From the NCBI GenBank assembly GCA_945903265.1, contig CAMDNQ010000007.1, positions 90,111 to 154,110 of the forward strand: a stretch of 64,000 nucleotides of DNA. Direction: 5' to 3'. A program made the translations under genes and the position numbers. How positions within the stretch are numbered: position 1 is the first letter of the stretch; each line of letters begins with the position of its first letter. The notes beneath the pieces were generated by a model that searched no databases, had not been told where the DNA came from, and saw only the letters and a list, made by a program, of their open reading frames with translations. This DNA is from Candidatus Sulfopaludibacter sp. SbA3. GTDB taxonomy: Bacteria; Acidobacteriota; Vicinamibacteria; Vicinamibacterales; UBA2999. Positions 1 to 64,000 of this stretch are shown here, piece after piece.

Positions 1-189
1 CGTCTTCAGGCGGGCCGATGCACACAGATACGCAGCCACCGATCCGGTGAGACCGCCGCCGATGATCACGACGTCCGCGGTGTGATCGCCCTTGAAGCGC
101 GGAAAGCTCGGAACACGAGAGGCGGGAATCGGGCCTGCCCCGAGCGCAGTCGAGGGACCCCACGGGGATGTGCCGTAGCGGGTTCGCAT
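1..189 (-). CDS. FAD-dependent oxidoreductase, N-terminal 63 residues (cut by window edge)
   Basis: Reading in from position 189, the frame stays open to the window edge. After a short leader it carries a hydrophobic strand and a Rossmann dinucleotide motif, DVVIIGGGLTGSVAAYL, the typical FAD-binding start of DadA/glycine-oxidase-like flavoproteins. The ATG at 189-187 is the first usable start and leaves about 35 residues before the glycine motif, somewhat long for the family, so an internal start is possible. The gene diverges from the penicillin acylase at 267 with under 80 bp between starts. Substrate cannot be judged from this piece. Confidence 0.75.
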   Translation of the reverse strand, partial: MRTRYGTSPWGPSTALGAGPIPASRVPSFPRFKGDHTADVVIIGGGLTGSVAAYLCASARLKT

Positions 190-266
190 CAGTCGTCGGG
201 AATTGTACCTTGGGGCTAAGATGGCCTCCGCCCGCCGCTCACGCTTTCAAGCGGCATTCAGCCCCT

Positions 267-2717
267 ATGCGTGTCTTCCTGCGTATCGTATTGATCCTGC
301 TGCTCGTCCTGGCCGCCGGGGCGGTCGCTGGTGCGTTCTGGGCACGGGCCGAGCTTCGGGGCAGCCTGGCGCAGCTCGATGGCCGCCGCCAGTTGCCCGG
401 ACTCACGGCCGCCGTGCGGATTACCCGCGACGCGCTGGGTATCCCGACCGTGCACGCCTTCAACCGCGTCGACGCCGCGCGGGCCACCGGCTTTCTTCAC
501 GCCCAGGATCGCTTCTTCCAGATGGACCTCGCACGGAGGCGCGCCGCCGGGGAGCTGTCGGCCCTTGTCGGCGCCCGCGCACTGCCGCTCGACCGCGACA
601 TCCGGATTCATCGATTTCGCGCCGAGGCGCAGCGGGCAATAGGCCTGCTGGCGGCCGCCGATCGCGAGCTGCTCGACGCGTACGCAGCCGGCGCCAACGC
701 GGGCCTGCAGTCGCTCGCGGCCGCGCCGTTCGAATATCTCGTCCTGCGGCAGACGCCGGCCGCATGGAAGCCCGAGGACTCGCTTCTCGTCGTCCTGTCG
801 ATGTTCGTGACGCTGCAGGATGACGACGGCTCGTATGAGGCGACGCTGGGAACGATGCAGGAGCGGCTGCCGGCCGCGATGGTGGACTTCCTCGCGCCGC
901 GCGGATCCGAGTGGGATACGCCGCTGGTGGGTGCGCCTTTCGCGCTCCCGCCGGTTCCGGGGCCAGACGTCTACGACTTGCGGTCCAAGCGGGCCGGCAA
1001 GCGCCCGGTCATCGTGCCGCAGCAGCTCGACTTCGAGCGTGTGGATTTGGGAGTTGGAGTTTGGGAGTTCGGAGTTGACGAGCGTGCAACGGCGGCGATC
1101 GGGAGCAACAACTTCGCGGTGGCAGGTTCACTGACCGCCGACGGCCGCGCCCTCGTCGCGAATGACATGCACCTTGCCATTCGCGTCCCTAACACCTGGT
1201 ATCGGGCGTCGCTGGAATGGCCGGATGAAGAACGCGGCGGCGAGCCGCAACGTCTCACGGGCGTCACGCTTCCGGGCGTTCCCGCCCTGGTCGTCGGCAG
1301 CAACTCGCATGTGGCGTGGGGCTTTACCAATACGTACACCGACTGGCACGACATTGTCCTGATCGATGCCGATCCAGCGGACCCCGATCGCTACATGACG
1401 CCTGAGGGACCGCGGCCGTTCGACCGCCATCAGGAGCGGATAGAGGTCGCGGGCGGCCCCACCGTGATGCACGAAGTGGTGTGGACGATCTGGGGCCCGC
1501 TCCTCGAACCGGACGCCCAGGGGCGGAGGCGCGCGTACCGGTGGGTCGCTCATGACGCCGAACGGCTCGCCGTTTCGGTCCGTCCGATGGAAGCCGCTCG
1601 CTCGCTCGACGAAGCGTTCGACGAGGCGAATGGCCTCGGCACACCCGGCCAGAACATCGTCGCGGCCGACCGCTCGGGCCGGGTCGGCTGGAGCGTGTAC
1701 GGCTCGATCCCCCGCCGCATCGGATTCGACGGGCGGCTGCCGACGTCGTGGGCCGATGGATCGCGGCGGTGGGACGGATGGCTTGCCGATGCCGAGTATC
1801 CGCGCGTGGTCGATCCGCCGGATGGCCGCGTCTGGACGGCAAATGCGCGAGTGGCGGACGGCGACATGCTCGACACGCTCGGCGACGGCAGTTACGAGAT
1901 TGGATCGCGCGCGCGCATCATCCGCGATCGACTCGCGGCACGTACGCAGTTCGCCGAGCGCGACCTGCTGGCCATTCAGCTCGACACGTCGTCAACATTT
2001 CTCGAACGGTGGAGGACGCTCCTGCTCAACGTTCTCAACAGCGACGCGGGGAGCGGCTCCGCGGCGCGCGCGGAGTTCCGCGAGATCGTGGACCGCGGGT
2101 GGACCGGCCAGGTGCAGTCCGACTCCGCCGCGTATCGGCTGGTCCGGGCCTTCCGCGAGGTCGCCTCGTCGCGTGTGATCGCGTTTGTCCTGTCTGAGTG
2201 CTACGAGGCGGATCCCTCGTTCGACTACACGACCGTGCGCCGCCGCGATGCGGCGATCTGGCAGCTTCTCTCCGCGCAGCCGCGGCACCTGCTCGACCCC
2301 GCCTACGAGACCTGGGCTGCATTCATGATCGCGGCGGTTGATGAAACCATCGCGCAGGCGATGCGCGACCGCAGCGATTCGCTGCGCGATCGAACCTGGG
2401 CCGAGTACAACGTGACGGCCTTCCGCCACCCGCTCTCCCAGGCGCTCCCTTTTATCGGCCGTCGCCTCGATATGCCCTTCGCGGAACTGCCCGGAGACCT
2501 CTACACGCCGCGCGTGCACTGGGGCGCCATTGGCGCGTCAGAGCGGATGGTCGTCTCACCGGGGCGCGAGGCCGAAGGCATCATGCACATGCCCACGGGA
2601 CAGAGCGGCCATCCTCTGTCGCCGTTCTACGCCAACTCGCACGATGCGTGGGTTAAGGGGGAAGCGACACCGTTCCTGCCCGGCGCCACCATTCATACGC
2701 TGACTCTGGCGCCTTAG
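267..2717 (+). CDS. Penicillin-acylase family (S45) N-terminal-nucleophile amidohydrolase
   Basis: 816 residues. Family members hydrolyse amide bonds (beta-lactam side chains, acyl-homoserine lactones, other acyl amides) after self-cleavage exposes an N-terminal Ser. The start at 267 was chosen because it gives a clean membrane/signal segment (MRVFLRIVLILLLVLAAG); an upstream in-frame ATG at 168 adds 33 residues without signal character. The alpha-chain region shows GIPTVHA and GFLHAQDRFFQMDLARR. The nucleophile is Ser280 in IGSNNFAV, followed by DGRALVANDMHL, as in active members. Residues about 259-271, just before the cleavage site, are encoded by five seven-base repeats. The enzyme is predicted periplasmic. 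Its stop overlaps the purK stop by 3 bases. Substrate is unknown. Confidence 0.9.
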   Translation: MRVFLRIVLILLLVLAAGAVAGAFWARAELRGSLAQLDGRRQLPGLTAAVRITRDALGIPTVHAFNRVDAARATGFLHAQDRFFQMDLARRRAAGELSALVGARALPLDRDIRIHRFRAEAQRAIGLLAAADRELLDAYAAGANAGLQSLAAAPFEYLVLRQTPAAWKPEDSLLVVLSMFVTLQDDDGSYEATLGTMQERLPAAMVDFLAPRGSEWDTPLVGAPFALPPVPGPDVYDLRSKRAGKRPVIVPQQLDFERVDLGVGVWEFGVDERATAAIGSNNFAVAGSLTADGRALVANDMHLAIRVPNTWYRASLEWPDEERGGEPQRLTGVTLPGVPALVVGSNSHVAWGFTNTYTDWHDIVLIDADPADPDRYMTPEGPRPFDRHQERIEVAGGPTVMHEVVWTIWGPLLEPDAQGRRRAYRWVAHDAERLAVSVRPMEAARSLDEAFDEANGLGTPGQNIVAADRSGRVGWSVYGSIPRRIGFDGRLPTSWADGSRRWDGWLADAEYPRVVDPPDGRVWTANARVADGDMLDTLGDGSYEIGSRARIIRDRLAARTQFAERDLLAIQLDTSSTFLERWRTLLLNVLNSDAGSGSAARAEFREIVDRGWTGQVQSDSAAYRLVRAFREVASSRVIAFVLSECYEADPSFDYTTVRRRDAAIWQLLSAQPRHLLDPAYETWAAFMIAAVDETIAQAMRDRSDSLRDRTWAEYNVTAFRHPLSQALPFIGRRLDMPFAELPGDLYTPRVHWGAIGASERMVVSPGREAEGIMHMPTGQSGHPLSPFYANSHDAWVKGEATPFLPGATIHTLTLAP
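1043..1077 (+). repeat. Five seven-base repeats (GGAGTTG type) inside the penicillin-acylase gene
   Basis: Five consecutive heptamers: GGATTTG, GGAGTTG, GAGTTTG, GGAGTTC, GGAGTTG. They lie in frame and encode roughly DLGVGVWEFGV. They sit about nine residues before the catalytic Ser, in the segment that serves as the removable spacer peptide in this family. Similar short repeats occur between genes at 5626, 31301 and 58018. Confidence 0.85.
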
Positions 2718-3877
2718 AGGAGGAGTGCGTCGCGCGCGGCCAGGACTCGGTCCTGGGCTTCGTCGACAGTCTTGCCCGTCGCGGTGAGATGGCCCATCTT
2801 GCGGCCCGGTCTCGGCTCGGTCTTGCCGTAGAGATGCAGCTTCACGTCCGGGAAGCGGCAGGCAGCGGCCCAGTTCGGCTCGCCATCGGCCCAGAGATCG
2901 CCGAGGAGATTCGCCATGGCGGCCGGGCGCGGAATGGCCGGCGACCCGAGCGGCAACCCGCAGATCGCGCGCACCTGCTGCTCGAACTGGCTGGTGATCG
3001 CCGCATCGAACGTGAGGTGTCCTGAATTGTGCGGCCGCGGCGCCAGCTCGTTGACGAGCAGCTCGCCGTCGGTGCTGAGGAAGAACTCCACGCACAGCAC
3101 TCCTACGTACTGCAGCTCCTCCAGAATCGTGCGCGTGATCTCCGTGGCCTTCTTCGCGGAGCCCGGATCGATCGCGGCCGGCACCGTCGTCAGGTCGAGG
3201 ATGTGGTTGCGATGCCGGTTCTCGAATGCCGGGAACTCGGCGATTCCGCCGTCGAGACCCCGCGCGGCGACGATGGAGATTTCCGCCTGAAGGCTGATGA
3301 ATTTCTCGACGACCGCTTCCTGATGGCCGATGGCGGTCCAGATGTGCTCGACGTCCGCTGGTGTCGTGACCTTGTGCTGACCCTTGCCGTCGTACCCGTA
3401 GGCGGCCGTCTTCACGATGGCCGGCGTGCCGACGCGCGTCACGGCCTCCCGGAGCTCGTCGAGTGTGGCGGCAGCGGCAAATGGCGCCGTTGGGACGCCC
3501 CGGTCGGCAAGAAACTGCTTCTCACGGGCGCGTTGCTGCGCGGTGTGAAGCGCCACGGCGGACGGGCGCACCGGCGCGAGCGCTTCGACCGCCGATATCG
3601 CTTCGATCGGCACGTTTTCGAACTCGAAGGTGACGACCTGTACGCCGCCTGCAAACGCCCTGAGCGCATCCAGATCTTCGTAGGGCGCGGTGATTTCGAG
3701 ATCCGCGACCTGTCCTGCCGGGGAGTCGCCTTCCGGCGAGAACGAGTGCACGCGGTAGCCCATGCGCCGTGCCGCAATGGCGAACATGCGCCCCAGCTGC
3801 CCGCCGCCCAGGACGCCCAGCGCCGCGCCCGGCCCGATGACCTTGGCCGGACCACCAGCACTGAACGGCGCGCTCAC
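2714..3877 (-). CDS. purK: N5-carboxyaminoimidazole ribonucleotide synthase (PurK)
   Basis: 387 residues, normal length. It is an ATP-grasp ligase that makes N5-CAIR from AIR, bicarbonate and ATP in purine synthesis. The N-terminus has the glycine-rich PurK signature [21 protein letters not shown]. The ATP-grasp core shows [16 protein letters not shown] and, near the acidic metal site, [29 protein letters not shown]. The start overlaps the end of purE by 4 bases (ATGA), so the pair is probably translationally coupled. It is the last gene of a minus-strand run beginning near 10.7 kb. Confidence 0.96.
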
Positions 3878-4362
3878 GGCAGGCGTTCCTGACGGACTTT
3901 GTCGGTTTGTTCGGTACGGAAGGCCCGCAGCCTGGCGCGCAGGTCGGGCCGGGATCCCGAAATGATTGCGATGGCCAGGAGCGCGGAGTTGATGGCGCCC
4001 GGCTTGCCGATCGCCAGGGTGCCGACCGGCACGCCGCCAGGCATCTGCACGATCGAGAGGAGCGAATCGAGACCCTGCAGCGCGGCACTCTGAATGGGAA
4101 CGCCGAGCACGGGGACGACCGTATGGGCCGCCACCATGCCCGGAAGGTGCGCCGCGCCGCCAGCGGCCGCGATGACCACTTCGATGCCGCGTCCCTCGGC
4201 CGCCTCGGCGAATTCCGCCATCCAGACGGGCGTGCGATGCGCAGACACGATGTGCTTCTCGTACGCCACGCCGAACCGATCCAGCATCTCGGCGGCATGC
4301 TGCATCGTCTCCCAGTCGGAGGACGATCCCATGACGACGGCGACGAGAGGACGGTCGGACAT
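3874..4362 (-). CDS. purE: N5-CAIR mutase (class I PurE)
   Basis: 162 residues. It converts N5-CAIR to CAIR, the step after PurK. Class I features are clear: [10 protein letters not shown] near the N-terminus (phosphate binding), SAHRTP with the catalytic His, and [12 protein letters not shown]. Co-occurrence with purK supports the bacterial N5-CAIR route rather than direct AIR carboxylation. The ATG is only 2 bases after the icd stop, so icd, purE and purK are likely co-transcribed. Confidence 0.96.
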
Positions 4363-4364
4363 GC

Positions 4365-5579
4365 TCAGCTCATTCTCTTTTTGAGCTCGACGTCGATCGC
4401 GTTCATGAACTCGTCGGTACTGAGGAACGGCTGGTCCGGACCGATGAGGATCGCCAGATCCTTCGTCATGCGACCGGATTCAACCACGTCGACGCAGACG
4501 CGCTCGAGCGTTTCGGCGAACTTCACGACGTCGGGCGTGTTGTCGAACCTGCCGCGGTACTGCAGGCCGCGGGTCCAGGCATAGATCGACGCAATCGGAT
4601 TCGTGGACGTCGGCTTCCCCTGCTGGTGCATGCGGAAGTGGCGGGTGACGGTGCCGTGCGCGGCCTCCGCTTCCACAGACTTCCCATCGGGCGACATCAG
4701 CACAGACGTCATGAGGCCGAGGGAGCCGTAGCCCTGCGCGACGGTGTCGGACTGGACGTCGCCGTCGTAGTTCTTGCAAGCCCAGAGGTAGCCGCCGCTC
4801 CATTTCAGGTTCGAGGCCACCATGTCGTCGATCAGCCGGTGCTCGTACGTCAGCTTCTTGGCGTCGTACGCGGACTTGAACTCCGCGTCGAACACCTGCT
4901 GGAACGTGTCCTTGAAGAAGCCGTCGTAGGCCTTGAGGATCGTGTTCTTCGTGGAGAGGTAGACCGGATAGTTGCGCCCCAGCGCGTAGGTGAAACAGGC
5001 GCGGGCGAAACCTTCGACCGACGAGGCGAGGTTGAACATCCCGAGCGCGATGCCGGCCCCCTTGGTCTTGATGATCTCGCGCTCGATCGGCTCGCCGCCC
5101 CCATCGGGCGTCCAGCTGATTTTGAGAGTACCAGCCGACGGGAACTTGAAGTCCTGCGCGCGATACTGGTCTCCGAAGCCATGGCGTGCGACGACGACAG
5201 GCTTGTCCCAGTGCGGCACGATGCGCGGCACGTTGCGGCAAATGATCGGCTCGCGGAAGATCGTGCCGTCGAGGATGTTGCGGATGGTCCCGTTGGGCGA
5301 GCGCCACATCTGCTTGAGGTTGAATTCCTTGACCCGGTCTTCGTCCGGCGTGATGGTCGCGCACTTCACGGCGACGCCGTACTTCTTGGTCGCCTCGGCG
5401 CTGTCAATCGTGATCTGGTCGTTCGTCTGGTCGCGCGACTGCACCGAGAGGTCGTAGTACTTCAGGTCGATATCGAGATACGGCAGGATCAACGTCTCGC
5501 GGATCTTCTGCCAGATGATGCGGGTCATTTCGTCCCCGTCCATCTCGACGACGGGGGTCTTCACCTTGATCTTCGCCAT
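4365..5579 (-). CDS. icd: NADP-dependent isocitrate dehydrogenase (homodimeric, type II)
   Basis: 404 residues, matching the dimeric NADP-IDH subfamily also found in eukaryotes rather than the E. coli type. It oxidises isocitrate to 2-oxoglutarate in the TCA cycle. The N-terminus [20 protein letters not shown] and the substrate loop SPNGTIRN are characteristic; R and D residues of the active site follow in [19 protein letters not shown]. The C-terminal half has the cofactor and clasp regions ([12 protein letters not shown]). It lies between the symporter gene, 41 bp upstream, and purE, 2 bp downstream. The pairing with purine genes has no obvious pathway logic. Confidence 0.96.
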
Positions 5580-5620
5580 TCACGCTCCCTGAAACTTCTG
5601 ACTTTATCTCACTTGCGAAC

Positions 5621-7327
5621 TTACGTCTGACCTTTGACTTCTGACCTTTGACTTGTCATCAGGCTCACCGCCAGGCCGACGATCACAACCACCACCGCGC
5701 CCACCACGTTGTGCCAGAGAAACGCGACGCTGGTATAGCTGGCAACCCACGCGACCGAGGCCATACCCGCGAGAAGACCGACGAACGCGCCGTTCCCATT
5801 TGCGCGCGGCACGCCAACCGCCAGTATGAAGACACCCAGAATCGACCCGTAGAAGAACGACCCGAACCGGTTCACGACCTCGATGAGCGAACCGAGCTCG
5901 GCGGCCCAGACCGCCACCGCGCAGGCGAAGAGTCCCCACGCCCCTGTCGCGAGTTTCGAGACATTCAGGTAGTGCGAGTCCGGCGCCACTGGCTTCACGC
6001 GCCGCCTGTAGAAATCAATGACCGTCGCGGTCGACAGCGAGTTCAGCTCGCCGGCGATCGTGTCGGTCGCCGCCATGATGATCGCGACGATGAGCAGCCC
6101 GATCAGCCCGATCGGCAGCTGCGTCAGGATGAACGTCGGAATGATGTAGTTCACGTCGGTGAACGCGCGCTGGTTCGAGGACTCGCGCGCCAGTGCCATG
6201 GCGTCGGCACGTACGGTTTCGAGCGCCGTGTTCCGTTGCCGGAACGCCTCCTGGGCAGCGGCAATCTCGACGGCATTGTCGGTGTCGCGCCAGGCCGCGA
6301 GCTCGGCGGCGGCGACGCGTCTCGCCTCGAACGCCGTGCCGAATTCGCGCTCGAGCACCGCATAGGCCGGGGCCGCGCCGCTGCCGCGGAGCCGCTCCTC
6401 TTCCGCCTCGCTGAAGAGCAGCGGCGGCGGATTGAACACATAGAACACGAAGACGATCACACCCAGGAGCAGCACCAGGACCTGGAGCGGAATCTTCCAG
6501 TAGGCGCTGACGAGCAGTGAGCGCCGCGCCTCGTTCACCGACCGGGCCGTGAGGTACCGCTGCACCTGGCTCTGATCGGTGCCGAAGTACGAACAGAACA
6601 GAAACACGGCGGCAATCGTGCCCGACCAGAAGGTGTACTGGTTGGTGAGGTCGAACGAGAAATCGAAGGTGCGCAGGCGTCCCGTCGAAGCCGCCACGCC
6701 GAGCGCATCGCCAAGCCCCACGCCCTCGGGAAGACCTGCGAGCGCCGCCACGATGATGGCGAACAGGCCGAAGACGACGAGGACCATGATCTTGACGTCG
6801 GTCCAGGTGACCGCCTGCACCCCGCCGAACATCGTGTACAGCACCGCCGGCGCGGTAATCGCCAGCGCGGTCGCCGTCACGTTCCAGTCCAGCACGAGTG
6901 AAAGCACGACCGCCGGAGCCGACACGACGGCGCCGACCGACATGCCGCGGGAGATCAGGAACAGGAAGCTCGTGAACGTCCGGGTCTTCGCGTCGAACCG
7001 CTTCTCCAGGTACTCGTACGCGGTGTAGACGCCCGACTTGTAGAAGAACGGCACCAGCGTGACCGAAAGAATGATCATCGCCACCGGCAGCCCGAAGTAG
7101 AACTGGATGAACCGCAGGCCGTCGTTGTAGCCCTGCCCCGTCGTCCCGATCATCGTGATGGCGCTCAGCTGCGTCGCCATCACCGAAATGCCGGCGGCCC
7201 ACCACGGAATACTCCGTTTCGCCAGGAGGTAGCCGTCGAGATCCTGGCTGTCTTTCGTGCGCTTCAGCCCGTCGTAGACGATCCAGGCGGTGAAGACGAC
7301 GAGGATGGTCCAGTCGACGGGATGCAT
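5621..7327 (-). CDS. Sodium:solute symporter (SSS family) with a hydrophilic insert
   Basis: 568 residues with many membrane helices. It belongs to the Na+/solute symporter family (Na+-coupled uptake of sugars, amino acids or carboxylates); the substrate is not predictable. The N-terminus HPVDWTILVVFTAWIV and the AGISVMATQLSAITMIGTTGQGY segment are typical, as is the conserved ATDTIAGELNSLSTATVIDFYRR region. Between helices, roughly residues 290-390, is a hydrophilic helix-rich insert of about 95 residues (ERLRGSG through MALARESSNQ). The last residues, SQRSEVKGQT and the stop, are encoded by seven-base repeats. The ATG directly abuts the stop of a 27-residue membrane peptide. Confidence 0.92.
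   Translation of the reverse strand: MHPVDWTILVVFTAWIVYDGLKRTKDSQDLDGYLLAKRSIPWWAAGISVMATQLSAITMIGTTGQGYNDGLRFIQFYFGLPVAMIILSVTLVPFFYKSGVYTAYEYLEKRFDAKTRTFTSFLFLISRGMSVGAVVSAPAVVLSLVLDWNVTATALAITAPAVLYTMFGGVQAVTWTDVKIMVLVVFGLFAIIVAALAGLPEGVGLGDALGVAASTGRLRTFDFSFDLTNQYTFWSGTIAAVFLFCSYFGTDQSQVQRYLTARSVNEARRSLLVSAYWKIPLQVLVLLLGVIVFVFYVFNPPPLLFSEAEEERLRGSGAAPAYAVLEREFGTAFEARRVAAAELAAWRDTDNAVEIAAAQEAFRQRNTALETVRADAMALARESSNQRAFTDVNYIIPTFILTQLPIGLIGLLIVAIIMAATDTIAGELNSLSTATVIDFYRRRVKPVAPDSHYLNVSKLATGAWGLFACAVAVWAAELGSLIEVVNRFGSFFYGSILGVFILAVGVPRANGNGAFVGLLAGMASVAWVASYTSVAFLWHNVVGAVVVVIVGLAVSLMTSQRSEVKGQT
5626..5653 (-). repeat. Seven-base repeats at the 3' end of the symporter gene
   Basis: Read on the plus strand: TCTGACC, TTTGACT, TCTGACC, TTTGACT, with a degraded copy further left (near 5594). 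They form the C-terminal codons of the symporter and the region just before its stop at 5621-5623. Most of the gap to icd is the same low-complexity material. Confidence 0.8.
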
Positions 7328-7411
7328 TTAGAGAAACGCGCCTTGAAGCAGCCAGAGGGCACCCAGCACGATTGCCTGGATGATCAGGACTCTGATGTAG
7401 CTCGCTCTCAC
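7328..7411 (-). CDS. 27-residue single-helix membrane peptide ahead of the symporter
   Basis: Starts GTG at 7411 and ends TAA at 7330-7328, immediately followed by the symporter ATG (TAAATG). The product VRASYIRVLIIQAIVLGALW plus LLQGAFL is a short basic head and one hydrophobic helix. It begins 10 bases after the stop of the argH-like gene. The only ribosome-binding candidate is a weak AGGC in that stop region. The exact abutment and clean helix suggest a real translated accessory peptide, coupled to the transporter. I do not recognise the family. Homologues of the sequence upstream of related symporters would confirm it. Confidence 0.55.
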   Translation of the reverse strand: MRASYIRVLIIQAIVLGALWLLQGAFL

Positions 7412-7421
7412 AGTGCTTGCC

Positions 7422-8879
7422 TCACAGTGCCTGCGCCTGTGCGTGAAGCTGCGATTGAGCGGTCGTGAGCTGGCGGGCGATCTCCGCCCGCCACCGCGTA
7501 TCCTCCGCGAGGAGGTGCGTCGAATCGGCGAGCGCCCGGGCGGTTTCGGCCGGCGCCGGCCCTCCGTGCGTGCGTCGCACGTCGACGAAGTGCCGCGGGC
7601 TCAGGATGCCGGCGATCTGCGCGTCCGTGTACTGCAGGGGCACGCCGAGGAGGTCGCCCGAAATGGTCGCAAGCGCGGCGCCGAGTGGCGCGCCGGGCCG
7701 ATCGCTATACGCCTTCAGCAGGCGGGCTGCGATCGTATGCGCCGTCTTGAACGGCACGCGATGCTCGCGGACCAGGTGATCGGCCAGTTCGGTCAGCGTC
7801 GTCCCGCCGGCAGCCGCGCGCGACTCGAGCCGCGCGACGTCGAACGAGGCGGCCCGCAACGCCGCGTCGACCAGCGTGACCGCTCGATGGGCGTCACGGA
7901 ACGTGGTGGCGACGAGCGGCTGAAGATCGTCTTCGGTGTCGACCACGTCGCCAAACGGCGTGTTGTGCACCGTCACCATTACCGCGCCCGCCTGGCCGAG
8001 CGCCTTGCTGGCAATGGCGCGGGCATGCTCGAGCGCAACAGGGTTGCGCTTCTGCGGCATGATGCTGCTCGCCTGCACGAAGCCATCGGCAAGCCGCAGG
8101 TACCCGAACTCCATCGTGCTCCACAGCAGGAGATCCTGGATGACGCGGCCGAGGCCGGCCAGCAGGACGGCGGCCGCCGACACACTCTCGAGCAGGTAAT
8201 CGACGGTGGCGATGCTGCCGTAGGTATTGCCGGTCGGCGCATCGAATCCGAGCAGGTGGCTTGTCAGCTGACGATCGATGGGAAATCCGGTCCCGGTAAT
8301 CGCGCATGCGCCGAGCGGGCATCGATTTGTCGAGGCGAACGCGGCCCGGAGCCGCGTCGCGTCGCGCTCGAGCTGTTCGATCACCGCCAGCAGGTAATGC
8401 GCGAGCGTGGACGGCTGGGCGGGCTGTGTATGCGTGAGGGCGGCGATCAGCGTCTCGCGATGCTGGCCGGCCTGTGCGATCAGGCCCTCGCGCAGGCTCA
8501 GCGTGGCGTCGAACAGCCCCAGGATGCACTCGCGCTGCCGGAGCCTGTACATCGTCATGTCGATGTCATTGCGGCTGCGCGCCGTGTGCAGCCGGCCCGC
8601 GACATCGTCGCCGCACGCCTGCTCGACCAGCTGCTCCACGTGGAAGAAGAGATCCTCACAGGCCTGGTGGCCGTACGGCGTCGCGCGGATCTTCGTGACG
8701 GAAATGGAGTCGAGCGCGCTCCGCAGCGCGTGCGCCTCGTCGCCCGTGACGATGCCGCGCTGGGCCAGCATCACGAGGTGGGCGTAGTGGATCGCCATCA
8801 GCGGCGCAAGGAACAGCGCCTTGGCGTCCTCGAAGTTGTCGGTGAGGACGTGGTCGATGTACTTCGGGTCGAACGTCAT
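7422..8879 (-). CDS. argH: Argininosuccinate lyase-like enzyme (aspartase/fumarase superfamily)
   Basis: 485 residues. The superfamily eliminates fumarate from succinyl substrates; argininosuccinate lyase, the last step of arginine synthesis, is the best fit. Visible signatures are HTARSRNDIDMTMYRLRQRE (the substrate Asn/Asp segment), ALTHTQPAQPSTLAHYL with the catalytic His region, and the lid SSIMPQKRNPVALEHARA. No other arg gene is in the window, so a related lyase specificity is possible. The ATG at 8879 overlaps the stop of the M61 peptidase (ATGA). An upstream extension to 8954 only runs through the peptidase coding region and was rejected. Confidence 0.82.
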   Translation of the reverse strand: MTFDPKYIDHVLTDNFEDAKALFLAPLMAIHYAHLVMLAQRGIVTGDEAHALRSALDSISVTKIRATPYGHQACEDLFFHVEQLVEQACGDDVAGRLHTARSRNDIDMTMYRLRQRECILGLFDATLSLREGLIAQAGQHRETLIAALTHTQPAQPSTLAHYLLAVIEQLERDATRLRAAFASTNRCPLGACAITGTGFPIDRQLTSHLLGFDAPTGNTYGSIATVDYLLESVSAAAVLLAGLGRVIQDLLLWSTMEFGYLRLADGFVQASSIMPQKRNPVALEHARAIASKALGQAGAVMVTVHNTPFGDVVDTEDDLQPLVATTFRDAHRAVTLVDAALRAASFDVARLESRAAAGGTTLTELADHLVREHRVPFKTAHTIAARLLKAYSDRPGAPLGAALATISGDLLGVPLQYTDAQIAGILSPRHFVDVRRTHGGPAPAETARALADSTHLLAEDTRWRAEIARQLTTAQSQLHAQAQAL

Positions 8880-10720
8880 GCCCCCGGCTTGAACCAGCGC
8901 GCGCGCTGCTGCTGCTGCGTGGCGCCGGCGTTCGGGTCCAGCTCGACGCGCCACTGACGCGCGGGCTCGGCTCCGAATTCGAGCTCGAGTCTCAGCAACT
9001 GGTCGCGGCGGGCCACCAGCAGCGTGACCTTGTCTCCGGCCTTGTACTGATCCAGCCGCGCATTGAGCTGGTCGGCGCGCACGCGGAACTCGTCGATCGC
9101 CAGGAGTTCGTCGTCGACGTTCAGACCCGCGGCCACGGCGGGCGTGTCGCGGCGGACGCTCGACACCAGCAGGCGACCGTTGTCGACGCGTGTCGTGATG
9201 CCGAGCCAGGCGCGCGCGGGTCGGTCGGGCGCCGGCAGCGCCGCCGGACGAAAGCGCAGCCCGAGCGCGTCGAGCGCGTCGCTGTAATCCAGTTCGGCCG
9301 TGCCTTCGACGGCGCTCGCCCAGAACGGCGCAAGGCTTTGACCTGCCACCTGTTCGGCGACCGCCCGGAACTCCTCGGGCGTATAGCCGCGTTCACCCGA
9401 AAACTTCTGATACGCCGCGCGCATCACGTCGTCCAGGCTTTTCGCGCCGCCGGTGATCGCCCGGATCCGCGCGTCGAGCAGGAAGCCGACCACCGCGCCC
9501 TTCGTGTAATAGCTGATCGACGTGTTCCCCGAGTTCTCGTCGGGCCGGTAGTACTTGATCCACGCGTCGAACGACGCCTGATCGACCGGCTGGACCGCGC
9601 GGCCCGGGGTCGTCTGCAGCTCCTCGATCTTGTTCGACAGCGCGTCGAGGTATTCCGCCTGCGACGACAGGCCGGCGCGGTGCACGATCAGCTCGGCGTA
9701 GTAATCGGTGATGCCTTCCGCGATCCAGAGGCTCCGCGTGAAGACTTCTTCCTCATAGTTGAACGGGCCGAGCTCGACGGGCCGCAGCCGCTTGATGTTC
9801 CACGCGTGAAAGAACTCGTGGCTGGCGAGTTCGAGCCACGAGAGGTAGCTCTGGCGCGTCCGCGTGGCCCAGCGGCCGGCCATCAGCAGCGTCGAGTCCT
9901 TGTGCTCGAGGCCGCCGCCAGGAATCTGGCCAGGCACCGACGCGAGCACGTTCATGAACACGTAGCGGTCGTACGGGAGCGAGCCCCACATGCGCAGATG
10001 TTCGGCGACGATCGCCTCGAGATCCTTCGCCGCGCGCGCACCCTCGAATACCCCGCCCTCGCCGACGTTCACGAGGTAGTGGCGCTTTCCGCCGACGCTG
10101 AATTCGTGGACGGCCGGATTGCCGACGATGATCGGGGAATCGACGAGCGTGTCGAAATCGGGCGCGCGGTAGCGATGCGCGCCGCCGCCCATCTCCGGCA
10201 GCGCCGTCATGGACACGCGCCATCCCCGTGCCGGCTGGATGATGACTTCGTGGGGCCGCGGGCGGCCGTCGGCCAGCGTCAGAAACGTCGGCGCGCCATT
10301 CAACATCGCGAAGTCCGCCTCGACCCAGTTGGTGCGGACGGTCATCTCGCGCGCATAGAGCCGGTACTTCACCGTCACCGTCCGTGCGCCGCCGGTTGCC
10401 ACCCGCCACCGGTTCTTGTCGGTCTTGTCGATCTCCAGCGAGCGGCCATCAGGATTGACGGCGGTCACCGCCTCCACGTGGCGCGAGTACTCGCGAACCA
10501 TGTACGACCCTGGCGTCCAGACAGCCATCATCAGATCGACCGCGGGCGCGCCACCCGTCGGCACCGCCGCACTGATCTCGATGTAGTGGGTATGCGGCGC
10601 CGGAAAGCTGACGGTGTAGCGAATCGGGTCTGCGGCGGTCTGTGCGCCGGCGATAACAGCAGTCTGCATCACGAACAGGGCCGCGAGCAGTGTTCGAAAT
10701 CTTGCGACCATGTGCTGCAT
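8876..10720 (-). CDS. M61 family glycyl aminopeptidase with PDZ domain
   Basis: About 614 residues from the ATG at 10720; an ATG at 10711 is an alternative. A signal peptide is seen (RFRTLLAALFVMQTAVIAGA). The order is an N-terminal beta-domain, a zinc metalloprotease core with SHEFFHAWNIKRLRP (HExxH) and the downstream Glu in WIAEGITDYY, then a C-terminal PDZ domain starting near GITTRVDNGRLLVSSVRR. M61 enzymes release N-terminal Gly/Ala from peptides. It is predicted periplasmic and heads the minus-strand unit that continues into argH. A second M61 gene lies at 17335-19200. The start is only about 22 bp from the divergent oxidase operon. Confidence 0.93.
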   Translation of the reverse strand: MQHMVARFRTLLAALFVMQTAVIAGAQTAADPIRYTVSFPAPHTHYIEISAAVPTGGAPAVDLMMAVWTPGSYMVREYSRHVEAVTAVNPDGRSLEIDKTDKNRWRVATGGARTVTVKYRLYAREMTVRTNWVEADFAMLNGAPTFLTLADGRPRPHEVIIQPARGWRVSMTALPEMGGGAHRYRAPDFDTLVDSPIIVGNPAVHEFSVGGKRHYLVNVGEGGVFEGARAAKDLEAIVAEHLRMWGSLPYDRYVFMNVLASVPGQIPGGGLEHKDSTLLMAGRWATRTRQSYLSWLELASHEFFHAWNIKRLRPVELGPFNYEEEVFTRSLWIAEGITDYYAELIVHRAGLSSQAEYLDALSNKIEELQTTPGRAVQPVDQASFDAWIKYYRPDENSGNTSISYYTKGAVVGFLLDARIRAITGGAKSLDDVMRAAYQKFSGERGYTPEEFRAVAEQVAGQSLAPFWASAVEGTAELDYSDALDALGLRFRPAALPAPDRPARAWLGITTRVDNGRLLVSSVRRDTPAVAAGLNVDDELLAIDEFRVRADQLNARLDQYKAGDKVTLLVARRDQLLRLELEFGAEPARQWRVELDPNAGATQQQQRARWFKPGA

Positions 10721-10742
10721 TCTATAAAATCCAGCCAACTTC

Positions 10743-12446
10743 TTGTTCCTCAAGCATTTCTACTCCACCGACCACAAGATCATCGGCCTGCTCTACGGAT
10801 TCACGAGCCTCTTTTTCCTGCTCGTGGGTTTTTCGCTGGTCGTCCTGATTCGCTGGCAGCTTGCCTATCCGGGCGAGCCCGTGCCCTATGTCGGCGGACT
10901 GCTGGGGGCGGCAAATGCGCCGGGCGGGGTGATCCTCCCCGAGTTCTATAACCAGCTCGGCGCCATGCACGGCACCATCATGGTGTTCCTCGGCGTTGTC
11001 CCGCTGGCCGTCGGCGCCTTCGGTAACTACCTGATTCCGCTGCAGATCGGCGCGCCGGACATGGCGTTCCCCCGTCTCAACCTCGCGAGCTACTGGTTCT
11101 ACTTCGTCGGCGGCGCCATCATGCTGGGCAGCTTCCTCGTCCCCGGCGGCGCGGCGAACAACGGCTGGACGTCGTATCCCCCGCTCTCGGATCTCGCGCC
11201 AGGCAACGGCCAGACATGGTGGCTGGCCGGCATGCTGTGCCTGATCTTCTCGTCGCTGCTCGGCGCGCTGAACTTCATCACGACGATCGTGCAGCTCCGC
11301 GCCCCCGGCATGACGTGGTTCCGGCTGCCCTTCTTTGTATGGGCGCAGTTCGTGACGGCATTTCTGCTGCTCCTCGCCTTTCCGGCGCTGCAGGCCGCCG
11401 CGCTCCTGCAGGGCATGGATCGCCTCGCCGGCACGAGCTTCTTCCTGCCAAGCGGCCTCGCGGTCAGCGGCCAGCCGCTCGACGTCGCGGGGGGCGGCAA
11501 CGCGCTTCTCTGGCAGCACCTGTTCTGGTTCCTCGGGCATCCCGAGGTGTACGTCCTGATCCTGCCGGGGATGGGCATCGTCGCCGAAGTGATCACCAAC
11601 AACACGCGGAAGCCGTTGTGGGGCTATCGCCTCATGGTCTATTCGCTGTTCGTCCTGGGCTTCCTCTCGTTCGTGGTGTGGGCGCACCACATGTTCCTGA
11701 CCGGCATGGGCACGGTGATCAGCGCGTTCTTCCAGGCGACCACGATGATCATCTCGATTCCGTCGGTCGTGATCCTGAGCTCGCTGATTCTGTCGCTGTA
11801 TGGCGGGTCGATCCGGTTTACGACGCCGATGCTCTTCGCGCTCGCGTTCCTGCCCATGTTCGGCATCGGCGGACTGACAGGCCTTCCGCTGGGACTGGCG
11901 ACGACCGACATCCCGCTGCACGACACCAACTACGTCGTCGGCCACTTCCACTATCTGGTGGCGCCGGGCACGATCTTCGCGCTCTTCGCGGGGATCTATC
12001 ACTGGTTCCCCCGCATGACAGGGGGCCGGATGATGAACGACACGCTCGGCCGCATTCATTTCGTCGGGTCGCTCATCTGCATGAACGTGATCTTCCTGCC
12101 GATGTTCGTGCAGGGGCTCGCAGGCGTGAACCGGCGGCTCTGGGATGGCGGTGCGGTGTACGCGCACGCGCAGGAGGTCCTCTCGCTCAACATCCCGATG
12201 TCGATGGCGGCCTTCGGTCTCGCGTTCTTTCAGCTGTTCTTCATCGTCAACCTGTTCCTGAGCCTTCGAGGACCGCGAACCGTTACCGACAATCCGTGGG
12301 GCGCCACCACGCTCGAATGGCAGACGGGGCCGGTCGCGGCGCTTCGCGTCTATCGCGATCCGTACGAGTACAGCGTGCCCGGCGAGCCGACCGACTTCCT
12401 GCCTCAGAATGTCGGGCCGGCCCCGCGAAGCGGTCCTGCCGAATAG
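10743..12446 (+). CDS. coxA: Cytochrome c oxidase subunit I (A-type haem-copper oxidase)
   Basis: 567 residues; reduces O2 to water and conserves energy as a proton gradient. Haem ligands lie in NQLGAMHGTIMVF (haem a) and NYVVGHFHYL; CuB ligands are in GHPEVY and VVWAHHM. The Tyr of HPEVY (cross-linked Tyr) and the preceding Glu are present, which marks the A1-like D-channel, as does D in IGAPDMAFPR. Aligning around GGSI, the K-channel Lys of Paracoccus (PTGIK) is Ile here (PSVVI). The start is TTG at 10743; an in-frame stop at 10725 rules out any earlier ATG. The order of the operon is I-III-IV-small protein-II. Confidence 0.95.
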   Translation: MFLKHFYSTDHKIIGLLYGFTSLFFLLVGFSLVVLIRWQLAYPGEPVPYVGGLLGAANAPGGVILPEFYNQLGAMHGTIMVFLGVVPLAVGAFGNYLIPLQIGAPDMAFPRLNLASYWFYFVGGAIMLGSFLVPGGAANNGWTSYPPLSDLAPGNGQTWWLAGMLCLIFSSLLGALNFITTIVQLRAPGMTWFRLPFFVWAQFVTAFLLLLAFPALQAAALLQGMDRLAGTSFFLPSGLAVSGQPLDVAGGGNALLWQHLFWFLGHPEVYVLILPGMGIVAEVITNNTRKPLWGYRLMVYSLFVLGFLSFVVWAHHMFLTGMGTVISAFFQATTMIISIPSVVILSSLILSLYGGSIRFTTPMLFALAFLPMFGIGGLTGLPLGLATTDIPLHDTNYVVGHFHYLVAPGTIFALFAGIYHWFPRMTGGRMMNDTLGRIHFVGSLICMNVIFLPMFVQGLAGVNRRLWDGGAVYAHAQEVLSLNIPMSMAAFGLAFFQLFFIVNLFLSLRGPRTVTDNPWGATTLEWQTGPVAALRVYRDPYEYSVPGEPTDFLPQNVGPAPRSGPAE

Positions 12447-12448
12447 CC

Positions 12449-13039
12449 GTGCACATTCCCTACACCACGGATGTGCGTCCCGATACGGGCCTGACCAATC
12501 CGAAGCTGGGGATCTGGCTGTTCCTCGCATCAGAAGTGATGCTGTTCGGATCGCTCTTCTCCGCGTACGCGCTGCTGCGCTCGGGATCGACGTCGTGGCC
12601 GGACCAGTCGGCCGTCCTGAGCGTGCCGTTTGCGACGCTCAACACCGTCATCCTGATTTCATCGTCGATCACGATGGTGCTCGCGTGGGTCGCCGCAAAG
12701 GCCGGCGAGCTGCGGCGCTTCCGCCTGTTCATGGGACTGACGCTGGTGCTCGGCGCGGCGTTCATGGTGGTCAAGGCGATCGAGTACAACGACAAGTTCT
12801 CGCACGGCCTGCTGCCGTCGACCGACAATTTTCTCGGCCTGTATTTCACGATGACCGGCGTGCACGCGATCCACGTGCTGGTGGGTATGGTCGTGAACGC
12901 CTACCTGCTATGGCCTGGAAGCGCGATGTTCCGCTCGGATAGCGTGCGGTTCACCAACCGGGTTGAAATCGCCGGCATCTACTGGCACTTCGTCGACGTC
13001 GTCTGGATTTTTCTGTTTCCCGTGTTGTACTTGCTGTGA
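12449..13039 (+). CDS. coxC: Cytochrome c oxidase subunit III
   Basis: 196 residues, five predicted helices, the short form without helices 1-2. The start is GTG at 12449, two bases after the coxA stop. Family residues are visible in GIWLFLASEVMLFGSLFSAYALLR near the N-terminus, the helix with FTMTGVHAIHVLVGM (conserved His/Glu region), and the terminal IAGIYWHFVDVVWIFLFPVLYL. Subunit III stabilises subunit I and the D-channel proton entry. It ends by overlapping the next gene. Confidence 0.93.
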   Translation: MHIPYTTDVRPDTGLTNPKLGIWLFLASEVMLFGSLFSAYALLRSGSTSWPDQSAVLSVPFATLNTVILISSSITMVLAWVAAKAGELRRFRLFMGLTLVLGAAFMVVKAIEYNDKFSHGLLPSTDNFLGLYFTMTGVHAIHVLVGMVVNAYLLWPGSAMFRSDSVRFTNRVEIAGIYWHFVDVVWIFLFPVLYLL

Positions 13040-13311
13040 TGCACGTCAGGGGATACATCGGCATCTTCGGCGCGCTGCTGGTGCTGACGCTCGTCACGGT
13101 CGGCGTGTCGTACCTGCAGCTGCCGACGGCGCCGACGATTGCGCTCGGCCTGGCGATTGCGACGGCGAAAGCGACGCTCGTCATCCTCTTCTTCATGCAC
13201 CTCAAAGGCGAGCGCCCGATGGTGTACTGGCCGCTTGCGCTGACGATGTTCCTGTTTGCGGCGCTGTTCGTGTCCATCCTGTGGGCGGAAATGGATCACA
13301 TCACGCTATGA
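13039..13311 (+). CDS. Cytochrome c oxidase subunit IV-type protein
   Basis: 90 residues with three helices, resembling bacterial subunit IV (CtaF/CoxD-like). The segment LGLAIATAKATLVILFFMHLK is the hallmark of the family. A GTG three bases earlier is an alternative start; both overlap the coxC stop. The stop in turn overlaps the ATG of the next small gene (ATGA). Confidence 0.88.
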   Translation: MHVRGYIGIFGALLVLTLVTVGVSYLQLPTAPTIALGLAIATAKATLVILFFMHLKGERPMVYWPLALTMFLFAALFVSILWAEMDHITL

Positions 13312-13475
13312 CGGCCTGTACTGTCTGCTTCGGCGCCGTGGAGCCGATCGTGCGCGAGAGCATGAACGCCGGCATCCTCGTGCTGCTCGGCGTCACGGTC
13401 TGCGTGCTCGCCTGCTTCGCCCGGTTCTTCGTGTCGCTCGCGCGGCGGGCGCGCACCAATCCCATACCGCAGTGA
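13308..13475 (+). CDS. 55-residue membrane protein with CxxC motif in the oxidase operon
   Basis: Starts with the ATG overlapping the subunit IV stop and ends with a TGA overlapping the start of coxB, so it is embedded in the operon on both sides. The N-terminus MTACTVCFGAVEPIVRESM has a CxxC pair in an oxidase-linked context; one helix follows (AGILVLLGVTVCVLACFARF) and a basic tail (SLARRARTNP). Similar CxxCFG one-helix proteins accompany some cox operons, from memory; no function is established. A role in copper handling or assembly would be inference. Confidence 0.8.
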   Translation: MTACTVCFGAVEPIVRESMNAGILVLLGVTVCVLACFARFFVSLARRARTNPIPQ

Positions 13476-14221
13476 TGATGGAGTGGCTCGGCCTTCCGCC
13501 TGCCGCCTCGGCGCATGCCGCCGGCGTCGACCAGACGATGGTGCTGGTGCATGCGCTCATGGCGGTGCTCTTCGTCGGATGGACGATCTTCTTCACCTAT
13601 GTGCTGATCCGGTTCAGGCGAACGGCGCACCGGGACGCGAGCTACCACGGCCTGCGCGGCCGCTGGTCCACCGTGATCGAGGGCGCGGTCCTGGTCGCGG
13701 AAGTCGCCCTGCTCGTGTTCTTCTCCGTGCCTCTGTGGAGCGCCCGCGTGGATGCGTTCCCGCCTGAGGCGCAGAGCACCGTCGTTCGAGTGGTCGCGGA
13801 GCAGTTCGCGTGGAACGTCCATTACCCGGGTGCCGACGGCCGCTTCGGTCGCACGAGTCTGGAGCTGCTCGGGCCGTCCAATCCACTTGGTCTCGATCGC
13901 ACCGACCCCGCCGGCCGCGACGACATCACGACGATCAACCAGCTCAACCTGCCGGTAAATCGCCCGGTCATCGTCCATCTCTCGAGCAAGGACATGGTGC
14001 ATAGCTTCGCGCTGCCGCAGATGCGCGTGAAGCAGGACGCCATTCCCGGCATCGCGCAGCCGGTCTGGTTTACGCCGACCGCGACCGGGCGATGGGAGAT
14101 TGCGTGCTCGCAACTGTGCGGCCTCGGTCACTACAGGATGCGGGGCTTCTACACGATCCAATCGCCCACCGAGTACGAGGCGTGGCTCGCCAGTGAAGCG
14201 GCACTGATCGCCACGCCGTAG
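13475..14221 (+). CDS. coxB: Cytochrome c oxidase subunit II (CuA)
   Basis: About 248 residues, with two helices near the N-terminus (MVLVHALMAVLFVGWTIFF and the VIEGAVLVAEVALLVFF helix) and a periplasmic cupredoxin domain. CuA ligands are in DMVHSFALPQ (His) and CSQLCGLGHYRM (Cys, Cys, His, Met); the usual Glu of CSEIC is Gln. The Glu of VIEG matches the K-channel entry Glu of other subunits II. No C-terminal haem c domain follows, so this is aa3-like rather than caa3. GTG at 13472 and ATG at 13475 or 13478 are all possible starts. Confidence 0.92.
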   Translation: MMEWLGLPPAASAHAAGVDQTMVLVHALMAVLFVGWTIFFTYVLIRFRRTAHRDASYHGLRGRWSTVIEGAVLVAEVALLVFFSVPLWSARVDAFPPEAQSTVVRVVAEQFAWNVHYPGADGRFGRTSLELLGPSNPLGLDRTDPAGRDDITTINQLNLPVNRPVIVHLSSKDMVHSFALPQMRVKQDAIPGIAQPVWFTPTATGRWEIACSQLCGLGHYRMRGFYTIQSPTEYEAWLASEAALIATP

Positions 14222-14311
14222 CGCGCGGCGCCGGCCGCGGGACGCCCTCTCATCCGTTTAAGTCTTTGTAAATTCAGGCCCAAAACCTTTCGATTCGCAG
14301 GCGAAATGTGG

Positions 14312-14327
14312 TGGCCCGCCCCTTGCT
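14312..14327 (+). promoter_or_regulatory. Sigma-54-type -24/-12 promoter
   Basis: TGGCCCG-CCCC-TTGCT: GG and GC are separated by exactly 10 bases, and 12 of the 13 commonly conserved positions of TGGCACG-N4-TTGCW agree. It lies in the gap after coxB, with a predicted start point near 14338, about 46 bases before the ATG at 14384. A short palindrome TTCGC-AG-GCGAA (14294-14305) lies just upstream. Confidence 0.55.
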
Positions 14328-14383
14328 CTACTCGAGCGTGCCGGGCAGCGTCATGGCAGACGCGGCCCGCGAGGAGGAGTTGA

Positions 14384-14662
14384 ATGGCGAAGCGTCGCAA
14401 GGCGCCGCCCGCGCGAAAGCGGGGCGAGGTGCAGATGGAAGAACACTCGTTGCTGCTTCGGTCGGCGGAATCACTCGGGCGGGTCATTGGGTCGTTGCAG
14501 CGGCAGCTCGATGATGCGTCTCGCCGATTGGGAGCCGGCAAGTCGAACGTGAAGATGGACGGCGCGGACGGAAGCGGTCCGAAGCGCGCGCGCAAGAAGA
14601 AAACGGCGAAGAAGACGACTGCGCCTTCGTCCGGCCGCAAGCGGAAACGCACGACGCACTGA
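14384..14662 (+). CDS. Small basic protein with lysine/arginine-rich tail
   Basis: 92 residues. A good ribosome-binding site (GAGGAGG) precedes the ATG. The middle is an amphipathic helix (EEHSLLLRSAESLGRVIGSL...), and the last third is rich in Lys, Arg, Ala and Thr (RARKKKTAKKTTAP), like histone-H1-type tails. It could bind DNA or RNA, but no domain is recognised. The sigma-54-type promoter upstream makes conditional expression likely. Confidence 0.7.
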   Translation: MAKRRKAPPARKRGEVQMEEHSLLLRSAESLGRVIGSLQRQLDDASRRLGAGKSNVKMDGADGSGPKRARKKKTAKKTTAPSSGRKRKRTTH

Positions 14663-14675
14663 CAGCGCGGGATCC

Positions 14676-14694
14676 TATAATCCGCTTCAGGAGG
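14676..14694 (+). promoter_or_regulatory. TATAAT box followed by a strong Shine-Dalgarno
   Basis: A perfect TATAAT (14676-14681) is followed 7 bases later by AGGAGG (14689-14694). A transcript started here would begin almost at the ribosome-binding site. No clear -35 is seen. It precedes the GlcD-like gene, whose conserved N-terminus lacks an obvious start codon (next entry). Confidence 0.45.
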
Positions 14695-14703
14695 ATCCCT
14701 TCT

Positions 14704-16248
14704 ACGTCCCATCGCGTTGAGGCTCTGCCACCTCCGGCAGCGCCTGTCCCGTCTATCGAGACCCGCGACGACCTGCTTCAGACGTTTCTGAGCGACGCCG
14801 CGCACGTACCCGGAGGGTTCACCGCAGGGGTGGCACGGCCGCGCGACATCGGCGAACTGGCGGCGCTCGTCGCGTATGCCGATCGGATTCTTCCAGTCGG
14901 CGCCCAGTCATCGCTCACAGGAGGCGCGACGCCACGAGGCGAAGTGGTCGTCAGCACGCGCGCGCTGAATCACGTGGGGCTCGGGACCGACCACACCGTT
15001 CGCGCCGGCGCGGGCGTCGCGCTTGTCGATCTGCAGCGGACGCTCACGGCACACGGCCTCTACTACCCTCCCGTCCCTACCTTTGACGGCGCATTCGTCG
15101 GCGGCACCATCGCGACCAATGCCGCCGGTGCGGCCACGTTCAAATACGGAAGCACCCGCCAGTGGGTCGAAGCCATCACGGTTGTGCTTGCTGACGGCTC
15201 GCTGCTGAGGCTGCAACGCGGGGATGTCACGGCATCGGACGAGGGCTGGTTCGACATCGCCGGCCCCGGCGGGCAGCTGGCGCGGGTGCCGGTTCCGTCG
15301 TACCGGATGCCGGACGTTCCGAAGCTGTCGGCCGGCTACTTTGCGAAGCCCGGAATGGACCTCGTGGATCTGTTCGTTGGATCCGAAGGCACGCTGGGCG
15401 TCATTGCCGAAGCCACGCTTCGTGTGATTCCGGCGCCCCGCCGCGCTGTGGCGCTCGCGGCGACACAGTCCGACGCACAGGCGATCGCCGTCGCCCACGC
15501 GCTGCGGGACGAAGCAGCCCGACGCTGGCGCGGCGACGGTCCGCTCGATGTCGCGGCGATCGAATACATCGACGAGATGTCGCTCGCCCAGCTGCCCGAC
15601 GAAGCGTTCACGCGCGCCGGCCTGCCGCGGCCGGCAACCGCATCCGGCATGCTCATCGTCCAGATTGAGGTTGCCGGGGATGAGTCGGGCGCACTGGAAC
15701 GGTTCGCCCAGGTGCTCGAGCGGTGCGGCTGCGCCGGGGATCCTGTCGTGGCGGCTCCAGGAGACGATCGCGCGGCAGCCAGGCTGTTCGAGCTGCGGGA
15801 GGCAGTCCCGGCGGCGGTCAATGCGCGAGTGGCCGCCGCGAAGGCCTCGATTCATCCGGACATCCAGAAAACGGCCGGCGACATGATCGTCCCCTTCCAC
15901 CGCATGGCCGAATGCCTGGCGCTCTATCGCGACTGCTTCGCACGTCGGGGCCTGACGTACGCCATCTGGGGACACCTGTCCGACGGAAACCTCCATCCGA
16001 ACGTCATGCCTGCGTCTCTCGACGATGTGGTGCGGGGACGGGAGGCGCTCCTGGAAATTGCGAAGGGAGTGATTGCGATGGGAGGCGCGCCCCTGGCCGA
16101 GCATGGCGTTGGGCGCTCGGCCCTGAAGCAGCAGATGCTGCGCGAGCTCTACGGGGAGACCGGCGTGGACGCGATGCGCGCCGTCAAACGAACGCTGGAT
16201 CCGTCGTGGAAGCTCTCGCCCGGTGTCCTGTTCCCAGAGCGGCGATGA
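14704..16248 (+). CDS. FAD-binding oxidase of the GlcD/lactate dehydrogenase type
   Basis: The conserved frame includes an FAD-binding PCMH domain (PVGAQSSLTGGATPRGEVVVS and VGGTIATNAAGAATFKYGSTR) and a C-terminal FAD-oxidase domain ending HGVGRSALKQQ and LDPSWKLSPGVLFP. It oxidises a 2-hydroxy acid. The first standard start is GTG at 14830 (472 residues), but the frame stays open and family-like upstream (LLQTFLSDAAHVPGGFTAGVARPRD), so translation probably begins near the Shine-Dalgarno at 14689. The only in-frame candidate at good spacing is ACG at 14704. The start is therefore uncertain. The gene is not fused to an iron-sulfur domain. Confidence 0.85.
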   Translation, partial: TSHRVEALPPPAAPVPSIETRDDLLQTFLSDAAHVPGGFTAGVARPRDIGELAALVAYADRILPVGAQSSLTGGATPRGEVVVSTRALNHVGLGTDHTVRAGAGVALVDLQRTLTAHGLYYPPVPTFDGAFVGGTIATNAAGAATFKYGSTRQWVEAITVVLADGSLLRLQRGDVTASDEGWFDIAGPGGQLARVPVPSYRMPDVPKLSAGYFAKPGMDLVDLFVGSEGTLGVIAEATLRVIPAPRRAVALAATQSDAQAIAVAHALRDEAARRWRGDGPLDVAAIEYIDEMSLAQLPDEAFTRAGLPRPATASGMLIVQIEVAGDESGALERFAQVLERCGCAGDPVVAAPGDDRAAARLFELREAVPAAVNARVAAAKASIHPDIQKTAGDMIVPFHRMAECLALYRDCFARRGLTYAIWGHLSDGNLHPNVMPASLDDVVRGREALLEIAKGVIAMGGAPLAEHGVGRSALKQQMLRELYGETGVDAMRAVKRTLDPSWKLSPGVLFPERR

Positions 16249-16681
16249 GCCCGAGCGTCACTCCCCACACGACGTGTCCGCCAATCATCAGCCGCGTCCG
16301 ATCGATCGGGTCGTACTGCACCGGCTGGCGCAGCCCGGCCGCGGGCAGCCATCCGAGATAACTCGTCGCCCAGACGCCGAGTCCGAAGAGTGCGCCGGCG
16401 GCCACTCTGGTGGCCGCTCCGCGCGGCGCAACCATCCCGAACAGTGCGCCGGTCGCGGCGCCGTAGCCGAAATGGCCCGCCAGCGTGAGATTCTGCACGT
16501 CGCGCTCCGACAGCTGGCGGCTGACGCCGGCGCGCACGGCGATCGCCTCGACGATCTCGCGCGGCGGCAGCGGGCGCGCGGGCTCGCCCGGCAGCCGTGC
16601 GTGCATGTATTCCCAGTACGCCGTCATCGGGATTGCCGCCGCCGTTCCCGCCGCCGCGCCCATCAGCATCCGACCCAGCAT
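16184..16681 (-). CDS. Small membrane protein, YagU/DUF1440-like
   Basis: 165 residues, with helices at the N-terminus (GRMLMGAAAGTAAAIPMTAYWEY) and three further hydrophobic segments. Helix and glycine spacing resemble YagU/DUF1440 inner-membrane proteins, with moderate confidence. Its 3' end overlaps the end of the GlcD-like gene by 65 bases on the opposite strand, encoding the last polar residues only. Confidence 0.65.
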   Translation of the reverse strand: MLGRMLMGAAAGTAAAIPMTAYWEYMHARLPGEPARPLPPREIVEAIAVRAGVSRQLSERDVQNLTLAGHFGYGAATGALFGMVAPRGAATRVAAGALFGLGVWATSYLGWLPAAGLRQPVQYDPIDRTRLMIGGHVVWGVTLGLIAALGTGHRARASTTDPAFV

Positions 16682-16694
16682 GTTTTTCTCCAGC

Positions 16695-17321
16695 CTAGAA
16701 CAGCAGGCTGACGGCCGTAACCGCTAGACCTGCAAGGAGTAACCACAAAGACGCCGCGCCCGCCGTCCCACCGCCAGCAACCGGCGAGTCGCTTGGAGGA
16801 AACCCTGGAGGCGGGGGGAGCGACGCACCAATTCGCTGCTGGCCGGTGAACGCCGCGCCAAGCGCGGCCAGAAGTAGTCCCCAGCTTGCCGCGATGCAGG
16901 CACGGGCTGCGGCTGACTCGCCGACGAACCCGGCGCCGAGCATCACGACCGACGCAATCCACCCGATCATGGCGGCGCCGGCCACGAGCCGGAGCCGCGC
17001 GAGCTCCCGGTCCGCCGCCTGCCGCCGGAGCTCCAGTCCGAGCGCCGCTTCCGAGCGACGGCGCTGGTCGTCTATCTGTGACCGCTCGAGTTCGAGGCGC
17101 GCGTGATCGCGGTCGAAGGCCTCTTTCAGGGCCGCCACGACGACGCCGGCCAGACGGGCTTCAAGCGGTCCACCTGGGCCCTGGGCCGCAGATGCGGGCG
17201 GCAGCGAAGGCGCGTGCTGAATGGACCTGGGCCGCTCGTCCCGCGGGGGCATGAAATGCTTCGCGGCCTCGCGAAGCGCGAACAGCGCGTCGACCGCTTT
17301 CATCAGAGTGTCGGCTTTCAC
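16695..17321 (-). CDS. Hypothetical membrane protein with coiled coil
   Basis: 208 residues. An N-terminal soluble region holds a charged helix (ALKEAFDRDHARLELERSQI...RRQAADRELARLRL) likely to form a coiled coil, then two close helices (GAAMIGWIASVVMLGAGF; ACIAASWGLLLAALGAAF), a proline/glycine linker and a last helix at the C-terminus. Not recognised. It is 13 bp from both its neighbours (16681 and 17335), so it may be an operon member with the M61 gene upstream. Confidence 0.6.
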   Translation of the reverse strand: MKADTLMKAVDALFALREAAKHFMPPRDERPRSIQHAPSLPPASAAQGPGGPLEARLAGVVVAALKEAFDRDHARLELERSQIDDQRRRSEAALGLELRRQAADRELARLRLVAGAAMIGWIASVVMLGAGFVGESAAARACIAASWGLLLAALGAAFTGQQRIGASLPPPPGFPPSDSPVAGGGTAGAASLWLLLAGLAVTAVSLLF

Positions 17322-17334
17322 AGGGTGTCCCGCT

Positions 17335-19200
17335 TCAAAAGGTGTTCCGTGAACCCGAGCTCAGCCATCCGTCACGCAGCCGCCGCTGTTCCGCTGTCAG
17401 CGTGCCTCCGGCGCGCTCCACCGTCAGCACCTCGATACGCGGGTCGGCCGCCAGTCTCAGCGTGCTGGTCACGCGGCTGCCGCGCCGTTCGAAGACGAGG
17501 GCGATCTGGTCTCCAGGCCGGCCGTTCGCAATGCCGCGCTCGACATCGTCCGCGGTCCGTACTTCAGCGCCGTCGACTGCCAGAATGATGTCGTCGCGCT
17601 CCAACCCGGCGGCGTAGGCCGGCGACCCGAAGGGGACAGCCGATATCACCCGGGGCCTTCCCTGGACTTCCTGGAGGCGAAGCTGACCCGCGTAGCCGGC
17701 CGTCGGCGCCGCCTGCCGCATCACAAACCCGACGCGGCGCAGCAACGCCTCGTAGTCGACGACGTCGTGGCCCTGGATGAATCGCGCAAAGAACTGGTCG
17801 GCGAATGCGGCGTCGCCGGCGACCGACGCCAGAGCCGCCTTGAGATCCGCCATCGTGTAAGGGGCATCGACATACCCGGGGCGCGTGCTCTTTGATCGGC
17901 CATGCCGCGTCCAGAGCGCGCGCATGAAATCGTCCAGCGTCGTCTTCCCGCTGCTTCGGTCGCGAAGCGTCAGGTCGAGCCCGAGACCTATCGCCTCTCC
18001 CCACGTGTAGTACGAGATGAACGTGTTGTCGAAGGCGGTGCGGTCGATGGCGGCAGCGGCATCCACAAAAGGAGCAAGCCGGCTCATCTCCTCGGCCGTG
18101 CGGACCGTTCGACCCGGATTGTTGCGGACCGTGTTGACGACGCCTGTGAACTCGTCCGCCAGTTCGTCGGCCGCCATGAGCCCCGCCCGCGCCATGATCA
18201 GCGGGCCGTAATAGCTGGTGAATCCTTCGGCCAGCCACAGCTCCCCCGACATGTTCGCATCGTCGAAATTGAACGGCTCGAGAGAACGGGGCCGGATGCG
18301 TTCGACGTTCCAGCTGTGGAAGAACTCGTGCGAGACGGTGTCGAGCAGGCCGATCCGGTTGGAGCGGATCGAGCTTCCGCTCGTGAGGATCGTGCTGTTG
18401 CGATGCTCCATGCCGTCGCCTGACGCCCATGGCAGGTAATCGGCGATGAACGTGTACGTGCCGGCGTCGAACGCGGCGTACTCACCAAAGACGTGCCGCG
18501 CTTCCGCGACGATGCGCTGGACGTCGCCGGCAAAGGCGTCGAGCTCCGCATCGGTGCCCGTGTGGTGCACGGCAAGACGGAACGTCGCACCGTTGACGCC
18601 CGGCGGCGTCACCGTCCGCACCGCGTGGGCGCTGACCTCGGTCGGACTGTCCATCAGGTACTGAAGGTTTGGAGCCGTGAATGTGAACGCGTCCGGGCCC
18701 GGCATCAGCTGCGTCGCGACGCGCCAGTTGGAACCGGTGGGCACGCTGAACGTCAGGGTGGCCGGACGCTCTTCAAGCCCGCGTGCCCACATCACGGCAG
18801 CCGGCATGTTGATGTGCGCGTGCGTACTGTCGACGGCGAGATACGTGCCGTCGATGCGGTCGCCAAAGATGCGATACGTCACGCGAACGGCCCCCGAGTG
18901 CGACGGGACGGTCCACTGATGGGGATCGGGTCTGGTGACGGCAAGCGCGCGGCCCGCCGTGTCGGTGACGCGCACGTCGATGATGTTCTTCGCGAACTCG
19001 TGGACGGCGTAGCGGCCCGGCGAGGACCGGCTCATCCGCAGCTCGAGCGGGCCAGCCGGCAGATCGGCGAAGCTAACATCGACCTGCATCCACCGGTGCT
19101 CGGGCTCGGGAAATGAAAACCGGTAACTCACCGGCGCCTGCGCGGCAGCCGGGAGTACGCTGCCGACGAGGATGAGAACGACTGGAAGGAGGCGTCGCAT
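17335..19200 (-). CDS. M61 family glycyl aminopeptidase with PDZ domain (second copy)
   Basis: About 621 residues from MRRLLPVVLILVGSVLPAAAQ, a clear signal peptide. It has the M61 core SHEFFHSWNVERIRPRSLEPF (HExxH) and WLAEGFTSYYGPL (third ligand), and a C-terminal PDZ domain near QGRPRVISAVPFGSPAYAAG. It is distinct in sequence from the copy at 8876-10720. The ATG at 19200 shares a base with the TTG start of the divergent 2H gene, leaving no separate promoter space. The first 13 residues of the longer frame were rejected as lacking signal character. Confidence 0.9.
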   Translation of the reverse strand: MRRLLPVVLILVGSVLPAAAQAPVSYRFSFPEPEHRWMQVDVSFADLPAGPLELRMSRSSPGRYAVHEFAKNIIDVRVTDTAGRALAVTRPDPHQWTVPSHSGAVRVTYRIFGDRIDGTYLAVDSTHAHINMPAAVMWARGLEERPATLTFSVPTGSNWRVATQLMPGPDAFTFTAPNLQYLMDSPTEVSAHAVRTVTPPGVNGATFRLAVHHTGTDAELDAFAGDVQRIVAEARHVFGEYAAFDAGTYTFIADYLPWASGDGMEHRNSTILTSGSSIRSNRIGLLDTVSHEFFHSWNVERIRPRSLEPFNFDDANMSGELWLAEGFTSYYGPLIMARAGLMAADELADEFTGVVNTVRNNPGRTVRTAEEMSRLAPFVDAAAAIDRTAFDNTFISYYTWGEAIGLGLDLTLRDRSSGKTTLDDFMRALWTRHGRSKSTRPGYVDAPYTMADLKAALASVAGDAAFADQFFARFIQGHDVVDYEALLRRVGFVMRQAAPTAGYAGQLRLQEVQGRPRVISAVPFGSPAYAAGLERDDIILAVDGAEVRTADDVERGIANGRPGDQIALVFERRGSRVTSTLRLAADPRIEVLTVERAGGTLTAEQRRLRDGWLSSGSRNTF

Positions 19201-19793
19201 TGGCACAGGTGCTCGCGCTCGACGTTGCCATTCTGCCACCGACCGCGGTTGCCGATCGAGCCATTCGACTGAGCGCCGCGCTCCCCCCGGCGGAGTCGCA
19301 TGGCCTGCTTCTCGACGGGGATCGCCTGCCGCACATCACACTCACACAGCAGTTCGTGGCGGTCGAGGAGCTCCACGCCATCTACTACCGGCTTGATGCC
19401 GTCCTTCACGCCCATCCACCACTCTCGCTCACCGTTACTGGCGGCGGGCGCGGAGGCAGCTCGGTCTGGATGCAGATCGACCGGACCGACGCGCTGCTCC
19501 AGCTGCACGAGCGGTTGATGGAGACGCTACGTGGATTCGAGAGGCCCGGGGCCACGGCCTCGGCCTTTGTCGACGGAGACGCGCGGGTGGGCGACGTGAT
19601 GTGGGTGACTGGCTACCGGCTGAAGTCGGCGCTGCACGCCTACAACCCGCACATCACCCTCGGTCACGCCAAACTGCCGCCGCAGGTGGAGCCGATTGCG
19701 TTCGAGGCCACAACCGTGGCCGCGTGTCATCTGGGGAGATTCTGTTCTTGCCGGCGTGTGCTGCAAAGTTGGACGCTGGGACGCGCAGGCTGA
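19200..19793 (+). CDS. 2H phosphoesterase / 2'-5' RNA ligase-like protein
   Basis: 197 residues. Two H-x-T/S-type motifs, LPHITLTQQF and NPHITLGHAK, define the 2H superfamily, which acts on cyclic phosphates or 2'-5' RNA linkages. The start is TTG at 19200; a GTG at 19209 would also serve. The final codons, RAG and TGA, are provided by a palindromic repeat, the same as in the convergent hemH. Confidence 0.8.
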   Translation: MAQVLALDVAILPPTAVADRAIRLSAALPPAESHGLLLDGDRLPHITLTQQFVAVEELHAIYYRLDAVLHAHPPLSLTVTGGGRGGSSVWMQIDRTDALLQLHERLMETLRGFERPGATASAFVDGDARVGDVMWVTGYRLKSALHAYNPHITLGHAKLPPQVEPIAFEATTVAACHLGRFCSCRRVLQSWTLGRAG

Positions 19794-19850
19794 AGCCTGC
19801 GCTCTGCACACGGCAGATGTCTGATGTAGAGCGCGGGCTTCAGCCTGCGC
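19783..19850. repeat. Pair of inverted REP-like palindromes between convergent genes
   Basis: First copy GCGCAGGCT-GA-AGCCTGCGC at 19783-19802, a perfect 9-bp stem with a 2-base loop. Second copy at 19831-19850, GCGCGGGCT-TC-AGCCTGCGC, is the first in reverse orientation with one mismatch. Each is followed on its own 3' side by TCTGC or TCTAC. The stops of the 2H gene (19791-19793) and hemH (19840-19842) lie inside the two copies. The elements may also act as bidirectional terminators. Confidence 0.85.
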
Positions 19851-20811
19851 GGACAACCGGCAGGGTCGGTCGCGCGAGCGTCCGCAGCACCATGTCCGCC
19901 ATCATGTCGAGGAACAGCGGATCGTCGTTCACCGCTTCCGCCCGCGCCACCGGCAGCCCGATCTCACGGCAGACATCCGCCGCTTCGCGATCGAGGTCGT
20001 ACAGCACCTCGATGTGGTCGCACACAAATCCGATGGGACATAGCACCGCGGCCTGCAGTCCGCGCGCCCGTTCCGCTCGAAGGTAGGCGCAGACGTCCGG
20101 CTCGAGCCATGGATCGTCGGGACGGCCACTGCGGCTCTGGAACACGACCGTCCAGTCACTGACGCCGAGCTTCGCGGCTACGAACCGTCCCGACTCGCGG
20201 AGCTGCTCCGCATATCGCGACGCATCCGCCATCGATGTCGGAATGCTATGCGCAGTAAAGACGAGGCGCGCTGCGGACCGCAGGTCCTGCGGCAGGCGCT
20301 CCAGCGCCGCCCGGATATGACGCACGTTGACCTCAACGAACAACGGATGGTCGAACCAGCTCCCGACGTAGGTGACGTCGATGTCGCCGCCGGTTGCCTC
20401 CCGCAGCTGCGCCCGCGCATCGGCGACGTTCTCCCGGTACTGCTGGCAGCTCGAATACGAATGATGCGGCGCCGCAATGAATCCAATCGCGTGGCGCCGG
20501 CCGGCCTGGTGCATCGCCTTGAGCGTGTCCGGCAGCAGCGGGTGCCAGTTACGCATGCCGATGTAGACGGGCAGCGGATGCCCTGCTGTCGCCAGTCGCG
20601 CCGACAGGCCAGCAGCCTGTCGCTCTGTCAGCGCGGTAATGGGCGAGACGCCGCCAAAGAGTTCGTAGTGGTGGGCGACTTCTTCGACGCGCTGAGGAGT
20701 GACGCGCCGCCCTTTCAGTACGCGTTCAAGAAAGGGGCGGATGTCGGCGGGACCGTTGGGTCCGCCGAACGCCACCACCAGCACGCTGTCAATGGGCGCG
20801 GCTGGCTGCAA
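19840..20811 (-). CDS. hemH: Ferrochelatase
   Basis: 323 residues. Inserts Fe2+ into porphyrin, the last or near-last step of haem synthesis. Typical features are AFGGPNGPADIRPFL at the N-terminus, FTAHSIPTSMAD with the catalytic His, and LCPIGFVCDHIEVLYDLD with the acidic metal-path residues. No C-terminal membrane anchor. The start overlaps pdxA's end by 23 bases. Its C-terminal RAG-stop comes from a REP-like palindrome. Two haem-using complexes are encoded in the window. Confidence 0.94.
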   Translation of the reverse strand: MQPAAPIDSVLVVAFGGPNGPADIRPFLERVLKGRRVTPQRVEEVAHHYELFGGVSPITALTERQAAGLSARLATAGHPLPVYIGMRNWHPLLPDTLKAMHQAGRRHAIGFIAAPHHSYSSCQQYRENVADARAQLREATGGDIDVTYVGSWFDHPLFVEVNVRHIRAALERLPQDLRSAARLVFTAHSIPTSMADASRYAEQLRESGRFVAAKLGVSDWTVVFQSRSGRPDDPWLEPDVCAYLRAERARGLQAAVLCPIGFVCDHIEVLYDLDREAADVCREIGLPVARAEAVNDDPLFLDMMADMVLRTLARPTLPVVRAG

Positions 20812-21787
20812 GATGTGCCGCGAGCCGAAGCGCGAATTCCAGCGCTCCGGGATCCGCCTTTCCCTGCCCCACGATGTCGAACGCGGTTCCGTGCGCGGGC
20901 GTCGCGAACACGGTCTTGAGTCCGGCGGTGACGGTGACGCCCTTGTTGAATCCCAGGAGCTTCGTCGCGATCTGTCCCTGGTCGTGGTACATCATCACCA
21001 CGCCGTCGAACTCGCCGCGCTTCGCGCGCAGGAAGATCGTGTCGGACGAGATCGGACCGACGGCGCCAATCCCCTGACTGCGCAGCCTGTCGACCGTCGG
21101 CCGGATGATGCGGATCTCGTCGTCGCCGAAGAGACCGTTTTCACCGCAGTGAGGATTCAGGGCGGCCACGCCAATCCGAGGCGGATTCTTGCCGAGCGCG
21201 CGCAGCGTCGCATCGGCGAGACGCACCGCCGACTCGATCCGCTCCGGCGTGATGAGCGTCAGCGCTTCTCTGAGCGACACGTGTGACGTGACGCGAAACG
21301 TGGCGAACTCCGGGATCACGTTCATCTCGCCGAAGAAGCCTTCGTGGTTCGTCAGCTTCGCGAACATCTGGTGTTCGTCGGGGAAATGCCACCCGCCGCG
21401 ATGGAGCGCGCCTTTATTGAGCGGGGCGAAGCAGATGCCATCCAGCTTCCCGGCCAGTGCGAGGTCGATCATCGTTTTCAGGGTGTCGCCGGTCAGGCGT
21501 CCGGAGACGTCAGATGCTTCGCCGCGCGGGAACGACGCCGGGTCGATGTTTCCCAGATCCAGCACGGAAATCGTGTCGGGCTGCCACCGGACATCCTCCA
21601 TCCGGCTGTACGCCTGATACGGAAGCTGCACGCCGGCGTCCCGCATCCCGAGCTCCAGGACGCGCGCGTCCCCGACGACGACGACTCGGGCGACGTCGTG
21701 GGCGGCGCCGGCGTCGAGCACCTTGACGGCCACTTCAGGCCCGATGCCGGTGGCGTCGCCAAGCATCAATCCGATGAGCGGGTGCAT
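20789..21787 (-). CDS. pdxA: 4-hydroxythreonine-4-phosphate dehydrogenase family (PdxA/PdxA2)
   Basis: 332 residues from ATG 21787; ATG 21796 is an alternative. Features: LIGLMLGDATGIGPEV at the N-terminus (PdxA has GDPAGIGPE), GLNPHCGENG-like ALNPHCGENGLFG, and VVMMYHDQGQIATKLLGF with a metal His. Classical PdxA acts in pyridoxal phosphate synthesis; PdxA2 members act on threonate or erythronate phosphates. Neighbouring MmgE/PrpD-type catabolism and the variant GDATGIGPE leave specificity open. The gene is divergent from the 21845 gene. Confidence 0.88.
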   Translation of the reverse strand: MHPLIGLMLGDATGIGPEVAVKVLDAGAAHDVARVVVVGDARVLELGMRDAGVQLPYQAYSRMEDVRWQPDTISVLDLGNIDPASFPRGEASDVSGRLTGDTLKTMIDLALAGKLDGICFAPLNKGALHRGGWHFPDEHQMFAKLTNHEGFFGEMNVIPEFATFRVTSHVSLREALTLITPERIESAVRLADATLRALGKNPPRIGVAALNPHCGENGLFGDDEIRIIRPTVDRLRSQGIGAVGPISSDTIFLRAKRGEFDGVVMMYHDQGQIATKLLGFNKGVTVTAGLKTVFATPAHGTAFDIVGQGKADPGALEFALRLAAHLAASRAH

Positions 21788-21844
21788 CCGATGCATCTTG
21801 CCATGCTTGAGGCAGGATCGCGATCCGATGTAGCCTCAGATTTC

Positions 21845-23278
21845 ATGTCCAACGAAACCCACGCAACCGCTGCAGTCATCGATTACGTTACCAAGACCTC
21901 GCTGGACTCCTTTCCCGCCGAGGCCATTTCCCTGGCGAGACAGTGCGTCATCGATGGCATGGGCGTCATCCTGGCCGGCTCCGCCTTGCACGGATCGGCC
22001 ATCGTCCGCGACTACGTCAAGGCAGGCAACGAGAGTGGCCAGTCCACCGTGATTGGCGGCGAGACATTCACGTGCCGCACGGCGTCGGCGGCGCTGATTA
22101 ACGCCACCGCCGGCCATGCGCTTGATTTCGACGACACGCAGCTGTCGTCGTCGCCGGATCGGATCTTCGGCCTCCTCACCCACCCGACCATCCCTCCGCT
22201 GGCCGCAAGCCTTGCGGTCGGCGAGAAGCTCGGGGTCACGGGCAGGCAGTTTCTCGAGGCGTACCTCATCGGCTTCGAAGTCGAATGCAAGATGAACGAG
22301 GCGATCGATCCGACGCACTACAAGAACGGATTCCATTCGTCCGGCACGTTCGGCACCTTCGGCGCGATGATCGCCGCCGCGAAGCTGTACAACCTCAACG
22401 CCGAACAGCTCGGACATGCGCTCGCGATGGCGTCGAGCATGAGCTCCGGCATCCGTCTGAATTTCGGCACGATGACGAAACCGCTCCACGTCGGACGCGC
22501 AGCGCAGAACGGCGTGATGGCCGCGGAGCTGGCCAAGCTCGGACACACCGGCGGCAAGGACGCGCTCGATAGTCCGTGGGGCTTCTATCGCGTCTTTACC
22601 CTCGGCGCCGGCTTCGTCGAGAAGTCGATTGTGGGCGCGCTCGGCAATCCGCCCAGCATTGTTTCCCCCGGCGTATCACTGAAGCCGTATCCGTGCGGGA
22701 GCCTCGGCCATCCGACGATGGATGCGATGCTGAAGCTCATAAAAGAAAACGATGTGAAGCCGGAGCAGGTGAAGGCGGTCCGGGTGCGCGCTGGTTCGAA
22801 CATCCTCAATCCGCTGCGCTACCCGTTCGCGAATACGGAGCTCGAGGCGAAGTTCTGCCTGCCGTTCATGATGTCGAGCCTCCTTCTCCGCCGGAAGGCG
22901 GGCATCCACGAGTTCACGGACGAATTCGTCAGCAGCGCGCCGGCGCAGGCGATGATGAAGAAGGTCACCACCGTGAAGGACGCCGCGATTGAAGCGCGCG
23001 GCTTCGACAAGATGCGCAGCACGATTGAGGTGGACCTCACGGACGGCAAGACGATCGTCCAGGACGCCGACGAGCGCTATCGCGGCGGCCCCGACAAGCC
23101 GTTCACCCCCGACGAGCTCCACGACAAGTTCAACGAGTGCGCAAACCTGGTGCTCAAACCCGAGGCGACGCGTGAGCTGCTGACGCAGCTGGAGTCGGTC
23201 GACAAAGCCAAGGCCATCAAGGATGTGATCGCGGTTGCGGCGAAAGGCGTGCTCCCGGGCAAGCCAGTGAGGCTGTAG
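21845..23278 (+). CDS. MmgE/PrpD family protein
   Basis: 477 residues. The family includes 2-methylcitrate dehydratase and cis-aconitate decarboxylase; many members have unknown substrates. Seen here: AGHALDFDDTQLSSSP (HALDFDD motif), FHSSGTFGTFGAMIAAAKLY, and LKPYPCGSLGHPTMDAM. A dehydratase or decarboxylase of a branched carboxylic acid is likely. No methylcitrate synthase or other prp gene is nearby. The ATG at 21845 fits the usual N-terminus; longer upstream frames lack homology. Confidence 0.88.
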   Translation: MSNETHATAAVIDYVTKTSLDSFPAEAISLARQCVIDGMGVILAGSALHGSAIVRDYVKAGNESGQSTVIGGETFTCRTASAALINATAGHALDFDDTQLSSSPDRIFGLLTHPTIPPLAASLAVGEKLGVTGRQFLEAYLIGFEVECKMNEAIDPTHYKNGFHSSGTFGTFGAMIAAAKLYNLNAEQLGHALAMASSMSSGIRLNFGTMTKPLHVGRAAQNGVMAAELAKLGHTGGKDALDSPWGFYRVFTLGAGFVEKSIVGALGNPPSIVSPGVSLKPYPCGSLGHPTMDAMLKLIKENDVKPEQVKAVRVRAGSNILNPLRYPFANTELEAKFCLPFMMSSLLLRRKAGIHEFTDEFVSSAPAQAMMKKVTTVKDAAIEARGFDKMRSTIEVDLTDGKTIVQDADERYRGGPDKPFTPDELHDKFNECANLVLKPEATRELLTQLESVDKAKAIKDVIAVAAKGVLPGKPVRL

Positions 23279-23318
23279 CATCACTCTCAGCCCGTCAGAG
23301 GTTCACGTCTGGTACCGG

Positions 23319-23981
23319 GTGACGGATCACCCGGGCGACGAGGATCTACAGGCGGCGCTGGCGCTGCTCTCCGCCGACGAACGTGCCCGGTACGGACGAT
23401 TCGTCTTCCCCGAAGATCGACGTGATTTTGCCGCAGCACACGCCCTCCTGAGGCGTGTGCTGTCGCTCTACGCGCCCGTCGCGCCGCCCGCGTGGATCTT
23501 CGACGCGCCGCCGGGCGAAAAACCGGCGCTTGTCCCCTGGCTCGGCGCCCCTCCACTCTCGTTCAACCTGTCACACACCCGCGGTCTGGTCGCGTGCGCC
23601 GTCGCACTCGATGCGGATGTCGGCGTCGACGCCGAGCGGATCGATCGGGTAGCGGACGGGGAGGACATTGCGGCGCGGTACTTCACCGCGGGAGAAACAG
23701 ATGCGCTGATGGCGTGCGACCCGCCCGGCCGAGCCACACGCTTTATCGAGCTCTGGACGCTGAAGGAGGCCTACCTGAAGGCCATCGGGCGCGGACTCGC
23801 CCGTCCGCTGAACGAGGTGGCGTTCGCGTTCGCTGCCGACGGAACGATCGCGTGGGATGTTCCGGGCGCCGCTCGCGACGAGTGGAGATTCGCGCTGTTT
23901 CCGCTGCCGAACGCCAGGATCGCCGCCGCCGTGACCTCGCCGCGCCGGACGGACTGGAGCTTCGTCTGCCGGCCGCTCTGA
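23319..23981 (+). CDS. Sfp-type 4'-phosphopantetheinyl transferase
   Basis: 220 residues. Adds the phosphopantetheine arm to carrier proteins of NRPS, PKS or fatty acid synthase. Motifs: VGVDAERIDRV (Mg-binding GxDxE type) and FIELWTLKEAYLKAIGRGL (W-x2-KEA-x3-K). It lies next to the NRPS remnant at 25361-26791, its likely substrate. The start is GTG at 23319; the frame upstream reads VHVWYR, which resembles the usual first strand, but offers no ATG/GTG/TTG before a stop at 23268. Confidence 0.92.
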   Translation: MTDHPGDEDLQAALALLSADERARYGRFVFPEDRRDFAAAHALLRRVLSLYAPVAPPAWIFDAPPGEKPALVPWLGAPPLSFNLSHTRGLVACAVALDADVGVDAERIDRVADGEDIAARYFTAGETDALMACDPPGRATRFIELWTLKEAYLKAIGRGLARPLNEVAFAFAADGTIAWDVPGAARDEWRFALFPLPNARIAAAVTSPRRTDWSFVCRPL

Positions 23982-23982
23982 G

Positions 23983-24010
23983 GTCTGCCTGAAGGCGGAC
24001 TCTACGTACC
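23983..24010 (+). repeat. REP-like palindrome after the PPTase gene
   Basis: GTCTGCCT-GA-AGGCGGAC followed by TCTACGTACC. Same layout as the elements at 19783 and 51676: stem ending CCT, loop GA, AGG stem, then a TCTAC or CCTAC flank. It lies one base after the TGA, between convergent PPTase and exporter genes. Confidence 0.75.
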
Positions 24011-24023
24011 TCTGGAATTGGGC

Positions 24024-25360
24024 CTAACTTGCCGATTTGTCTGGCCTGGTGTCGGACACGATCCGGCCAAGCTCCATCTTGATCACCCTGTCGCCGACGC
24101 TGAAGTAGCGATCGTCATGCGTCGCGACGATGAGCGTCTTGCCGCGCGCCTTGAGGTCGGGCAGCAGCGTTTCGTAGAAGAACTGGCGGAAGCTCGGGTC
24201 CTGGTCCGCCGCCCACTCGTCGAACACGTAGATCTGCTTGTCCTCGAGCAGGCTGATGACGAGCGCCAGGCGCTTCTTCTGCCCCGTCGACAGTTCCTGG
24301 TTCTCGAAGCGGCCGTCGCGCCAGCGTGTTTTCTTCTCCAGCTGCATCAGCTGCAGCAGACTGATGACCCGGCTGTCGTCGATGTTGGGCAGCCCGTACA
24401 GGCGATCGAACAGGTGGTAGTCCGAGTAGATAGCCGCAAAGAGTTCCCGATAGGCACGGTAGCCGAGGGTCCTGATGTCGATCCCGTCGAGCGAAATCGT
24501 CCCTGATGTCGGGTAGTAGAGCGCCGTCAGCAGCTTCAGCATCGTCGACTTGCCGCTGCCGTTGCCGCCGACGATGAGCAGTGTCTCGTTCTGGTGAATC
24601 GCGAGATCCATCGGCCCGAGCGTGAACGACGCGTCTCCCGAGCGGTCTCGATAGATGAATACCAGGTCCCGCGCTTCAATCCTGGTGAACGTCTCTGGCG
24701 CCTGCGCCAGTCCGGCTTCCTTCTGGCGCGCCAGCTCGCCGGCCGCTTCGAGCTCCGCCTCGAGGGCTGTGATGTTGGTCACGGCGTGGTTGGCCGCGCG
24801 CAGCACCGGAATCAGGCTGATAGTCAGCGTCAGCGGGCCGATGATGAACAGGATGGCGGCGGCAATCCGTGTGACCTGCTCCGAATAGACCTCGCTGACG
24901 GCCGGCAGCACGAACACCATGGTGCCGAGCAGCACGTAGAAGACCACCTGCGTGAAGATGAAATAGTCGGCGTAGCGCTGGCCGGTCGCCGTCTTGAGCG
25001 TCGCTACCTGCTGTGCCGTGTCACACAGGTGGGCATACAGATCGTCAGATCGCTTGGTATTCAGCTTCACTTCCTTGAAGCCGTCGAGCAGGTGGGTCAG
25101 CCCCTCGAAGAACGTGTTCTCGGCCGCCGATGCGCGCTGCAGCTCGCCCATCAGCTCCTTCCTGTTCCGGAAGTGGATGGAGACGCCGATCGCCACCAGC
25201 AGCACCGTGAGCCGGAACGCCATCGGCGACAGGATGAGGATGTAGACGAGGCTGAAGACGACCAGGACGCGCCCTGGCACGCCATGATGAGCGGCGCCGT
25301 GGCCTGCGAGATGGTCGCCGTATCGCTGTTGACGGCGGCGTACAGCCGCGTCCGGCCGAC
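24024..25360 (-). pseudogene. Cyclic-peptide/siderophore ABC exporter, truncated and frameshifted
   Basis: Resembles SyrD/PvdE-type exporters: membrane domain fused to an ATPase. ATPase motifs are intact: VGGNGSGKST (Walker A), ELSTGQKKRLAL (signature), YVFDEWAADQDP (Walker B) and VATHDDR. The open frame starts only at 25280. Just upstream, the family sequence continues in another frame (RLYAAVNSDTATISQATAPL), so one base is missing from a G-run at 25272-25274. Homology stops near 25360, where NRPS sequence on the other strand begins; about 150-170 N-terminal residues are absent. If the frameshift is an assembly error, truncation still remains. Confidence 0.8.
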
Positions 25361-26791
25361 GCCTTCATTGGGGAGCCTGCGCTCACCGCCGAGCAGTTCG
25401 TGCCGCATCCCTTCCGTGCCGGGCAGCGGCTGTACCGCACTGGCGACCTGGGACGCTGGCGGCGCGACGGCAACATCGACTTCGTCGGACGCGTGGACAA
25501 TCAGGTGAAGATCCGCGGCTACCGCGTCGAGCTCGCGGAGATCGAGACTCAGTTGCAGTCCATCGCCGGAGTCCGCCAGGCGGTCGTCGTCGCCCGGCAG
25601 GGTGTCGGACGGGTGACCGATCTGGCCGCGTACTTCACGGCAGAGCCCGGCATCGACGAGATTGCGATTCGCGCGGCGTTGAGGGATGTGCTGCCGGAGT
25701 ACATGGTGCCGGCCAGGTTCGTCCGGCTGGATCGGTTTCCACTGACGGCCAATGGCAAGGTGGATCGCGCGGCGCTTCCGGATCCAGGACAGTCGTCTTC
25801 GCGAGTGGCTCCTTGCCTCGAGCCGGCCGGCGAGACGGAGCGGGCGGTCCTCGACGTGTGGCAGGACGTGCTCGAGCGTCCGGATATAGGCGTCACGGAC
25901 AACTTCTTCGAGCTCGGCGGCCACAGCCTTCAGGCCGTCAAGGTCATGACCGGTATTTCGCGGCGCCTTGGAGTGGAGGTGCCGTTTACGGCGCTCTTCA
26001 ACCACCCGACCGTGCGTGGACTGGCCGCAGCCGTGCTCGACCAGGTCCGGTTCGGCGCCGAGATCGCCGATGCATCGATGGTCCTGCTCGGCACGCCCGG
26101 ACGGCCGGCGCTGTTTGCCTTCCCGCCAGGCCTTGGCGACGCGGCCGGCTACATCCAGCTTGCAAAAGCGCTTGGCGACTATTCCTTCTACGCGTTCAAC
26201 TTTGTCGACTCGCTCTCGATGGTGCGCGACTACGCCCGTCAGATCGAGGAGGCCCAGCCGTCAGGGCCATATGTGCTGATCGGGTACTCGTCCGGAGGAA
26301 ACCTGGCCTTTCACGTGGCCAGGCAGCTGGAACGCGCGGGCCGGCGGGTGTCGGCGCTCGTGATGATCGACGCCGCCGTCCGTCTGAACCGGATGCCGTA
26401 TCCGCCCGACATCGTCGAACAGCTCACCCGCCAGTTCCTGGACGACGATCACGTGCGTCCGTTTGTGTCGACCGCGGTGCTGCGGGACAAGGCGGCACGA
26501 CGGATCGCCGCGTCACTCGCCTGGGCCGGTAACACCCTTGATCTGGAACAGGTTACAGCCGACATCCACGTGATCGGCTGCGCCGCCGGCCCGGATGACG
26601 TCCATGACTACTCGGGCGCGCTGGTGTCGAGCAAGCCGGCATGGGCACGCGCCACCAGCGGCCGGTTCAAGCGGTACTCAGGGCATGGAGAGCACAGGAA
26701 GATGCTGGCCGGTCCGCACCTGGAACAGAACGCCGGTATGCTTCGGGGGATTCTCAGTGAGATACTCCCTCCAGTAAGAGAGGCCAAATGA
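25361..26791 (+). pseudogene. NRPS terminal fragment: end of A domain, carrier protein, thioesterase
   Basis: The coding frame begins abruptly at about 25361 in the adenylation domain (IGEPALTAEQFVPHPF, then LYRTGDLGRWRRDGNIDFVGR and VKIRGYRVELAEIE), so condensation and most of A are missing. Next comes a carrier domain (DNFFELGGHSLQAVKVM, Ser arm site) and a type I thioesterase (LIGYSSGGNLAFHVARQL; His in GHGEHRKML). The first standard start is GTG at 25400, inside the domain, so this is a fragment. It is the release module of a peptide synthetase. It ends ATGA with the next gene. The truncation is shared with the opposite ABC exporter. Confidence 0.85.
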
Positions 26792-26961
26792 TTCTGGTAC
26801 TGGCATGGGTCCTTGGATCCGCGCTCATCGCCATGGTGGGACAGCGGTACCGCTTCGGGTTCTGGGGCTACTTCTTTGCGTCGATACTGCTCTCGCCCAT
26901 CGTCGGCGCGCTGATGCTGATAGCCGCGGTCCCCAAACGGCAGCGCGGTAGTACGGGATGA
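26788..26961 (+). CDS. 57-residue membrane protein at the end of the NRPS remnant
   Basis: ATG overlaps the NRPS stop. Two hydrophobic helices (ILVLAWVLGSALIAMVG; GFWGYFFASILLSPIVGALM) joined by a QRYRFGF loop, and a basic tail. Not a recognised family. Tight coupling to the synthetase suggests a historical role in the locus. Confidence 0.65.
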   Translation: MILVLAWVLGSALIAMVGQRYRFGFWGYFFASILLSPIVGALMLIAAVPKRQRGSTG

Positions 26962-27182
26962 CAGCGCGGCCCGCCAGAGCTAAACCGGTCAGAGCCAAAT
27001 CGGTCAAGGGTAAACCGCGGACACGCGCGGCCGCGAAGCGATCGTTCGACATCACGCCGCCGGCTCCCGCCACCGCGGGCGGCGCCGGCTGGGTTTACCG
27101 CTCGACTACGGAAGGCGGCTATACTGTGACGCCTTCAAGCACGCCGCCCGCTACGCACGACTTCGTTGAGGAGACGAGAACC

Positions 27183-27620
27183 ATGACTGAGCAAGATCGC
27201 CAAGGGGAAGAAATCGTCCGCCGTTACGCCATGTATGCGGCCGGCGCCGGCCTGATTCCCATTCCGCTCGTTGACTTCGCCGCGATCAGCGGGATCGAGG
27301 TCAAGATGCTCCACGAACTGGGCGAGGTCTACGGCGTGCCCTTCGAGAAGGACCGCGTCCGCCCGATCGTGTCGTCGCTCCTCGGTGGCTATATGTCGAC
27401 CCGAGTCGGATACGGCTTCGGCGGCGGCCTCATCCGGGCGATCCCCGTCGTCGGGCAGGTGCTCGGCGCCGTTGCGGTGCCCGGCTTTGCGGCTGGATTC
27501 ACGTGGGCCATTGGCCGCGTGTTCATCCAGCACTTCGCCTCGGGCGGCACGTTCCTGGACTTCGATCCGGCGAAGGTGCGCGCCTACTTCAAGAGCCAGA
27601 AGACGGGCGCCGCGGCTTAA
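27183..27620 (+). CDS. YcjF/DUF697-type membrane-associated protein
   Basis: 145 residues from ATG 27183, which has GAGGAG 10 bases upstream. The DUF697-like core is AAGAGLIPIPLVDFAAISGIEVKML, then helices GGGLIRAIPVVGQVLGAVAVPGF. A longer frame starts at 26958 by ATGA overlap with the gene before, but its first 75 residues are proline/alanine-rich without homology character. Function unknown. A TATACT at about 27120 may belong to its own promoter. Confidence 0.72.
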   Translation: MTEQDRQGEEIVRRYAMYAAGAGLIPIPLVDFAAISGIEVKMLHELGEVYGVPFEKDRVRPIVSSLLGGYMSTRVGYGFGGGLIRAIPVVGQVLGAVAVPGFAAGFTWAIGRVFIQHFASGGTFLDFDPAKVRAYFKSQKTGAAA

Positions 27621-27633
27621 CGCGGCCGGTCTC

Positions 27634-28893
27634 GTGGACCTCGCCTGGATCTCGGTCGCCGCCCTCGTCATCGCGGTCACCCTCAGCATGGTGACCACGA
27701 TCAACGTGGGCATTGTCTGTCTGGCCTCCGCATGGATCGTCGGGGTCCTGCTCGGCGGCATGACGGTCGGCGAGATCCTCGAAGGTTTCCCCACACAGCT
27801 TTTCATCACCCTCGCGGGCGTCACGCTGCTCTTCAGCATGGCGCGCGGCAACGGCACGCTCGAACGCATCACTGAGCGCGCCGTCCGGCTCTGCCGCGGG
27901 CACCGCGGCATCCTGCCGATCATGTTTTTCTTCCTGGCGCTCGGCCTCGCGTCGATCGGGCCTGGCAGCATCGGCGCGACGGCGCTGCTCGCGCCTCCCG
28001 CGATGCTCGTCGCGCACCGCACCCGCATTCCGTTCCTGCTGATGGCCATCATGATCGGCAACGGCGCACTCGCCGGGAGCCTGTCGCCGTTTTCACCGAC
28101 GGGTGTCGTCGCCAACAGCGTGATGGCCCGCATGGGATTTCCCGGGCTGGAATGGCAGACCTTCATCAACAACATCCTGGGCCATAGCTTCGTAGCGTTC
28201 GGGGGCTACGCGATCCTTGGCGGGCTGAAGCTGTTCAAACGCGGAGAGTCGACCGAGGCGGCCGTGGAGATCACCATCCAGCCTATGGAGCCGCGCCACT
28301 GGCTGACGCTGTCGGTCATCTTCGGGCTGCTGATCGCGGTGATCGGGTTCAACTTCGAAGTGGGGATGTCGGCGCTGACGGCGGCGACGATTCTGACGTT
28401 CGCGCGCGCCGCGGACGAAAAGGAAGCCATTCACAGCATGCCGTGGGGCGTGATGCTGATGGTCACCGGCGTCACGGTGCTCATCACGTTGATGGAGCGC
28501 ACGCAGGGGCTGAATCTCTTCACCGATCTGCTCGTGCGCCTGTCGACCACGGAGTCGGTCACGGCTGTCGTCGCGTTCGTCACCGGCGTGGTGTCGGTGT
28601 ACAGCAGCACGTCAGGCGTGGTGCTGCCCGCATTCCTGCCCACCGTTCCCGGGCTCGTTGAACGGCTCGGCGGGGTCGATCCCATTGCCGTCGCATCGGC
28701 GATGAACGTCGGCTCGCACCTGGTGGATCTGTCGCCGCTCTCGACGACCGGCGCCCTGTGCATGGCGGGTGTTCCCGCTGGAGTAGACTCGCAGAATCTG
28801 TTCAACAAGCTGCTCGCGTGGGGCTTGTCGATGACCGTCATAGGCGCCATCGTCAGCTGGCTGATGTTCAGCCAGACCACGCTGTTCCTGTAG
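27634..28893 (+). CDS. Dicarboxylate-type membrane carrier (MatC-like / ion transporter superfamily)
   Basis: 419 residues with about 11 helices. The N-terminal half has FITLAGVTLLFSMARGNGTLE and PFSPTGVVANSVM; the C-terminal half VSVYSSTSGVVLPAFLPTVPG and SHLVDLSPLSTTGALC, the paired hairpin layout of ion-transporter superfamily permeases such as MatC (malonate/dicarboxylate). GTG at 27634 is the only start near the first helix. The MBL hydrolase follows by 9 bases, so co-transcription is likely. Confidence 0.85.
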   Translation: MDLAWISVAALVIAVTLSMVTTINVGIVCLASAWIVGVLLGGMTVGEILEGFPTQLFITLAGVTLLFSMARGNGTLERITERAVRLCRGHRGILPIMFFFLALGLASIGPGSIGATALLAPPAMLVAHRTRIPFLLMAIMIGNGALAGSLSPFSPTGVVANSVMARMGFPGLEWQTFINNILGHSFVAFGGYAILGGLKLFKRGESTEAAVEITIQPMEPRHWLTLSVIFGLLIAVIGFNFEVGMSALTAATILTFARAADEKEAIHSMPWGVMLMVTGVTVLITLMERTQGLNLFTDLLVRLSTTESVTAVVAFVTGVVSVYSSTSGVVLPAFLPTVPGLVERLGGVDPIAVASAMNVGSHLVDLSPLSTTGALCMAGVPAGVDSQNLFNKLLAWGLSMTVIGAIVSWLMFSQTTLFL

Positions 28894-28902
28894 GAGAAAG
28901 AC

Positions 28903-29970
28903 ATGCGGAGCAAATTCATCATCGGGCTGGCGGTCGCGGCATTCGCGGCGCTGGCGCTACAGATCGACGTCACCGCCCAGCAGGGACGTGGCGGGGCTCC
29001 CGCGGCCGGGGGCACGACGGCCGCCAACGGACGCGGCTATCCGACAGCCGAGGAATACGCCAGCTCGAAAGAGGCGCAGGCGCACGTCGCGAAGGCGAAA
29101 GCCATCGCCGGCACCGACGCCAAACTGATCATGCGCTGGGAAAACACCTGCGGCGCGCTCGGTCCGCAGCGGCCCGCGCTTGAGGCGCAGAACGCCGGAC
29201 AGAAGCCCGCGCCGCCGAAGGTCGTCGAGCCGGTGAAGCTGTTCGACAACCTCTGGTACATCGGCTACGACACGATTGGCGCGTGGGTCATTCAGACGAG
29301 CGACGGGATCCTGATGATCGACGCGCTCAACACGGTGGCCGAAGCGACCGAGATTATCGAGCCGTCACTGAAGAAGATCGGGATGGATCCGGCCCAGGTG
29401 AAGTACATCGTCGTGGGCCACGGCCACTTCGATCACTTCGGCGCCGCGCCGTACTTCCAGGACAAGTACAAGACGCGCATCGCGATGAGCGCGCAGGACT
29501 GGGACCTCATCGAGCGGCCGAATCCGAACCAGAGCGCGGCGCAGGCGGCGCGGCCGCGGCCGAAGCGGGACATCGTCATCAAGGACGGCGATAAGGTGAC
29601 GCTCGGTGACACGTCGATTACGCTGCACGTGACCCCCGGGCACACGGTCGGCTCGCTGGCGTACCTGATTCCGCTCCGCCACCAGGGCAAACCGATCACG
29701 GCCCTGATGCTGTCGGGTGCCAACATTACTCCCGACCGCGCGTCGCTGACCGCGTTCCACCGCGCGCTCGATATGGCGAAGGCGGCGGGCGCGCAGGCGC
29801 TGTTCAACGGCCATCCCGGGCTCTTCGGCAACGAACTGGGCTGGATGGATGCGCTGCGGAAGAACCCGACTGGTCTCAACGAGTTCGTCTACACGCGGGA
29901 CCAGTTCTCGAAGTTCATCGACATCATGAAAGAGTGCGCCGCGTCGCGAGTCGTCGCGATGGGACAGTAA
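28903..29970 (+). CDS. Secreted metallo-beta-lactamase-fold hydrolase (B3-like)
   Basis: 355 residues with a signal peptide (IIGLAVAAFAALALQIDVTA). The zinc site is VVGHGHFDHFGAAPYF (HxHxDH), with further ligands in VTPGHTVGSLAYLIP and NGHPG. Order and spacing resemble subclass B3 enzymes, but many such proteins hydrolyse other compounds. About 100 extra residues precede the fold. A Shine-Dalgarno AGGAGA precedes ATG 28903. Its TAA is directly followed by the stop of the convergent 29971 gene, with no gap. Confidence 0.87.
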   Translation: MRSKFIIGLAVAAFAALALQIDVTAQQGRGGAPAAGGTTAANGRGYPTAEEYASSKEAQAHVAKAKAIAGTDAKLIMRWENTCGALGPQRPALEAQNAGQKPAPPKVVEPVKLFDNLWYIGYDTIGAWVIQTSDGILMIDALNTVAEATEIIEPSLKKIGMDPAQVKYIVVGHGHFDHFGAAPYFQDKYKTRIAMSAQDWDLIERPNPNQSAAQAARPRPKRDIVIKDGDKVTLGDTSITLHVTPGHTVGSLAYLIPLRHQGKPITALMLSGANITPDRASLTAFHRALDMAKAAGAQALFNGHPGLFGNELGWMDALRKNPTGLNEFVYTRDQFSKFIDIMKECAASRVVAMGQ

Positions 29971-31293
29971 TTACTCTGCCGGCGGCGGCGCCACAGGCGC
30001 CGTCGCCGCTCTCCGCCGAGACCCCACCCATCCAGGCTGCATCTCATACCAGTACAGCAACGCCGCTCCGAAGCCCAGCGTCCACGCGACATATTCCAGC
30101 AGGTAGCCGATGCCGGTCAGCGGCAGGGCGACGAAGAACCCGATCGCCAGGCCGGCGAGCTTGCCGAGCAACGTCATCAGCCCAATCGCCACGACCCCGA
30201 TGGCCACCGCGCTGTAGACGTTGGTCGTGTTCCAGCCGAACTTTCCGATCAGCCGTCCACCAACCTGATACGCGACTGCCACGAAGCCAATCAGCGCGAC
30301 GAGCATCAAAAGAAGAATCGCGAACGGAACGAGGATGAGCAGAGGGATTCCGACGATCGAGACCGCGAGCACGATGACCGTGAGGACGAGGACAGGCAGA
30401 AAGAGAATCTGACCCGCCAGGCCGATCAATCCGGAACGAACGGGGGCGGCCACCGTCCGTGCCGCTATGCGCTCAACCGCGTTCCGTCCGAATGCCGCGA
30501 TGATCAACGCTACGAGAATCAGCACCGTGAGGCGGAAGATGGTGGCTCCCAAGCCCCACACGCGTGACCAGGCTCCGCCGAACGCCCGGTCACCGAACCA
30601 GTCGCCGTTGACCTGACCGCGCCCGCGCCCCACTTCGTTCACTTCGCCGAAGACCTGGGCGCCGTCTTCCCGATCGAGGTTGCCGCCGATGGCGTTCACA
30701 TCGCCGCGAACGATCGCGTCTGGTCCCAATCGCAGCTCGTCGCCAAAGACGGTGACGTCACCGGTCACTTCGCCGTCGATATCCGCGGAGTCGCCAAAGA
30801 CGACCACGTCCCCTTCGACACGCTCGTTGCGGCCGACGGTCACCTCGTCGCCGAACCGGATGATGTCGCCGCGCCTGACTTCGGAGCGTTCCACCGTATC
30901 TGGCGCGGGCGCGGCTGGCGGCGGATCGAACGTGGCTCCGGCGCCGCCCGTGTCGCCCGACACGCCGCCTGTCACGAGCGCGCGCTGCTGCTCGCGATCC
31001 AGGTAACTCACCTGCAGCACAAGATCGGCGTCCGCGCCGAGACGATCGCGCAGCTGGCCGCCGGTGAGGCTGACGCCGTCGACGGTCACGACACCGTCGA
31101 GGACCTGAACCATCCGCACGGTGCTGGCGGCCTCCCGCGGCACCAGCGCGACGCCCTGCTGCAGCGCGACGATGTCGAAGCGCATGGCGACGCGATCGCG
31201 CAGGCCTGCTGGCGGCGCGGCCTGGCCGTAGCCGGTCACCTGGAATGCGAGCACCAATGTCAAAGGAAGCAGCAAGCGCAGTAACAATTTCAT
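29971..31293 (-). CDS. Beta-helix (polymer-forming, bactofilin-like) membrane protein
   Basis: 440 residues. A signal peptide (KLLLRLLLPLTLVLAFQVTGYG) is followed by a soluble region. Repeated short turns at about 145-225 (RFGDEVTVGRN, EGDVVVFGDSADIDGEV, GDVTVFGDELRLG, RGDVNAIGGNLDRE) form a right-handed beta-helix like bactofilins. Then four or five C-terminal helices. It follows the sigma/anti-sigma-like pair in the same orientation, so it may be a target or partner in envelope stress. Seven-base repeats fill the space before its ATG. Confidence 0.8.
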   Translation of the reverse strand: MKLLLRLLLPLTLVLAFQVTGYGQAAPPAGLRDRVAMRFDIVALQQGVALVPREAASTVRMVQVLDGVVTVDGVSLTGGQLRDRLGADADLVLQVSYLDREQQRALVTGGVSGDTGGAGATFDPPPAAPAPDTVERSEVRRGDIIRFGDEVTVGRNERVEGDVVVFGDSADIDGEVTGDVTVFGDELRLGPDAIVRGDVNAIGGNLDREDGAQVFGEVNEVGRGRGQVNGDWFGDRAFGGAWSRVWGLGATIFRLTVLILVALIIAAFGRNAVERIAARTVAAPVRSGLIGLAGQILFLPVLVLTVIVLAVSIVGIPLLILVPFAILLLMLVALIGFVAVAYQVGGRLIGKFGWNTTNVYSAVAIGVVAIGLMTLLGKLAGLAIGFFVALPLTGIGYLLEYVAWTLGFGAALLYWYEMQPGWVGSRRRAATAPVAPPPAE

Positions 31294-31300
31294 GTTTTCA

Positions 31301-31334
31301 ATCCCTGATCCCTGATCCCTGATCCCTGATCCCT
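31301..31334. repeat. Seven-base repeats (ATCCCTG) filling an intergenic gap
   Basis: Almost five copies of ATCCCTG fill most of the 39 bases between the start of the beta-helix gene (31293) and the stop of the upstream gene (31333-31335). The first base of the repeat tract is part of that stop codon (TAG). On the coding strand the units read CAGGGAT, offering GGGA as a loose ribosome-binding site. Confidence 0.9.
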
Positions 31335-31872
31335 AAAAACACAACGGCCCTGAGCTACGGAACCGCACTTCGGCGCGCAGCAGACGGTGCAGCGAATAGA
31401 GCGCCGCGGCGCCGAGGAGTTCCGTGGCGACGAGTGCCGCCACGCTCTGCGGCATCACCGCGACGCGCGCCACTGCCGCACCCGCGCTCACCATCAGGCC
31501 CCAGAATTCCGCGACGGCGGTCGCGGACCAGACCAGCGTCATCACGGATCCGGCCCCGGCCTGCGCGGCGGTCAGCACGACCCACGCGGGCGCGCCCAGC
31601 ATCGCGACGATCGACGCGCTCCCCACCACGGTCAGGACGGCGGCAGCGGCGGCCCAGTGGATCCAGCGGCGCCGCGCGGCCTGCGCCTCCCAGGCGGCGT
31701 CCACCGTCCGCTGGATGAATCCGGCGGACGGCTCCACGAGGGGCAGGGTCGAAAACAGCCGCATGAACGCTCCGTCCACCGGGTCGTCGTCTTTCCACGG
31801 CGGCATCTGCCCTTGGATCTCCATCAGGTCGTCCTGCCCTTCTTTACGGAGGTTCACCGGCACCGGTTTCAA
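31333..31872 (-). CDS. Membrane protein downstream of ECF sigma (possible anti-sigma)
   Basis: 179 residues. An N-terminal cytoplasmic stretch (about 65 residues, with MPPWKDDDPVDGAFMRLFSTL) is followed by three hydrophobic helices. It overlaps the ECF sigma stop by 4 bases, the usual position of an anti-sigma factor. A typical HxxxCxxC zinc motif is absent. The role is inferred from context. Confidence 0.65.
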   Translation of the reverse strand: MKPVPVNLRKEGQDDLMEIQGQMPPWKDDDPVDGAFMRLFSTLPLVEPSAGFIQRTVDAAWEAQAARRRWIHWAAAAAVLTVVGSASIVAMLGAPAWVVLTAAQAGAGSVMTLVWSATAVAEFWGLMVSAGAAVARVAVMPQSVAALVATELLGAAALYSLHRLLRAEVRFRSSGPLCF

Positions 31873-32438
31873 TCAGGTTTCCAGCCGGCGGCCGCCAGAA
31901 TGTCCGCCAGTTCCTTGCGGCCCCGGTGGAGGTGAGTCTTGACCGTACCTTCGGGAAGCCCAAGTATTTCTGCGATTTCCTCAACGCCAAGCCCCTGCTG
32001 GTACTTGAGGACGAGCGGTTCGCGGTATGCGAGGCGAATCCTCAGCAGGGCCGCCCTCAAGGCGGAGCCGAGCGCCGTCCGCTCGGCCGCAGCTTCGGGC
32101 GAGGCCGCAGGGTCGGTCGGCGGCCCTGAATAGCCGTCCGTCTGCAGGCCATCGAGCGAGACCGTCTCGAGGCGCCTGCGCCGAAGGTGGTCGACGGACA
32201 CGTTATGGAGGACCTGGAAGAACCAGGACGAGAACTTGCGCTGGGGATCGTAGGTTTTGAGGCGGGCAAAGGCCCGGACAAAGGCTTCCTGTGCGAGGTC
32301 TTCCGCCAGCGCGCGGTCGCGCACGAGCCGGGCGGCGATGTTGACTGCCGCCGAGGAGTAGCGGGACACCAGCGTGCGATACGCCTCCTGCGACCCCTCA
32401 AGCGCCTGTCGAGCCAGTTCGGCGTCGCTGGTTGTCAC
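31869..32438 (-). CDS. ECF RNA polymerase sigma factor (RpoE-like)
   Basis: 189 residues. Region 2: DLAQEAFVRAFARLKTYDPQRKFSSWFFQVLHNVSVDHLRRRR; region 4: LVLKYQQGLGVEEIAEILGLPEGTVKTHLHRGRKEL. The intact pair is typical of RpoE-like ECF factors controlling envelope functions. The start is GTG at 32438. It heads a three-gene unit with the membrane protein and the beta-helix protein. Confidence 0.93.
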   Translation of the reverse strand: MTTSDAELARQALEGSQEAYRTLVSRYSSAAVNIAARLVRDRALAEDLAQEAFVRAFARLKTYDPQRKFSSWFFQVLHNVSVDHLRRRRLETVSLDGLQTDGYSGPPTDPAASPEAAAERTALGSALRAALLRIRLAYREPLVLKYQQGLGVEEIAEILGLPEGTVKTHLHRGRKELADILAAAGWKPD

Positions 32439-32489
32439 CGGCGCTATTGATACGCGATCACGCCGGGTGCGGTTTCAAATGTCTGGAAT

Positions 32490-32583
32490 TGGCGGTGAGG
32501 CAGGGATTCGAACCCTGGGTACAACTTTAAGGTCGTACAACGGTTTAGCAAACCGCCGCTTTCGGCCGCTCAGCCACCTCACC
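32490..32583 (-). tRNA. tRNA-Ser (anticodon GCU)
   Basis: The 94-base minus-strand sequence folds as a class II tRNA with a long variable arm: acceptor GGTGAGG/CCTCACC, anticodon stem-loop CGGTTTGCTAAACCG, T-arm GGGTTCGAATCCC. G and an encoded CCA end it. Reads AGC/AGU codons. No integrase or direct repeat is nearby, so no island is attached here. Confidence 0.95.
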
Positions 32584-32668
32584 GCGGGGTGCATGTCGGG
32601 ACCGGTCATGTCCCGACGCGAGATTCAAGGATAACCGATCCGGCGCGTGCTATTCTCCCGGCCCACCC

Positions 32669-34900
32669 GTGCCTGATCGCCGCTCTGAGCGCCTCGTACG
32701 TGTGGCCGTGGTTGCCGGCGTTCTTGTCACGCTTGCCGCCGAATCATCCCTGGCACAGGAGCCGCGGGCGGCGCCCGCCGGGCGCCGCGTGATGTCGGCC
32801 GAACGCCTGCGAGACGGCGAGCGGGTCGTCCTCGACGGCGTGCTCGACGAGGCGGCCTGGATGCGCGCGCAGCCGGCCGCCGATTTCATTCAGCAGGATC
32901 CGATCCTGGGCGGCACCCCGACCGAACGCACCGAGGTCCGCATCCTCTTCGATACCGAGCGCCTGTACATGGGCGTGTACTGCTTCGACTCCGAGCCGGA
33001 TGATCTCCGCGGGAACGCCATGAAGCGCGACGCGTTCCTGCCCGCCGACGATCGGTTCATGTGGACGATGGACACGTTCCTGAACCAGCAGAGCGGGTAC
33101 TTCTTCGAGATGAATCCGGCAGGGCTGATGGCGGATTCGCTCATGGGCGCCGGCGGCATGGACCGCGCGTGGGACGGCATCTGGAACGCGCGCGTGCGCG
33201 TGACCGACACCGGGTGGACCATCGAAATCGAGATTCCGTTCCGCACGCTGAACTTCGATCCCACCGCCCCCGCCTGGGGCATCAACTTCCAGCGGACCAT
33301 CCGCCGCAAGAACGAAGAAAACCTCTGGACGGGTCACGAGAGGAATCAGGGTCTCTTCCGCATGGCGAATGCGGGACTGTTGCTCGGCCTCAGCAATGTC
33401 ACCCAGGGCCATGGCCTGGACATCAAGCCGTACGTCGCGTCGACGACATTCGATGCGCCAGGTGCGACCCCAGCCCGGGCACTGAACACGGACACCAACG
33501 TCGGGGTCGACCTGGTCTACAACCTCACTCCGGATCTCCGGGCGAACCTGACGGTCAACACCGACTTCGCGCAGACGGAAGTGGATCAGCGGCTGGTAAA
33601 TCTCACGCGATTCCCGCTGTTCTTTCCCGAGAAGCGCGACTTCTTTCTGGACGGCTCCACCTTTTTCCGTCCCGAACAGATGACCGGAGTGGTGCAGCCC
33701 TTCTTCAGCCGCCGGATCGGCCTCGACGAGAACGGCGCGCCCCAGAAGATCGACCTTGGCGCCAAGCTCACGGGACAGGTGGGTGCCCAGGACGTCGGAT
33801 TTCTGCACGTGCGGACCGCGGAGGAAGGGCTCGCGCCGGGGGAGGACTTCAGTGTGCTGCGCGTCAAGCGCCGCGTCCTGGCGCAGTCGTACGTCGGGAC
33901 TTTCTTCAGCCGGCGGCACGCCAGAGGGAGCCGTCGGCCCAACGACCGACCCGACGACCGGCTGACCGCCGGCTTCGATGCACATCTCGAGACATCCCGC
34001 TTTCGCGGCAACAGCAACCTGGAGCTGTCGGGATTCTTTGTCTGGAACAGCAATCCGCTGAACACCGGAGACAACAGGACGTACGGCGCGCAGGTCGACT
34101 ATCCCAACGACCGCTGGAGCGGCCGCTTCACGTTCACCGAAGTGCAGCCGAACGTGAACCCGGCGGTCGGCTTCACGCGTCGGCGCGGCTTCCGCGAGTA
34201 CAACTCGAACGTGCGCTTCGCGCCGCGGCCGGCAGGGCATCCGCTGATCCGCCAGTTCACGTTTTCGTCGGCCAACGATGTCAAGAGCGGCATGGACAAC
34301 CGCCTGCTGACGCGCGTGGTGGACGTCACCGCGTTCCGAATGCAGCTGCACTCGCAGGACAGCGTCGAAATCCACGTCGTCCCCAGCTACGAGCGGCTCG
34401 AGCGCGATTTCGAGATCAGCCAGGGCGTTGTCCTCAGGACGGGCGGCACGCACTCGTTCACGCGGTACAGATTTCAGGCCGCCAGCGCGGATCAGCGCGT
34501 GCTTTCCACGCAATCCAGCGTCGAAGTCGGCCGATTCTTTTCCGGGGAACGGCAGGAAGTGATTACCAGGCTTGCCCTCAGGCCGCGGCCCGGCGTGTTG
34601 CTCAACCTCGAAGGTGAGTGGAACGGAGTGGATTTACCGGAAGGACGCTTCGAGACGCGCGTGCTTCGTGCGATTGCCGACACCCAGTTCAGCCCGTGGA
34701 TCTACCTGGTCAACAACATCCAATTCGATTCAGTCAGCGCCAACATCGGGTGGCAGGCGCGCCTGCGCTGGATCCTGCGGCCAGGCAACGACCTCTTCGT
34801 GGTCTATCTGCACAACTGGCATGACGACGTCCTGGAGAATCGGTTCATGACCGTCGAGCGCCGCGCGGCCACCAAGTTCGTCTATACGCACCGGTTCTAG
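32669..34900 (+). CDS. DUF5916 / CBM9-like outer-membrane protein
   Basis: 743 residues. A signal peptide (VRVAVVAGVLVTLAAESSLAQ) is followed by a carbohydrate-binding family 9-like domain (VVLDGVLDEAAWMRAQPAADF, TEVRILFDTERLYMGVYCFD, TGWTIEIEIPFRTLNF). Then comes a DUF5916 region with FPEKRDFFLDGSTFF and a long C-terminal part of alternating strands ending in FVYTHRF, an outer-membrane barrel signature. Function unknown; these proteins are linked to surface polysaccharide or peptide use. The start is GTG at 32669. Confidence 0.85.
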   Translation: MPDRRSERLVRVAVVAGVLVTLAAESSLAQEPRAAPAGRRVMSAERLRDGERVVLDGVLDEAAWMRAQPAADFIQQDPILGGTPTERTEVRILFDTERLYMGVYCFDSEPDDLRGNAMKRDAFLPADDRFMWTMDTFLNQQSGYFFEMNPAGLMADSLMGAGGMDRAWDGIWNARVRVTDTGWTIEIEIPFRTLNFDPTAPAWGINFQRTIRRKNEENLWTGHERNQGLFRMANAGLLLGLSNVTQGHGLDIKPYVASTTFDAPGATPARALNTDTNVGVDLVYNLTPDLRANLTVNTDFAQTEVDQRLVNLTRFPLFFPEKRDFFLDGSTFFRPEQMTGVVQPFFSRRIGLDENGAPQKIDLGAKLTGQVGAQDVGFLHVRTAEEGLAPGEDFSVLRVKRRVLAQSYVGTFFSRRHARGSRRPNDRPDDRLTAGFDAHLETSRFRGNSNLELSGFFVWNSNPLNTGDNRTYGAQVDYPNDRWSGRFTFTEVQPNVNPAVGFTRRRGFREYNSNVRFAPRPAGHPLIRQFTFSSANDVKSGMDNRLLTRVVDVTAFRMQLHSQDSVEIHVVPSYERLERDFEISQGVVLRTGGTHSFTRYRFQAASADQRVLSTQSSVEVGRFFSGERQEVITRLALRPRPGVLLNLEGEWNGVDLPEGRFETRVLRAIADTQFSPWIYLVNNIQFDSVSANIGWQARLRWILRPGNDLFVVYLHNWHDDVLENRFMTVERRAATKFVYTHRF

Positions 34901-34921
34901 CCGCTCGCGTAGAATGGCGCG

Positions 34922-36388
34922 GTGCCTCCGCGCGTCAGGTTTGCTCCGTCTCCCACCGGTTTCCTTCACGTGGGCGGCGCGCGCACCGCGCTCTTCAACT
35001 GGCTGTTCGCGAAACATCACGGCGGCACGTTCGTGCTGCGGATCGAAGACACCGACGTCGAACGCTCGTCCGACGACATGGTCGCGGGGATCCTCGAAGG
35101 TCTGCGCTGGCTGGGGCTCCAGTGGGATGAGGGTCCGGAGGTCGGCGGACCGCACGGTGCGTACTTCCAGTCGCAGCGGCTCGATCGCTATCGCGCAGCG
35201 GCGGCGGCGCTCGTCGCCGGGGGCCACGCGTACTCCTGCTACTGCTCCCTGGAACGGCTGCGCGAGGAACGCGACACGGCCGAGGCACGCGGCGAGGCGT
35301 GGCAGTACGACCGCGCGTGCCTGCGTCTGCCTCCCGAGCGCATCGCCGCGCTCGAAGCCACGGGCGCCCCGCGCGCCATCCGGTTCAAGGTGCCAGAGAC
35401 AACCACCGCCTTCGCCGATGCGGTGCACGGGCGGATTGCGTTCGACACGCGCACCATCGAGGATTTCGTCGTGCTGCGATCCGACGGCCACCCGACCTAC
35501 CACCTGTCGGTCGTCGTCGACGACATCGACATGCAGATCACGCACGTGATCCGCGGCGACGATCACATATCGAACACGCCCAAGCACGTCATGCTGTTCG
35601 AGGCGATGGCCGCGCCCGTGCCTGTCTTCGCGCACGTGCCGCTGATTCTCGGCGCCGACAAGAAGCGCCTCAGCAAGCGGCACGGGGCGACGTCGGTCAC
35701 CGAGTACCGGCGGCAGGGCTATCTGCCTGACGCAATGGTGAACTTCTTGGCGCTGCTCGGATGGTCTCCGGGGGATGACCGCGAGGTCATGTCGCTCGAC
35801 GATCTGACCGCCGCGTTTTCGCTGGAAGGGATCAGCGGAGGGAACGCGGTCTTCAACACCGAAAAACTCGACTGGATGAACGGGCAGTACATCGCGAAGC
35901 TTCCGGTCGATCGGCTCGCGGCCGCTGTCGTTCCGCTGATGACCGATGCCGGCGTTCCCGTGCCCGCCGCGAGCGAGTGGGTCCACAGCCTTCTGGAGCT
36001 GCTGCGTCCCCGCGCCAGGCGGCTCGTCGACTTCGTCGAGCTGGCGAGGCCGTATCTCGTCGACACCGTCGACTACCAGCCCGAGGCCGTCGAAAAGCAC
36101 CTGGGCATCCCCAACCTGGGCGATCACCTCGCCGCGCTCGCCATGGCGCTACGGACCACGGATCCCTTCGATGAGCCACATGTGGAAGCGGCGGTGCGTG
36201 GAACGGCAGCTGATCGGGCAATAAAGGCCGGGGTGCTCATCCACGCGGTACGGGTCGCGGCGACCGGTAGAACGACCAGTCCAGGTCTTTTCGAGGTGCT
36301 GGCCCTGCTGGGTCGCGACCGCACGGTTCAGCGAATCGAAGAGCTCGTCAACTTTCTTGCCACGCGGACCGCACAAAGCTTTTCCTGA
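34922..36388 (+). CDS. gltX: Glutamyl-tRNA synthetase
   Basis: 488 residues, normal for the bacterial enzyme. Charges tRNA-Glu. The HIGH-like motif is in FAPSPTGFLHVGGARTALFNWL; the KMSKS-like loop is ADKKRLSKRHG. The second half contains the anticodon-binding domain. The start is GTG at 34922, eight residues before the HIGH region as usual. No tRNA-Glu is in the window. Confidence 0.96.
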   Translation: MPPRVRFAPSPTGFLHVGGARTALFNWLFAKHHGGTFVLRIEDTDVERSSDDMVAGILEGLRWLGLQWDEGPEVGGPHGAYFQSQRLDRYRAAAAALVAGGHAYSCYCSLERLREERDTAEARGEAWQYDRACLRLPPERIAALEATGAPRAIRFKVPETTTAFADAVHGRIAFDTRTIEDFVVLRSDGHPTYHLSVVVDDIDMQITHVIRGDDHISNTPKHVMLFEAMAAPVPVFAHVPLILGADKKRLSKRHGATSVTEYRRQGYLPDAMVNFLALLGWSPGDDREVMSLDDLTAAFSLEGISGGNAVFNTEKLDWMNGQYIAKLPVDRLAAAVVPLMTDAGVPVPAASEWVHSLLELLRPRARRLVDFVELARPYLVDTVDYQPEAVEKHLGIPNLGDHLAALAMALRTTDPFDEPHVEAAVRGTAADRAIKAGVLIHAVRVAATGRTTSPGLFEVLALLGRDRTVQRIEELVNFLATRTAQSFS

Positions 36389-36415
36389 ATAATTTACCCA
36401 GTTACACGGTTGCTG

Positions 36416-36440
36416 ATGGCACGCCGATATTGCGTGCCAT
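36416..36440. promoter_or_regulatory. Perfect inverted repeat upstream of a sigma-54-type promoter
   Basis: ATGGCACGC-N7-GCGTGCCAT, 9-base arms. It lies 28 bases after gltX and about 112 bases before the expected start point of the sigma-54-type promoter at 36514, the usual distance for an enhancer-binding activator site. No T-run follows, so a rho-independent terminator for gltX is less likely but not excluded. Confidence 0.45.
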
Positions 36441-36513
36441 CGCGTCGGACGGTATTTCCCTTCGATCTAAGTGCCTCTACTGCTGAGAGTTAGCGGCACT
36501 CACTCCTGAGCCG

Positions 36514-36529
36514 TGGCACCTCAGTTGCA
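36514..36529 (+). promoter_or_regulatory. Sigma-54-type -24/-12 promoter of the KGG gene
   Basis: TGGCACC-TCAG-TTGCA: GG and GC are exactly 10 bases apart, and it departs from TGGCACG-N4-TTGCA only at one position. Predicted start near 36540, about 73 bases before the start codon at 36613. Same promoter class as that of the small basic gene at 14384. Confidence 0.6.
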
Positions 36530-36612
36530 GCCGACCTGCCCGAACGAGGCTGGCCCGGCCGTGTCGTGGAGGCGCGGGGGTGCCGGCAGGTAATTAGTGG
36601 CAGGAGGTCAGT

Positions 36613-36885
36613 GTGGCTAAAGAGGATCGCGGATTCGCCTCGATGGATCGCGTGAAGCAGCGCGAGATTGCCAGCAAAGGCGGCAAGGCAGCCCACCAGA
36701 AGGGCACCGCTCACGAGTGGACGAGCGAAGAGGCGCGCGAGGCCGGCCGCAAGGGCGGGATGGCAAGCCATCGCCGTCGCAAGGAACTGGGCGAGGGAGA
36801 GACGGACGTTACCGGCGCGGCAGGCAGCGAGTCCCCGATGGACGAGCGCTCCGGCGGCGACGATTCCAGCGAGCAGATTCGCTAG
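36613..36885 (+). CDS. KGG-motif stress protein
   Basis: 90 residues, highly charged. Two KGG repeats (REIASKGGKAAHQKG; REAGRKGGMASHRRR) match the general-stress/con-10-like family found in stress-induced bacterial proteins. The start is GTG at 36613 with AGGAGG upstream. The tail is acidic and glycine-rich. A role in desiccation or stress is assumed from the family, not shown here. Confidence 0.85.
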   Translation: MAKEDRGFASMDRVKQREIASKGGKAAHQKGTAHEWTSEEAREAGRKGGMASHRRRKELGEGETDVTGAAGSESPMDERSGGDDSSEQIR

Positions 36886-36937
36886 CAGTTCTTCGAGTTA
36901 GGCCGGCGACATTTCGAGCGGCCGGGCGTGCATTGCG

Positions 36938-36967
36938 TTGCGCCGGGCCGCTTCTTCTTTGTACAAT
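36938..36967 (+). promoter_or_regulatory. Sigma-70-type promoter of tRNA-Gln
   Basis: TTGCGC (36938-36943) and TACAAT (36962-36967) with 18-base spacing, start near 36974, about 33 bases before the tRNA. Plausible by position. Confidence 0.4.
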
Positions 36968-37006
36968 CAGTGGTTCCTGCGGCCAGGGTGCTTCCGCACC
37001 TACTAC

Positions 37007-37080
37007 TGGGAGGTCGTTCAACGGTAGGACACCACGCTCTGGACGTGGTTATTGGGGTTCGAATCCCTACCTCCCAGCCA
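37007..37080 (+). tRNA. tRNA-Gln (anticodon CUG)
   Basis: 74 bases: acceptor TGGGAGG/CCTCCCA, D-arm GTTCAACGGTAGGAC, anticodon stem-loop CCACGCTCTGGACGTGG, T-arm GGGGTTCGAATCCC, then G and encoded CCA. Reads CAG codons. Confidence 0.95.
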
Positions 37081-37120
37081 CACACAAGAAAAAGGCCGGT
37101 CTCAGCATGGAAATCCGGCA

Positions 37121-37473
37121 ATGAGTCTGGGAGTCCCCGCATCGGCGGCCACTCCAGTGGGTCGGTTCCGCATCGTGGCCTTCTGGGAGGGCATCTCGTT
37201 TCTGCTCCTCCTGTTCGTGGCGATGCCACTGAAGTATGGATTCGGCGTGGACATGGGGCCGTCAGGATTGTGGGCATGGCTCACGGCGTTCTCTTCCTGG
37301 GATACGGCGTGACACTCGCCTTCGCCGCGCGGCGCCTGGGTGCGCGTCGCACCCTGCTCGCGTTCGTGCTCTCGGTCGTTCCCGGCGGGACGTTCTGGCT
37401 CGAGGCCCGACTGCGGCATGACGAGCGCGAGCTCGAATTCGAACAGCAAGCCAGATCTGAGGGAGTCCCGTGA
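37121..37473 (+). pseudogene. DUF3817 membrane protein, broken by a one-base frameshift
   Basis: Two frames carry one protein. The first gives RFRIVAFWEGISFLLLLFVAMPLKYGFGVDMG, the second AVRIVGMAHGVLFLGYG and further helices to LRHDERELEFEQQ. Together they fit the DUF3817 layout. One G is missing in the run at 37255-37258, causing a stop 54 bases later. Whether this is a genuine mutation or a sequencing error cannot be decided here. Its end overlaps the S1 gene start (GTGA), which suggests the true frame is the second one. Confidence 0.75.
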
Positions 37474-38393
37474 GCGAGCAGGAAGAAGATTTCGCGGCGA
37501 TGTTCGAGGCGTCCGTCAAGGCGCGTCGAGTCACGCAGGGCCAGACCATCGACGGGACGATTGTCGCGATCGGACCTGAGGTGGCACTGGTCAGCATCGG
37601 CGGGAAGAGCGAGGCGCAGATTGAGGTTGCCGAACTGAAGGACGAGGACGGCGACATCGAGGTGTCCCTCGGGGATCGCATTCAGGCGGTCGTCGTCTCG
37701 ACCAGCGGCGGAATCACGCTGTCGCGCAAAGGCGTCCGCAATGCCGAGACGCAGCGCGAGCTGGAACACGCATTCCGGGCCGGACTCGCGGTGGACGGCA
37801 GAGTAGAGAGCGTCAACAAGGGAGGCTACGACGTGCGCATCGCCCGCGAACGTGCCTTCTGTCCGCTCTCGCAGATCGACATCGCTCGCACCACCGACCC
37901 CGCGGTCCACGTCGGCAAGACCTATACGTTCCGCATCATCGAGTACAGGGACGGCGGCACGTCCATGGTCGTCTCGCGGCGCAAACAGCTCGAAGCGGAG
38001 CAGCGGACGAGCGCTGACGCCGTCCGCACGTCGATCGTGCCAGGCGCGGTGCTGCCAGGCCGCGTCGCGTCGGTGGTCGACTTCGGCGCCTTCATCGACC
38101 TCGGCGGAGGTATCCAGGGCCTTCTTCACATATCCGAGATGAGCTGGTCGCGCCCCGCTACTCCGGGCGCGGTGGTCGCCGTCGGCGATCAGCTCACGGT
38201 CAAAGTGCTGCGTGTGGACGAGGGCGCCGGGAAGATTTCCCTCGGGCTGAAGCAGCTGCAGGAGGATCCGCGGAGCACCGCAGGCACGGCCGCCAGTGCG
38301 ACCGCACCAGAGGACGCACCCGCGCCCGGCACGGCCGCGACGTCGCTGGGGTCGCTTGGCGACAAACTGCGAGACGCGCTCAAGGGGTCTTGA
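37470..38393 (+). CDS. S1-domain RNA-binding protein (three repeats)
   Basis: 307 residues. The first S1 domain (about 20-85) begins GQTIDGTIVAIGPEVALVSIGGKSEAQI; the second (about 105-175) DGRVESVNKGGYDVRIARERAFCPLSQI; the third (about 190-260) PGAVLPGRVASVVDFGAFIDLGGGIQGLLHISEM. It resembles a shortened ribosomal S1-like protein with single-stranded RNA binding. It overlaps DUF3817 at the start, and ends 14 bases inside the convergent VOC gene. Confidence 0.88.
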   Translation: MSEQEEDFAAMFEASVKARRVTQGQTIDGTIVAIGPEVALVSIGGKSEAQIEVAELKDEDGDIEVSLGDRIQAVVVSTSGGITLSRKGVRNAETQRELEHAFRAGLAVDGRVESVNKGGYDVRIARERAFCPLSQIDIARTTDPAVHVGKTYTFRIIEYRDGGTSMVVSRRKQLEAEQRTSADAVRTSIVPGAVLPGRVASVVDFGAFIDLGGGIQGLLHISEMSWSRPATPGAVVAVGDQLTVKVLRVDEGAGKISLGLKQLQEDPRSTAGTAASATAPEDAPAPGTAATSLGSLGDKLRDALKGS

Positions 38394-38859
38394 CGGCCGC
38401 CTCGATAGCCGCGACATCAATCTTCTTCATCGTCATCATCGCGTCGAAGGCACGCTTTGCCTCACCGCCACCAGCGGCCAGCGCATCGGTGAGTGCGCGC
38501 GGCGTGATCTGCCAGGACAGGCCCCAGCGGTCCCTGCACCAGCCGCATGCGCTTTCCTGGCCGCCATTGCCGACAATCGCGTTCCAGTAACGGTCCGTCT
38601 CTTCCTGATTGTCCGTCGCGACCTGAAAGGAAAAAGCCTCGCTGTGCCGGAACGCCGGGCCGCCGTTGAGACCGAGACAGGGAATGCCCACCACGGTGAA
38701 CTCCACCGTCAGCACATCGCCCTTCTTGCCGCTGGGATAGTCACTCGGCGCCTCGTGAACAGCAGTCACTTTACTGTCCGGAAACGTGGCCGCGTAAAAA
38801 CGCGCCGCGTCCTGCGCGTCTTTGTTGAACCAGAGGCAGATCGTGTTCTTTGGCTTCAT
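38380..38859 (-). CDS. PhnB-like VOC family protein
   Basis: 159 residues. Begins ICLWFNKDAQDAARFYAATF and contains GLNGGPAFRHSEAFSFQV and ESACGWCRDRWGLSWQI, hallmarks of the PhnB/DUF1338-neighbouring group of VOC proteins often labelled 3-demethylubiquinone methyltransferase-like. Enzymatic role unknown. Its tail shares 14 bases with the S1 gene on the other strand. Confidence 0.85.
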   Translation of the reverse strand: MKPKNTICLWFNKDAQDAARFYAATFPDSKVTAVHEAPSDYPSGKKGDVLTVEFTVVGIPCLGLNGGPAFRHSEAFSFQVATDNQEETDRYWNAIVGNGGQESACGWCRDRWGLSWQITPRALTDALAAGGGEAKRAFDAMMTMKKIDVAAIEAAVKTP

Positions 38860-38916
38860 GATCCGTAATATTCTCACGCGTACGCCGCCCCGTATAGCGA
38901 TTGGACCGTAGTTATC

Positions 38917-39687
38917 ATGCCCATATCCGCGATGTCTCTCGTGATCCTGATCGCAGGCGTCGCCCTGTCCGTCGCCGGGATGCTTCTCGTACGCCGCCTG
39001 ATACCGCTTGAGAAGCTGTCCGAGAACAACGACTACGTCAGCTTCACCTTCTCGATACTGAGCCTGATCTACGGCATCTACCTCGCCTTCACGGTGGTGG
39101 TCGTCTGGCAGCAGTTCGAGGACGCCGAGGCGACAGTCGCGAACGAGGTCGTCCTGCTGGCCACGGCGTGGCGCAGTGTCGAACCATTCGCACCCGACGA
39201 TCGCCAGCGCATCCGGGGCCATCTCACCGACTACACCCGGGGCGTCATCGAGGAAGACTACCCGCGGATGGAGCGCGGCCTGACGTCCACGTTCAACGAG
39301 TACTACGAGCAGATCTGGTCGGACTTCTATCAGATCGAGTTTGACAGCAGCGATGGGCGCGCCGCGATCTACTACGGGGAAGCGCTGACCCGCCTGAATG
39401 AATTCGCGATCGCGAGGCGCGCGCGCATTCTCGCGAGCAACGCGTCGCTGCCCCGGAGCATGTGGGTCCTCCTCATCATCGGCGCCGCCGGCACCATCAT
39501 GTTCACGTGGTTCTACGGCACGCACTACGTGTCCGTTCAGATTGCGGCCACCACGTTCCTGTCGGCGGTGATTATCTACGCGGTGCTGCTGGTGGCGATG
39601 CTGGAGTATCCGTTCGGGAGCGGAGTACGAGTGAGCGACGAACCCTATAGAGAGGCGCTCGAACGGTTCGAAGCGCTTGAGAATTAG
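38917..39687 (+). CDS. DUF4239 (bestrophin-like) membrane protein
   Basis: 256 residues. Four helices: LVILIAGVALSVAGMLLV, FTFSILSLIYGIYLAFTVVV, then near the C-terminus WVLLIIGAAGTIMFTWF and FLSAVIIYAVLLVAML. FEDAEATVANEVVLLATAWR is typical of DUF4239 bestrophin-like proteins. Likely a channel or a related function; not tested. Confidence 0.82.
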   Translation: MPISAMSLVILIAGVALSVAGMLLVRRLIPLEKLSENNDYVSFTFSILSLIYGIYLAFTVVVVWQQFEDAEATVANEVVLLATAWRSVEPFAPDDRQRIRGHLTDYTRGVIEEDYPRMERGLTSTFNEYYEQIWSDFYQIEFDSSDGRAAIYYGEALTRLNEFAIARRARILASNASLPRSMWVLLIIGAAGTIMFTWFYGTHYVSVQIAATTFLSAVIIYAVLLVAMLEYPFGSGVRVSDEPYREALERFEALEN

Positions 39688-39716
39688 CGCGCGACCGCTC
39701 GCCTCTCGAGTCCTCC

Positions 39717-40367
39717 CTACCGTCCCTCGAGCAGTCCGTACTCGACGACCCGCGTCGTCGGGTTGCCGAACGCATCGGCGGTATAGCGGATCCGGCGCCC
39801 GTTTTCGTCGAGGATGCTCAGCGAGGGCTCGAAGAGCAGGCCCCCAGGATTCCCGTTCGGCACACGCGCTTCCATCACGTAGAGCTTCTTGTCGTGCAGG
39901 TAGATGCCGATGACCGACGTGGTCTTGTCCGCGTTCTTGATGTGCAGCTGGTGTCCCGTGATGCCGTCGATGGTCCCGATCATGTCGTAGGTGATGTCTC
40001 CGCCCATCTTGCGGTACCGCCACGCTTCCCACGACACCATCGCTCTCATCTCGGCCACGGCTTTCATCTCGGTGAGATTGACGACCGTCATCGTGTATCG
40101 GCCCGGGCCCTCATACGCGGTGTAGACGCGGGCCGGGTACTTCAGCCCCTGTCGCGACTCCCACATGGAGGTCGTGATCGCCGGCTTTTCAGGAAAGACG
40201 ACGAAGAAGGAGTCGGTGCGGTCTTCGAACTCGACCCACTGCGCGCCGCCCAGGCTGGTCGACGTGCCGCGGCTGCCGGCAACCAGCGGCTCCTGGGCCA
40301 TCACGCGCATGGGGAGTGCAAGGGCGGTAACAATCAGGGCGGATGCGACGACGGTCCGTGGAACCAC
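39717..40367 (-). CDS. Secreted hypothetical protein
   Basis: 216 residues with a signal peptide (VASALIVTALALPMRVMA). The remainder is strand-rich (VEFEDRTDSFFVVFPEKPAI, GHQLHIKNADKTTSVIGIYLHDKKLYVME), resembling a lipocalin-like or PsbP-like fold without any clear assignment. Confidence 0.7.
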   Translation of the reverse strand: MVPRTVVASALIVTALALPMRVMAQEPLVAGSRGTSTSLGGAQWVEFEDRTDSFFVVFPEKPAITTSMWESRQGLKYPARVYTAYEGPGRYTMTVVNLTEMKAVAEMRAMVSWEAWRYRKMGGDITYDMIGTIDGITGHQLHIKNADKTTSVIGIYLHDKKLYVMEARVPNGNPGGLLFEPSLSILDENGRRIRYTADAFGNPTTRVVEYGLLEGR

Positions 40368-40395
40368 GCTTCACCTCCGGGGTTGTGAGGCGACT

Positions 40396-41097
40396 ATGAT
40401 GAACTCGCGCGCCCTGCCGCGCAAGCCGGCCGTGACGTATTCCCCTGCATCAAAGACGCGGCTCACCGACCGCGATCTCGCCCGTTTTCCTGGCGAGTCT
40501 CTCTTCGAACGCCTCGCCCGCGCCGTGTGTCATGCCGGCTGCCTGCCGCGCAAGGAGCTGTACGAAGCGTGGGAAATGGCGCGCCGCGTCCGCCGCGTCT
40601 TTCGCGGCGGCCGCATTGTCGATCTGGCCGCCGGGCATGGCTTGCTCGCGCACGTGCTGCTGATTCTGGACACTTCATCCAGGAGCGCGCTGTGCGTCGA
40701 TACGACGCTGCCGCCCTCGAGCGTCAAGCTTCACCAGGTGCTGGTCGAGGCCTGGCCGCGGCTGGCGGGACGGATCGCCTTCATCGAAGGCCCGCTCGAA
40801 TCCGTGTCCCTGTCCGGGGACGATATCGTCGTATCGGCGCATGCGTGCGGTGCGCTCGCCGACCTCGTTCTGGATCGCGCTTCGGCTGTACGCGCCAGGA
40901 TCGGCGTGCTCCCGTGCTGCCACGATCTGGCGGTCAACGACACGGGAGCGCTGGAGGGATGGGTGGATGGCCCGCTGGCTGTCGACATCGTGCGCGCCGT
41001 GCGGCTCGAACAACATGGCTACCGCGTCCGGACGCAGACGATTCCGACGTTGATCACCCCGAAGAACAGGCTGCTCCTCGGCGAGGCCCGAGCGTGA
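40396..41097 (+). CDS. Methyltransferase, METTL25/RRNAD1-like
   Basis: 233 residues. The SAM-binding segment is RIVDLAAGHGLLAHVLLIL; a GVLPCCHDLAV motif matches the PCC-H signature seen in METTL25/RRNAD1 proteins. Substrate unknown. Two ATG codons (40396, 40399) are possible starts. It lies divergent from the secreted protein with 29 bp between. Confidence 0.75.
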   Translation: MMNSRALPRKPAVTYSPASKTRLTDRDLARFPGESLFERLARAVCHAGCLPRKELYEAWEMARRVRRVFRGGRIVDLAAGHGLLAHVLLILDTSSRSALCVDTTLPPSSVKLHQVLVEAWPRLAGRIAFIEGPLESVSLSGDDIVVSAHACGALADLVLDRASAVRARIGVLPCCHDLAVNDTGALEGWVDGPLAVDIVRAVRLEQHGYRVRTQTIPTLITPKNRLLLGEARA

Positions 41098-41128
41098 GGA
41101 CCTGTATGCGCCTGCCGCGCAGGGGGAG

Positions 41129-42097
41129 TCACACGTGATTGCGCAGCATGAGCTCCTTCGGGTGCGGCGCGAGATAGAGCTGACCTGCCAGGTACGCCAC
41201 GCCGTGCACCCTGACATGGTGCTGCAAGAGCGTCATGGGGACCACGAGCGGTACGAGCCGGCGGCGATAGTCGTCGATGGCCGCGGCGAGTTCCCGTTTC
41301 GATTCCACGTCGAGCTGCCCCTTGAAATACCCGGCCATGTGCTGGAGCACGTTGACATGCCGCCGGGGCGTGGCGATCACGGTCAACGCCGACATGAACA
41401 TCCCCGTGTACCGCTGCTCGAGCTCTGCGCGCGCCGCACCTCCGGCCCGGGCGACGAGACGGCCCAGCTGCCGGTAGGCCTCCGGTGAGTGGGCCATCAG
41501 GATCAGCTTGTGCGCCGTGTGAAAGGCGACGAGGGCACCCATACTCCAGCGGCCGCTGAACAGGCGGCGAAGCCTCGCATAGGCAAACACCCGCTCGACG
41601 AAGTTCTCGCGCAGCCGCGGATCCGCGAGGCGGCCTTCCTCTTCGACGGGAAGCGCCGGAAACCGTCCGATGAGACCCGACGCGAAGACGCCCCGTCCCG
41701 TTTTCTCTGCGACGCCCCGCGTGCCGTACGTCTTCACGCGCGCCATGCCGCAGCTCGGTGAATCCTTCTTGAGCACGTAGCCGCACAACTCCTCGACGTC
41801 GAGCTCGGCGACCCGCCTCCGCGTGTACGTCGCCATCCGGTCGGTGAGGTCCACGGCGGTCCTGACGGTCAGCAGTCGCACGTCGGCGGCGACGCGCACC
41901 AGCCGCATGGATTCCCTCGGCGTGCCGAAGCCGCATTCCACCTCGGGACAGACCGGCACCCACTCCACGAACGCGGCGAAGATCTCCGTCAGGAAGGGGT
42001 CACGCTTATGGCCGCCGTCGAAGCGTACGGGCCTGCCCAGCAGGCACGAGGAAATGCCGATGCGGATTGGAGGAGACGCACGGGAGTCGTCATTCAT
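41129..42097 (-). CDS. TudS (DUF523) - DUF1722 fusion
   Basis: 322 residues. N-terminal DUF523/TudS domain with three conserved Cys in SSCLLGRPVRFDGGHK, CPEVECGFGTPRESM and KKDSPSCGMARVK, able to hold the 4Fe-4S cluster of thiouracil desulfurase. C-terminal DUF1722 (YbgA-like) domain from about residue 195 (RWSMGALVAFHTAHKLILMAHS). DUF1722 genes often lie beside DNA photolyase; none is seen here. It is last in the minus-strand unit starting near 47.6 kb. An upstream extension to 42421 is not supported. Confidence 0.9.
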   Translation of the reverse strand: MNDDSRASPPIRIGISSCLLGRPVRFDGGHKRDPFLTEIFAAFVEWVPVCPEVECGFGTPRESMRLVRVAADVRLLTVRTAVDLTDRMATYTRRRVAELDVEELCGYVLKKDSPSCGMARVKTYGTRGVAEKTGRGVFASGLIGRFPALPVEEEGRLADPRLRENFVERVFAYARLRRLFSGRWSMGALVAFHTAHKLILMAHSPEAYRQLGRLVARAGGAARAELEQRYTGMFMSALTVIATPRRHVNVLQHMAGYFKGQLDVESKRELAAAIDDYRRRLVPLVVPMTLLQHHVRVHGVAYLAGQLYLAPHPKELMLRNHV

Positions 42098-42104
42098 GGG
42101 TCGG

Positions 42105-42617
42105 TCAGATCGTACGGCTATCGTAGGCCCAATGCAGGACGGCCTGCCGCTGCCGGCGCCGGCAGTCGAGATCGCCCTTCTCGCAGTTCTTCCGAATCGC
42201 GGCAACATGACGCGCGATCGCCCGCCATCGTCGGATCTGACGCGCGTCATCCGCCGTGCGGCGACCCATGTAGTACCGGCAGTACCATTGAAACCATCCG
42301 CGTGGATCCTGCCGGTGGATCCAGCCGTTCCGCCGCCAGGCGGCCAGGGATTGAGACGCGTTGACTCCGACGCAATTGAGTCGTCCGTCGTGGCGCTCGG
42401 CGCACAATTTCGCGTTGGCAAACCAGCTCGCGGGGAACTCTGCGCAACAGTCGGTCATGTACTTGCCGCCGAAGACGCCCAGGCGCAGCATCTGCCGGGG
42501 CGTCAGATCGGGCCGGAACCCAGGCGCGAACGCACGGCCGGCGGCCTCGGTGCGGTAGTAGACGTAGCCGTGCTGCATGAGGTCGTCGACGACCACCTGG
42601 CGCGCTAGAAACGCCAC
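42105..42617 (-). CDS. Conserved 170-residue protein (YYRTE...WYCRYYMGRR type)
   Basis: 170 residues. I recognise it only as a conserved bacterial protein with blocks APGFRPDLTPRQMLRLGVFGGKYM and DPRGWFQWYCRYYMGRRTADD; it tends to lie near photolyase/YbgA genes, from memory. It is rich in Arg, Trp and Tyr, with no membrane helix. Start GTG 42617 overlaps the end of the TonB-receptor frame by 13 bases. It precedes the TudS-DUF1722 gene by 7 bases. Confidence 0.78.
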   Translation of the reverse strand: MAFLARQVVVDDLMQHGYVYYRTEAAGRAFAPGFRPDLTPRQMLRLGVFGGKYMTDCCAEFPASWFANAKLCAERHDGRLNCVGVNASQSLAAWRRNGWIHRQDPRGWFQWYCRYYMGRRTADDARQIRRWRAIARHVAAIRKNCEKGDLDCRRRQRQAVLHWAYDSRTI

Positions 42618-44989
42618 TCGAGGCCAACCAACGGGAAGACACCAAGCTGCTCGCTGGCATCGGGTGCATTGGTGCGGCGATTCCAGGTGTAGCCGCTGAC
42701 ATTACGGCGCCCCGTCAGGTTCTGAACCCCGGCGAAAAGGATCGCGGGCTTGCCGGCAATCGTCGCGTTCCTGTCGATACGCGCGTCGATGCGAACGTAA
42801 ACGGGCCCGCGCACCGCGTTGACGTTGGAGAGGTCGTAGACGCCGCGCCGCTGTCGCGTCGACTCGGGAACGTCGAATGGCGTATACGGCCGCCCCGACC
42901 GCGAAGCAACTCTCACGGACGACTCCCATTTCCTGGACCAGCGTCGTCCGCCTGTCAGGTTCAGCACCAGCGGGTAGTCGAACGAGCCGGGCCGAAGCAC
43001 GCCATCGCGCCCCGCATGCCGGGCCTGGGACAGCGACAGAACGAGTTGCCCGTACCACGGCCCGCCACCTTTCCTGGCCAGCTGGACCTCGATCCCCAGA
43101 CTCCGGCCGGTGCCCCCGCTCGTCAGCGGGAACAGGACTTCCTGGACGTTGAACGTGTCGCCCAGATTTGCGAGCGACACGGAGGGGTACTCGGCGGCCA
43201 CCGGATAGTCGCGATAGTCCTTGCGATAGGCTTCGACGCCCAGCGACCAGCCGTCGGGCACCACGTACGCGATGCCCCCGACGTAGTGATGTGCGCGGAA
43301 CGGCTTCAGCGCCCGGTTCTCCGGGAAGACGACAAGAAACTGAAATGCCGGCTGCTGATAGTAGATTCCCGCACTCGCCTGTAGCGACAGCCGGGCCGTC
43401 AGCGCGAGGGTGGCGGCGACCCGTGGGCTGAACCGCGACGCGTCGATGTACTGATACCGATCGAACCGTCCGCCGGCGGTGACCGCGAGGGCCGGGGTGA
43501 GGTCGTGCGTGAACTGTCCGTAGGCGCCGGGCTGCCAGGCCGTCAGGCGCTCGGACACGCGAAAGGCGTTCATGCCCGGCTCGCGGGAGTACGGACTGTC
43601 GTACCCGAGCGGCGCAGCGCTGTTGTACCTCACGCGAAACTGCTTCACGCTGGCGCCCAGCTGGACCTTGGTCCGTGAAGACCGCGTCAACGTGGCGTCG
43701 TACTTGACGGTGGTCTCCGACTCTCTGGAGTCGTCGTCGTAGATTTCCGGGCTGGAGGCAATGATCTGATCGGCGCTGATCCCTGGCGCCGGCAAGCCGT
43801 TCCTCACGAGATCCTTGACAGTGGATCCCACGGCCGCGGTGGAGTTGGTGACGCCGAGCAAGCCGACACCCCGCGTTCCATAGAGGTGCTGCCAGTTGAC
43901 GCCCGTCGCACTGCGCCATCCGCGATACCGGATGTCGAAGTTGAAGACCTCCTGGTCGTTCGGCGTCGAGTCTGTCAGGCCGAGCCGAATCCGATCCGCG
44001 CCGCTGACGTTCACCACCCAGATGCGATCGGTGGGATTGAGGTCATACACCGCCTTGGCGTTCAGCGTGTACAGCACCGGCACGCCGCCGATGCCCGCAT
44101 CGGCGGTGAACACATCCAGGAAGCTTCGACGCGCGGCAACGACCCAGGAGCCTCGGCCCTTCGACAATGGTCCTTCCACCGAGCCCCCCGCGCCCGCGAA
44201 CCCGAGCGTCGCGCGCGCCTGGACCTTCTCGCGGCTGCCTTCGCGTTGAGTGATCTGCAGGACGCTCGACGTTCGATTGCTGTACGACGCAGGATACCCG
44301 CCGGTCAGGAACGTCACGTCGCGAATCATCGACGGTTCCAGCATGCTGACCGTGCCGCCCGCCGAGGCGAAGCTGGCGAACGTATTGATATTCGGCACCT
44401 CGACATTGTCGACGACGAACAGGTTCTCGAGCGGGCTGCCGCCGCGGACGATGATGTCGTTGCGAAAGTCGTCGGAGCCTGGAACGACACCAGGCAGGGT
44501 CTGCACAAAGCGTGAGACGTCCTGCAGTGATCCGGCTGAGCGGAACACTTCCTCCGCAGTGACGAGATAGGCGGATGTCTTCACCTCGTCCGGCAGGACC
44601 ACGTTCGGCGCGGTCACCGTGATCGTGGTCTCGAGGCGCGAGGTTGCCGGCAGCGTGACCTCGACGCGCTGGTCCACACCCGCGCGCACGGCGATGCGTC
44701 CGAGTCCCAGCGGAGTCCCGCCCGGCGGAGTCGCTTCGAGTGCGTACTCGCCGGACCGGATGTGCTCCAGCAGGAAAGCGCCTCGTTCGTCGGTCACGGC
44801 ACACTGCGCAGTGCCGGCAAGGCAAAGGGTGACGAATGCGGCCGGGGCGGCTGTGGCGTCCTCCACAATGCCGCTGAGAGAACCGACACCAGTGGTATCC
44901 TGCGCGGCCGCGGGCGGGGCAAACGCCACCGCGCACGCCAGCGCCAGCCACAGCGCGGTGAGCCGGAGGGTTTGCGACACACCCGACAT
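42605..44989 (-). CDS. TonB-dependent receptor, in frame with the upstream SDR gene
   Basis: 794 residues counted from ATG 44989, the start of a clean signal peptide (SQTLRLTALWLALACAVAF then APPAAAQ). The carboxypeptidase-like domain (GSLSGIVEDATAAPAAFVTL), the plug (VSRFVQTLPGVVPGSDDF, NDIIVRGGSPLENLFVVDNV) and a 22-strand barrel ending in EWRF follow. It imports a large substrate across the outer membrane. There is no stop between this signal peptide and the SDR-SRPBCC frame: the whole 42605-46804 is open (1399 codons). No ribosome-binding site is seen just upstream, so how it starts is open. Confidence 0.82.
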   Translation of the reverse strand: MSGVSQTLRLTALWLALACAVAFAPPAAAQDTTGVGSLSGIVEDATAAPAAFVTLCLAGTAQCAVTDERGAFLLEHIRSGEYALEATPPGGTPLGLGRIAVRAGVDQRVEVTLPATSRLETTITVTAPNVVLPDEVKTSAYLVTAEEVFRSAGSLQDVSRFVQTLPGVVPGSDDFRNDIIVRGGSPLENLFVVDNVEVPNINTFASFASAGGTVSMLEPSMIRDVTFLTGGYPASYSNRTSSVLQITQREGSREKVQARATLGFAGAGGSVEGPLSKGRGSWVVAARRSFLDVFTADAGIGGVPVLYTLNAKAVYDLNPTDRIWVVNVSGADRIRLGLTDSTPNDQEVFNFDIRYRGWRSATGVNWQHLYGTRGVGLLGVTNSTAAVGSTVKDLVRNGLPAPGISADQIIASSPEIYDDDSRESETTVKYDATLTRSSRTKVQLGASVKQFRVRYNSAAPLGYDSPYSREPGMNAFRVSERLTAWQPGAYGQFTHDLTPALAVTAGGRFDRYQYIDASRFSPRVAATLALTARLSLQASAGIYYQQPAFQFLVVFPENRALKPFRAHHYVGGIAYVVPDGWSLGVEAYRKDYRDYPVAAEYPSVSLANLGDTFNVQEVLFPLTSGGTGRSLGIEVQLARKGGGPWYGQLVLSLSQARHAGRDGVLRPGSFDYPLVLNLTGGRRWSRKWESSVRVASRSGRPYTPFDVPESTRQRRGVYDLSNVNAVRGPVYVRIDARIDRNATIAGKPAILFAGVQNLTGRRNVSGYTWNRRTNAPDASEQLGVFPLVGLEWRF

Positions 44990-46804
44990 GGCCGCATGGA
45001 CGATGCGATGGCGGCGAGCGAACGCGCGTGCGAGCAGCGGATGGAGCACCCGAACCGCGAGCCGCTGCGTAAGGCGGCCACCGGGCACGGCATACTCGAC
45101 GCGATCCTCGTAGAGACTCTGGCCTGTGCCTATCGGTTCGATCCGGTGCGTGTGACGCCAGAGCTTGAACGGCCCTCGCACCTGCTCGTCACAGAACTGC
45201 CGATCGCGCACGTAGCCGTAGTGGCGCGCTTCCCATCGCAGCGACAGCGGTCGCACCCCCAGAGCGATCGTGAGGACGCCCCCATCCCGCAGGCCGCCGG
45301 TTTGGCGCTCGATGCGCACAAATCTGCGCGACGGAAGGAGGTCCATCACCGCCTGCGGCCGCTCGTGCCAGCGAAACAGATCGGCGGCGCGGCCTGGTAC
45401 GACAGACCGGAACGTGAACACGGCGCGCTCAGAGGTCCCGTCGGCGGCGCCGGCACGCTCGGCGATTCGCTCCAGCAGACCGCCAAAGATCAGGTTGTGG
45501 ATCGGAAGGATCGCATACCAGTACGCGCGTCCCATCACGCCGCGCGGGTCGAACGTCGCCGTCTGCCGAATCATCGATCGCCGCCCGCCATCGAGCGGCG
45601 TGACTTCGAAATCGAGCCAGCCCTTACCCGGCAGCTTGAAATCTGCCGACAATCGCAGGCGGCGATCGGGTTCGAAGGCCTCGACGGTCCATCCGTCAAT
45701 CGGGTCGCCCACGTCGCAGACGTCGCGGTCGCGGCGTCCGCGGTTCATCCCGACGCCCCCGAGGCGCCGGTCCACCCACCCCCGGGCTCTCCAGAGCATG
45801 TCGCCGAAGTACCACCCGGTCTCGCCCCCAATTCGCCGAATCGGAGCGAACGCGTCTGCTGGAGGCACGTCGACGACAACGGAGCGTGTATCTGTCTTCA
45901 GACGCGAGGCGTTCCCGGCGCCGATTGCCTTTGCAATGGCGATGCTGAGGGACATCGGCTCGATTCCAAACGTGTCTCTCGCTGCCGTCGATCGGACGAC
46001 GGTCGAGTTCTTCAAGCCTTCCACCAGCGCACGGCCGACGCGAGCCTGAGCCGGCGTGACAAGTGCGAGCCACAGACCCGACAGGTGCGGGCTCAACACC
46101 GGCACCGGCACCAGCAGCCGCCGCAGGCCGCGAAGCCCGGCGAACCTGCGCATCAGGTCGCCATAGGAGACCACTTCTGGTCCCCCAATCTCGAAGATGC
46201 CGTGGACGGCCTCGGGCAGCTCGAGCGCCGCCTCGAGGAACGCCAGCACATCGTCAATCGCGATTGGCTGCGTGAGCGTCGACACCCAGCGGGGACAGAA
46301 CATGACCGGCAGGCGCTCAACGAGTGCCTGGATCATTTCAAAGGACAGGCTTCCGGCGCCGATGACCACCGACGCCCGGAACTCGATGACGGGAACGCCG
46401 CTCGCGCGAAGAATCTCGCCGGTCTCGGCCCGGCTTTTGAGGTGCGCCGAAAGCGGGGTGGCGTCGTCAGCGAGTCCGCCAAGATACACGATGCGGCGGA
46501 CGCCTGCGCGCCGTGCCGAGCGGGCGAACGTCTCGGCGGCACGCCGATCAGCGTCCGCGAAATCGGGTGTGCGACCCATTGAATGAACCAGGTAATACGC
46601 GCACTCCACGCCGGCCAGCGCGCGGTCGAGTGACGGTTCGTCGAGGCAATCGCCCTGCACGATCTCGGTCGACGCTGCCGTCGCGTTGAGCTGACCCGGC
46701 CGGCGCACCAGGCAACGCACCGCGCGACCGCCCTCTTCGAACCGTCGAAGGAGGCGGCCGCCGATGTATCCCGTAGCGCCGGTAAGCAGAACGGGAGCGT
46801 CCAT
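44990..46804 (-). CDS. SDR - DUF2867 - SRPBCC protein (no stop before the TonB receptor)
   Basis: 605 codons from ATG 46804. An atypical SDR with NAD(P) motif LLTGATGYIGGRLLRRF (1-300), DUF2867 (about 310-465; DVPPADAFAPIRRIGGETGWY, AYWYAILPIHNLIFGGLLERI) and an SRPBCC/cyclase-like domain (about 475-600; DEQVRGPFKLWRHTHRIEPI). SDR-DUF2867 proteins occur in light and singlet-oxygen stress clusters. No stop codon separates the third domain from the following signal peptide. Either a true fusion, an internal start, or a small indel. It starts 5 bases after fasciclin's stop. Confidence 0.8.
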
Positions 46805-46809
46805 CCGAC

Positions 46810-47301
46810 CTACTTGTCCTTCGGCAGGATGACCGCGTCGATCACGTGGATGACGCCGTTGCTGGCGGCGATGTCGGTCTTCACGACACGGGCGGCATCA
46901 GCCGTGACCGAGCCGTTGTTTGCGGCAATCGTGATCGTGTCGCCGCTCACCGCCTTGGCGGAGCGGAGTTTCATCACGTCTGCGGCCATTACGCGTCCGG
47001 CGATCACGTGATACGTGAGGATGCGCTGGAGCTGGGCCTTGTTCTCCGGCTTGAGCAGCGATTCCAGCGTGCCGGCCGGCAGCTTCGCGAACGCCTCGTC
47101 GGTCGGCGCAAGCACGGTGAACGGGCCTGCGCCTTTGAGCGTGGCGACAAGGTCCGCGGCGGCGAGCGCCTTCGCGAGCGTCTTGAACGATCCGGCCGCG
47201 ACGGCGGTGTCCACGATGTCCCTGGTCTGTGCGCTCGTCTTCGACGCGACGGCGGTGATCATGACGGTCACGAGAGTTGCGATTGCGAGTGTGTTGAGCA
47301 T
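46810..47301 (-). CDS. Secreted fasciclin-domain protein
   Basis: 163 residues with a signal peptide ([21 protein letters not shown]). One FAS1 domain: [66 protein letters not shown]. Bacterial FAS1 proteins are often stress-induced. ATG 47301 was chosen because it begins the signal peptide; a longer frame adds 17 residues overlapping DUF378. It is second in a minus-strand unit controlled from 47619. Confidence 0.92.
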
Positions 47302-47329
47302 GGGGTCTGTTCCTTTGGAGGAGTAGCGG

Positions 47330-47569
47330 TTAACGGGCGTGCGCCGAGACACGCTGCGGTGCGCGGCTCAGGACGCGATTGAACGACAGCGCCTGGTAGA
47401 GGCCAGCCAGGCCGACCAGGCCGTACACAACGGTTGTCAACGGCGACACCTGGCCGAAACTCATCCCGAACAGTGCGGCGACGAGATCGAAACGGGCGGT
47501 GGCCACCAACCCCCAGTTGAGCGCCCCGACGATGACGAGGACGGCCGCGATGACATCGATCTGCTTCAT
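47330..47569 (-). CDS. DUF378 membrane protein
   Basis: 79 residues. Signature: [20 protein letters not shown] then [15 protein letters not shown]-like helix. DUF378 proteins are small two-helix membrane proteins of unknown role. First gene of the minus-strand unit. The predicted promoter starts about 43 bases upstream. Confidence 0.9.
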
Positions 47570-47618
47570 GACTCTCTCCCTGCTGAGCGCCGGGCCGATT
47601 CCCGACGCGCGTGAATTG

Positions 47619-47646
47619 AGTGTAATGCAAATATGTTTGCTTCAAA
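47619..47646 (-). promoter_or_regulatory. Promoter of the DUF378-fasciclin unit
   Basis: On the minus strand TTTGAA (47646-47641) and TACACT (47624-47619) with 16-base spacing. The region is markedly AT-rich against its surroundings. The expected start is near 47612, 43 bases ahead of DUF378. Confidence 0.5.
47627..47640. promoter_or_regulatory. Operator-like palindrome GCAAA-TATG-TTTGC
   Basis: A perfect 5-base inverted repeat that fits entirely within the promoter spacer for DUF378, between XRE-cupin and DUF378 genes. A repressor bound here would block the polymerase. The divergent XRE-cupin protein is the natural candidate. Confidence 0.5.
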
Positions 47647-47732
47647 GTAAAATTCAGCCTTCAGCGAAACGTCGTGTGAGCCACAGGAGAAATCAACGGT
47701 GGAATTTCACTGACAGGAAAAACGGAGGCGTG

Positions 47733-48320
47733 ATGCTCTCGGCGACCTTGAAATCGGGACTGGGTGACTACGACATCGGCGGGAAGATCCGGACGCTCCG
47801 GCTCAAGCGGAAGCTCGGGCTGGTCGAGCTCGGCAAACACACGGGGCTCTCGCCGGCGCTGCTCTCGAAGATCGAGCGCGGTCGGATGTTTCCGACGCTG
47901 CCCACCCTGCTGCGCGTGGCGTTGGTCTTCGGGGTAGGCCTCGAGTTCTTTTTTGGCGGGGCGCGCGAGAAGCCGCTCGTCGCCGTCGTGCGCAGCCGCG
48001 ATCGTGTGCGGCTGCCCGAGCGTCCGCGGGCGGGGGACAGCGCATTCCACTTCGAGTCGCTGGACTATCCGGCGGTCGAGCGCCGTTTCAACGCGTACTA
48101 TGCGGAGTTTCTACCGGCCGAACCCGAGAAGGTGCGCCGGCACGACCATGCCGGCGCGGAATTCATCTACGTGCTTCAAGGACGTCTGAGCGTGCACATC
48201 GGGGAGGACGAGCACGCCCTCGACGAGGGGGATTCTGTCTACTTCGATTCGAGCCTGCCCCACGGGTACCGTCGCAGCGGAGGTCGCAACTGCCGCGCGA
48301 TCGTGATCACGACAGTCTGA
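47733..48320 (+). CDS. XRE-type regulator with cupin domain
   Basis: 195 residues. Helix-turn-helix at about 20-70 (GKIRTLRLKRKLGLVELGKHTGLSPALLSKIERG). The cupin domain has the metal-binding HDHAGAEFIYVLQG and GDSVYFDSSLPHGYRR motifs, including H, H, E and H. Such proteins sense small molecules or metals and repress or activate adjacent genes. GGAGG precedes ATG 47733. Divergent from the DUF378 unit, with an operator-like palindrome between. Confidence 0.93.
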   Translation: MLSATLKSGLGDYDIGGKIRTLRLKRKLGLVELGKHTGLSPALLSKIERGRMFPTLPTLLRVALVFGVGLEFFFGGAREKPLVAVVRSRDRVRLPERPRAGDSAFHFESLDYPAVERRFNAYYAEFLPAEPEKVRRHDHAGAEFIYVLQGRLSVHIGEDEHALDEGDSVYFDSSLPHGYRRSGGRNCRAIVITTV

Positions 48321-48327
48321 CGTCCTC

Positions 48328-48990
48328 TTACTGGCCGCGCACCGGCGGCGTGAACGGCTGGATCACCGCGAACTCGTCCACCTGCAGGTCGACCGCGTTG
48401 TCGACCCGGATGCCGGCGGCACCGGCGACCTTGTCGCCTTCGGTGTAGGAGTTCGTGCCCGGGCGCGTCGGCGTCGCGTGGACGACCGCGCCGTTAATCA
48501 GATACGACACCGCCGTCGGCGCAATCTGAATTTCAAGCATGTTGGTCGACTTGCCGCTCGCATCCGGCTTCCTGATCATGAAGTGCAGCGACTTGTCGAT
48601 CTCGTGAATCTCGTTGCCGAGACGATGGCGCACCTGGAACGCGCCGTCCTGCGCGATCGTGAAGTACACGTAGTCGGGCGTCCCCTCGAGATCCCTCCCG
48701 CCGAACATGAGGCCGTAGTCGGTAATCGTGGCGCTGGGCTTCAGGAGCGTGAAGGTCCCGCGTACCGCGAAGATCCCCTTCACCGTGTTCGCCGGATTCC
48801 AGATGATGGCGCCGGGGCCCCCCGAGACCGAGAAGCCTTTGGCCATGGGAGAAAACTTGATGGTGGAATGGCCTTCGGCAGCTGCGGCGCTCTGGCCGTC
48901 GATCCGTACTTTGAAACCACTCTGGACCTGAACCGCCGTCGGTATGGCGAGCACGGCTGCCACCGCAATGAGCAAGGCACTTCGAAGCAT
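48328..48990 (-). CDS. Secreted protein of LamG/DUF1080-like fold
   Basis: 220 residues with a signal peptide (MLRSALLIAVAAVLAIPTAV). Strand-rich blocks (KGIFAVRGTFTLLKP, DYGLMFGGRDLEGTPDYVYF, NMLEIQIAPTAVSYLINGAVV) suggest a concanavalin-like beta-sandwich as in DUF1080/3-keto-disaccharide hydrolase-like proteins. AGGAGACAG precedes ATG 48990. Catalytic residues not identified. Confidence 0.7.
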   Translation of the reverse strand: MLRSALLIAVAAVLAIPTAVQVQSGFKVRIDGQSAAAAEGHSTIKFSPMAKGFSVSGGPGAIIWNPANTVKGIFAVRGTFTLLKPSATITDYGLMFGGRDLEGTPDYVYFTIAQDGAFQVRHRLGNEIHEIDKSLHFMIRKPDASGKSTNMLEIQIAPTAVSYLINGAVVHATPTRPGTNSYTEGDKVAGAAGIRVDNAVDLQVDEFAVIQPFTPPVRGQ

Positions 48991-49064
48991 GACTGTCTCC
49001 TTCGTTGCTGCTTCTTTGACGCGCGAGTGGCGCATATGATATCCCTTCGGCGCCCCGGAACAGC

Positions 49065-49544
49065 GTGTCAATAGAAACCCCGCCTGCAGACGCACCCCGT
49101 CGCCGTTTCCTGGCCACGATCACCACCGGCATTCTCAGCATCATCGGCGGCATCCTTGGCGTCATCGGCGGCGGCGCCGTCCTGTCGTCGACGGGCGGCA
49201 GGCAGGAAGACTGGCTGGCCGCCTCGGCACTGCACGACCTCCCCGATAACGAACCGACCGCGGTCACGCTCAGCGTGATGCGGGTCGACGGCTACCGCGA
49301 GGCGCTCGTACGGCGAACGATTTTCCTCGTGAAAACAGGTGAATCGGAGGTTGCGGCGTTCGATGCGACCTGCACGCACCTTGGATGCCTCGTCGGCTGG
49401 GATCCGCAGGGCCAGGTCTTCAAGTGCCCCTGCCACGGCGGCATCTTCGACCGGTCGGGCGCCGTCATGGAAGGACCTCCCCCGGAAGGATTGATGAAAA
49501 TCGCCACGCGGGTGGACGGTAATCGCGTGATGGTCCAGGCCTAG
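49065..49544 (+). CDS. Rieske iron-sulfur protein of a bc-type complex
   Basis: 159 residues. An N-terminal membrane anchor (RRRFLATITTGILSIIGGILGVIGGG), with a twin-Arg-like RRR, is followed by the Rieske fold. The 2Fe-2S ligands are CTHLGC and CPCHGG. It transfers electrons from quinol at the Qo site. The start is GTG at 49065. It shares one base with the cytochrome b gene (TAGTG). Confidence 0.95.
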   Translation: MSIETPPADAPRRRFLATITTGILSIIGGILGVIGGGAVLSSTGGRQEDWLAASALHDLPDNEPTAVTLSVMRVDGYREALVRRTIFLVKTGESEVAAFDATCTHLGCLVGWDPQGQVFKCPCHGGIFDRSGAVMEGPPPEGLMKIATRVDGNRVMVQA

Positions 49545-51670
49545 TGCGCGACTGGTTAGACTCCAGAACCGGCTTTCGCAACCTGTTGAAGCACGTGCTC
49601 GACGAGCCGCTCCCGAGCGGCCTCGGGTGGTGGTTCGTCACCGGCAGCGTCGTGCTGTTTCTGCTGGCGGTACAGCTCCTCACCGGCGTCGTGCTCGCCT
49701 TCTTCTATTCACCCTCCCCCGATACCGCCTACGACAGCGTCCGGTTCATCATGGAGCGCGTCACCTTCGGGCGCGTGCTGCGAGGGCTGCACTTCTTCGG
49801 CGCGAGCTTCATGGTCGTCGCGGCGATCGTCCACATGCTGCGCGTGGTGGCACTCGGCTCGTACAAGAAGCCGCGTGAGCTGAACTGGATCGTCGGCGTC
49901 CTGCTCCTGCTCATCATTCTCGCCTTCGCTCTGACGGGGTACCTGCTCCCCTGGGACCAGAAGGCGTACTGGGCGACGACCGTCACGATCAACATCGCGC
50001 GCGGCGTGCCGTTCGTCGGCACGTTCCTGAGCGCGGAGCTCATGGGCGGCGCGGACCTGGGTGCGCTCACGCTGATGCGCTGGTACGCCGCGCACGTCTT
50101 CCTGCTGCCCGCATGCCTAATCGGGTTCACCGTCGCGCATATCTATCTGATGCGCCGGCAGGGCATCTCGGGACCCATCACGCCGGTGCCGGGTCCGCCC
50201 AAGCCGTTCTATCCGTACCACGCGCTCAAGGACACGATCGCCATCGCCGTCGTCTTTGCGCTGCTCCTCGGGTTCTCGATCGTCTTCAATGCGCCGCTCG
50301 ACGCGGTTGCCGACCCCACCGACGCGACGTACATCCCGCGTCCCGAGTGGTATTTCATGAGCCTGTTCGAGCTCCTGAAGTACTTCCCGGGCCGGCTCGA
50401 ACCAGTCGCGACCGTCGTCATTCCGGGACTCGTCATCTCGCTGCTGCTCCTGCTGCCCTTCCTGGACCTGAGCCCGGACCGTGAAGCGCGGAGACGGCCC
50501 ATCGTCATCGGCAGCTTCGTCGTCGTGCTCGCGGGCATCACGTTCCTCACCGTCCTCGGGTTCCGCAGTACGCCGTCAGAGGGCCAGCAGGCCGGCGCAG
50601 GCGCCGACGGCACGGTGCCCGACGGGACCGGGCAGATGATGGTCGAGGACGTCTTCAAGAACGTTCAGGCGCTCAAGGGCATGACCGTCGACGAGTTCAT
50701 GGGAACGATGGGCCTGATGTCCGCGTCGCTCGGTCTGTGCTGCAGCGACTGCCATCCTGGCGCCGGCACCGACAGCGTCGTCTGGGAAGACGACAGCAAC
50801 CCGCGAAAGGTGACCGCCCGGAGGATGGTGCTGATGATGCAGCAGATCAACCGGGACAACTTCTCAGGACGGCAGGTCGTGACCTGCTGGACCTGTCACC
50901 AGCTGCGCGACATTCCGGTCCAGACGCCGCGGCTCGACCACCTGTATAGCGAGGCGCTCACGGAGCTCGACGACGTCGTCCCCAGATTCGAGGGGATGCC
51001 GGAACCGCGCGTCATTATCGACAGGTACCTGGAGATCATCGGCGGCGCCGACAAGGTGAAGGGCATCACCAGCATCACGGCGACGGGGAAAGTTGAGGCG
51101 TTCGGCAGCTTCGGCGGCGGTGGGAACTTCGAGTTCTATGCGCAGGCGCCCGACAAGCGCGCGATGCACAGCCATCTGCCGTCGGGTGAGAGCGCCAGGA
51201 CCTACGACGGCCGTACCGGCTGGTTTGCGATTCCGCTCGCCGTCGTCCCGAAGTACCCGCTGTCGGGCGGCGAGCTCGATGGCGCGCGCCTGGATGCGCT
51301 CCTCACGTTCCCCGCGCAAATCGCGACGGCGCTGACATCGCTGCGCGTCGGCCCGCGAACCGACGTTTTGGGCCGCGACGCCTACCTGCTGCAGGGCAAT
51401 GGCGCGAACGGCTCGTTCGCGACGCTCTATTTCGATCGGGAAACGGGGCTGCTGCTGCGGACCGTGCGCCACACGCCGTCGCAGATTGGCAAGGTGCCCG
51501 CGCAAATTGACTACGAGGATTACCGCGACGTGGCGGGGATCAAGTTCCCGCACAAGTGGACGTTCACCTGGCTCGACGGCCGGGACACGTTCCAGTTTGC
51601 TGATGTGAGATTCAACGCCCCGATTGGGGCGGCGAAATTCGGGGAGCCGCTGCTGCCAGCGACCCCCTGA
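49544..51670 (+). CDS. Cytochrome b - dihaem cytochrome c - LolA-like fusion
   Basis: 708 residues. Cytochrome b/b6 part (1-345): haem b ligands H in LHFFGASFMVVAAIVHM (13 between) and HVFLLPACLIGFTVAH (14 between, b6-like); Qo motif PEWY in RPEWYFMSLFELLKYFPG; three last helices as in subunit IV. Second part (370-470): photosynthetic-reaction-centre-like cytochrome c with CSDCH and CWTCH and Met-rich FMGTMGLMSASLG. Third (about 485-700): LolA/outer-membrane lipoprotein-sorting-like beta sheet (RTYDGRTGWFAIPL, FATLYFDRETGLLLRTVRH). No separate cytochrome c1 gene is present. It ends 5 bases before a REP-like element. Confidence 0.9.
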   Translation: MRDWLDSRTGFRNLLKHVLDEPLPSGLGWWFVTGSVVLFLLAVQLLTGVVLAFFYSPSPDTAYDSVRFIMERVTFGRVLRGLHFFGASFMVVAAIVHMLRVVALGSYKKPRELNWIVGVLLLLIILAFALTGYLLPWDQKAYWATTVTINIARGVPFVGTFLSAELMGGADLGALTLMRWYAAHVFLLPACLIGFTVAHIYLMRRQGISGPITPVPGPPKPFYPYHALKDTIAIAVVFALLLGFSIVFNAPLDAVADPTDATYIPRPEWYFMSLFELLKYFPGRLEPVATVVIPGLVISLLLLLPFLDLSPDREARRRPIVIGSFVVVLAGITFLTVLGFRSTPSEGQQAGAGADGTVPDGTGQMMVEDVFKNVQALKGMTVDEFMGTMGLMSASLGLCCSDCHPGAGTDSVVWEDDSNPRKVTARRMVLMMQQINRDNFSGRQVVTCWTCHQLRDIPVQTPRLDHLYSEALTELDDVVPRFEGMPEPRVIIDRYLEIIGGADKVKGITSITATGKVEAFGSFGGGGNFEFYAQAPDKRAMHSHLPSGESARTYDGRTGWFAIPLAVVPKYPLSGGELDGARLDALLTFPAQIATALTSLRVGPRTDVLGRDAYLLQGNGANGSFATLYFDRETGLLLRTVRHTPSQIGKVPAQIDYEDYRDVAGIKFPHKWTFTWLDGRDTFQFADVRFNAPIGAAKFGEPLLPATP

Positions 51671-51675
51671 CCGCC

Positions 51676-51700
51676 GGCCGACCTGAAGGTCGGCCCCTAC
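51676..51700. repeat. REP-like palindrome after the cytochrome b fusion
   Basis: GGCCGACCT-GA-AGGTCGGCC, perfect 9-bp stem with GA loop, followed by CCTAC. The stop of the convergent gene (TAG, 51699-51697) is read from the reverse of this flank. Same type as the elements at 19783 and 23983. Confidence 0.85.
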
Positions 51701-52509
51701 TTGGGAATGGCGTCCTTGTACTTTTCGCTCTCCTGATCGAACCGGCAGTCCCACTCGAAAATCTCGGCGTTCCTGTCGAGCACCCGGTAGAGCGGCATGC
51801 TGATCTTCCACGGCCGTGTGAAGACCGTGGGATCCTCGATCGTCGCTTCGTACTGGATGTGATCGCGGTCGATGAAGGAGTAGCGCTCCACGACGTGCAG
51901 GTCGGCGCTGTGGTGATTCCCAGCGTGGTCGAACCATGTGCGCTCGTCCAGTTTCCGCACGTCCACAACGAGCGTGTCGCCGTCCCACTTGCCGCGCGAA
52001 TCACCCATCAGGAAGTCCGGCCAGCCGTCCAGCCAGGCGCGTGATTTTCCGGCAAGGTCGACCGTGCGCACCGCACGCGCGAAGGCGTACCGCATGCCGA
52101 CCATGTTCGGGTTCTGGATGATCTCGAACGGATACGGCATGTAGGTTGCGCGCGGGACGCCGGGGAGATAGCACTTCGCGAAGGCCGGATCCTCGGTCAG
52201 GCGCCTGGAGAAGTTCTCCTGCTTCTGCTTCAACGCCTCCGGCTTGTACGGAATCTCGTTCCCCTCGACAACCCCGCGCCCAGGCGGCATGCCGACGAAC
52301 GAGGTGTACGAGGAGGCGTGGTCCTGAAGGTCCCACGCCGCGGTGTTCAACGCCTGCCAGATCCCGCTGAAATCCGGCTTGCCGTCAGCCGTGCGCGGCA
52401 CCTGATTCGCCGCCGGCTTCGCCGCGGGCGTCTGACCACCCGCAAGCGTGAATGCGCCAAGAACGATTCCTGCCGCGATGCCGAGTGTGAGTCTGCCCAG
52501 TGATCTCAT
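51697..52509 (-). CDS. Secreted DGKPDFSGIW-type protein
   Basis: 270 residues with a signal peptide (LTLGIAAGIVLGAFTLAGG). The motif ADGKPDFSGIWQ defines a secreted family numerous in Acidobacteria-like genomes, of unknown role. Typical inner blocks are PYPFEIIQNPNMVGMRY, MGDSRGKWDGDTLVVDV and FDHAGNHHSADLHVVERY. It is the last gene of the TonB-receptor unit (56880 to 51697). Confidence 0.82.
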   Translation of the reverse strand: MRSLGRLTLGIAAGIVLGAFTLAGGQTPAAKPAANQVPRTADGKPDFSGIWQALNTAAWDLQDHASSYTSFVGMPPGRGVVEGNEIPYKPEALKQKQENFSRRLTEDPAFAKCYLPGVPRATYMPYPFEIIQNPNMVGMRYAFARAVRTVDLAGKSRAWLDGWPDFLMGDSRGKWDGDTLVVDVRKLDERTWFDHAGNHHSADLHVVERYSFIDRDHIQYEATIEDPTVFTRPWKISMPLYRVLDRNAEIFEWDCRFDQESEKYKDAIPK

Positions 52510-52521
52510 CGTGACCCGCCC

Positions 52522-53457
52522 CTAGAAGCCGAAGATGTTCTGCATTGAGTAGCTGCCTTCGTGGCACGTGAACTCCGGCGCCGGCTCCTCGGTTTCATCC
52601 ATCGGATAGAAAAAGCCGGCGGACTTCACCGGGCGCGTGAACGTCTTCGGATCGTCGTACGTGAGCACGAACGTAATCAGCTTGTCCGACACGACGGTGA
52701 ACTGCTCGGTAATGTGCAGCTCCTGGCTGAAAGGCGGAAACGTGTTGCCGACACCGAAGTAGGCCCTGCCATCCAGGTTCGTGGTGTCGACGTGCAATGT
52801 ATTGCCTTCCCACCGGCCGGTCGAGTGGCCGCCAAAGAGCCGCATGTTCGGACTGGGGTGCGCGCGGCCATCCGTGTAGAACACGCGGGTGTGGTGATTG
52901 GCCTCGAACAGCAGGTGGACCTGCCCCGGTCTCTGCAGGATGTTCACGCTTCCGCCGGCCCACGGCTGCGGCGGCGCACAGCGCACGCTGAGTTCGAGAT
53001 ACGCGAGGTTCTTTGCGGGGCAGCACATGTTCTTCGCGTAATCCAGGCGCCGCGCTCGCCCCTCGACGGTGTAGGGAAGCAGACGGTCGACCGGATCGAT
53101 CACCCCCTGCGGGGGACGCGGGTTGGGCATGTACTTCGGCGGCTTCGCCACCGCGACTTCGCCGCCCGACCCTGCCGCGACAGGCCCCTGCCCGAAGCCC
53201 TGGGGCTCCGACAGGACGCCGAACGCCTTCAGTTCGCTTTCCGGTGCGTTCGCCTCGTTGAGGCCACCGCCAACGCGTACCCACGTTCCGCGGATATCCG
53301 GGGTTCCATCCGGCAGGCGCTTGATGGCGCCCGCTGCCGCGGCGGCGGGCTTCGCAGCGGCCGCCGGCGACTGACCCACCGCAATACCCGGCATGGTCCA
53401 CGACGCCGCGATCGCCACGACGGCGGCCGCAGCGGTTCCAAGAAGTTGTGTCCTCAC
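52522..53457 (-). CDS. Secreted DGTPDIRGTW-type protein (second member)
   Basis: 311 residues with a signal peptide (TAAAAVVAIAASWTMPGIAVG). Shares PDGTPDIRGTWVRVGGG, GHSTGRWEGNTLHVDTTNLDG and HITEQFTVVS with the previous gene, so they are paralogues. A Cys pair in KNMCCPAKNL is distinctive. Twelve bp from the next gene of the same unit. Confidence 0.8.
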   Translation of the reverse strand: MRTQLLGTAAAAVVAIAASWTMPGIAVGQSPAAAAKPAAAAAGAIKRLPDGTPDIRGTWVRVGGGLNEANAPESELKAFGVLSEPQGFGQGPVAAGSGGEVAVAKPPKYMPNPRPPQGVIDPVDRLLPYTVEGRARRLDYAKNMCCPAKNLAYLELSVRCAPPQPWAGGSVNILQRPGQVHLLFEANHHTRVFYTDGRAHPSPNMRLFGGHSTGRWEGNTLHVDTTNLDGRAYFGVGNTFPPFSQELHITEQFTVVSDKLITFVLTYDDPKTFTRPVKSAGFFYPMDETEEPAPEFTCHEGSYSMQNIFGF

Positions 53458-53480
53458 GTGTGACCCCTTTCGCCTACGTG

Positions 53481-53879
53481 CTACTGCGCCTGTTTGAGCG
53501 ACGACGCCGCAAACAGGTCCCTGCCGTCGGGCAATCTCACCTGGAACGCGTTGCCCACGGATCCACCGGCCCGGGCCATGAATCCGCTGATCGTGACCGC
53601 CGTCCCGGGCTTGATGTCATTGCGCGACCAGCCGGCCCGCAGCAGCGCGTTCGGCGCGCCCATCTCGAATCGCCAGTTGGTTACCTTGCCGTCAGGCGTC
53701 TTCACGTCGATGAAGAGCCATGCGTGGGGGTTCGTCCATTCGAGCTTCGTGATCTCGCCTGCGAGCTTGACCGGCTTCGACTGATCGAACTCCGCGGAGA
53801 ACGCATGGTGGGCGACGAGCGGGGCCGCTGCCACGAACACACACAGCGCCGCCGTTATGAGTAGACCTGCCTTACGCAT
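53481..53879 (-). CDS. Secreted DUF6152 protein
   Basis: 132 residues with a signal peptide (LLITAALCVFVAAAPLVAHH). The body, HHAFSAEFDQSKPVKLAGEI followed by LEWTNPHAWLFIDVKTPDGK, fits DUF6152, a small beta-barrel-like secreted family. It lies 10 bases from the upstream receptor. Confidence 0.85.
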   Translation of the reverse strand: MRKAGLLITAALCVFVAAAPLVAHHAFSAEFDQSKPVKLAGEITKLEWTNPHAWLFIDVKTPDGKVTNWRFEMGAPNALLRAGWSRNDIKPGTAVTISGFMARAGGSVGNAFQVRLPDGRDLFAASSLKQAQ

Positions 53880-53889
53880 ACAAACCTCC

Positions 53890-56880
53890 CTAGAAGTCGA
53901 TCTGGGTCCCGATCTGGAAATACCGCGCCTGCAGGATCAGGGACGGCCGCTGCCACCGGTTGTTGGCGGCATTCGAGCTGAACCTCGTGGCGATCGTCTG
54001 CCAGTCATTCGAGTTCAGCACGTTGTAAATGTCCAGCGACACGCGCACGCGTTTCGCCCCGTTGCCCGCGATCTGCTTGCCCAGGCGCAGATCGAGCTGC
54101 TTGGTATGCCCGCCCACCAGTGCGAACGGCTTGAGCAGCTCCACCGCCACGGTTCCGGCCGTGCCCGCCGACAGGTTGCGCCCCAGCGAGGGCGCAATCT
54201 CGGCATTGGTCGCAATGTAATCCGCCGTAATCGACTGGAACAGTCCGCCGCCGGCGGGCTGGGGGACGGCCTGATAGGTGCCGCTCAGACTCACGCCCCA
54301 TGGCAGCTGATAGACAGCGTACCCCTTGTACTGGGTCAGGTATGGCGGAATGACCTCGCAGCTCGTCATCGGGCTCTGCGGAGTGGTGGTGGACGCCACG
54401 GCGGGGCTCGTCACGCTCAGGAAGACCGCCGGCACGTCCACGGTGAAGCACTGGCTCGTCGTCGTGCGTCCGGTGCTGAGGCCCGCGAACAGCGTCAGTC
54501 CCTGGATGCGCCAGCTCATCGACGCGTCGACGCCGTTATAGACCTCCGTCTGCTCGCCGTAGTGCTTCGCCGCGCGAACCAGGTTCTGCGACTGGCCGAC
54601 CTTGTTCGGCTTGAGGTCGTAGAAGCCGCAGATCTGCTCGCCGGCATTCGGCAGCCGCGAATCGTTGCGGGGCGCCGTGATGCAAAACGGATCGTAGTCC
54701 GACGGTGTCACCAGCTGGTTGTCGACCACGCTGAAGTTGCCGTACCAGCGGCGGAAGTAGCCGACGTCGACCGACATGCCACTGGCGATTTGGTGCTGGA
54801 CGCCGAAGCTCGTGCTCCAGTTGAACGGCCGCACGCCCCACCCTTCCAGCACTTCCTTGTCGAACTGGGTCGCCGTCGGGTTGACCTTGCCGAAGTTCAG
54901 GTTCGACAACGGGCCGCACTCGTTATTGAGCGCCGGGTTGCTGAAGTCGCAGTCGGGATAGTAGTTGCCGTTGCTGTCGGTCCACGCCCTGGTGGCGCTG
55001 TTCACCGACGTATTCACCGGATTGACGTTCGACGCGAGACTCCCGCCCGAGATGTAGCGGCCGACCGTCGCCTTGACGGCGGTGCGGCCCGTGCCAAAGA
55101 GGTCGTACGACAGACCGATGCGCGGGTTGATGTCCTTCCAGTTCGGGACGTTCTTGACCGCGGCGAAATTGCGCTCCGGCACGAATCGGCCCGCAGGGAG
55201 GTGCTGCTCGGGCACGGCGGCGTTGAGATAGTCGAAGCGGACGCCGTAGTTGATCGTCATGCGGCGCAGCGCCCACGAGTCCTGCGCGAACACGCCCAGA
55301 TCGGCCTTGATGTCGTTGCGCTGCTCGATCGGCGTGGCGAAAAGGGTGATCCGGCGCGGCACGCCCTGGAGGAAGTTGTAGTTCATGTCGCCGTTGACCG
55401 ACGTGTTGTTGTACGTCGGCCCGTTACCGCGCACGCGCATCATGAACCCGGCCTTGTAGCTGTGCGAACCGGTCACGTAGGCGGCCGATGAGCGGAACGT
55501 GAGCGGGTTGTCGAAGTTGTGGCCGTAGACCGTGGACGCCCGATAGATCTGGCCCGTCGAATCCTCCGTCACCGAAATGACGTCGAAGCCGACCGCGGGG
55601 TCGATCTGCCGCCGCTCGTCCCAGTCCTGCTCGTACGACATGAAACCCGTATCGAGCAGCAGCTTGTTGTTCACCGGGACACGCCAGACCGCCGTCCAGA
55701 TGGCGTTTGGATAGAACGGCGTGTAGGTGGTGGCTTCCGGCGAGACAGTCGCGGCGGCGCGCCGGCGCGGCGTGATGCGGCGGTCCTTCTCGTAGCTGAA
55801 GTTGAACTTGTTGCGCGGTGTCGCCTGCCAGGTGAGGCGAGCAGCGTAGTTGCGGTGGACCTGCGTGTCGGTGCCCTGGCGGCTCGTATCGGGCACGTAC
55901 ACCCACGCCAGCGGGTCCTTGTTGTAAAAGTGGTCCGCGACGTACTTCTCAATCTCGTTGTTGCGATACGCGCCGTAGAACCACAGCTTGTCTTCGATCA
56001 GCGGTCCGCCGCCGTTCGGGTTCACGTCCCAGGTGCGGTTCAGGCCGTTGACGGCCGTCAGCCCCTGCGCGATGTATTCGTCCGAGAGGTTGCTGTTCGC
56101 CATGCTCTTGTTGGCATACAGCGCCATGACGTTCCAGTTGAAGGTGTTGCCGCCTTCCTTCGGAATGGCATTCATCCAGACGCCGGAATACTGCGCCTCG
56201 GCGTCGCCGCCGTCGGTGCGCACGCTGACTTCCTGGACGCTGCCCTCGTTCATGTAGAAGGTGACAGCCTGTCCGCCGGCCGACCCGCGCCGATCCGACA
56301 TGCCGTCGATCGCGCTGTTCGTCTCGCCGATGCGGCTGCCGTGCACCGACAGGCTCCGCGACGCCGGACCGTCGATATTCTGGCCGCCCACGACGCCCGG
56401 GATCGTCTGCGCGAGGCTCTGAATCTGCCGGTTGTTCGGCAGGCTCTCGAGCACCTCCTTGTCGTAGACGGCGCTGCGGGTCGTGCTCGTCACGTCCACG
56501 AGCGGCGCTTCGCCGGTGACGCTGATCGTCTCGTTCAGCTCACCCACGTTCAAGTCGGCGTTGACGGTCGCCGTGAAGTCGGCGCGGAGCTCGAAATTCT
56601 CGACGCGGACCGTGTTGAAGCCGGGCAGCGTGAAGGTGATGGTGTAGGTGCCGGGGCGAAGGTCGACGATGCGATAGACGCCGGAGGAGTCGGTGGCGAC
56701 CGCGCGCACGCGCTCGATCAGCGCGGGGCTGGCAGCTTCAACGGTCACGCCGGGCAGCACGGCGCCCGTCGTATCCCGGACGGTCCCCGCCAGATTGCTC
56801 TGGGCGGCCTGGCCGTATACATGGACGGGAAGAACAAGAGACGCCGCGGTAGCCACCCACAGGAACAGGCGAGAGGTCAT
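53890..56880 (-). CDS. TonB-dependent receptor with carboxypeptidase-like domain
   Basis: 996 residues from ATG 56880 (GGAG upstream). Signal peptide SRLFLWVATAASLVLPVHVYG. Regulatory-like domain NLAGTVRDTTGAVLPGVTVEA, plug (SVTGEAPLVDVTSTTRSAVY, RQIQSLAQTIPGVVGGQNID), then a long barrel ending in IGTQIDF. The receptor uptakes an unknown substrate. It is followed by DUF6152 and two DGxPDxxGxW genes. Confidence 0.93.
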   Translation of the reverse strand: MTSRLFLWVATAASLVLPVHVYGQAAQSNLAGTVRDTTGAVLPGVTVEAASPALIERVRAVATDSSGVYRIVDLRPGTYTITFTLPGFNTVRVENFELRADFTATVNADLNVGELNETISVTGEAPLVDVTSTTRSAVYDKEVLESLPNNRQIQSLAQTIPGVVGGQNIDGPASRSLSVHGSRIGETNSAIDGMSDRRGSAGGQAVTFYMNEGSVQEVSVRTDGGDAEAQYSGVWMNAIPKEGGNTFNWNVMALYANKSMANSNLSDEYIAQGLTAVNGLNRTWDVNPNGGGPLIEDKLWFYGAYRNNEIEKYVADHFYNKDPLAWVYVPDTSRQGTDTQVHRNYAARLTWQATPRNKFNFSYEKDRRITPRRRAAATVSPEATTYTPFYPNAIWTAVWRVPVNNKLLLDTGFMSYEQDWDERRQIDPAVGFDVISVTEDSTGQIYRASTVYGHNFDNPLTFRSSAAYVTGSHSYKAGFMMRVRGNGPTYNNTSVNGDMNYNFLQGVPRRITLFATPIEQRNDIKADLGVFAQDSWALRRMTINYGVRFDYLNAAVPEQHLPAGRFVPERNFAAVKNVPNWKDINPRIGLSYDLFGTGRTAVKATVGRYISGGSLASNVNPVNTSVNSATRAWTDSNGNYYPDCDFSNPALNNECGPLSNLNFGKVNPTATQFDKEVLEGWGVRPFNWSTSFGVQHQIASGMSVDVGYFRRWYGNFSVVDNQLVTPSDYDPFCITAPRNDSRLPNAGEQICGFYDLKPNKVGQSQNLVRAAKHYGEQTEVYNGVDASMSWRIQGLTLFAGLSTGRTTTSQCFTVDVPAVFLSVTSPAVASTTTPQSPMTSCEVIPPYLTQYKGYAVYQLPWGVSLSGTYQAVPQPAGGGLFQSITADYIATNAEIAPSLGRNLSAGTAGTVAVELLKPFALVGGHTKQLDLRLGKQIAGNGAKRVRVSLDIYNVLNSNDWQTIATRFSSNAANNRWQRPSLILQARYFQIGTQIDF

Positions 56881-57006
56881 AAAAGCTCCTCGGTAGATAG
56901 GGGTTCCGGCGCGATTGTCTGGGGGTCGTTTTACCCGGCGCGATGCTAACACACCTGTCCGGAGGGTCCTTTGATCTTCTTCGGGGCTTTCGGCTAGGTT
57001 TTGACC

Positions 57007-58008
57007 ATGAAAGCGATTGTCGCAATGGTCATCCTGCTGGCGTCCCAGGCGGCGCCGCCGTCCGCGCCGATGGTTACCGCGCTCGATATTCCAGGAGTCG
57101 TCAAGGGCGGCACGCCAATCGAACGGATTCTCACGGGTTTCGATGGGCTCGACGATCCGATCGGCATCACCGACGGCACGATCCTCTTTTCAGAACCGAA
57201 CGCGCGGCGCATTCACCGCCTTGACCCGCGTACGAACGCGGTCTCGGTGCTCGTGGCCGAGTCGAACGAGTCGCACGGGATCAGCGAGGACAGCAAGGGA
57301 CGGCTCATCACGGCACAGGCGTGGGACGGCTCCACCCGAATCGGTGTGATGTGGCCGGCGTCGGCGGTGGCGGTGCTGTCCGACAACTTCGAGGGCCGGC
57401 CGTACAGCCGGCCGAACGACCTGATCGTCGCGCGCAACGGCGGCGTCTATTTCACCGATCCCGGGCTCACCGCGCAGCAGGCCGAGGCGCTCGTGAAGCG
57501 GCTCGGGAAGCCGCTCGCACCGCGGCTGCCGGCGTCGGTCTACTACATTCCCCCGGGTGGCCGGGCCATCCGGATCGACGACCGGATGATCCGCCCGAAC
57601 GGTATTCAATTGAGCCGCGACGAGAAGACCCTCTACGTCAGCGACTCGAACGGCGCAGAGATCATCGCCTGGGAGATCCAGCCGGACGGCCTGGTCCGCA
57701 ACCGCCGCGCGTTCGGCACGCTGACCGGCCGCAGCACACGCGACAACGGCCTTGGCGGCGTCAAGACGTTTGCCGATGGCATGACGATCGACAACGACGG
57801 GCGCCTGTATGTCACAACCGGCGGGGGCGTTGAAGTCTTGAGCGCCGAAGGCCGGCATCTGGGAACCATTCCGGTACGGTGCCCGCCGAATGACTGCCAG
57901 AACCTCGCATTTGGAGGGCCGGACAAGCAGACCCTGTACGTCGCCGGCGCAGGTTCGCTGTACAGGGTGGCGATGATCGCGCGGGGATTCGCGGGCCGGC
58001 CGAAATAA
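57007..58008 (+). CDS. SMP-30/gluconolactonase-like secreted protein
   Basis: 333 residues, with a short signal peptide (AIVAMVILLASQAAPPSA). The beta-propeller blocks are GITDGTILFSEPNARRIHRL, SRPNDLIVARNGGVYFTDPG and IRPNGIQLSRDEKTLYVSDS, with metal-site Glu, Asn and Asp as in the SMP-30/lactonase family. It diverges from the TonB receptor, suggesting lactone or sugar-acid hydrolysis near the uptake system. Seven-base repeats follow the stop. Confidence 0.88.
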   Translation: MKAIVAMVILLASQAAPPSAPMVTALDIPGVVKGGTPIERILTGFDGLDDPIGITDGTILFSEPNARRIHRLDPRTNAVSVLVAESNESHGISEDSKGRLITAQAWDGSTRIGVMWPASAVAVLSDNFEGRPYSRPNDLIVARNGGVYFTDPGLTAQQAEALVKRLGKPLAPRLPASVYYIPPGGRAIRIDDRMIRPNGIQLSRDEKTLYVSDSNGAEIIAWEIQPDGLVRNRRAFGTLTGRSTRDNGLGGVKTFADGMTIDNDGRLYVTTGGGVEVLSAEGRHLGTIPVRCPPNDCQNLAFGGPDKQTLYVAGAGSLYRVAMIARGFAGRPK

Positions 58009-58017
58009 GGGGGGTCA

Positions 58018-58066
58018 GGGATCAGGGATCAGGGATGAGGGATCCGATCCCTGATCCCTGATCCCT
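58018..58066. repeat. Seven-base repeats forming a hairpin
   Basis: Left arm GGGATCAGGGATCAGGGAT through 58044, right arm CGATCCCTGATCCCTGATC, complementary over about 20 bases. The motif is the same GGGATCA heptamer as at 31301. It lies between the convergent SMP-30 and TonB-receptor genes and may act as a terminator. Confidence 0.85.
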
Positions 58067-58073
58067 TCGCGTT

Positions 58074-61046
58074 CTAGAACCCGGCCCGGAACCCGAGCTG
58101 CAGCATGCGCGGGGCAAACGCGATGCTCGCGTCCTGCTCCGGTCTGCCGTAGCTGGCGCTGCTCTCGTTCAGCGTCCAGATATTGAAGTTCTTCCGGTTG
58201 AAGACGTTGAACACCTCGAAGATGCCGTCGAGCGTCACGCGGCTGCCGAAGCGGATGCGCTTCTGCGCGCGCATGTCAACGCGCTGGATGTTGCCGCGAT
58301 CGAAGCTATTACGATCGATCAGCGTCCCGTTCGCGCGAAGCCGGCCGCCGCTGTTGCCAATGGCCCGCGTATCGACGCCCGAGCTCGGCGTGGCCTTGCC
58401 GTTGTCGCCGAACAGGTAAATGCCGCTCACCTGGAAGTCATACGGCAGCTGCCAGATTCCGTTGAACGTCAGGCGATGGCGCTGGTCGCCGCCGAGCAGG
58501 TACTCCCCTTCGGCGATGTCATCCGGCAGTGTCACCGGCACGTCGCAGCGCGCGGGTCCGGTGCCTGAGATCGTGTACGGATGCTCGCAGCCCGGCATCA
58601 GTGGATAGTTGTCGTAGTTCCACTGTCCCTGCATCAGGTACGTCGCGGAGGCCTGCCAGTTGTTCGACATCCGCTTCGTGAGCGCCATCTGCACCGCATG
58701 GTTCTTGTCCTTCGCATCCGTGCGGGTGATGCTGACCGTCCCGTACGCCGGGTAGACGCGCTTGGTGACATCGGCGCCGGCGCCGGTGAACGGATAGTTC
58801 GCGCCGGTGACGGGGTTGTAGGTCAGGTTGCCGTTGCCGCTGCGCGTAAACGCGTTGTTCCCCTGGAAGGTGTAGTCGGCTTCGAGCGACATCACGGCGC
58901 CAATCTGCCGCGCCACGCCCATCGACCCCTGCCAGCTGTACGGCTGCACGAGGTCGTCGGCGACCATGTTGCCGATGTTCGGCCGCAGGCAGCCCGCGAC
59001 TTCCCGAACGGCGCACAGACGCTGCTGCGCCTGGTCGAACGTGGGTGCCGGACCGTTGAACGGATTCGAGTTGAAGTCCGCGCGGCCGTCATACAGCACC
59101 TGCGGGCTGATCGACTGCACCGTGCGCAGCGTGAAACTCAGCTGGCTGGTGACCTCAGCGTAGTACTTGCCGCCGCCGCCACGCAGCACCGTTCGATCGT
59201 TGAGGCTGTAGGCAAAGCCGACGCGCGGCGCGAAGTTGTTGGTGTCCTGCGGCCGCGGCTCGAGGAGGAAAGGCGGATAGACCACCCAGTTCACGTACTG
59301 GTCGATCGAGAGGTCGTACCGCAGACCCAGGTTCAGCGTCAGCTTGTCGGCGACCGCCCAGTCATCCTGGATGAATCCCGACATCTCATGCCGCGGCGCG
59401 TATTCCGTAAAGCCCCAGTTGCCCGACGGGCGCGAGTAGGGCGAGCTCTCCATCGCGATGCCGCGGCTGTACTGCCGCGCTAACGGCGACAGCAGGTCGA
59501 GATTCCAGGTGGTCACGTCGTTGACGTCCGGAATCACCGCTGCCCAGTTGTTCGTGATCGACGCGGGAATCGCCGCGCCCTGCAGGTCGTAGTTGCCCAT
59601 GCAGCCGTTGCAGACGGTCTCGAACAGGAAGTTGTAGATGTACTCGCCTCCCGCGCGGATGTCGTGGCGGCCGCCCTTCGTGAACGTCGTCGCGAAGTCG
59701 TCTCTGATCGTGTACTCCTGCTCGCCGATGTCCTGCGGCGTGAGCTGATGGCTCTGCCCGAGCGTCAGGCCGCGCAGCGTGATGACCGGCGCGCCGAGGC
59801 TCGCCGTCTGGCCAGGCAGCGAGCGCGCGTTCTTCACGTGCGCGAACTGGTTCCAGTGGAACAGGTCATGGCCCACCTTGACGACGTTCGTCGCCCGATT
59901 GCCGATCACCTGCGTGAACGTTCCGAGCAGCTGCTCGCTGCGGCGATGCGTGCCGATCGCCGAGGCCATCGTGCGGGTCGCGCCGCCCGTATACCGGGGG
60001 TCGTACGGCAGGTAGTTCTGATAGCGCGAGCCGCGCAGCGAGAAGCGCATCTGCGGCGAGAACTGGTAGTCGAGGCGGCCGATGCCTTTCTTCTCAGTCC
60101 GGGTCCCTGTCAGCGTCCCGTTGAAGTACGGATACGGCGTGTTGTAGATGTAGGTCTGCGGTTCGCGCTCGTACTCGAAGCTGCCGAAGTAGTGGAAGCG
60201 GTCGCGCATGATCGGACCGCCGTACGTGGCGCTCAGCTGCTGGTCTGAGTACGGAATGACGACGCCGGCAACCGGGTCGGCGGCGTTGAACTTGTCGTTA
60301 CGGAAATAGCCGGAGAACGAACCGGCGTTCGTGTTCGTGCCGGACTTCGTCACGGCATTGACCTGCACGCCGCTCGAGCGGCCCTGCGAGGCATCGAAGC
60401 GGTTCGAGATGAACTCGAATTCCGCGATGGCGTCGCGGCTGTACCGCGGCTGGCCGAAGCCGACCGCCATGTTGTTCGTCACCGACTGCCCGTCCAGGTT
60501 CAACTGGAAGGTCACCGTATTGCCCGTCGCCGAGACCGGCACTTCCGACACCGAGTTCAACCGGCTGCCGGGCGCGAGCATCGTCAGGTCGATCCAGCTG
60601 CGGCCGTTGACCGGCAGTTCCTGCATCTGACGCGGATCGATGTTGCTGCTCAGCGTCGACTGCGTCGTATCGAGTAGCGGCGCTTCAGCCGTGACGGTGA
60701 CCGATTCCTGCAGCGTTGCGGGCGACATCTGCAGACTGATGGACGCCTGCTGGCCGACAAGCAGCTGGAGACCTGTCCGCGTGACGGTCGTGAAGCCGGC
60801 GAGCTCCGCGGTGATCCGGTACGCGCCGATGCGGACTTCCAGGCGGAAGGAGCCGGCGCCGTCGGTGACCGCTTCGAAGCTGTTTCCCGTGGCTTCGTGA
60901 ACCGCACGAACCACCACACCAGGCAGCACACCGCCCGTGCTATCGGTCACGGTGCCGCTGAGGGTCGCTTCCTGCGCGAATGCGTGCGCCGGAAGGACGA
61001 GAAGTGCCAGTGCCAGTACGAGCCCGCCGATAACGGTCGTTCTCAT
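58074..61046 (-). CDS. TonB-dependent receptor with carboxypeptidase-like domain (third)
   Basis: 990 residues from ATG 61046 (AGAAGGAG upstream). Signal peptide IGGLVLALALLVLPAHAFAQ. Regulatory-like domain TLSGTVTDSTGGVLPGVVVRA, plug (ESVTVTAEAPLLDTTQSTLSS), QMQELPVNGRSWIDLTMLAPG, then a long barrel ending in QLGFRAGF. Divergent from the ECF sigma/kinase pair at 61151, which could control it. Confidence 0.93.
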   Translation of the reverse strand: MRTTVIGGLVLALALLVLPAHAFAQEATLSGTVTDSTGGVLPGVVVRAVHEATGNSFEAVTDGAGSFRLEVRIGAYRITAELAGFTTVTRTGLQLLVGQQASISLQMSPATLQESVTVTAEAPLLDTTQSTLSSNIDPRQMQELPVNGRSWIDLTMLAPGSRLNSVSEVPVSATGNTVTFQLNLDGQSVTNNMAVGFGQPRYSRDAIAEFEFISNRFDASQGRSSGVQVNAVTKSGTNTNAGSFSGYFRNDKFNAADPVAGVVIPYSDQQLSATYGGPIMRDRFHYFGSFEYEREPQTYIYNTPYPYFNGTLTGTRTEKKGIGRLDYQFSPQMRFSLRGSRYQNYLPYDPRYTGGATRTMASAIGTHRRSEQLLGTFTQVIGNRATNVVKVGHDLFHWNQFAHVKNARSLPGQTASLGAPVITLRGLTLGQSHQLTPQDIGEQEYTIRDDFATTFTKGGRHDIRAGGEYIYNFLFETVCNGCMGNYDLQGAAIPASITNNWAAVIPDVNDVTTWNLDLLSPLARQYSRGIAMESSPYSRPSGNWGFTEYAPRHEMSGFIQDDWAVADKLTLNLGLRYDLSIDQYVNWVVYPPFLLEPRPQDTNNFAPRVGFAYSLNDRTVLRGGGGKYYAEVTSQLSFTLRTVQSISPQVLYDGRADFNSNPFNGPAPTFDQAQQRLCAVREVAGCLRPNIGNMVADDLVQPYSWQGSMGVARQIGAVMSLEADYTFQGNNAFTRSGNGNLTYNPVTGANYPFTGAGADVTKRVYPAYGTVSITRTDAKDKNHAVQMALTKRMSNNWQASATYLMQGQWNYDNYPLMPGCEHPYTISGTGPARCDVPVTLPDDIAEGEYLLGGDQRHRLTFNGIWQLPYDFQVSGIYLFGDNGKATPSSGVDTRAIGNSGGRLRANGTLIDRNSFDRGNIQRVDMRAQKRIRFGSRVTLDGIFEVFNVFNRKNFNIWTLNESSASYGRPEQDASIAFAPRMLQLGFRAGF

Positions 61047-61150
61047 CAAGATCTCCTTCTTTCCATGGAACAACGAGGGTCGTGGGGGCTTCCGGGGCGC
61101 CAGAGATGCCCGAAAGCTGGCGGCATACTACACCTAAAATTGAAGGAATC

Positions 61151-61672
61151 GTGCCTTCAGACACTCCGGCCGCCGCCGCCGACATGGCGGCCGTCTATCA
61201 CGAGCTTCGGCGGCTGGCGGCGGCCTATATGCGGCGCGAGCGTCCCGGACAAACGCTCCAGGCGACGGCCCTCGTTCATGAGGCGTACCTGCGCCTGGCG
61301 GGAGCGGGGAAGCCCTGGACCGACCGCAACCACTTCCTGGGCATTGCGGCGCGCTCGATGCGGCAGATTCTCGTGGAGCGCGCGCGGGCGCGCGGCGCGC
61401 AGAAGCGATGGGCGGGCCTGGAGCGGGTCTCGCTGACCGACGCGCTGGCGAACGCGACCGCCGACGACGCCATGCTGCCGGCACTGGACGAGGCGCTGTC
61501 GCGTCTCGAGCAGGTCGATGCCGAACAGGCCCGCATCATCGAGCTTCGGTACTTCGCCGGCCTCGGGATCGACGAAACCGCCGCGGCGCTCGGCATGTCG
61601 CCGGCCACGCTGAAGCGCCGCTGGGCGCTGGCGCGCGCGTGGCTGTTTCGTGAATTGAGCGGCACGTCGTGA
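61151..61672 (+). CDS. ECF-type sigma factor of the ECF_sig family linked to a kinase
   Basis: 173 residues. Region 2: YHELRRLAAAYMRRERPGQTLQATALVHEAYLRL; region 4: LDEALSRLEQVDAEQARIIELRYFAGLGIDETAAALGMSPATLKRRWALARAWL. This ECF subfamily is common where genes for membrane Ser/Thr kinases follow. The GTG at 61151 was preferred (AAGGA upstream); longer starts at 61082 and 61106 exist. The stop overlaps the kinase start. Confidence 0.88.
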   Translation: MPSDTPAAAADMAAVYHELRRLAAAYMRRERPGQTLQATALVHEAYLRLAGAGKPWTDRNHFLGIAARSMRQILVERARARGAQKRWAGLERVSLTDALANATADDAMLPALDEALSRLEQVDAEQARIIELRYFAGLGIDETAAALGMSPATLKRRWALARAWLFRELSGTS

Positions 61673-61704
61673 CCGAAGACGTGACCGAAGACGTGACCGA
61701 CGAC
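61669..61704 (+). repeat. Three 12-base repeats at the kinase start
   Basis: GTGACCGAAGAC, GTGACCGAAGAC, GTGACCGACGAC. Each begins with a potential GTG start, encoding TEDVTEDVTDDD. Copy-number change would be in frame. Confidence 0.85.
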
Positions 61705-63192
61705 GATCGCTGGCTCCGCGTCCGCGATCTTTTCGAGCGCGCCGTCGATCAGGACCCGGCTGTCCTCGACGCGTGGCTCGAGCGCGAGTCGGGCGGGGAT
61801 CGGCCGCTGGCCGATGAAGTGCGGTCGCTGCTGTCGCACCATTCACGCGCGGGATCGTTCCTGGTCGAACCCGCAGGCGACCGCCTCCAGGACCTGCTCG
61901 CGGAAGACCACGCCCTCGCACCAGGCCAGATCGTCGGGCCGTACACGGTCGAACGGGAAATAGGGCGTGGCGGCATGGGGCGTGTCTATCTGGCGCGGGA
62001 TGCCCGCCTTGGACGGACCGTCGCGCTCAAAGCGCTCTCGCCGGATCTGACGACGGACCCGGCGCACCGGAACCGCCTGCGACGCGAGGCGCGCGCCGCG
62101 GCCGCGCTCACCCATCCAGGCATCTGCACGATCTATGCGCTGGAAGAGTTCGATGACGAGCTGTTCATTGCGACCGAGTTCGTGGACGGACACACGCTTC
62201 GGGAGGAAATCGAGAGCGGCCGGCGTCCCGACGGCGACGCGCTGCTCGCGGCGGCGCGCGGGCTGGCGTCTGCGCTCGCCCACGCGCACAGCCGAGGCGT
62301 CACCCATCGCGACCTGAAGCCCGAAAACATCATGCGTGGCCGCGATGGCCGCCTGAAGATTCTCGACTTCGGCCTCGCGCTTTTGGACCCGTCGTTCGAC
62401 CCGCTGTTCGACGCGCCTGGCGGCAGCCTCGAGCCGCGCGTCACACAGCCGGGCGCCATCGCCGGCACGCCCGCCTACATGGCGCCGGAGCAGATCAACG
62501 GCGGCGCCGTCGATCCGCGTGTCGACGTCTTTGCCTACGGCGTGGTGCTGTACGAATTCGCCTGCGGGACGCATCCCTTCGCCGGCGCGACGCCACTCGC
62601 GACGGTCGCGCGGATTCTCGACAGCGATGCCGCGCCGATTGCCGAACGATCTCCCGGGTTGCCTTCGACACTGGTCGACGTCATCGAGCGGTGCCTGCGG
62701 AAGGCGCCGGCGGACCGCTTCGCGTCGGGCGCCGACATCCTGGGCGCGCTCGAGGGCGGTCTTCAGCAGACCCGGCCGCGGCCCATGACCCGCTGGTGGC
62801 GGGCGCACCAGCTCGTGGCGATCGCGCTGTACTTCGTCGCCTGCCTGGCCGCCTGGCAGATCAAGGAATGGCTGCCCGGGCCCGCCACCATCGCGTTCGT
62901 TGTCGCCGGCATTGCCGCGGCGGTCGCGGGGGTCTTCCGCGGTCACCTCCTCTTTACCGAACGGGTGAACCGCGCCGGCTTTGCGGCCGAGCGGCGGAAG
63001 GCTGTCCCGGTGACGCTCGCCGCGGACGTCACGCTGGCCGTCGCCCTGGCAGTCAGCGGCCTCTTAATCTCGCCTGTACAACCACTTACAGCTGTTCTGA
63101 CCATCGCGCTTGGCGTCGGGGTGGCGCTCGCCAGGCTCCTGGTCGAGCCCGCGACGACCGCCGCCGCCTTCCCACCTTCCAACCCGCCGTGA
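61669..63192 (+). CDS. Transmembrane serine/threonine protein kinase
   Basis: 507 residues. The kinase core spans about 90-350: glycine loop IGRGGMGRVYLARD, catalytic Lys121 in VALKALSPD, HRD (213-215) in THRDLKPENIM, DFG in KILDFGLAL, and AGTPAYMAPEQI. Three to four helices after 375 (LVAIALYFVACLAAWQI, ATIAFVVAGIAAAVAGV, LAADVTLAVALAVSGLLI). The periplasmic region is minimal. It probably regulates the adjacent ECF factor. Three GTG starts occur within a tandem repeat. Confidence 0.93.
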   Translation: MTEDVTEDVTDDDRWLRVRDLFERAVDQDPAVLDAWLERESGGDRPLADEVRSLLSHHSRAGSFLVEPAGDRLQDLLAEDHALAPGQIVGPYTVEREIGRGGMGRVYLARDARLGRTVALKALSPDLTTDPAHRNRLRREARAAAALTHPGICTIYALEEFDDELFIATEFVDGHTLREEIESGRRPDGDALLAAARGLASALAHAHSRGVTHRDLKPENIMRGRDGRLKILDFGLALLDPSFDPLFDAPGGSLEPRVTQPGAIAGTPAYMAPEQINGGAVDPRVDVFAYGVVLYEFACGTHPFAGATPLATVARILDSDAAPIAERSPGLPSTLVDVIERCLRKAPADRFASGADILGALEGGLQQTRPRPMTRWWRAHQLVAIALYFVACLAAWQIKEWLPGPATIAFVVAGIAAAVAGVFRGHLLFTERVNRAGFAAERRKAVPVTLAADVTLAVALAVSGLLISPVQPLTAVLTIALGVGVALARLLVEPATTAAAFPPSNPP

Positions 63193-63238
63193 GCCGATTC
63201 GCCGCCCGTTGTCGCATTACCAGATGGAGGCGAACAAC

Positions 63239-63949
63239 ATGGCAATGGCGACAACGGCAGGGGCGCATGTCCGGGACAACAACGGCGTACTGGCCGCCCT
63301 GGAGAAACGCACACTCATCTGGCTGGCGCGGCGCATCCCGCCGCGCATCAATTCCGACCATCTGTCCGGGCTGGGCCTGGCGGCGATGTTCGGTACCGGC
63401 ATCTCGTTCACGGCATTCCTGCTGACGCCCTGGGCCGCGGTCGGCGTCGTGATCTCGCTGGCGCTCAACTGGCTGGGCGACAGTCTCGACGGCACCCTCG
63501 CGCGCGTCCGCGGGCATCAGCGTCCGCGGTACGGCTACTACGTCGATCACGCGATCGATCTCGCCGGTATCAGCATCCTCATGACCGGGCTGGCGTGTTC
63601 GGGTCTTATGAGCCCGCTGGCTGCGGTGATCTTCCTCGCGGCCTACCTGCTGGTGTCCGCCGAAACCTACCTGGGCACTCACGCCCACGGCGTCTTTCGC
63701 ATGTCCGCGCTCGGAATGGGCCCGACGGAACTGCGGATCCTGCTCGCGGTGGGAGCCATCCGCGCGGCGTTCGACCCGTTCGCGCGGTTCGGCGATCTGG
63801 GCACGTATCGTCTGTTCGACATCGGCGGCATCATCGGCGCGATCGCGCTCGCGATGATCTTCGTCTGGTCGGCAAGCCGCAACACCGCAATGCTCTATGC
63901 CGCCGAGCCGTTGCCCTCGGGGCTCGACGAGAAACGAGTGGCCGCATGA
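63239..63949 (+). CDS. CDP-alcohol phosphatidyltransferase family protein
   Basis: 236 residues with about six helices. The family motif DSLDGTLAR-x8-G-x3-D-x3-D is met by DSLDGTLARVRGHQRPRYG followed by YYVDHAID. It transfers a phosphoalcohol from a CDP-linked donor to make a phospholipid or related molecule; the exact product is unknown. ATG 63239 has GGAGG 8 bases upstream and was preferred over ATG 63224. The stop overlaps the next gene (ATGA). Confidence 0.88.
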   Translation: MAMATTAGAHVRDNNGVLAALEKRTLIWLARRIPPRINSDHLSGLGLAAMFGTGISFTAFLLTPWAAVGVVISLALNWLGDSLDGTLARVRGHQRPRYGYYVDHAIDLAGISILMTGLACSGLMSPLAAVIFLAAYLLVSAETYLGTHAHGVFRMSALGMGPTELRILLAVGAIRAAFDPFARFGDLGTYRLFDIGGIIGAIALAMIFVWSASRNTAMLYAAEPLPSGLDEKRVAA

Positions 63950-64000
63950 CGCGCCTGCTGGCAACCATCGGCGTTCTCGCGGTCTCGGCTGCAGCAGTCA
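63946..64000 (+). CDS. Start of a secreted or membrane protein (cut by window edge)
   Basis: The visible 18 codons, MTRLLATIGVLAVSAAAV, look like a signal peptide. It begins inside the stop of the previous gene (ATGA). No further identification is possible. Confidence 0.55.
   Translation, partial: MTRLLATIGVLAVSAAAV

Follow-up and report, generated by a model that had tools for sequence, protein, structure and literature searches.

The window analysed here is a stretch of 64,000 nucleotides taken from an assembly of 3.52 Mb. The closest named relatives of the source organism are Acidobacteria, the nearest being a Luteitalea sp. (locus L033), whose symporter is 80% identical to that of the window. 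On the minus strand, an argH-like gene, ten bases, a very short ORF and a gene for a sodium:solute symporter (SSS) follow one another:

7422..8879, minus strand: argH-like argininosuccinate lyase gene, the upstream neighbour (TIGR00838, 306.3 bits for a cut-off of 279.5)
7420..7423, minus strand: GAGG, Shine-Dalgarno-like, 8 nt before the GTG of the peptide and overlapping the argH stop codon
7328..7411, minus strand: one-helix membrane peptide of 27 residues, GTG start and TAA stop, belonging to a peptide family without annotation
5621..7327, minus strand: SSS/SLC5-type sodium:solute symporter of 568 aa (PF00474, TIGR00813), presumed partner of the peptide
6152..6436, minus strand: helical insert of the symporter, ~95 residues (~298-392), between two Pfam SSF matches

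The 27 codons of the short ORF (minus strand, 7411 to 7328) encode MRASYIRVLIIQAIVLGALWLLQGAFL, a single hydrophobic helix whose N-terminal part contains two arginines. The GTG at 7411 is the only ATG, GTG or TTG of the frame able to start the peptide, and exactly 10 bases separate it from the TGA of the argH-like gene (7424-7422). The TAA stop (7330-7328) directly precedes the symporter ATG at 7327, forming a TAAATG junction with no gap. An earlier note on this DNA had pointed out the ORF, its distance from the argH-like gene and its abutment on the symporter, all of which are confirmed from the sequence. It had also taken the exact fit as an argument against chance, a weak one since the spacing in relatives runs from short overlaps to ~640 nt. 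Length and fit prove little here because the DNA is GC-rich, the frame stays open for 90 codons, reaching well into argH, and exact abutment is rare, being found in only 6 of 220 relatives.

The partner gene belongs to the SSS family, as both profile cut-offs are exceeded (PF00474, 128.9 bits for a cut-off of 22.8; TIGR00813, 228.4 bits for a cut-off of 184) and the predicted structure (pLDDT 79) displays the SSS fold. SSF is its sole Pfam domain. The model superposes on SiaT (PDB ID: 5nva) with a VIA-align Z-score of 39.7 and an rmsd of 3.0 over 466 residues, and by sequence the closest proteins of known structure are SiaT (5nv9), a multivitamin transporter, SMCT1 and NIS.

Relatives were collected by symporter searches of family, class and phylum samples supplemented by a contig search (31 loci), yielding 284 loci. 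The symporter was matched in 43/43 genomes of the family (E≤0.001, paralogues included), 171/193 of the class (E≤1e-60), 111/297 of the sample of the window's own phylum and 65/121 of the Gemmatimonadota sample (the phylum of L048). The 240 loci kept possess the symporter N-terminus, at least 150 nt of upstream sequence and non-identical junctions, the others being dropped before counting; 228 carry a symporter 38-100% identical to that of the window, and 12 carry paralogous SSS genes below 38%. In a Bacteroidota sample (the phylum of L056, Cyclobacteriaceae), 81/198 genomes hold the symporter at E≤1e-80, and the best 30 loci were examined. A control on the reverse strand performed poorly (by identity band, 4/4, 5/17, 17/115, 13/49, 3/26, 0/17 and 0/12) because the stretch extended into sequence antisense to neighbouring genes and to symporter helices; shuffled upstream sequences and the paralogues were therefore taken as controls instead. 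One alignment to which peptide-only rows had been added (A2) was discarded, its peptides being split between the N-terminus and the symporter columns.

Using 5-fold cross-validated profiles (at least 10 bits), a homologous one-helix peptide is found within 260 nt upstream of the symporter in 219 of the 228 loci, compared with 0/228 Markov-shuffled upstreams and 0/12 paralogous SSS loci. Hydrophobicity alone retrieves a one-helix small ORF, ending between -260 and +20 nt from the symporter start, in 210/228 loci, with 0/12 among the paralogues and a mean of 1.7/228 among shuffled upstreams. In the identity band of 75-101%, the raw hydrophobicity cut-off is passed by only two of four loci: the Luteitalea locus carries a peptide just under it (1.79 vs 1.9), and L035 keeps its peptide elsewhere in the genome. 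Several of the loci missed by the profiles do have a peptide, located ~640 nt upstream of the symporter in L079 and elsewhere in the genome in L035 and L116 (L066, of genome G096, and L035 are one and the same gene), while L283 has a divergent hydrophobic ORF overlapping the symporter by ATGA. L258, L266 (G136) and L183 (G194) are further copies of the symporter in genomes where another copy has the peptide; these copies, devoid of an adjacent peptide, are more distant in sequence. For L251 and L268, no peptide was found when their genomes (G403 and G579) were searched with the peptide profile A4, a profile that favours peptides of the kind found in Gemmatimonadota and in the order to which the window belongs.

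The family spans three phyla, Acidobacteriota, Gemmatimonadota and Bacteroidota, and accompanies the symporter in hundreds of bacteria. Among the Bacteroidota, 27/30 loci pass the hydrophobicity cut-off; the ORF of L296 proved spurious on inspection, leaving an adjacent peptide in 26/30. Peptide stops fall between 30 nt before and 4 nt inside the symporter start in 173 of 220 cases, with overlaps of 4 nt in 38/220 and of 1 nt in 15/220. As the spacing varies, what is conserved is the protein and not the gap. Substitutions point the same way. Over 81 independent pairs, in which no locus recurs and the 24 codons preceding the stop were compared (DNA 62-97% identical), the peptide frame exhibits pS 0.405 and pN 0.161, hence a pN/pS of 0.40 and a dN/dS of 0.31, compared with pN/pS of 1.13 and 1.75 for the other two frames of the same alignments. 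Purifying selection acts on the core of the peptide. The earlier note had called for a comparison of synonymous changes, which indeed shows the bias, and had held that stops or frameshifts in close relatives sharing the gene order would speak against the peptide; the relatives keep both frame and helix.

Across the 162 genomes of the window's order, the peptide is matched in 139/142 genomes with the symporter vs 2/20 without it (Fisher p 7e-19, a value that ignores shared ancestry). In G110 and G188, a peptide is seen directly upstream of the symporter (L151 and L083) despite the lack of a search match, and in G104, the third symporter genome without a match, the symporter seems to be split in two. 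Conversely, in G077 the symporter is cut off by the end of the contig, and in G024 (L318, G024:C371, about 1492-1764) an intact peptide precedes a symporter remnant whose start is joined to a C-terminal fragment; here the symporter has apparently been deleted recently, leaving the peptide behind.

Six genomes keep the peptide at a distance from the symporter (~15 kb, ~150 kb or on a separate contig). In G096, the peptide still follows argH, and the symporter is on a different contig; in G181, the two are ~150 kb apart; in the Bacteroidota G605, G679, G633 and G617, the peptide (E≤2.5e-20) is found ~15 kb upstream of the symporter on the same strand. Two of these four separated Bacteroidota loci (L335 and L336) were inspected, and no SSS gene follows the peptide in either. 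Six genomes of the Bacteroidota sample lack the symporter: five gave no peptide match, and one gave a weak match (E 0.002) containing a stop. As the peptide survives separation from the symporter, it is not merely a cis leader. A different arrangement is observed in G131, where two matches occur on contigs C15 and C27 (L320 and L321; E 4.7e-5 and 0.0028), with the symporter on C27; this genome possibly holds two copies of the peptide.

The region of the helical insert is 72-106 residues long in all 227 aligned relatives at least 38% identical to the window's symporter and 83-95 residues long in 30/30 Bacteroidota symporters, vs only 6-17 residues in the 12 paralogues, which are devoid of the peptide. 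Peptide and insert go together, as far as sampled, a match that counts as one correlation and not many, the symporters presumably forming one clade. AlphaFold models of fused read-through proteins (window and L033) returned the symporter fold with the peptide as a helix of low confidence (pLDDT ~57-63 in the window and ~43-55 in L033) and did not resolve a docking site. Most of the insert region, with AF2 pLDDT values of ~87-96, is among the most confidently modelled parts of the fused model. Mean-field direct coupling analysis (mfDCA) of 204 peptide-symporter pairs gave scattered top pairs, at a Meff of 131 for 598 columns and in a run without a null.

Conservation proves that the ORF is not a product of chance. 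On the strength of this conservation, the dN/dS of 0.31, the co-occurrence and the retention of the peptide when unlinked, as well as the precedents of CbrX on CbrA and MAP17 on SGLT2, we consider it to be a real gene whose product is probably a single-pass accessory subunit of the adjoining SSS symporter. The earlier note's proposal of an accessory peptide is thereby supported, frame and helix being conserved and the peptide tracking the symporter; binding between the two is inferred.

Other readings have been considered. The peptide might be regulatory, inhibiting the symporter or steering it towards or away from proteolysis in the manner of MgtS, MgtR, MgtU and SgrT, and not a standing subunit. 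Small proteins of ~30 residues controlling transporters exist (review PMC10710835), and the window peptide fits them in length and hydrophobicity; the position of its gene directly before the transporter in most genomes, however, is more in keeping with a constant partner than with a conditional switch, and we regard such a role as unlikely. Rather improbable is a leader ORF whose translation, by coupling, opens up or feeds the start of the symporter and whose product is irrelevant. This was the conclusion drawn in 2019 for CbrX and cbrA: CbrA expression was held to require the translation of CbrX but not its particular peptide sequence, and it was still supported by a frame-restored CbrX with another sequence (PMC6591292). 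The tight junctions, with 173/220 stops close to or just inside the symporter start, would suit such a leader, but selection acts on the amino-acid sequence, the spacing reaches ~640 nt and six genomes keep the peptide far from the symporter. We give very little credit to the idea that the membrane peptide has a separate function, linked for example to argH, and hitch-hikes beside the symporter: in G096 the peptide did stay behind argH after the symporter had left, but argH lies within 1.5 kb upstream in only 75/190 loci and is thus no constant companion, and the peptide is absent from 18/20 genomes of the order without the symporter. Finally, an intergenic ORF arisen by chance, for which the frequency of open frames in GC-rich DNA and the 90 open codons could be invoked, is refuted by the homologues, the synonymous bias and the co-occurrence, and has practically no probability left.

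As an accessory subunit, the peptide could act as follows. Ribosomes would translate argH, peptide and symporter in succession, as the GAGG over the argH stop and the TAAATG junction suggest, so that peptide and transporter would be made together. The peptide would insert as one helix, its N-terminus inside, an orientation judged only from the two N-terminal arginines. It may then pack on the lipid-facing surface of the transporter, predicted to have 13 helices, probably near the ~90-residue helical insert, and may help its folding, stability or oligomerisation. A broader and more doubtful proposal, which we put forward tentatively, is that such one-helix subunits are an obligate part of the whole SSS subfamily, packed beneath the insert and replacing a peripheral helix of larger SLC5 carriers. 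If so, the "symporter plus single helix" arrangement known from SGLT2-MAP17 arose independently in bacteria.

Gene finders often drop ORFs as short as this one, and a subfamily present in hundreds of genomes may thus be described, expressed and modelled with one subunit missing. Should heterologous expression of such carriers fail, the missing peptide would be one simple explanation to consider. The symporter copies without a peptide of their own raise the possibility that one peptide serves several carriers. The pair offers a bacterial system in which the role of a single-helix auxiliary subunit in an SLC5-fold carrier could be studied, a question that also arises for MAP17 and CbrX.

Profile searches assign the peptide to no known family. 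Neither the window peptide nor 15 other typed members reach the curated cut-off of any Pfam or NCBIfam family, and the same holds in Pfam for the 33 members of A4. Weak matches of single members, for example to DUF131 (E 0.0058), TIGR00304 (0.0062), CCSMST1 (0.0075), SoxE_N (0.002) and DUF2474 (0.0065), unrelated families, were rejected as hydrophobic noise; the weak Pfam and NCBIfam matches are below the cut-offs wherever these are shown. No one-helix subunit of a bacterial SSS protein was found described in the open-access literature, outside which most subscription papers lie; catalogues of small proteins could list such ORFs without naming them.

Four known systems invite comparison. In that of DUF485 (YjcH-ActP), a small membrane protein is likewise encoded before the SSS gene of an ActP-like acetate permease, a gene whose start DUF485 ORFs overlap by ATGA. 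DUF485 proteins, however, have ~90 aa and two hydrophobic stretches, whereas the window peptide has 27 aa, one helix and no family. PF04341 (DUF485) matched neither the window peptide nor any of the 33 members of A4, while the ORF of L324, the positive control, scored 96.5 bits. This locus (G000:C4:168602-169801) belongs to the same genome as the window and displays an SSS gene, which we take to be ActP-like from its DUF485 partner, preceded by a two-helix DUF485 ORF with an ATGA overlap. The two remaining SSS genes of the genome (L325 and L326) have no such small ORF at their starts.

Small subunits of the TIGR03647 and DUF3311 types have two helices. Their genes, too, adjoin an SSS gene, as documented for TIGR03647/TIGR03648 and DUF3311-MctP (PMC6429828 and PMC9100948). 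The window's symporter differs from TIGR03648, scoring 73.1 bits for a cut-off of 320.75, and TIGR03647/DUF4212, DUF3311 and DUF997 are not among the matches up to E 10 of 8 + 8 members of the peptide family.

CbrX of Pseudomonas, in structural terms the nearest precedent, has been observed by cryo-EM bound to the SLC5 domain of CbrA, beneath a helical periplasmic loop, and is dispensable for growth on histidine (PMC13022988), which counts against the subunit reading. The likeness lies in a small ORF upstream of an SLC5-type gene, and the TAAATG of the window would permit coupling. The two pairs are nonetheless set apart by description, CbrX being a two-helix hairpin of 58 aa whose partner is a sensor kinase (SLC5-STAC), whereas the window peptide has 27 aa and one helix and its partner is SSF-only.

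MAP17 (PDZK1IP1), in shape the closest precedent, resembles the window peptide in being a single helix and an auxiliary subunit of an SSS-fold sodium symporter, human SGLT2. It differs in being eukaryotic and in residing on TM13 of SGLT2, which presumably lies beyond residue ~552, the point up to which the model of the window's symporter superposes on SGLT2. A search of the PDB, which includes SGLT-MAP17 complexes, with the profile A4 gave no match at E≤10, and sequence homology to MAP17 was thus not detected. According to PMC10803289, MAP17 probably assists in folding, localisation or stability. Two-helix small subunits of SSS proteins are already known, and the one-helix peptide is most likely a counterpart of DUF485 and CbrX and an analogue of MAP17.

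Follow-up and report, generated by a model that had tools for sequence, protein, structure and literature searches.

How does a Rieske/cytochrome b complex pass on its electrons when no cytochrome c1 accompanies it, and why should its cytochrome b end in a dihaem cytochrome of the reaction-centre type? Both questions are raised by a locus in the genome of a soil/groundwater acidobacterium (3.52 Mb, 98.9% complete), within a stretch of 64,000 nucleotides of contig C7 (the window). Here the gene directly downstream of a Rieske gene reads through from a cytochrome b into a dihaem cytochrome c and then into a beta domain (Table 1). The answer that we consider quite probable is that fusion and Rieske protein together form a Rieske/cytochrome b quinol oxidase, the c-type exit of which was replaced once by a captured dihaem-beta cytochrome.

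Table 1. Features of the locus, with related genes elsewhere (positions are those of the window unless a contig or locus is named).
Feature	Position	Strand	Remarks
Divergent gene, function unassigned	48328..49095	-	Neighbour; conserved upstream in L058 (67%) and L059 (52%)
Rieske [2Fe-2S] protein, 159 aa	49065..49544	+	Pfam Rieske 1.8e-12
Fused gene, 708 aa	49544..51670	+	Uninterrupted ORF, GTG start; full-length orthologues L057, L058, L059
Cytochrome b, residues 1-342	49544..50569	+	Seven predicted TM helices, haem-b ligands, PEWY
Linker, residues 343-366	50570..50641	+	Length and sequence vary
Dihaem domain, PufC type, residues 367-460	50642..50923	+	CytoC_RC; profile match to PufC structures
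CSDCH haem motif	50741-50755	+	Residues 400-404
CWTCH haem motif	50885-50899	+	Residues 448-452
C-terminal beta domain, residues about 480-708	50981..51667	+	Weak collinear likeness to LolA and DUF6544
'GxPDxxGIWQ' secreted protein A	51697..52509	-	Recurring cassette neighbour
'GxPDxxGxW' secreted protein B	52522..53457	-	Recurring cassette neighbour
DUF6152 protein	53481..53879	-	PF19649 3e-33; recurring cassette neighbour
TonB-dependent-receptor-like protein	53890..56952	-	Named by sequence look; recurring cassette neighbour
Stand-alone dihaem-beta copies	G000 (host) contigs C2, C5, C9, C10, C14, C18, C25		L137-L145; further relatives L158-L177
Small PufC-type dihaem genes	L066:11598-12044, L067:2374-3212, L068:3622-4451, L069:3643-4281		Also in L063, L041, L044, L115

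The cytochrome b and its Rieske partner

The fused protein is the sole PF00032 cytochrome b of the host genome. Pfam places Cytochrome_B at residues 20-207 (1.8e-49) and Cytochrom_B_C at 266-342 (1.1e-9). The haem-b ligands (H83/H97 and H184/H199) and the PEWY motif of the Qo site (267-270) are invariant among 50 aligned homologues. The ligand pairs are 14 and 15 residues apart, which is the b6 spacing, and as the closest PDB match is also cytochrome b6 (3e-51), the protein is a b6-type cytochrome b, as the first-pass annotation had proposed. A covalent haem ci is not expected, because V32 replaces the Cys35 of b6, a position held by T, V, I or S across all 50 relatives. Prediction of the full-length structure reached good confidence for the cytochrome b alone, and gave seven helices. 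The topology of b6 and subunit IV is known, and by comparison with it seven predicted transmembrane helices would leave the C-terminus on the periplasmic side, the compartment of c-type haem attachment; the predicted topology fits a periplasmic position for the C-terminal domains.

The Rieske protein has an N-terminal RRR with a hydrophobic segment, and both cluster motifs, CTHLGC and CPCHGG. Its TAG stop shares one nucleotide with the GTG start of the fused gene. A Rieske gene lies immediately 5' of the cytochrome b in all four genomes with the fusion (the host and three others, described below) and in nearly all relatives. Cytochrome c1 (PF02167), which had been reported missing from the window, is absent genome-wide from all four, in a search where a control genome gave a positive, and no cytochrome f was seen in the Rieske/fusion operon.

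The dihaem and beta domains

Residues 363-460 match CytoC_RC (1.4e-10), with 48 residues separating the two CxxCH motifs. A profile of 29 relatives matched the PufC chains in the PDB (3e-28 over the haem 1-2 half) and gave a second match on the haem 3-4 half, which agrees with the first description of this part as a reaction-centre-type dihaem cytochrome c. Each CxxCH is preceded by a helix with a methionine, M389 or M428, that is invariant in the 29 relatives; these residues are candidate haem ligands, as would be expected of His/Met haems. Genes for reaction centres (Photo_RC, PsaA_PsaB) are absent from all four fusion genomes, so the tie to photosynthesis is one of fold alone, and a photosynthetic role was rejected for these organisms.

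Over residues 480-708, about 230 residues, the Pfam scan gave no family above cut-off. The first-pass annotation had seen a lipoprotein-sorting (LolA-like) domain here. A collinear resemblance to LolA does exist, at levels below significance: LolA appeared at E 0.18 in a PDB profile search, and hhalign gave a probability of 24%, against 0.4% in a control with the dihaem alignment. The likeness to LolA may thus serve as a lead, weakly indicated, and not as a result. Matches to DUF6544, near its threshold or short of it (best 1.3e-5), occur in 19 of 28 relatives, and one stand-alone paralogue in the host genome clears the cut-off. A model of the C-terminal half, made from a four-sequence alignment, had a pLDDT of 37. 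The beta domain most likely serves for docking or for binding a ligand, and was inherited with the captured cytochrome.

Proposed electron path and respiratory context

Quinol would be oxidised at the PEWY (Qo) site of the b6-type cytochrome b. One electron would return via the two b haems; the other would be carried by the mobile Rieske cluster to the tethered periplasmic PufC-type dihaem domain, which would replace cytochrome c1 or f, and from there to a periplasmic acceptor and finally a terminal oxidase. In this scheme we infer the haem loading, the direction of electron flow, the partner and the role of the beta domain. With the dihaem domain present and a predicted topology that fits, the original suggestion that the fused cytochrome is the electron exit in place of c1 stands as likely on sequence grounds.

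The host genome also encodes an alternative complex III beside a caa3-type oxidase (pentahaem, MopB/FeS, NrfD, ActD, ActE-like, COX2 with c haem, COX1). A second haem-copper oxidase subunit I (COX1) is found in the window at 10743-12446, and a similar gene occurs in genomes G307 and G308. Since the alternative complex III and the caa3 oxidase are present, the fused complex is not needed as the sole quinol:cytochrome c oxidoreductase, and is probably accessory, for particular conditions or partners.

DUF6152 cassettes

The four genes downstream of the fusion (51697-56952) have orthologues in matching order beside the fusion in L058 and L059; in L057, cassette orthologues were not found downstream of it. 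Secreted proteins A and B have no Pfam or NCBIfam match, and a literature search on DUF6152 and its cassette cytochromes returned no paper. The host genome contains about nine further, stand-alone dihaem-beta copies, and 43 DUF6152 genes. A DUF6152 gene is found within 2 kb of nine of the ten dihaem-beta modules (eight of nine stand-alones, plus the fusion), where the expected fraction is 0.059 (P about 8e-11, binomial, a somewhat optimistic value as it assumes independent positions and there are tandem clusters). The 'GxPDxxGxW' proteins and TonB-receptor-like genes recur beside the stand-alone copies too. Secreted dihaem-beta cytochromes constitute a large expanded family, with as many as about 20 matches in a single genome. 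Elsewhere in the window (42605-46804, minus strand) a 1399-aa frame joins an N-terminal part resembling NAD(P)-dependent sugar epimerases to a C-terminal TonB-receptor-like part; it may be a genuine fusion, or a frame boundary may have been missed.

Alternatively, the chain might run toward the cassette, with quinol powering a periplasmic reduction or being linked to an outer-membrane partner of the TonB-receptor/DUF6152 cassette, and with the partner or substrate bound by the beta domain. The close spacing of modules and DUF6152 genes and the synteny kept in L058 and L059 speak for this alternative, but the cassette includes no enzyme of known redox chemistry, it does not follow the fusion in L057, and the synteny may merely mark where the fusion arose; we regard the alternative as rather unlikely. 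A related proposal, which we hold to be doubtful, is that the beta domain works in the complex by binding a hydrophobic ligand or an outer-membrane or cassette partner, and that electrons are exchanged directly with products of the TonB-receptor/DUF6152 cassette, not with soluble cytochrome c alone. If it were true, the stand-alone dihaem-beta paralogues would be interchangeable carriers between the cassettes and the respiratory chain.

Orthologues, linker and selection

Orthologues that keep the whole domain order come from three further genera in the host's family and are 80% (L057), 79% (L058) and 75% (L059, over residues 1-663) identical. Homology to L059 is lost after residue 663, perhaps because the protein can do without its last 45 residues or because the L059 contig contains an error. 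Within the family the fusion occurs in 4 of 43 genomes, within the order in 4 of 162, and a phylum-wide sample of 297 genomes contained it once. A scan of 84,980 species genomes, which relied on seed patterns that a more distant fusion could escape, gave three further full-length fusions and no more among the best 80 matches. No relatives were found in a search of viral contigs.

Every domain is under purifying selection: dN/dS between orthologues (Nei-Gojobori) lies at 0.14-0.24 in the cytochrome b, while the dihaem domain has 0.06-0.29 and the beta domain, up to residue 663, has 0.18-0.34. Residues 343-366, rich in Ser/Ala/Gly/Gln, are only 23-58% identical, with dN/dS of about 0.3-1.3. The low values on either side of this free segment indicate that both halves are maintained and that the junction is a linker. 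Of the two junctions placed by the first-pass annotation, at about residues 345 and 480, the former is therefore a true linker, yet a variable one, while the latter is older and common to all stand-alone paralogues.

An unconstrained linker of this composition could also be a site where a precursor is cut, which would release the dihaem-beta cytochrome from an ordinary cytochrome b and leave co-expression as the fusion's only purpose; homologues without cytochrome b do occur as stand-alone proteins. The four linkers share no conserved cleavage motif, however, and a fused C-terminal c domain is the norm among the nearest cytochrome b proteins, which makes such processing very unlikely. That neighbouring genes were joined by an assembly or frame artefact has a negligible chance even though the sources are draft genomes, mostly metagenome-derived, because four assemblies, each from another genus and 75-80% identical, have the same junction, both its sides are under purifying selection and the Rieske gene is upstream in all four. 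The orthologues rule out an assembly or frame error in the 708-aa ORF, and the full domain order in three other genera excludes a chimeric contig, so that the single uninterrupted polypeptide first described is genuine and occurs elsewhere in its family.

Two origins and one fusion event

A tree of cytochrome b groups the four fusions in a single clade (100/100), nested in a larger set with an older kind of tail, in which about 83-95 residues separate two CxxCH motifs. Closest to the fusions are L061 and L060, a placement that has moderate support. In the module tree the fusions again form one clade (100/100), here nested among the stand-alone dihaem-beta proteins, which are about 400 aa long and have N-terminal signal-like segments. 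The closest of these are 57-61% identical to the fusion module and belong to hosts from other families of the order. The dihaem and beta parts came jointly, as a pre-existing unit of many stand-alone proteins. A single fusion clade in both trees makes one replacement of the old c tail the parsimonious history: an old-tail cytochrome b would have been fused once, in frame, with a periplasmic dihaem-beta cytochrome that had until then stood alone, with loss of both the old two-haem c tail and the signal peptide of the stand-alone.

In most old-tail relatives rpsL-rpsG-fusA (genes named by sequence) follow closely on the Rieske/cytochrome b operon, whereas the fusion lies in the cassette, and the stand-alones nearest to the fusion module adjoin the same gene types as that cassette. 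The difference in location suggests that the operon probably moved into the cassette and captured its cytochrome there. In the host genome this slot upstream of rpsL-rpsG-fusA contains a pentahaem/molybdopterin/NrfD cluster that looks like alternative complex III and precedes an rpsL-like gene at 8295 (L179, G000:C31).

About eight old-tail relatives have one or two small PufC-type dihaem genes (~140-170 aa) just 3' of the operon, on the opposite strand; soluble electron acceptors are a possible role for their products. Descent of the fused tail from these genes is not favoured, as they show 31-37% identity to it versus 57-61% for the dihaem-beta stand-alones. Long tails with 13-21 CxxCH motifs were seen on the cytochrome b of Armatimonadota and one Bacillota bin (L086, L092, L094, L110, L116, L119, L122), an indication of how freely the c-type tail varies.

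Comparison with known systems

A dihaem c domain on cytochrome b is not new in itself. PMC12954380 describes one for anammox Kuste3096-3097 and states that gram-positive bacteria often have such fusions; in heliobacteria a separate dihaem cytochrome c replaces cytochrome f (PMC7143216). The nearest relatives of the present protein carry another such fusion, and the novelty lies in a module of PufC-type dihaem and beta domain that has taken its place. No description of that module fused to cytochrome b was found in the literature covered, with most subscription journals outside it. Here, with the sister architectures known, a respiratory complex has traded its likely electron-exit module for another that is unrelated to it, and the swap shows that Rieske/cytochrome b complexes can exchange their c-type half. 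As a "Rosetta stone", a family member fused to a quinol oxidase suggests that the stand-alone dihaem-beta proteins exchange electrons with the same segment of the chain. A large acidobacterial family, tied to DUF6152 cassettes and with about ten copies in this host, thereby gains a suggested place in respiration.

Kuste3096-3097 and the acidobacterial L060-L069 share with the fusion a Rieske and cytochrome b operon and two c haems on a periplasmic C-terminal extension, but theirs is not of the PufC type and spaces its CxxCH motifs about 85-90 residues apart, not 48, and the extra beta domain is found here. Cytochrome b6f has the same seven-helix layout, His spacing and PEWY; unlike in b6f, the b6 and subunit IV parts are fused into a single chain, the operon has no cytochrome f, and the cysteine for haem ci is missing. 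Cytochrome bc1 differs in having the c1 subunit, for which the four fusion genomes have no gene. The tetrahaem cytochrome PufC is homologous through its haem 1-2 half and likewise places a Met in the helix that precedes each CxxCH, but it carries four haems, not two, and serves a photosynthetic reaction centre. The LolA/LolB-like fold and DUF6544 resemble the beta domain in a weak collinear profile match and a similar terminal N-x-x-(I/L)-x-x-x-x-F motif, whereas the hhalign probability with LolA is low and the domain is known here from sequence alone. The stand-alone acidobacterial "c-type cytochrome" (NCBIfam NF033196) has the same PufC-type dihaem plus beta unit, up to 61% identical, but is secreted and soluble-looking, and has no cytochrome b.
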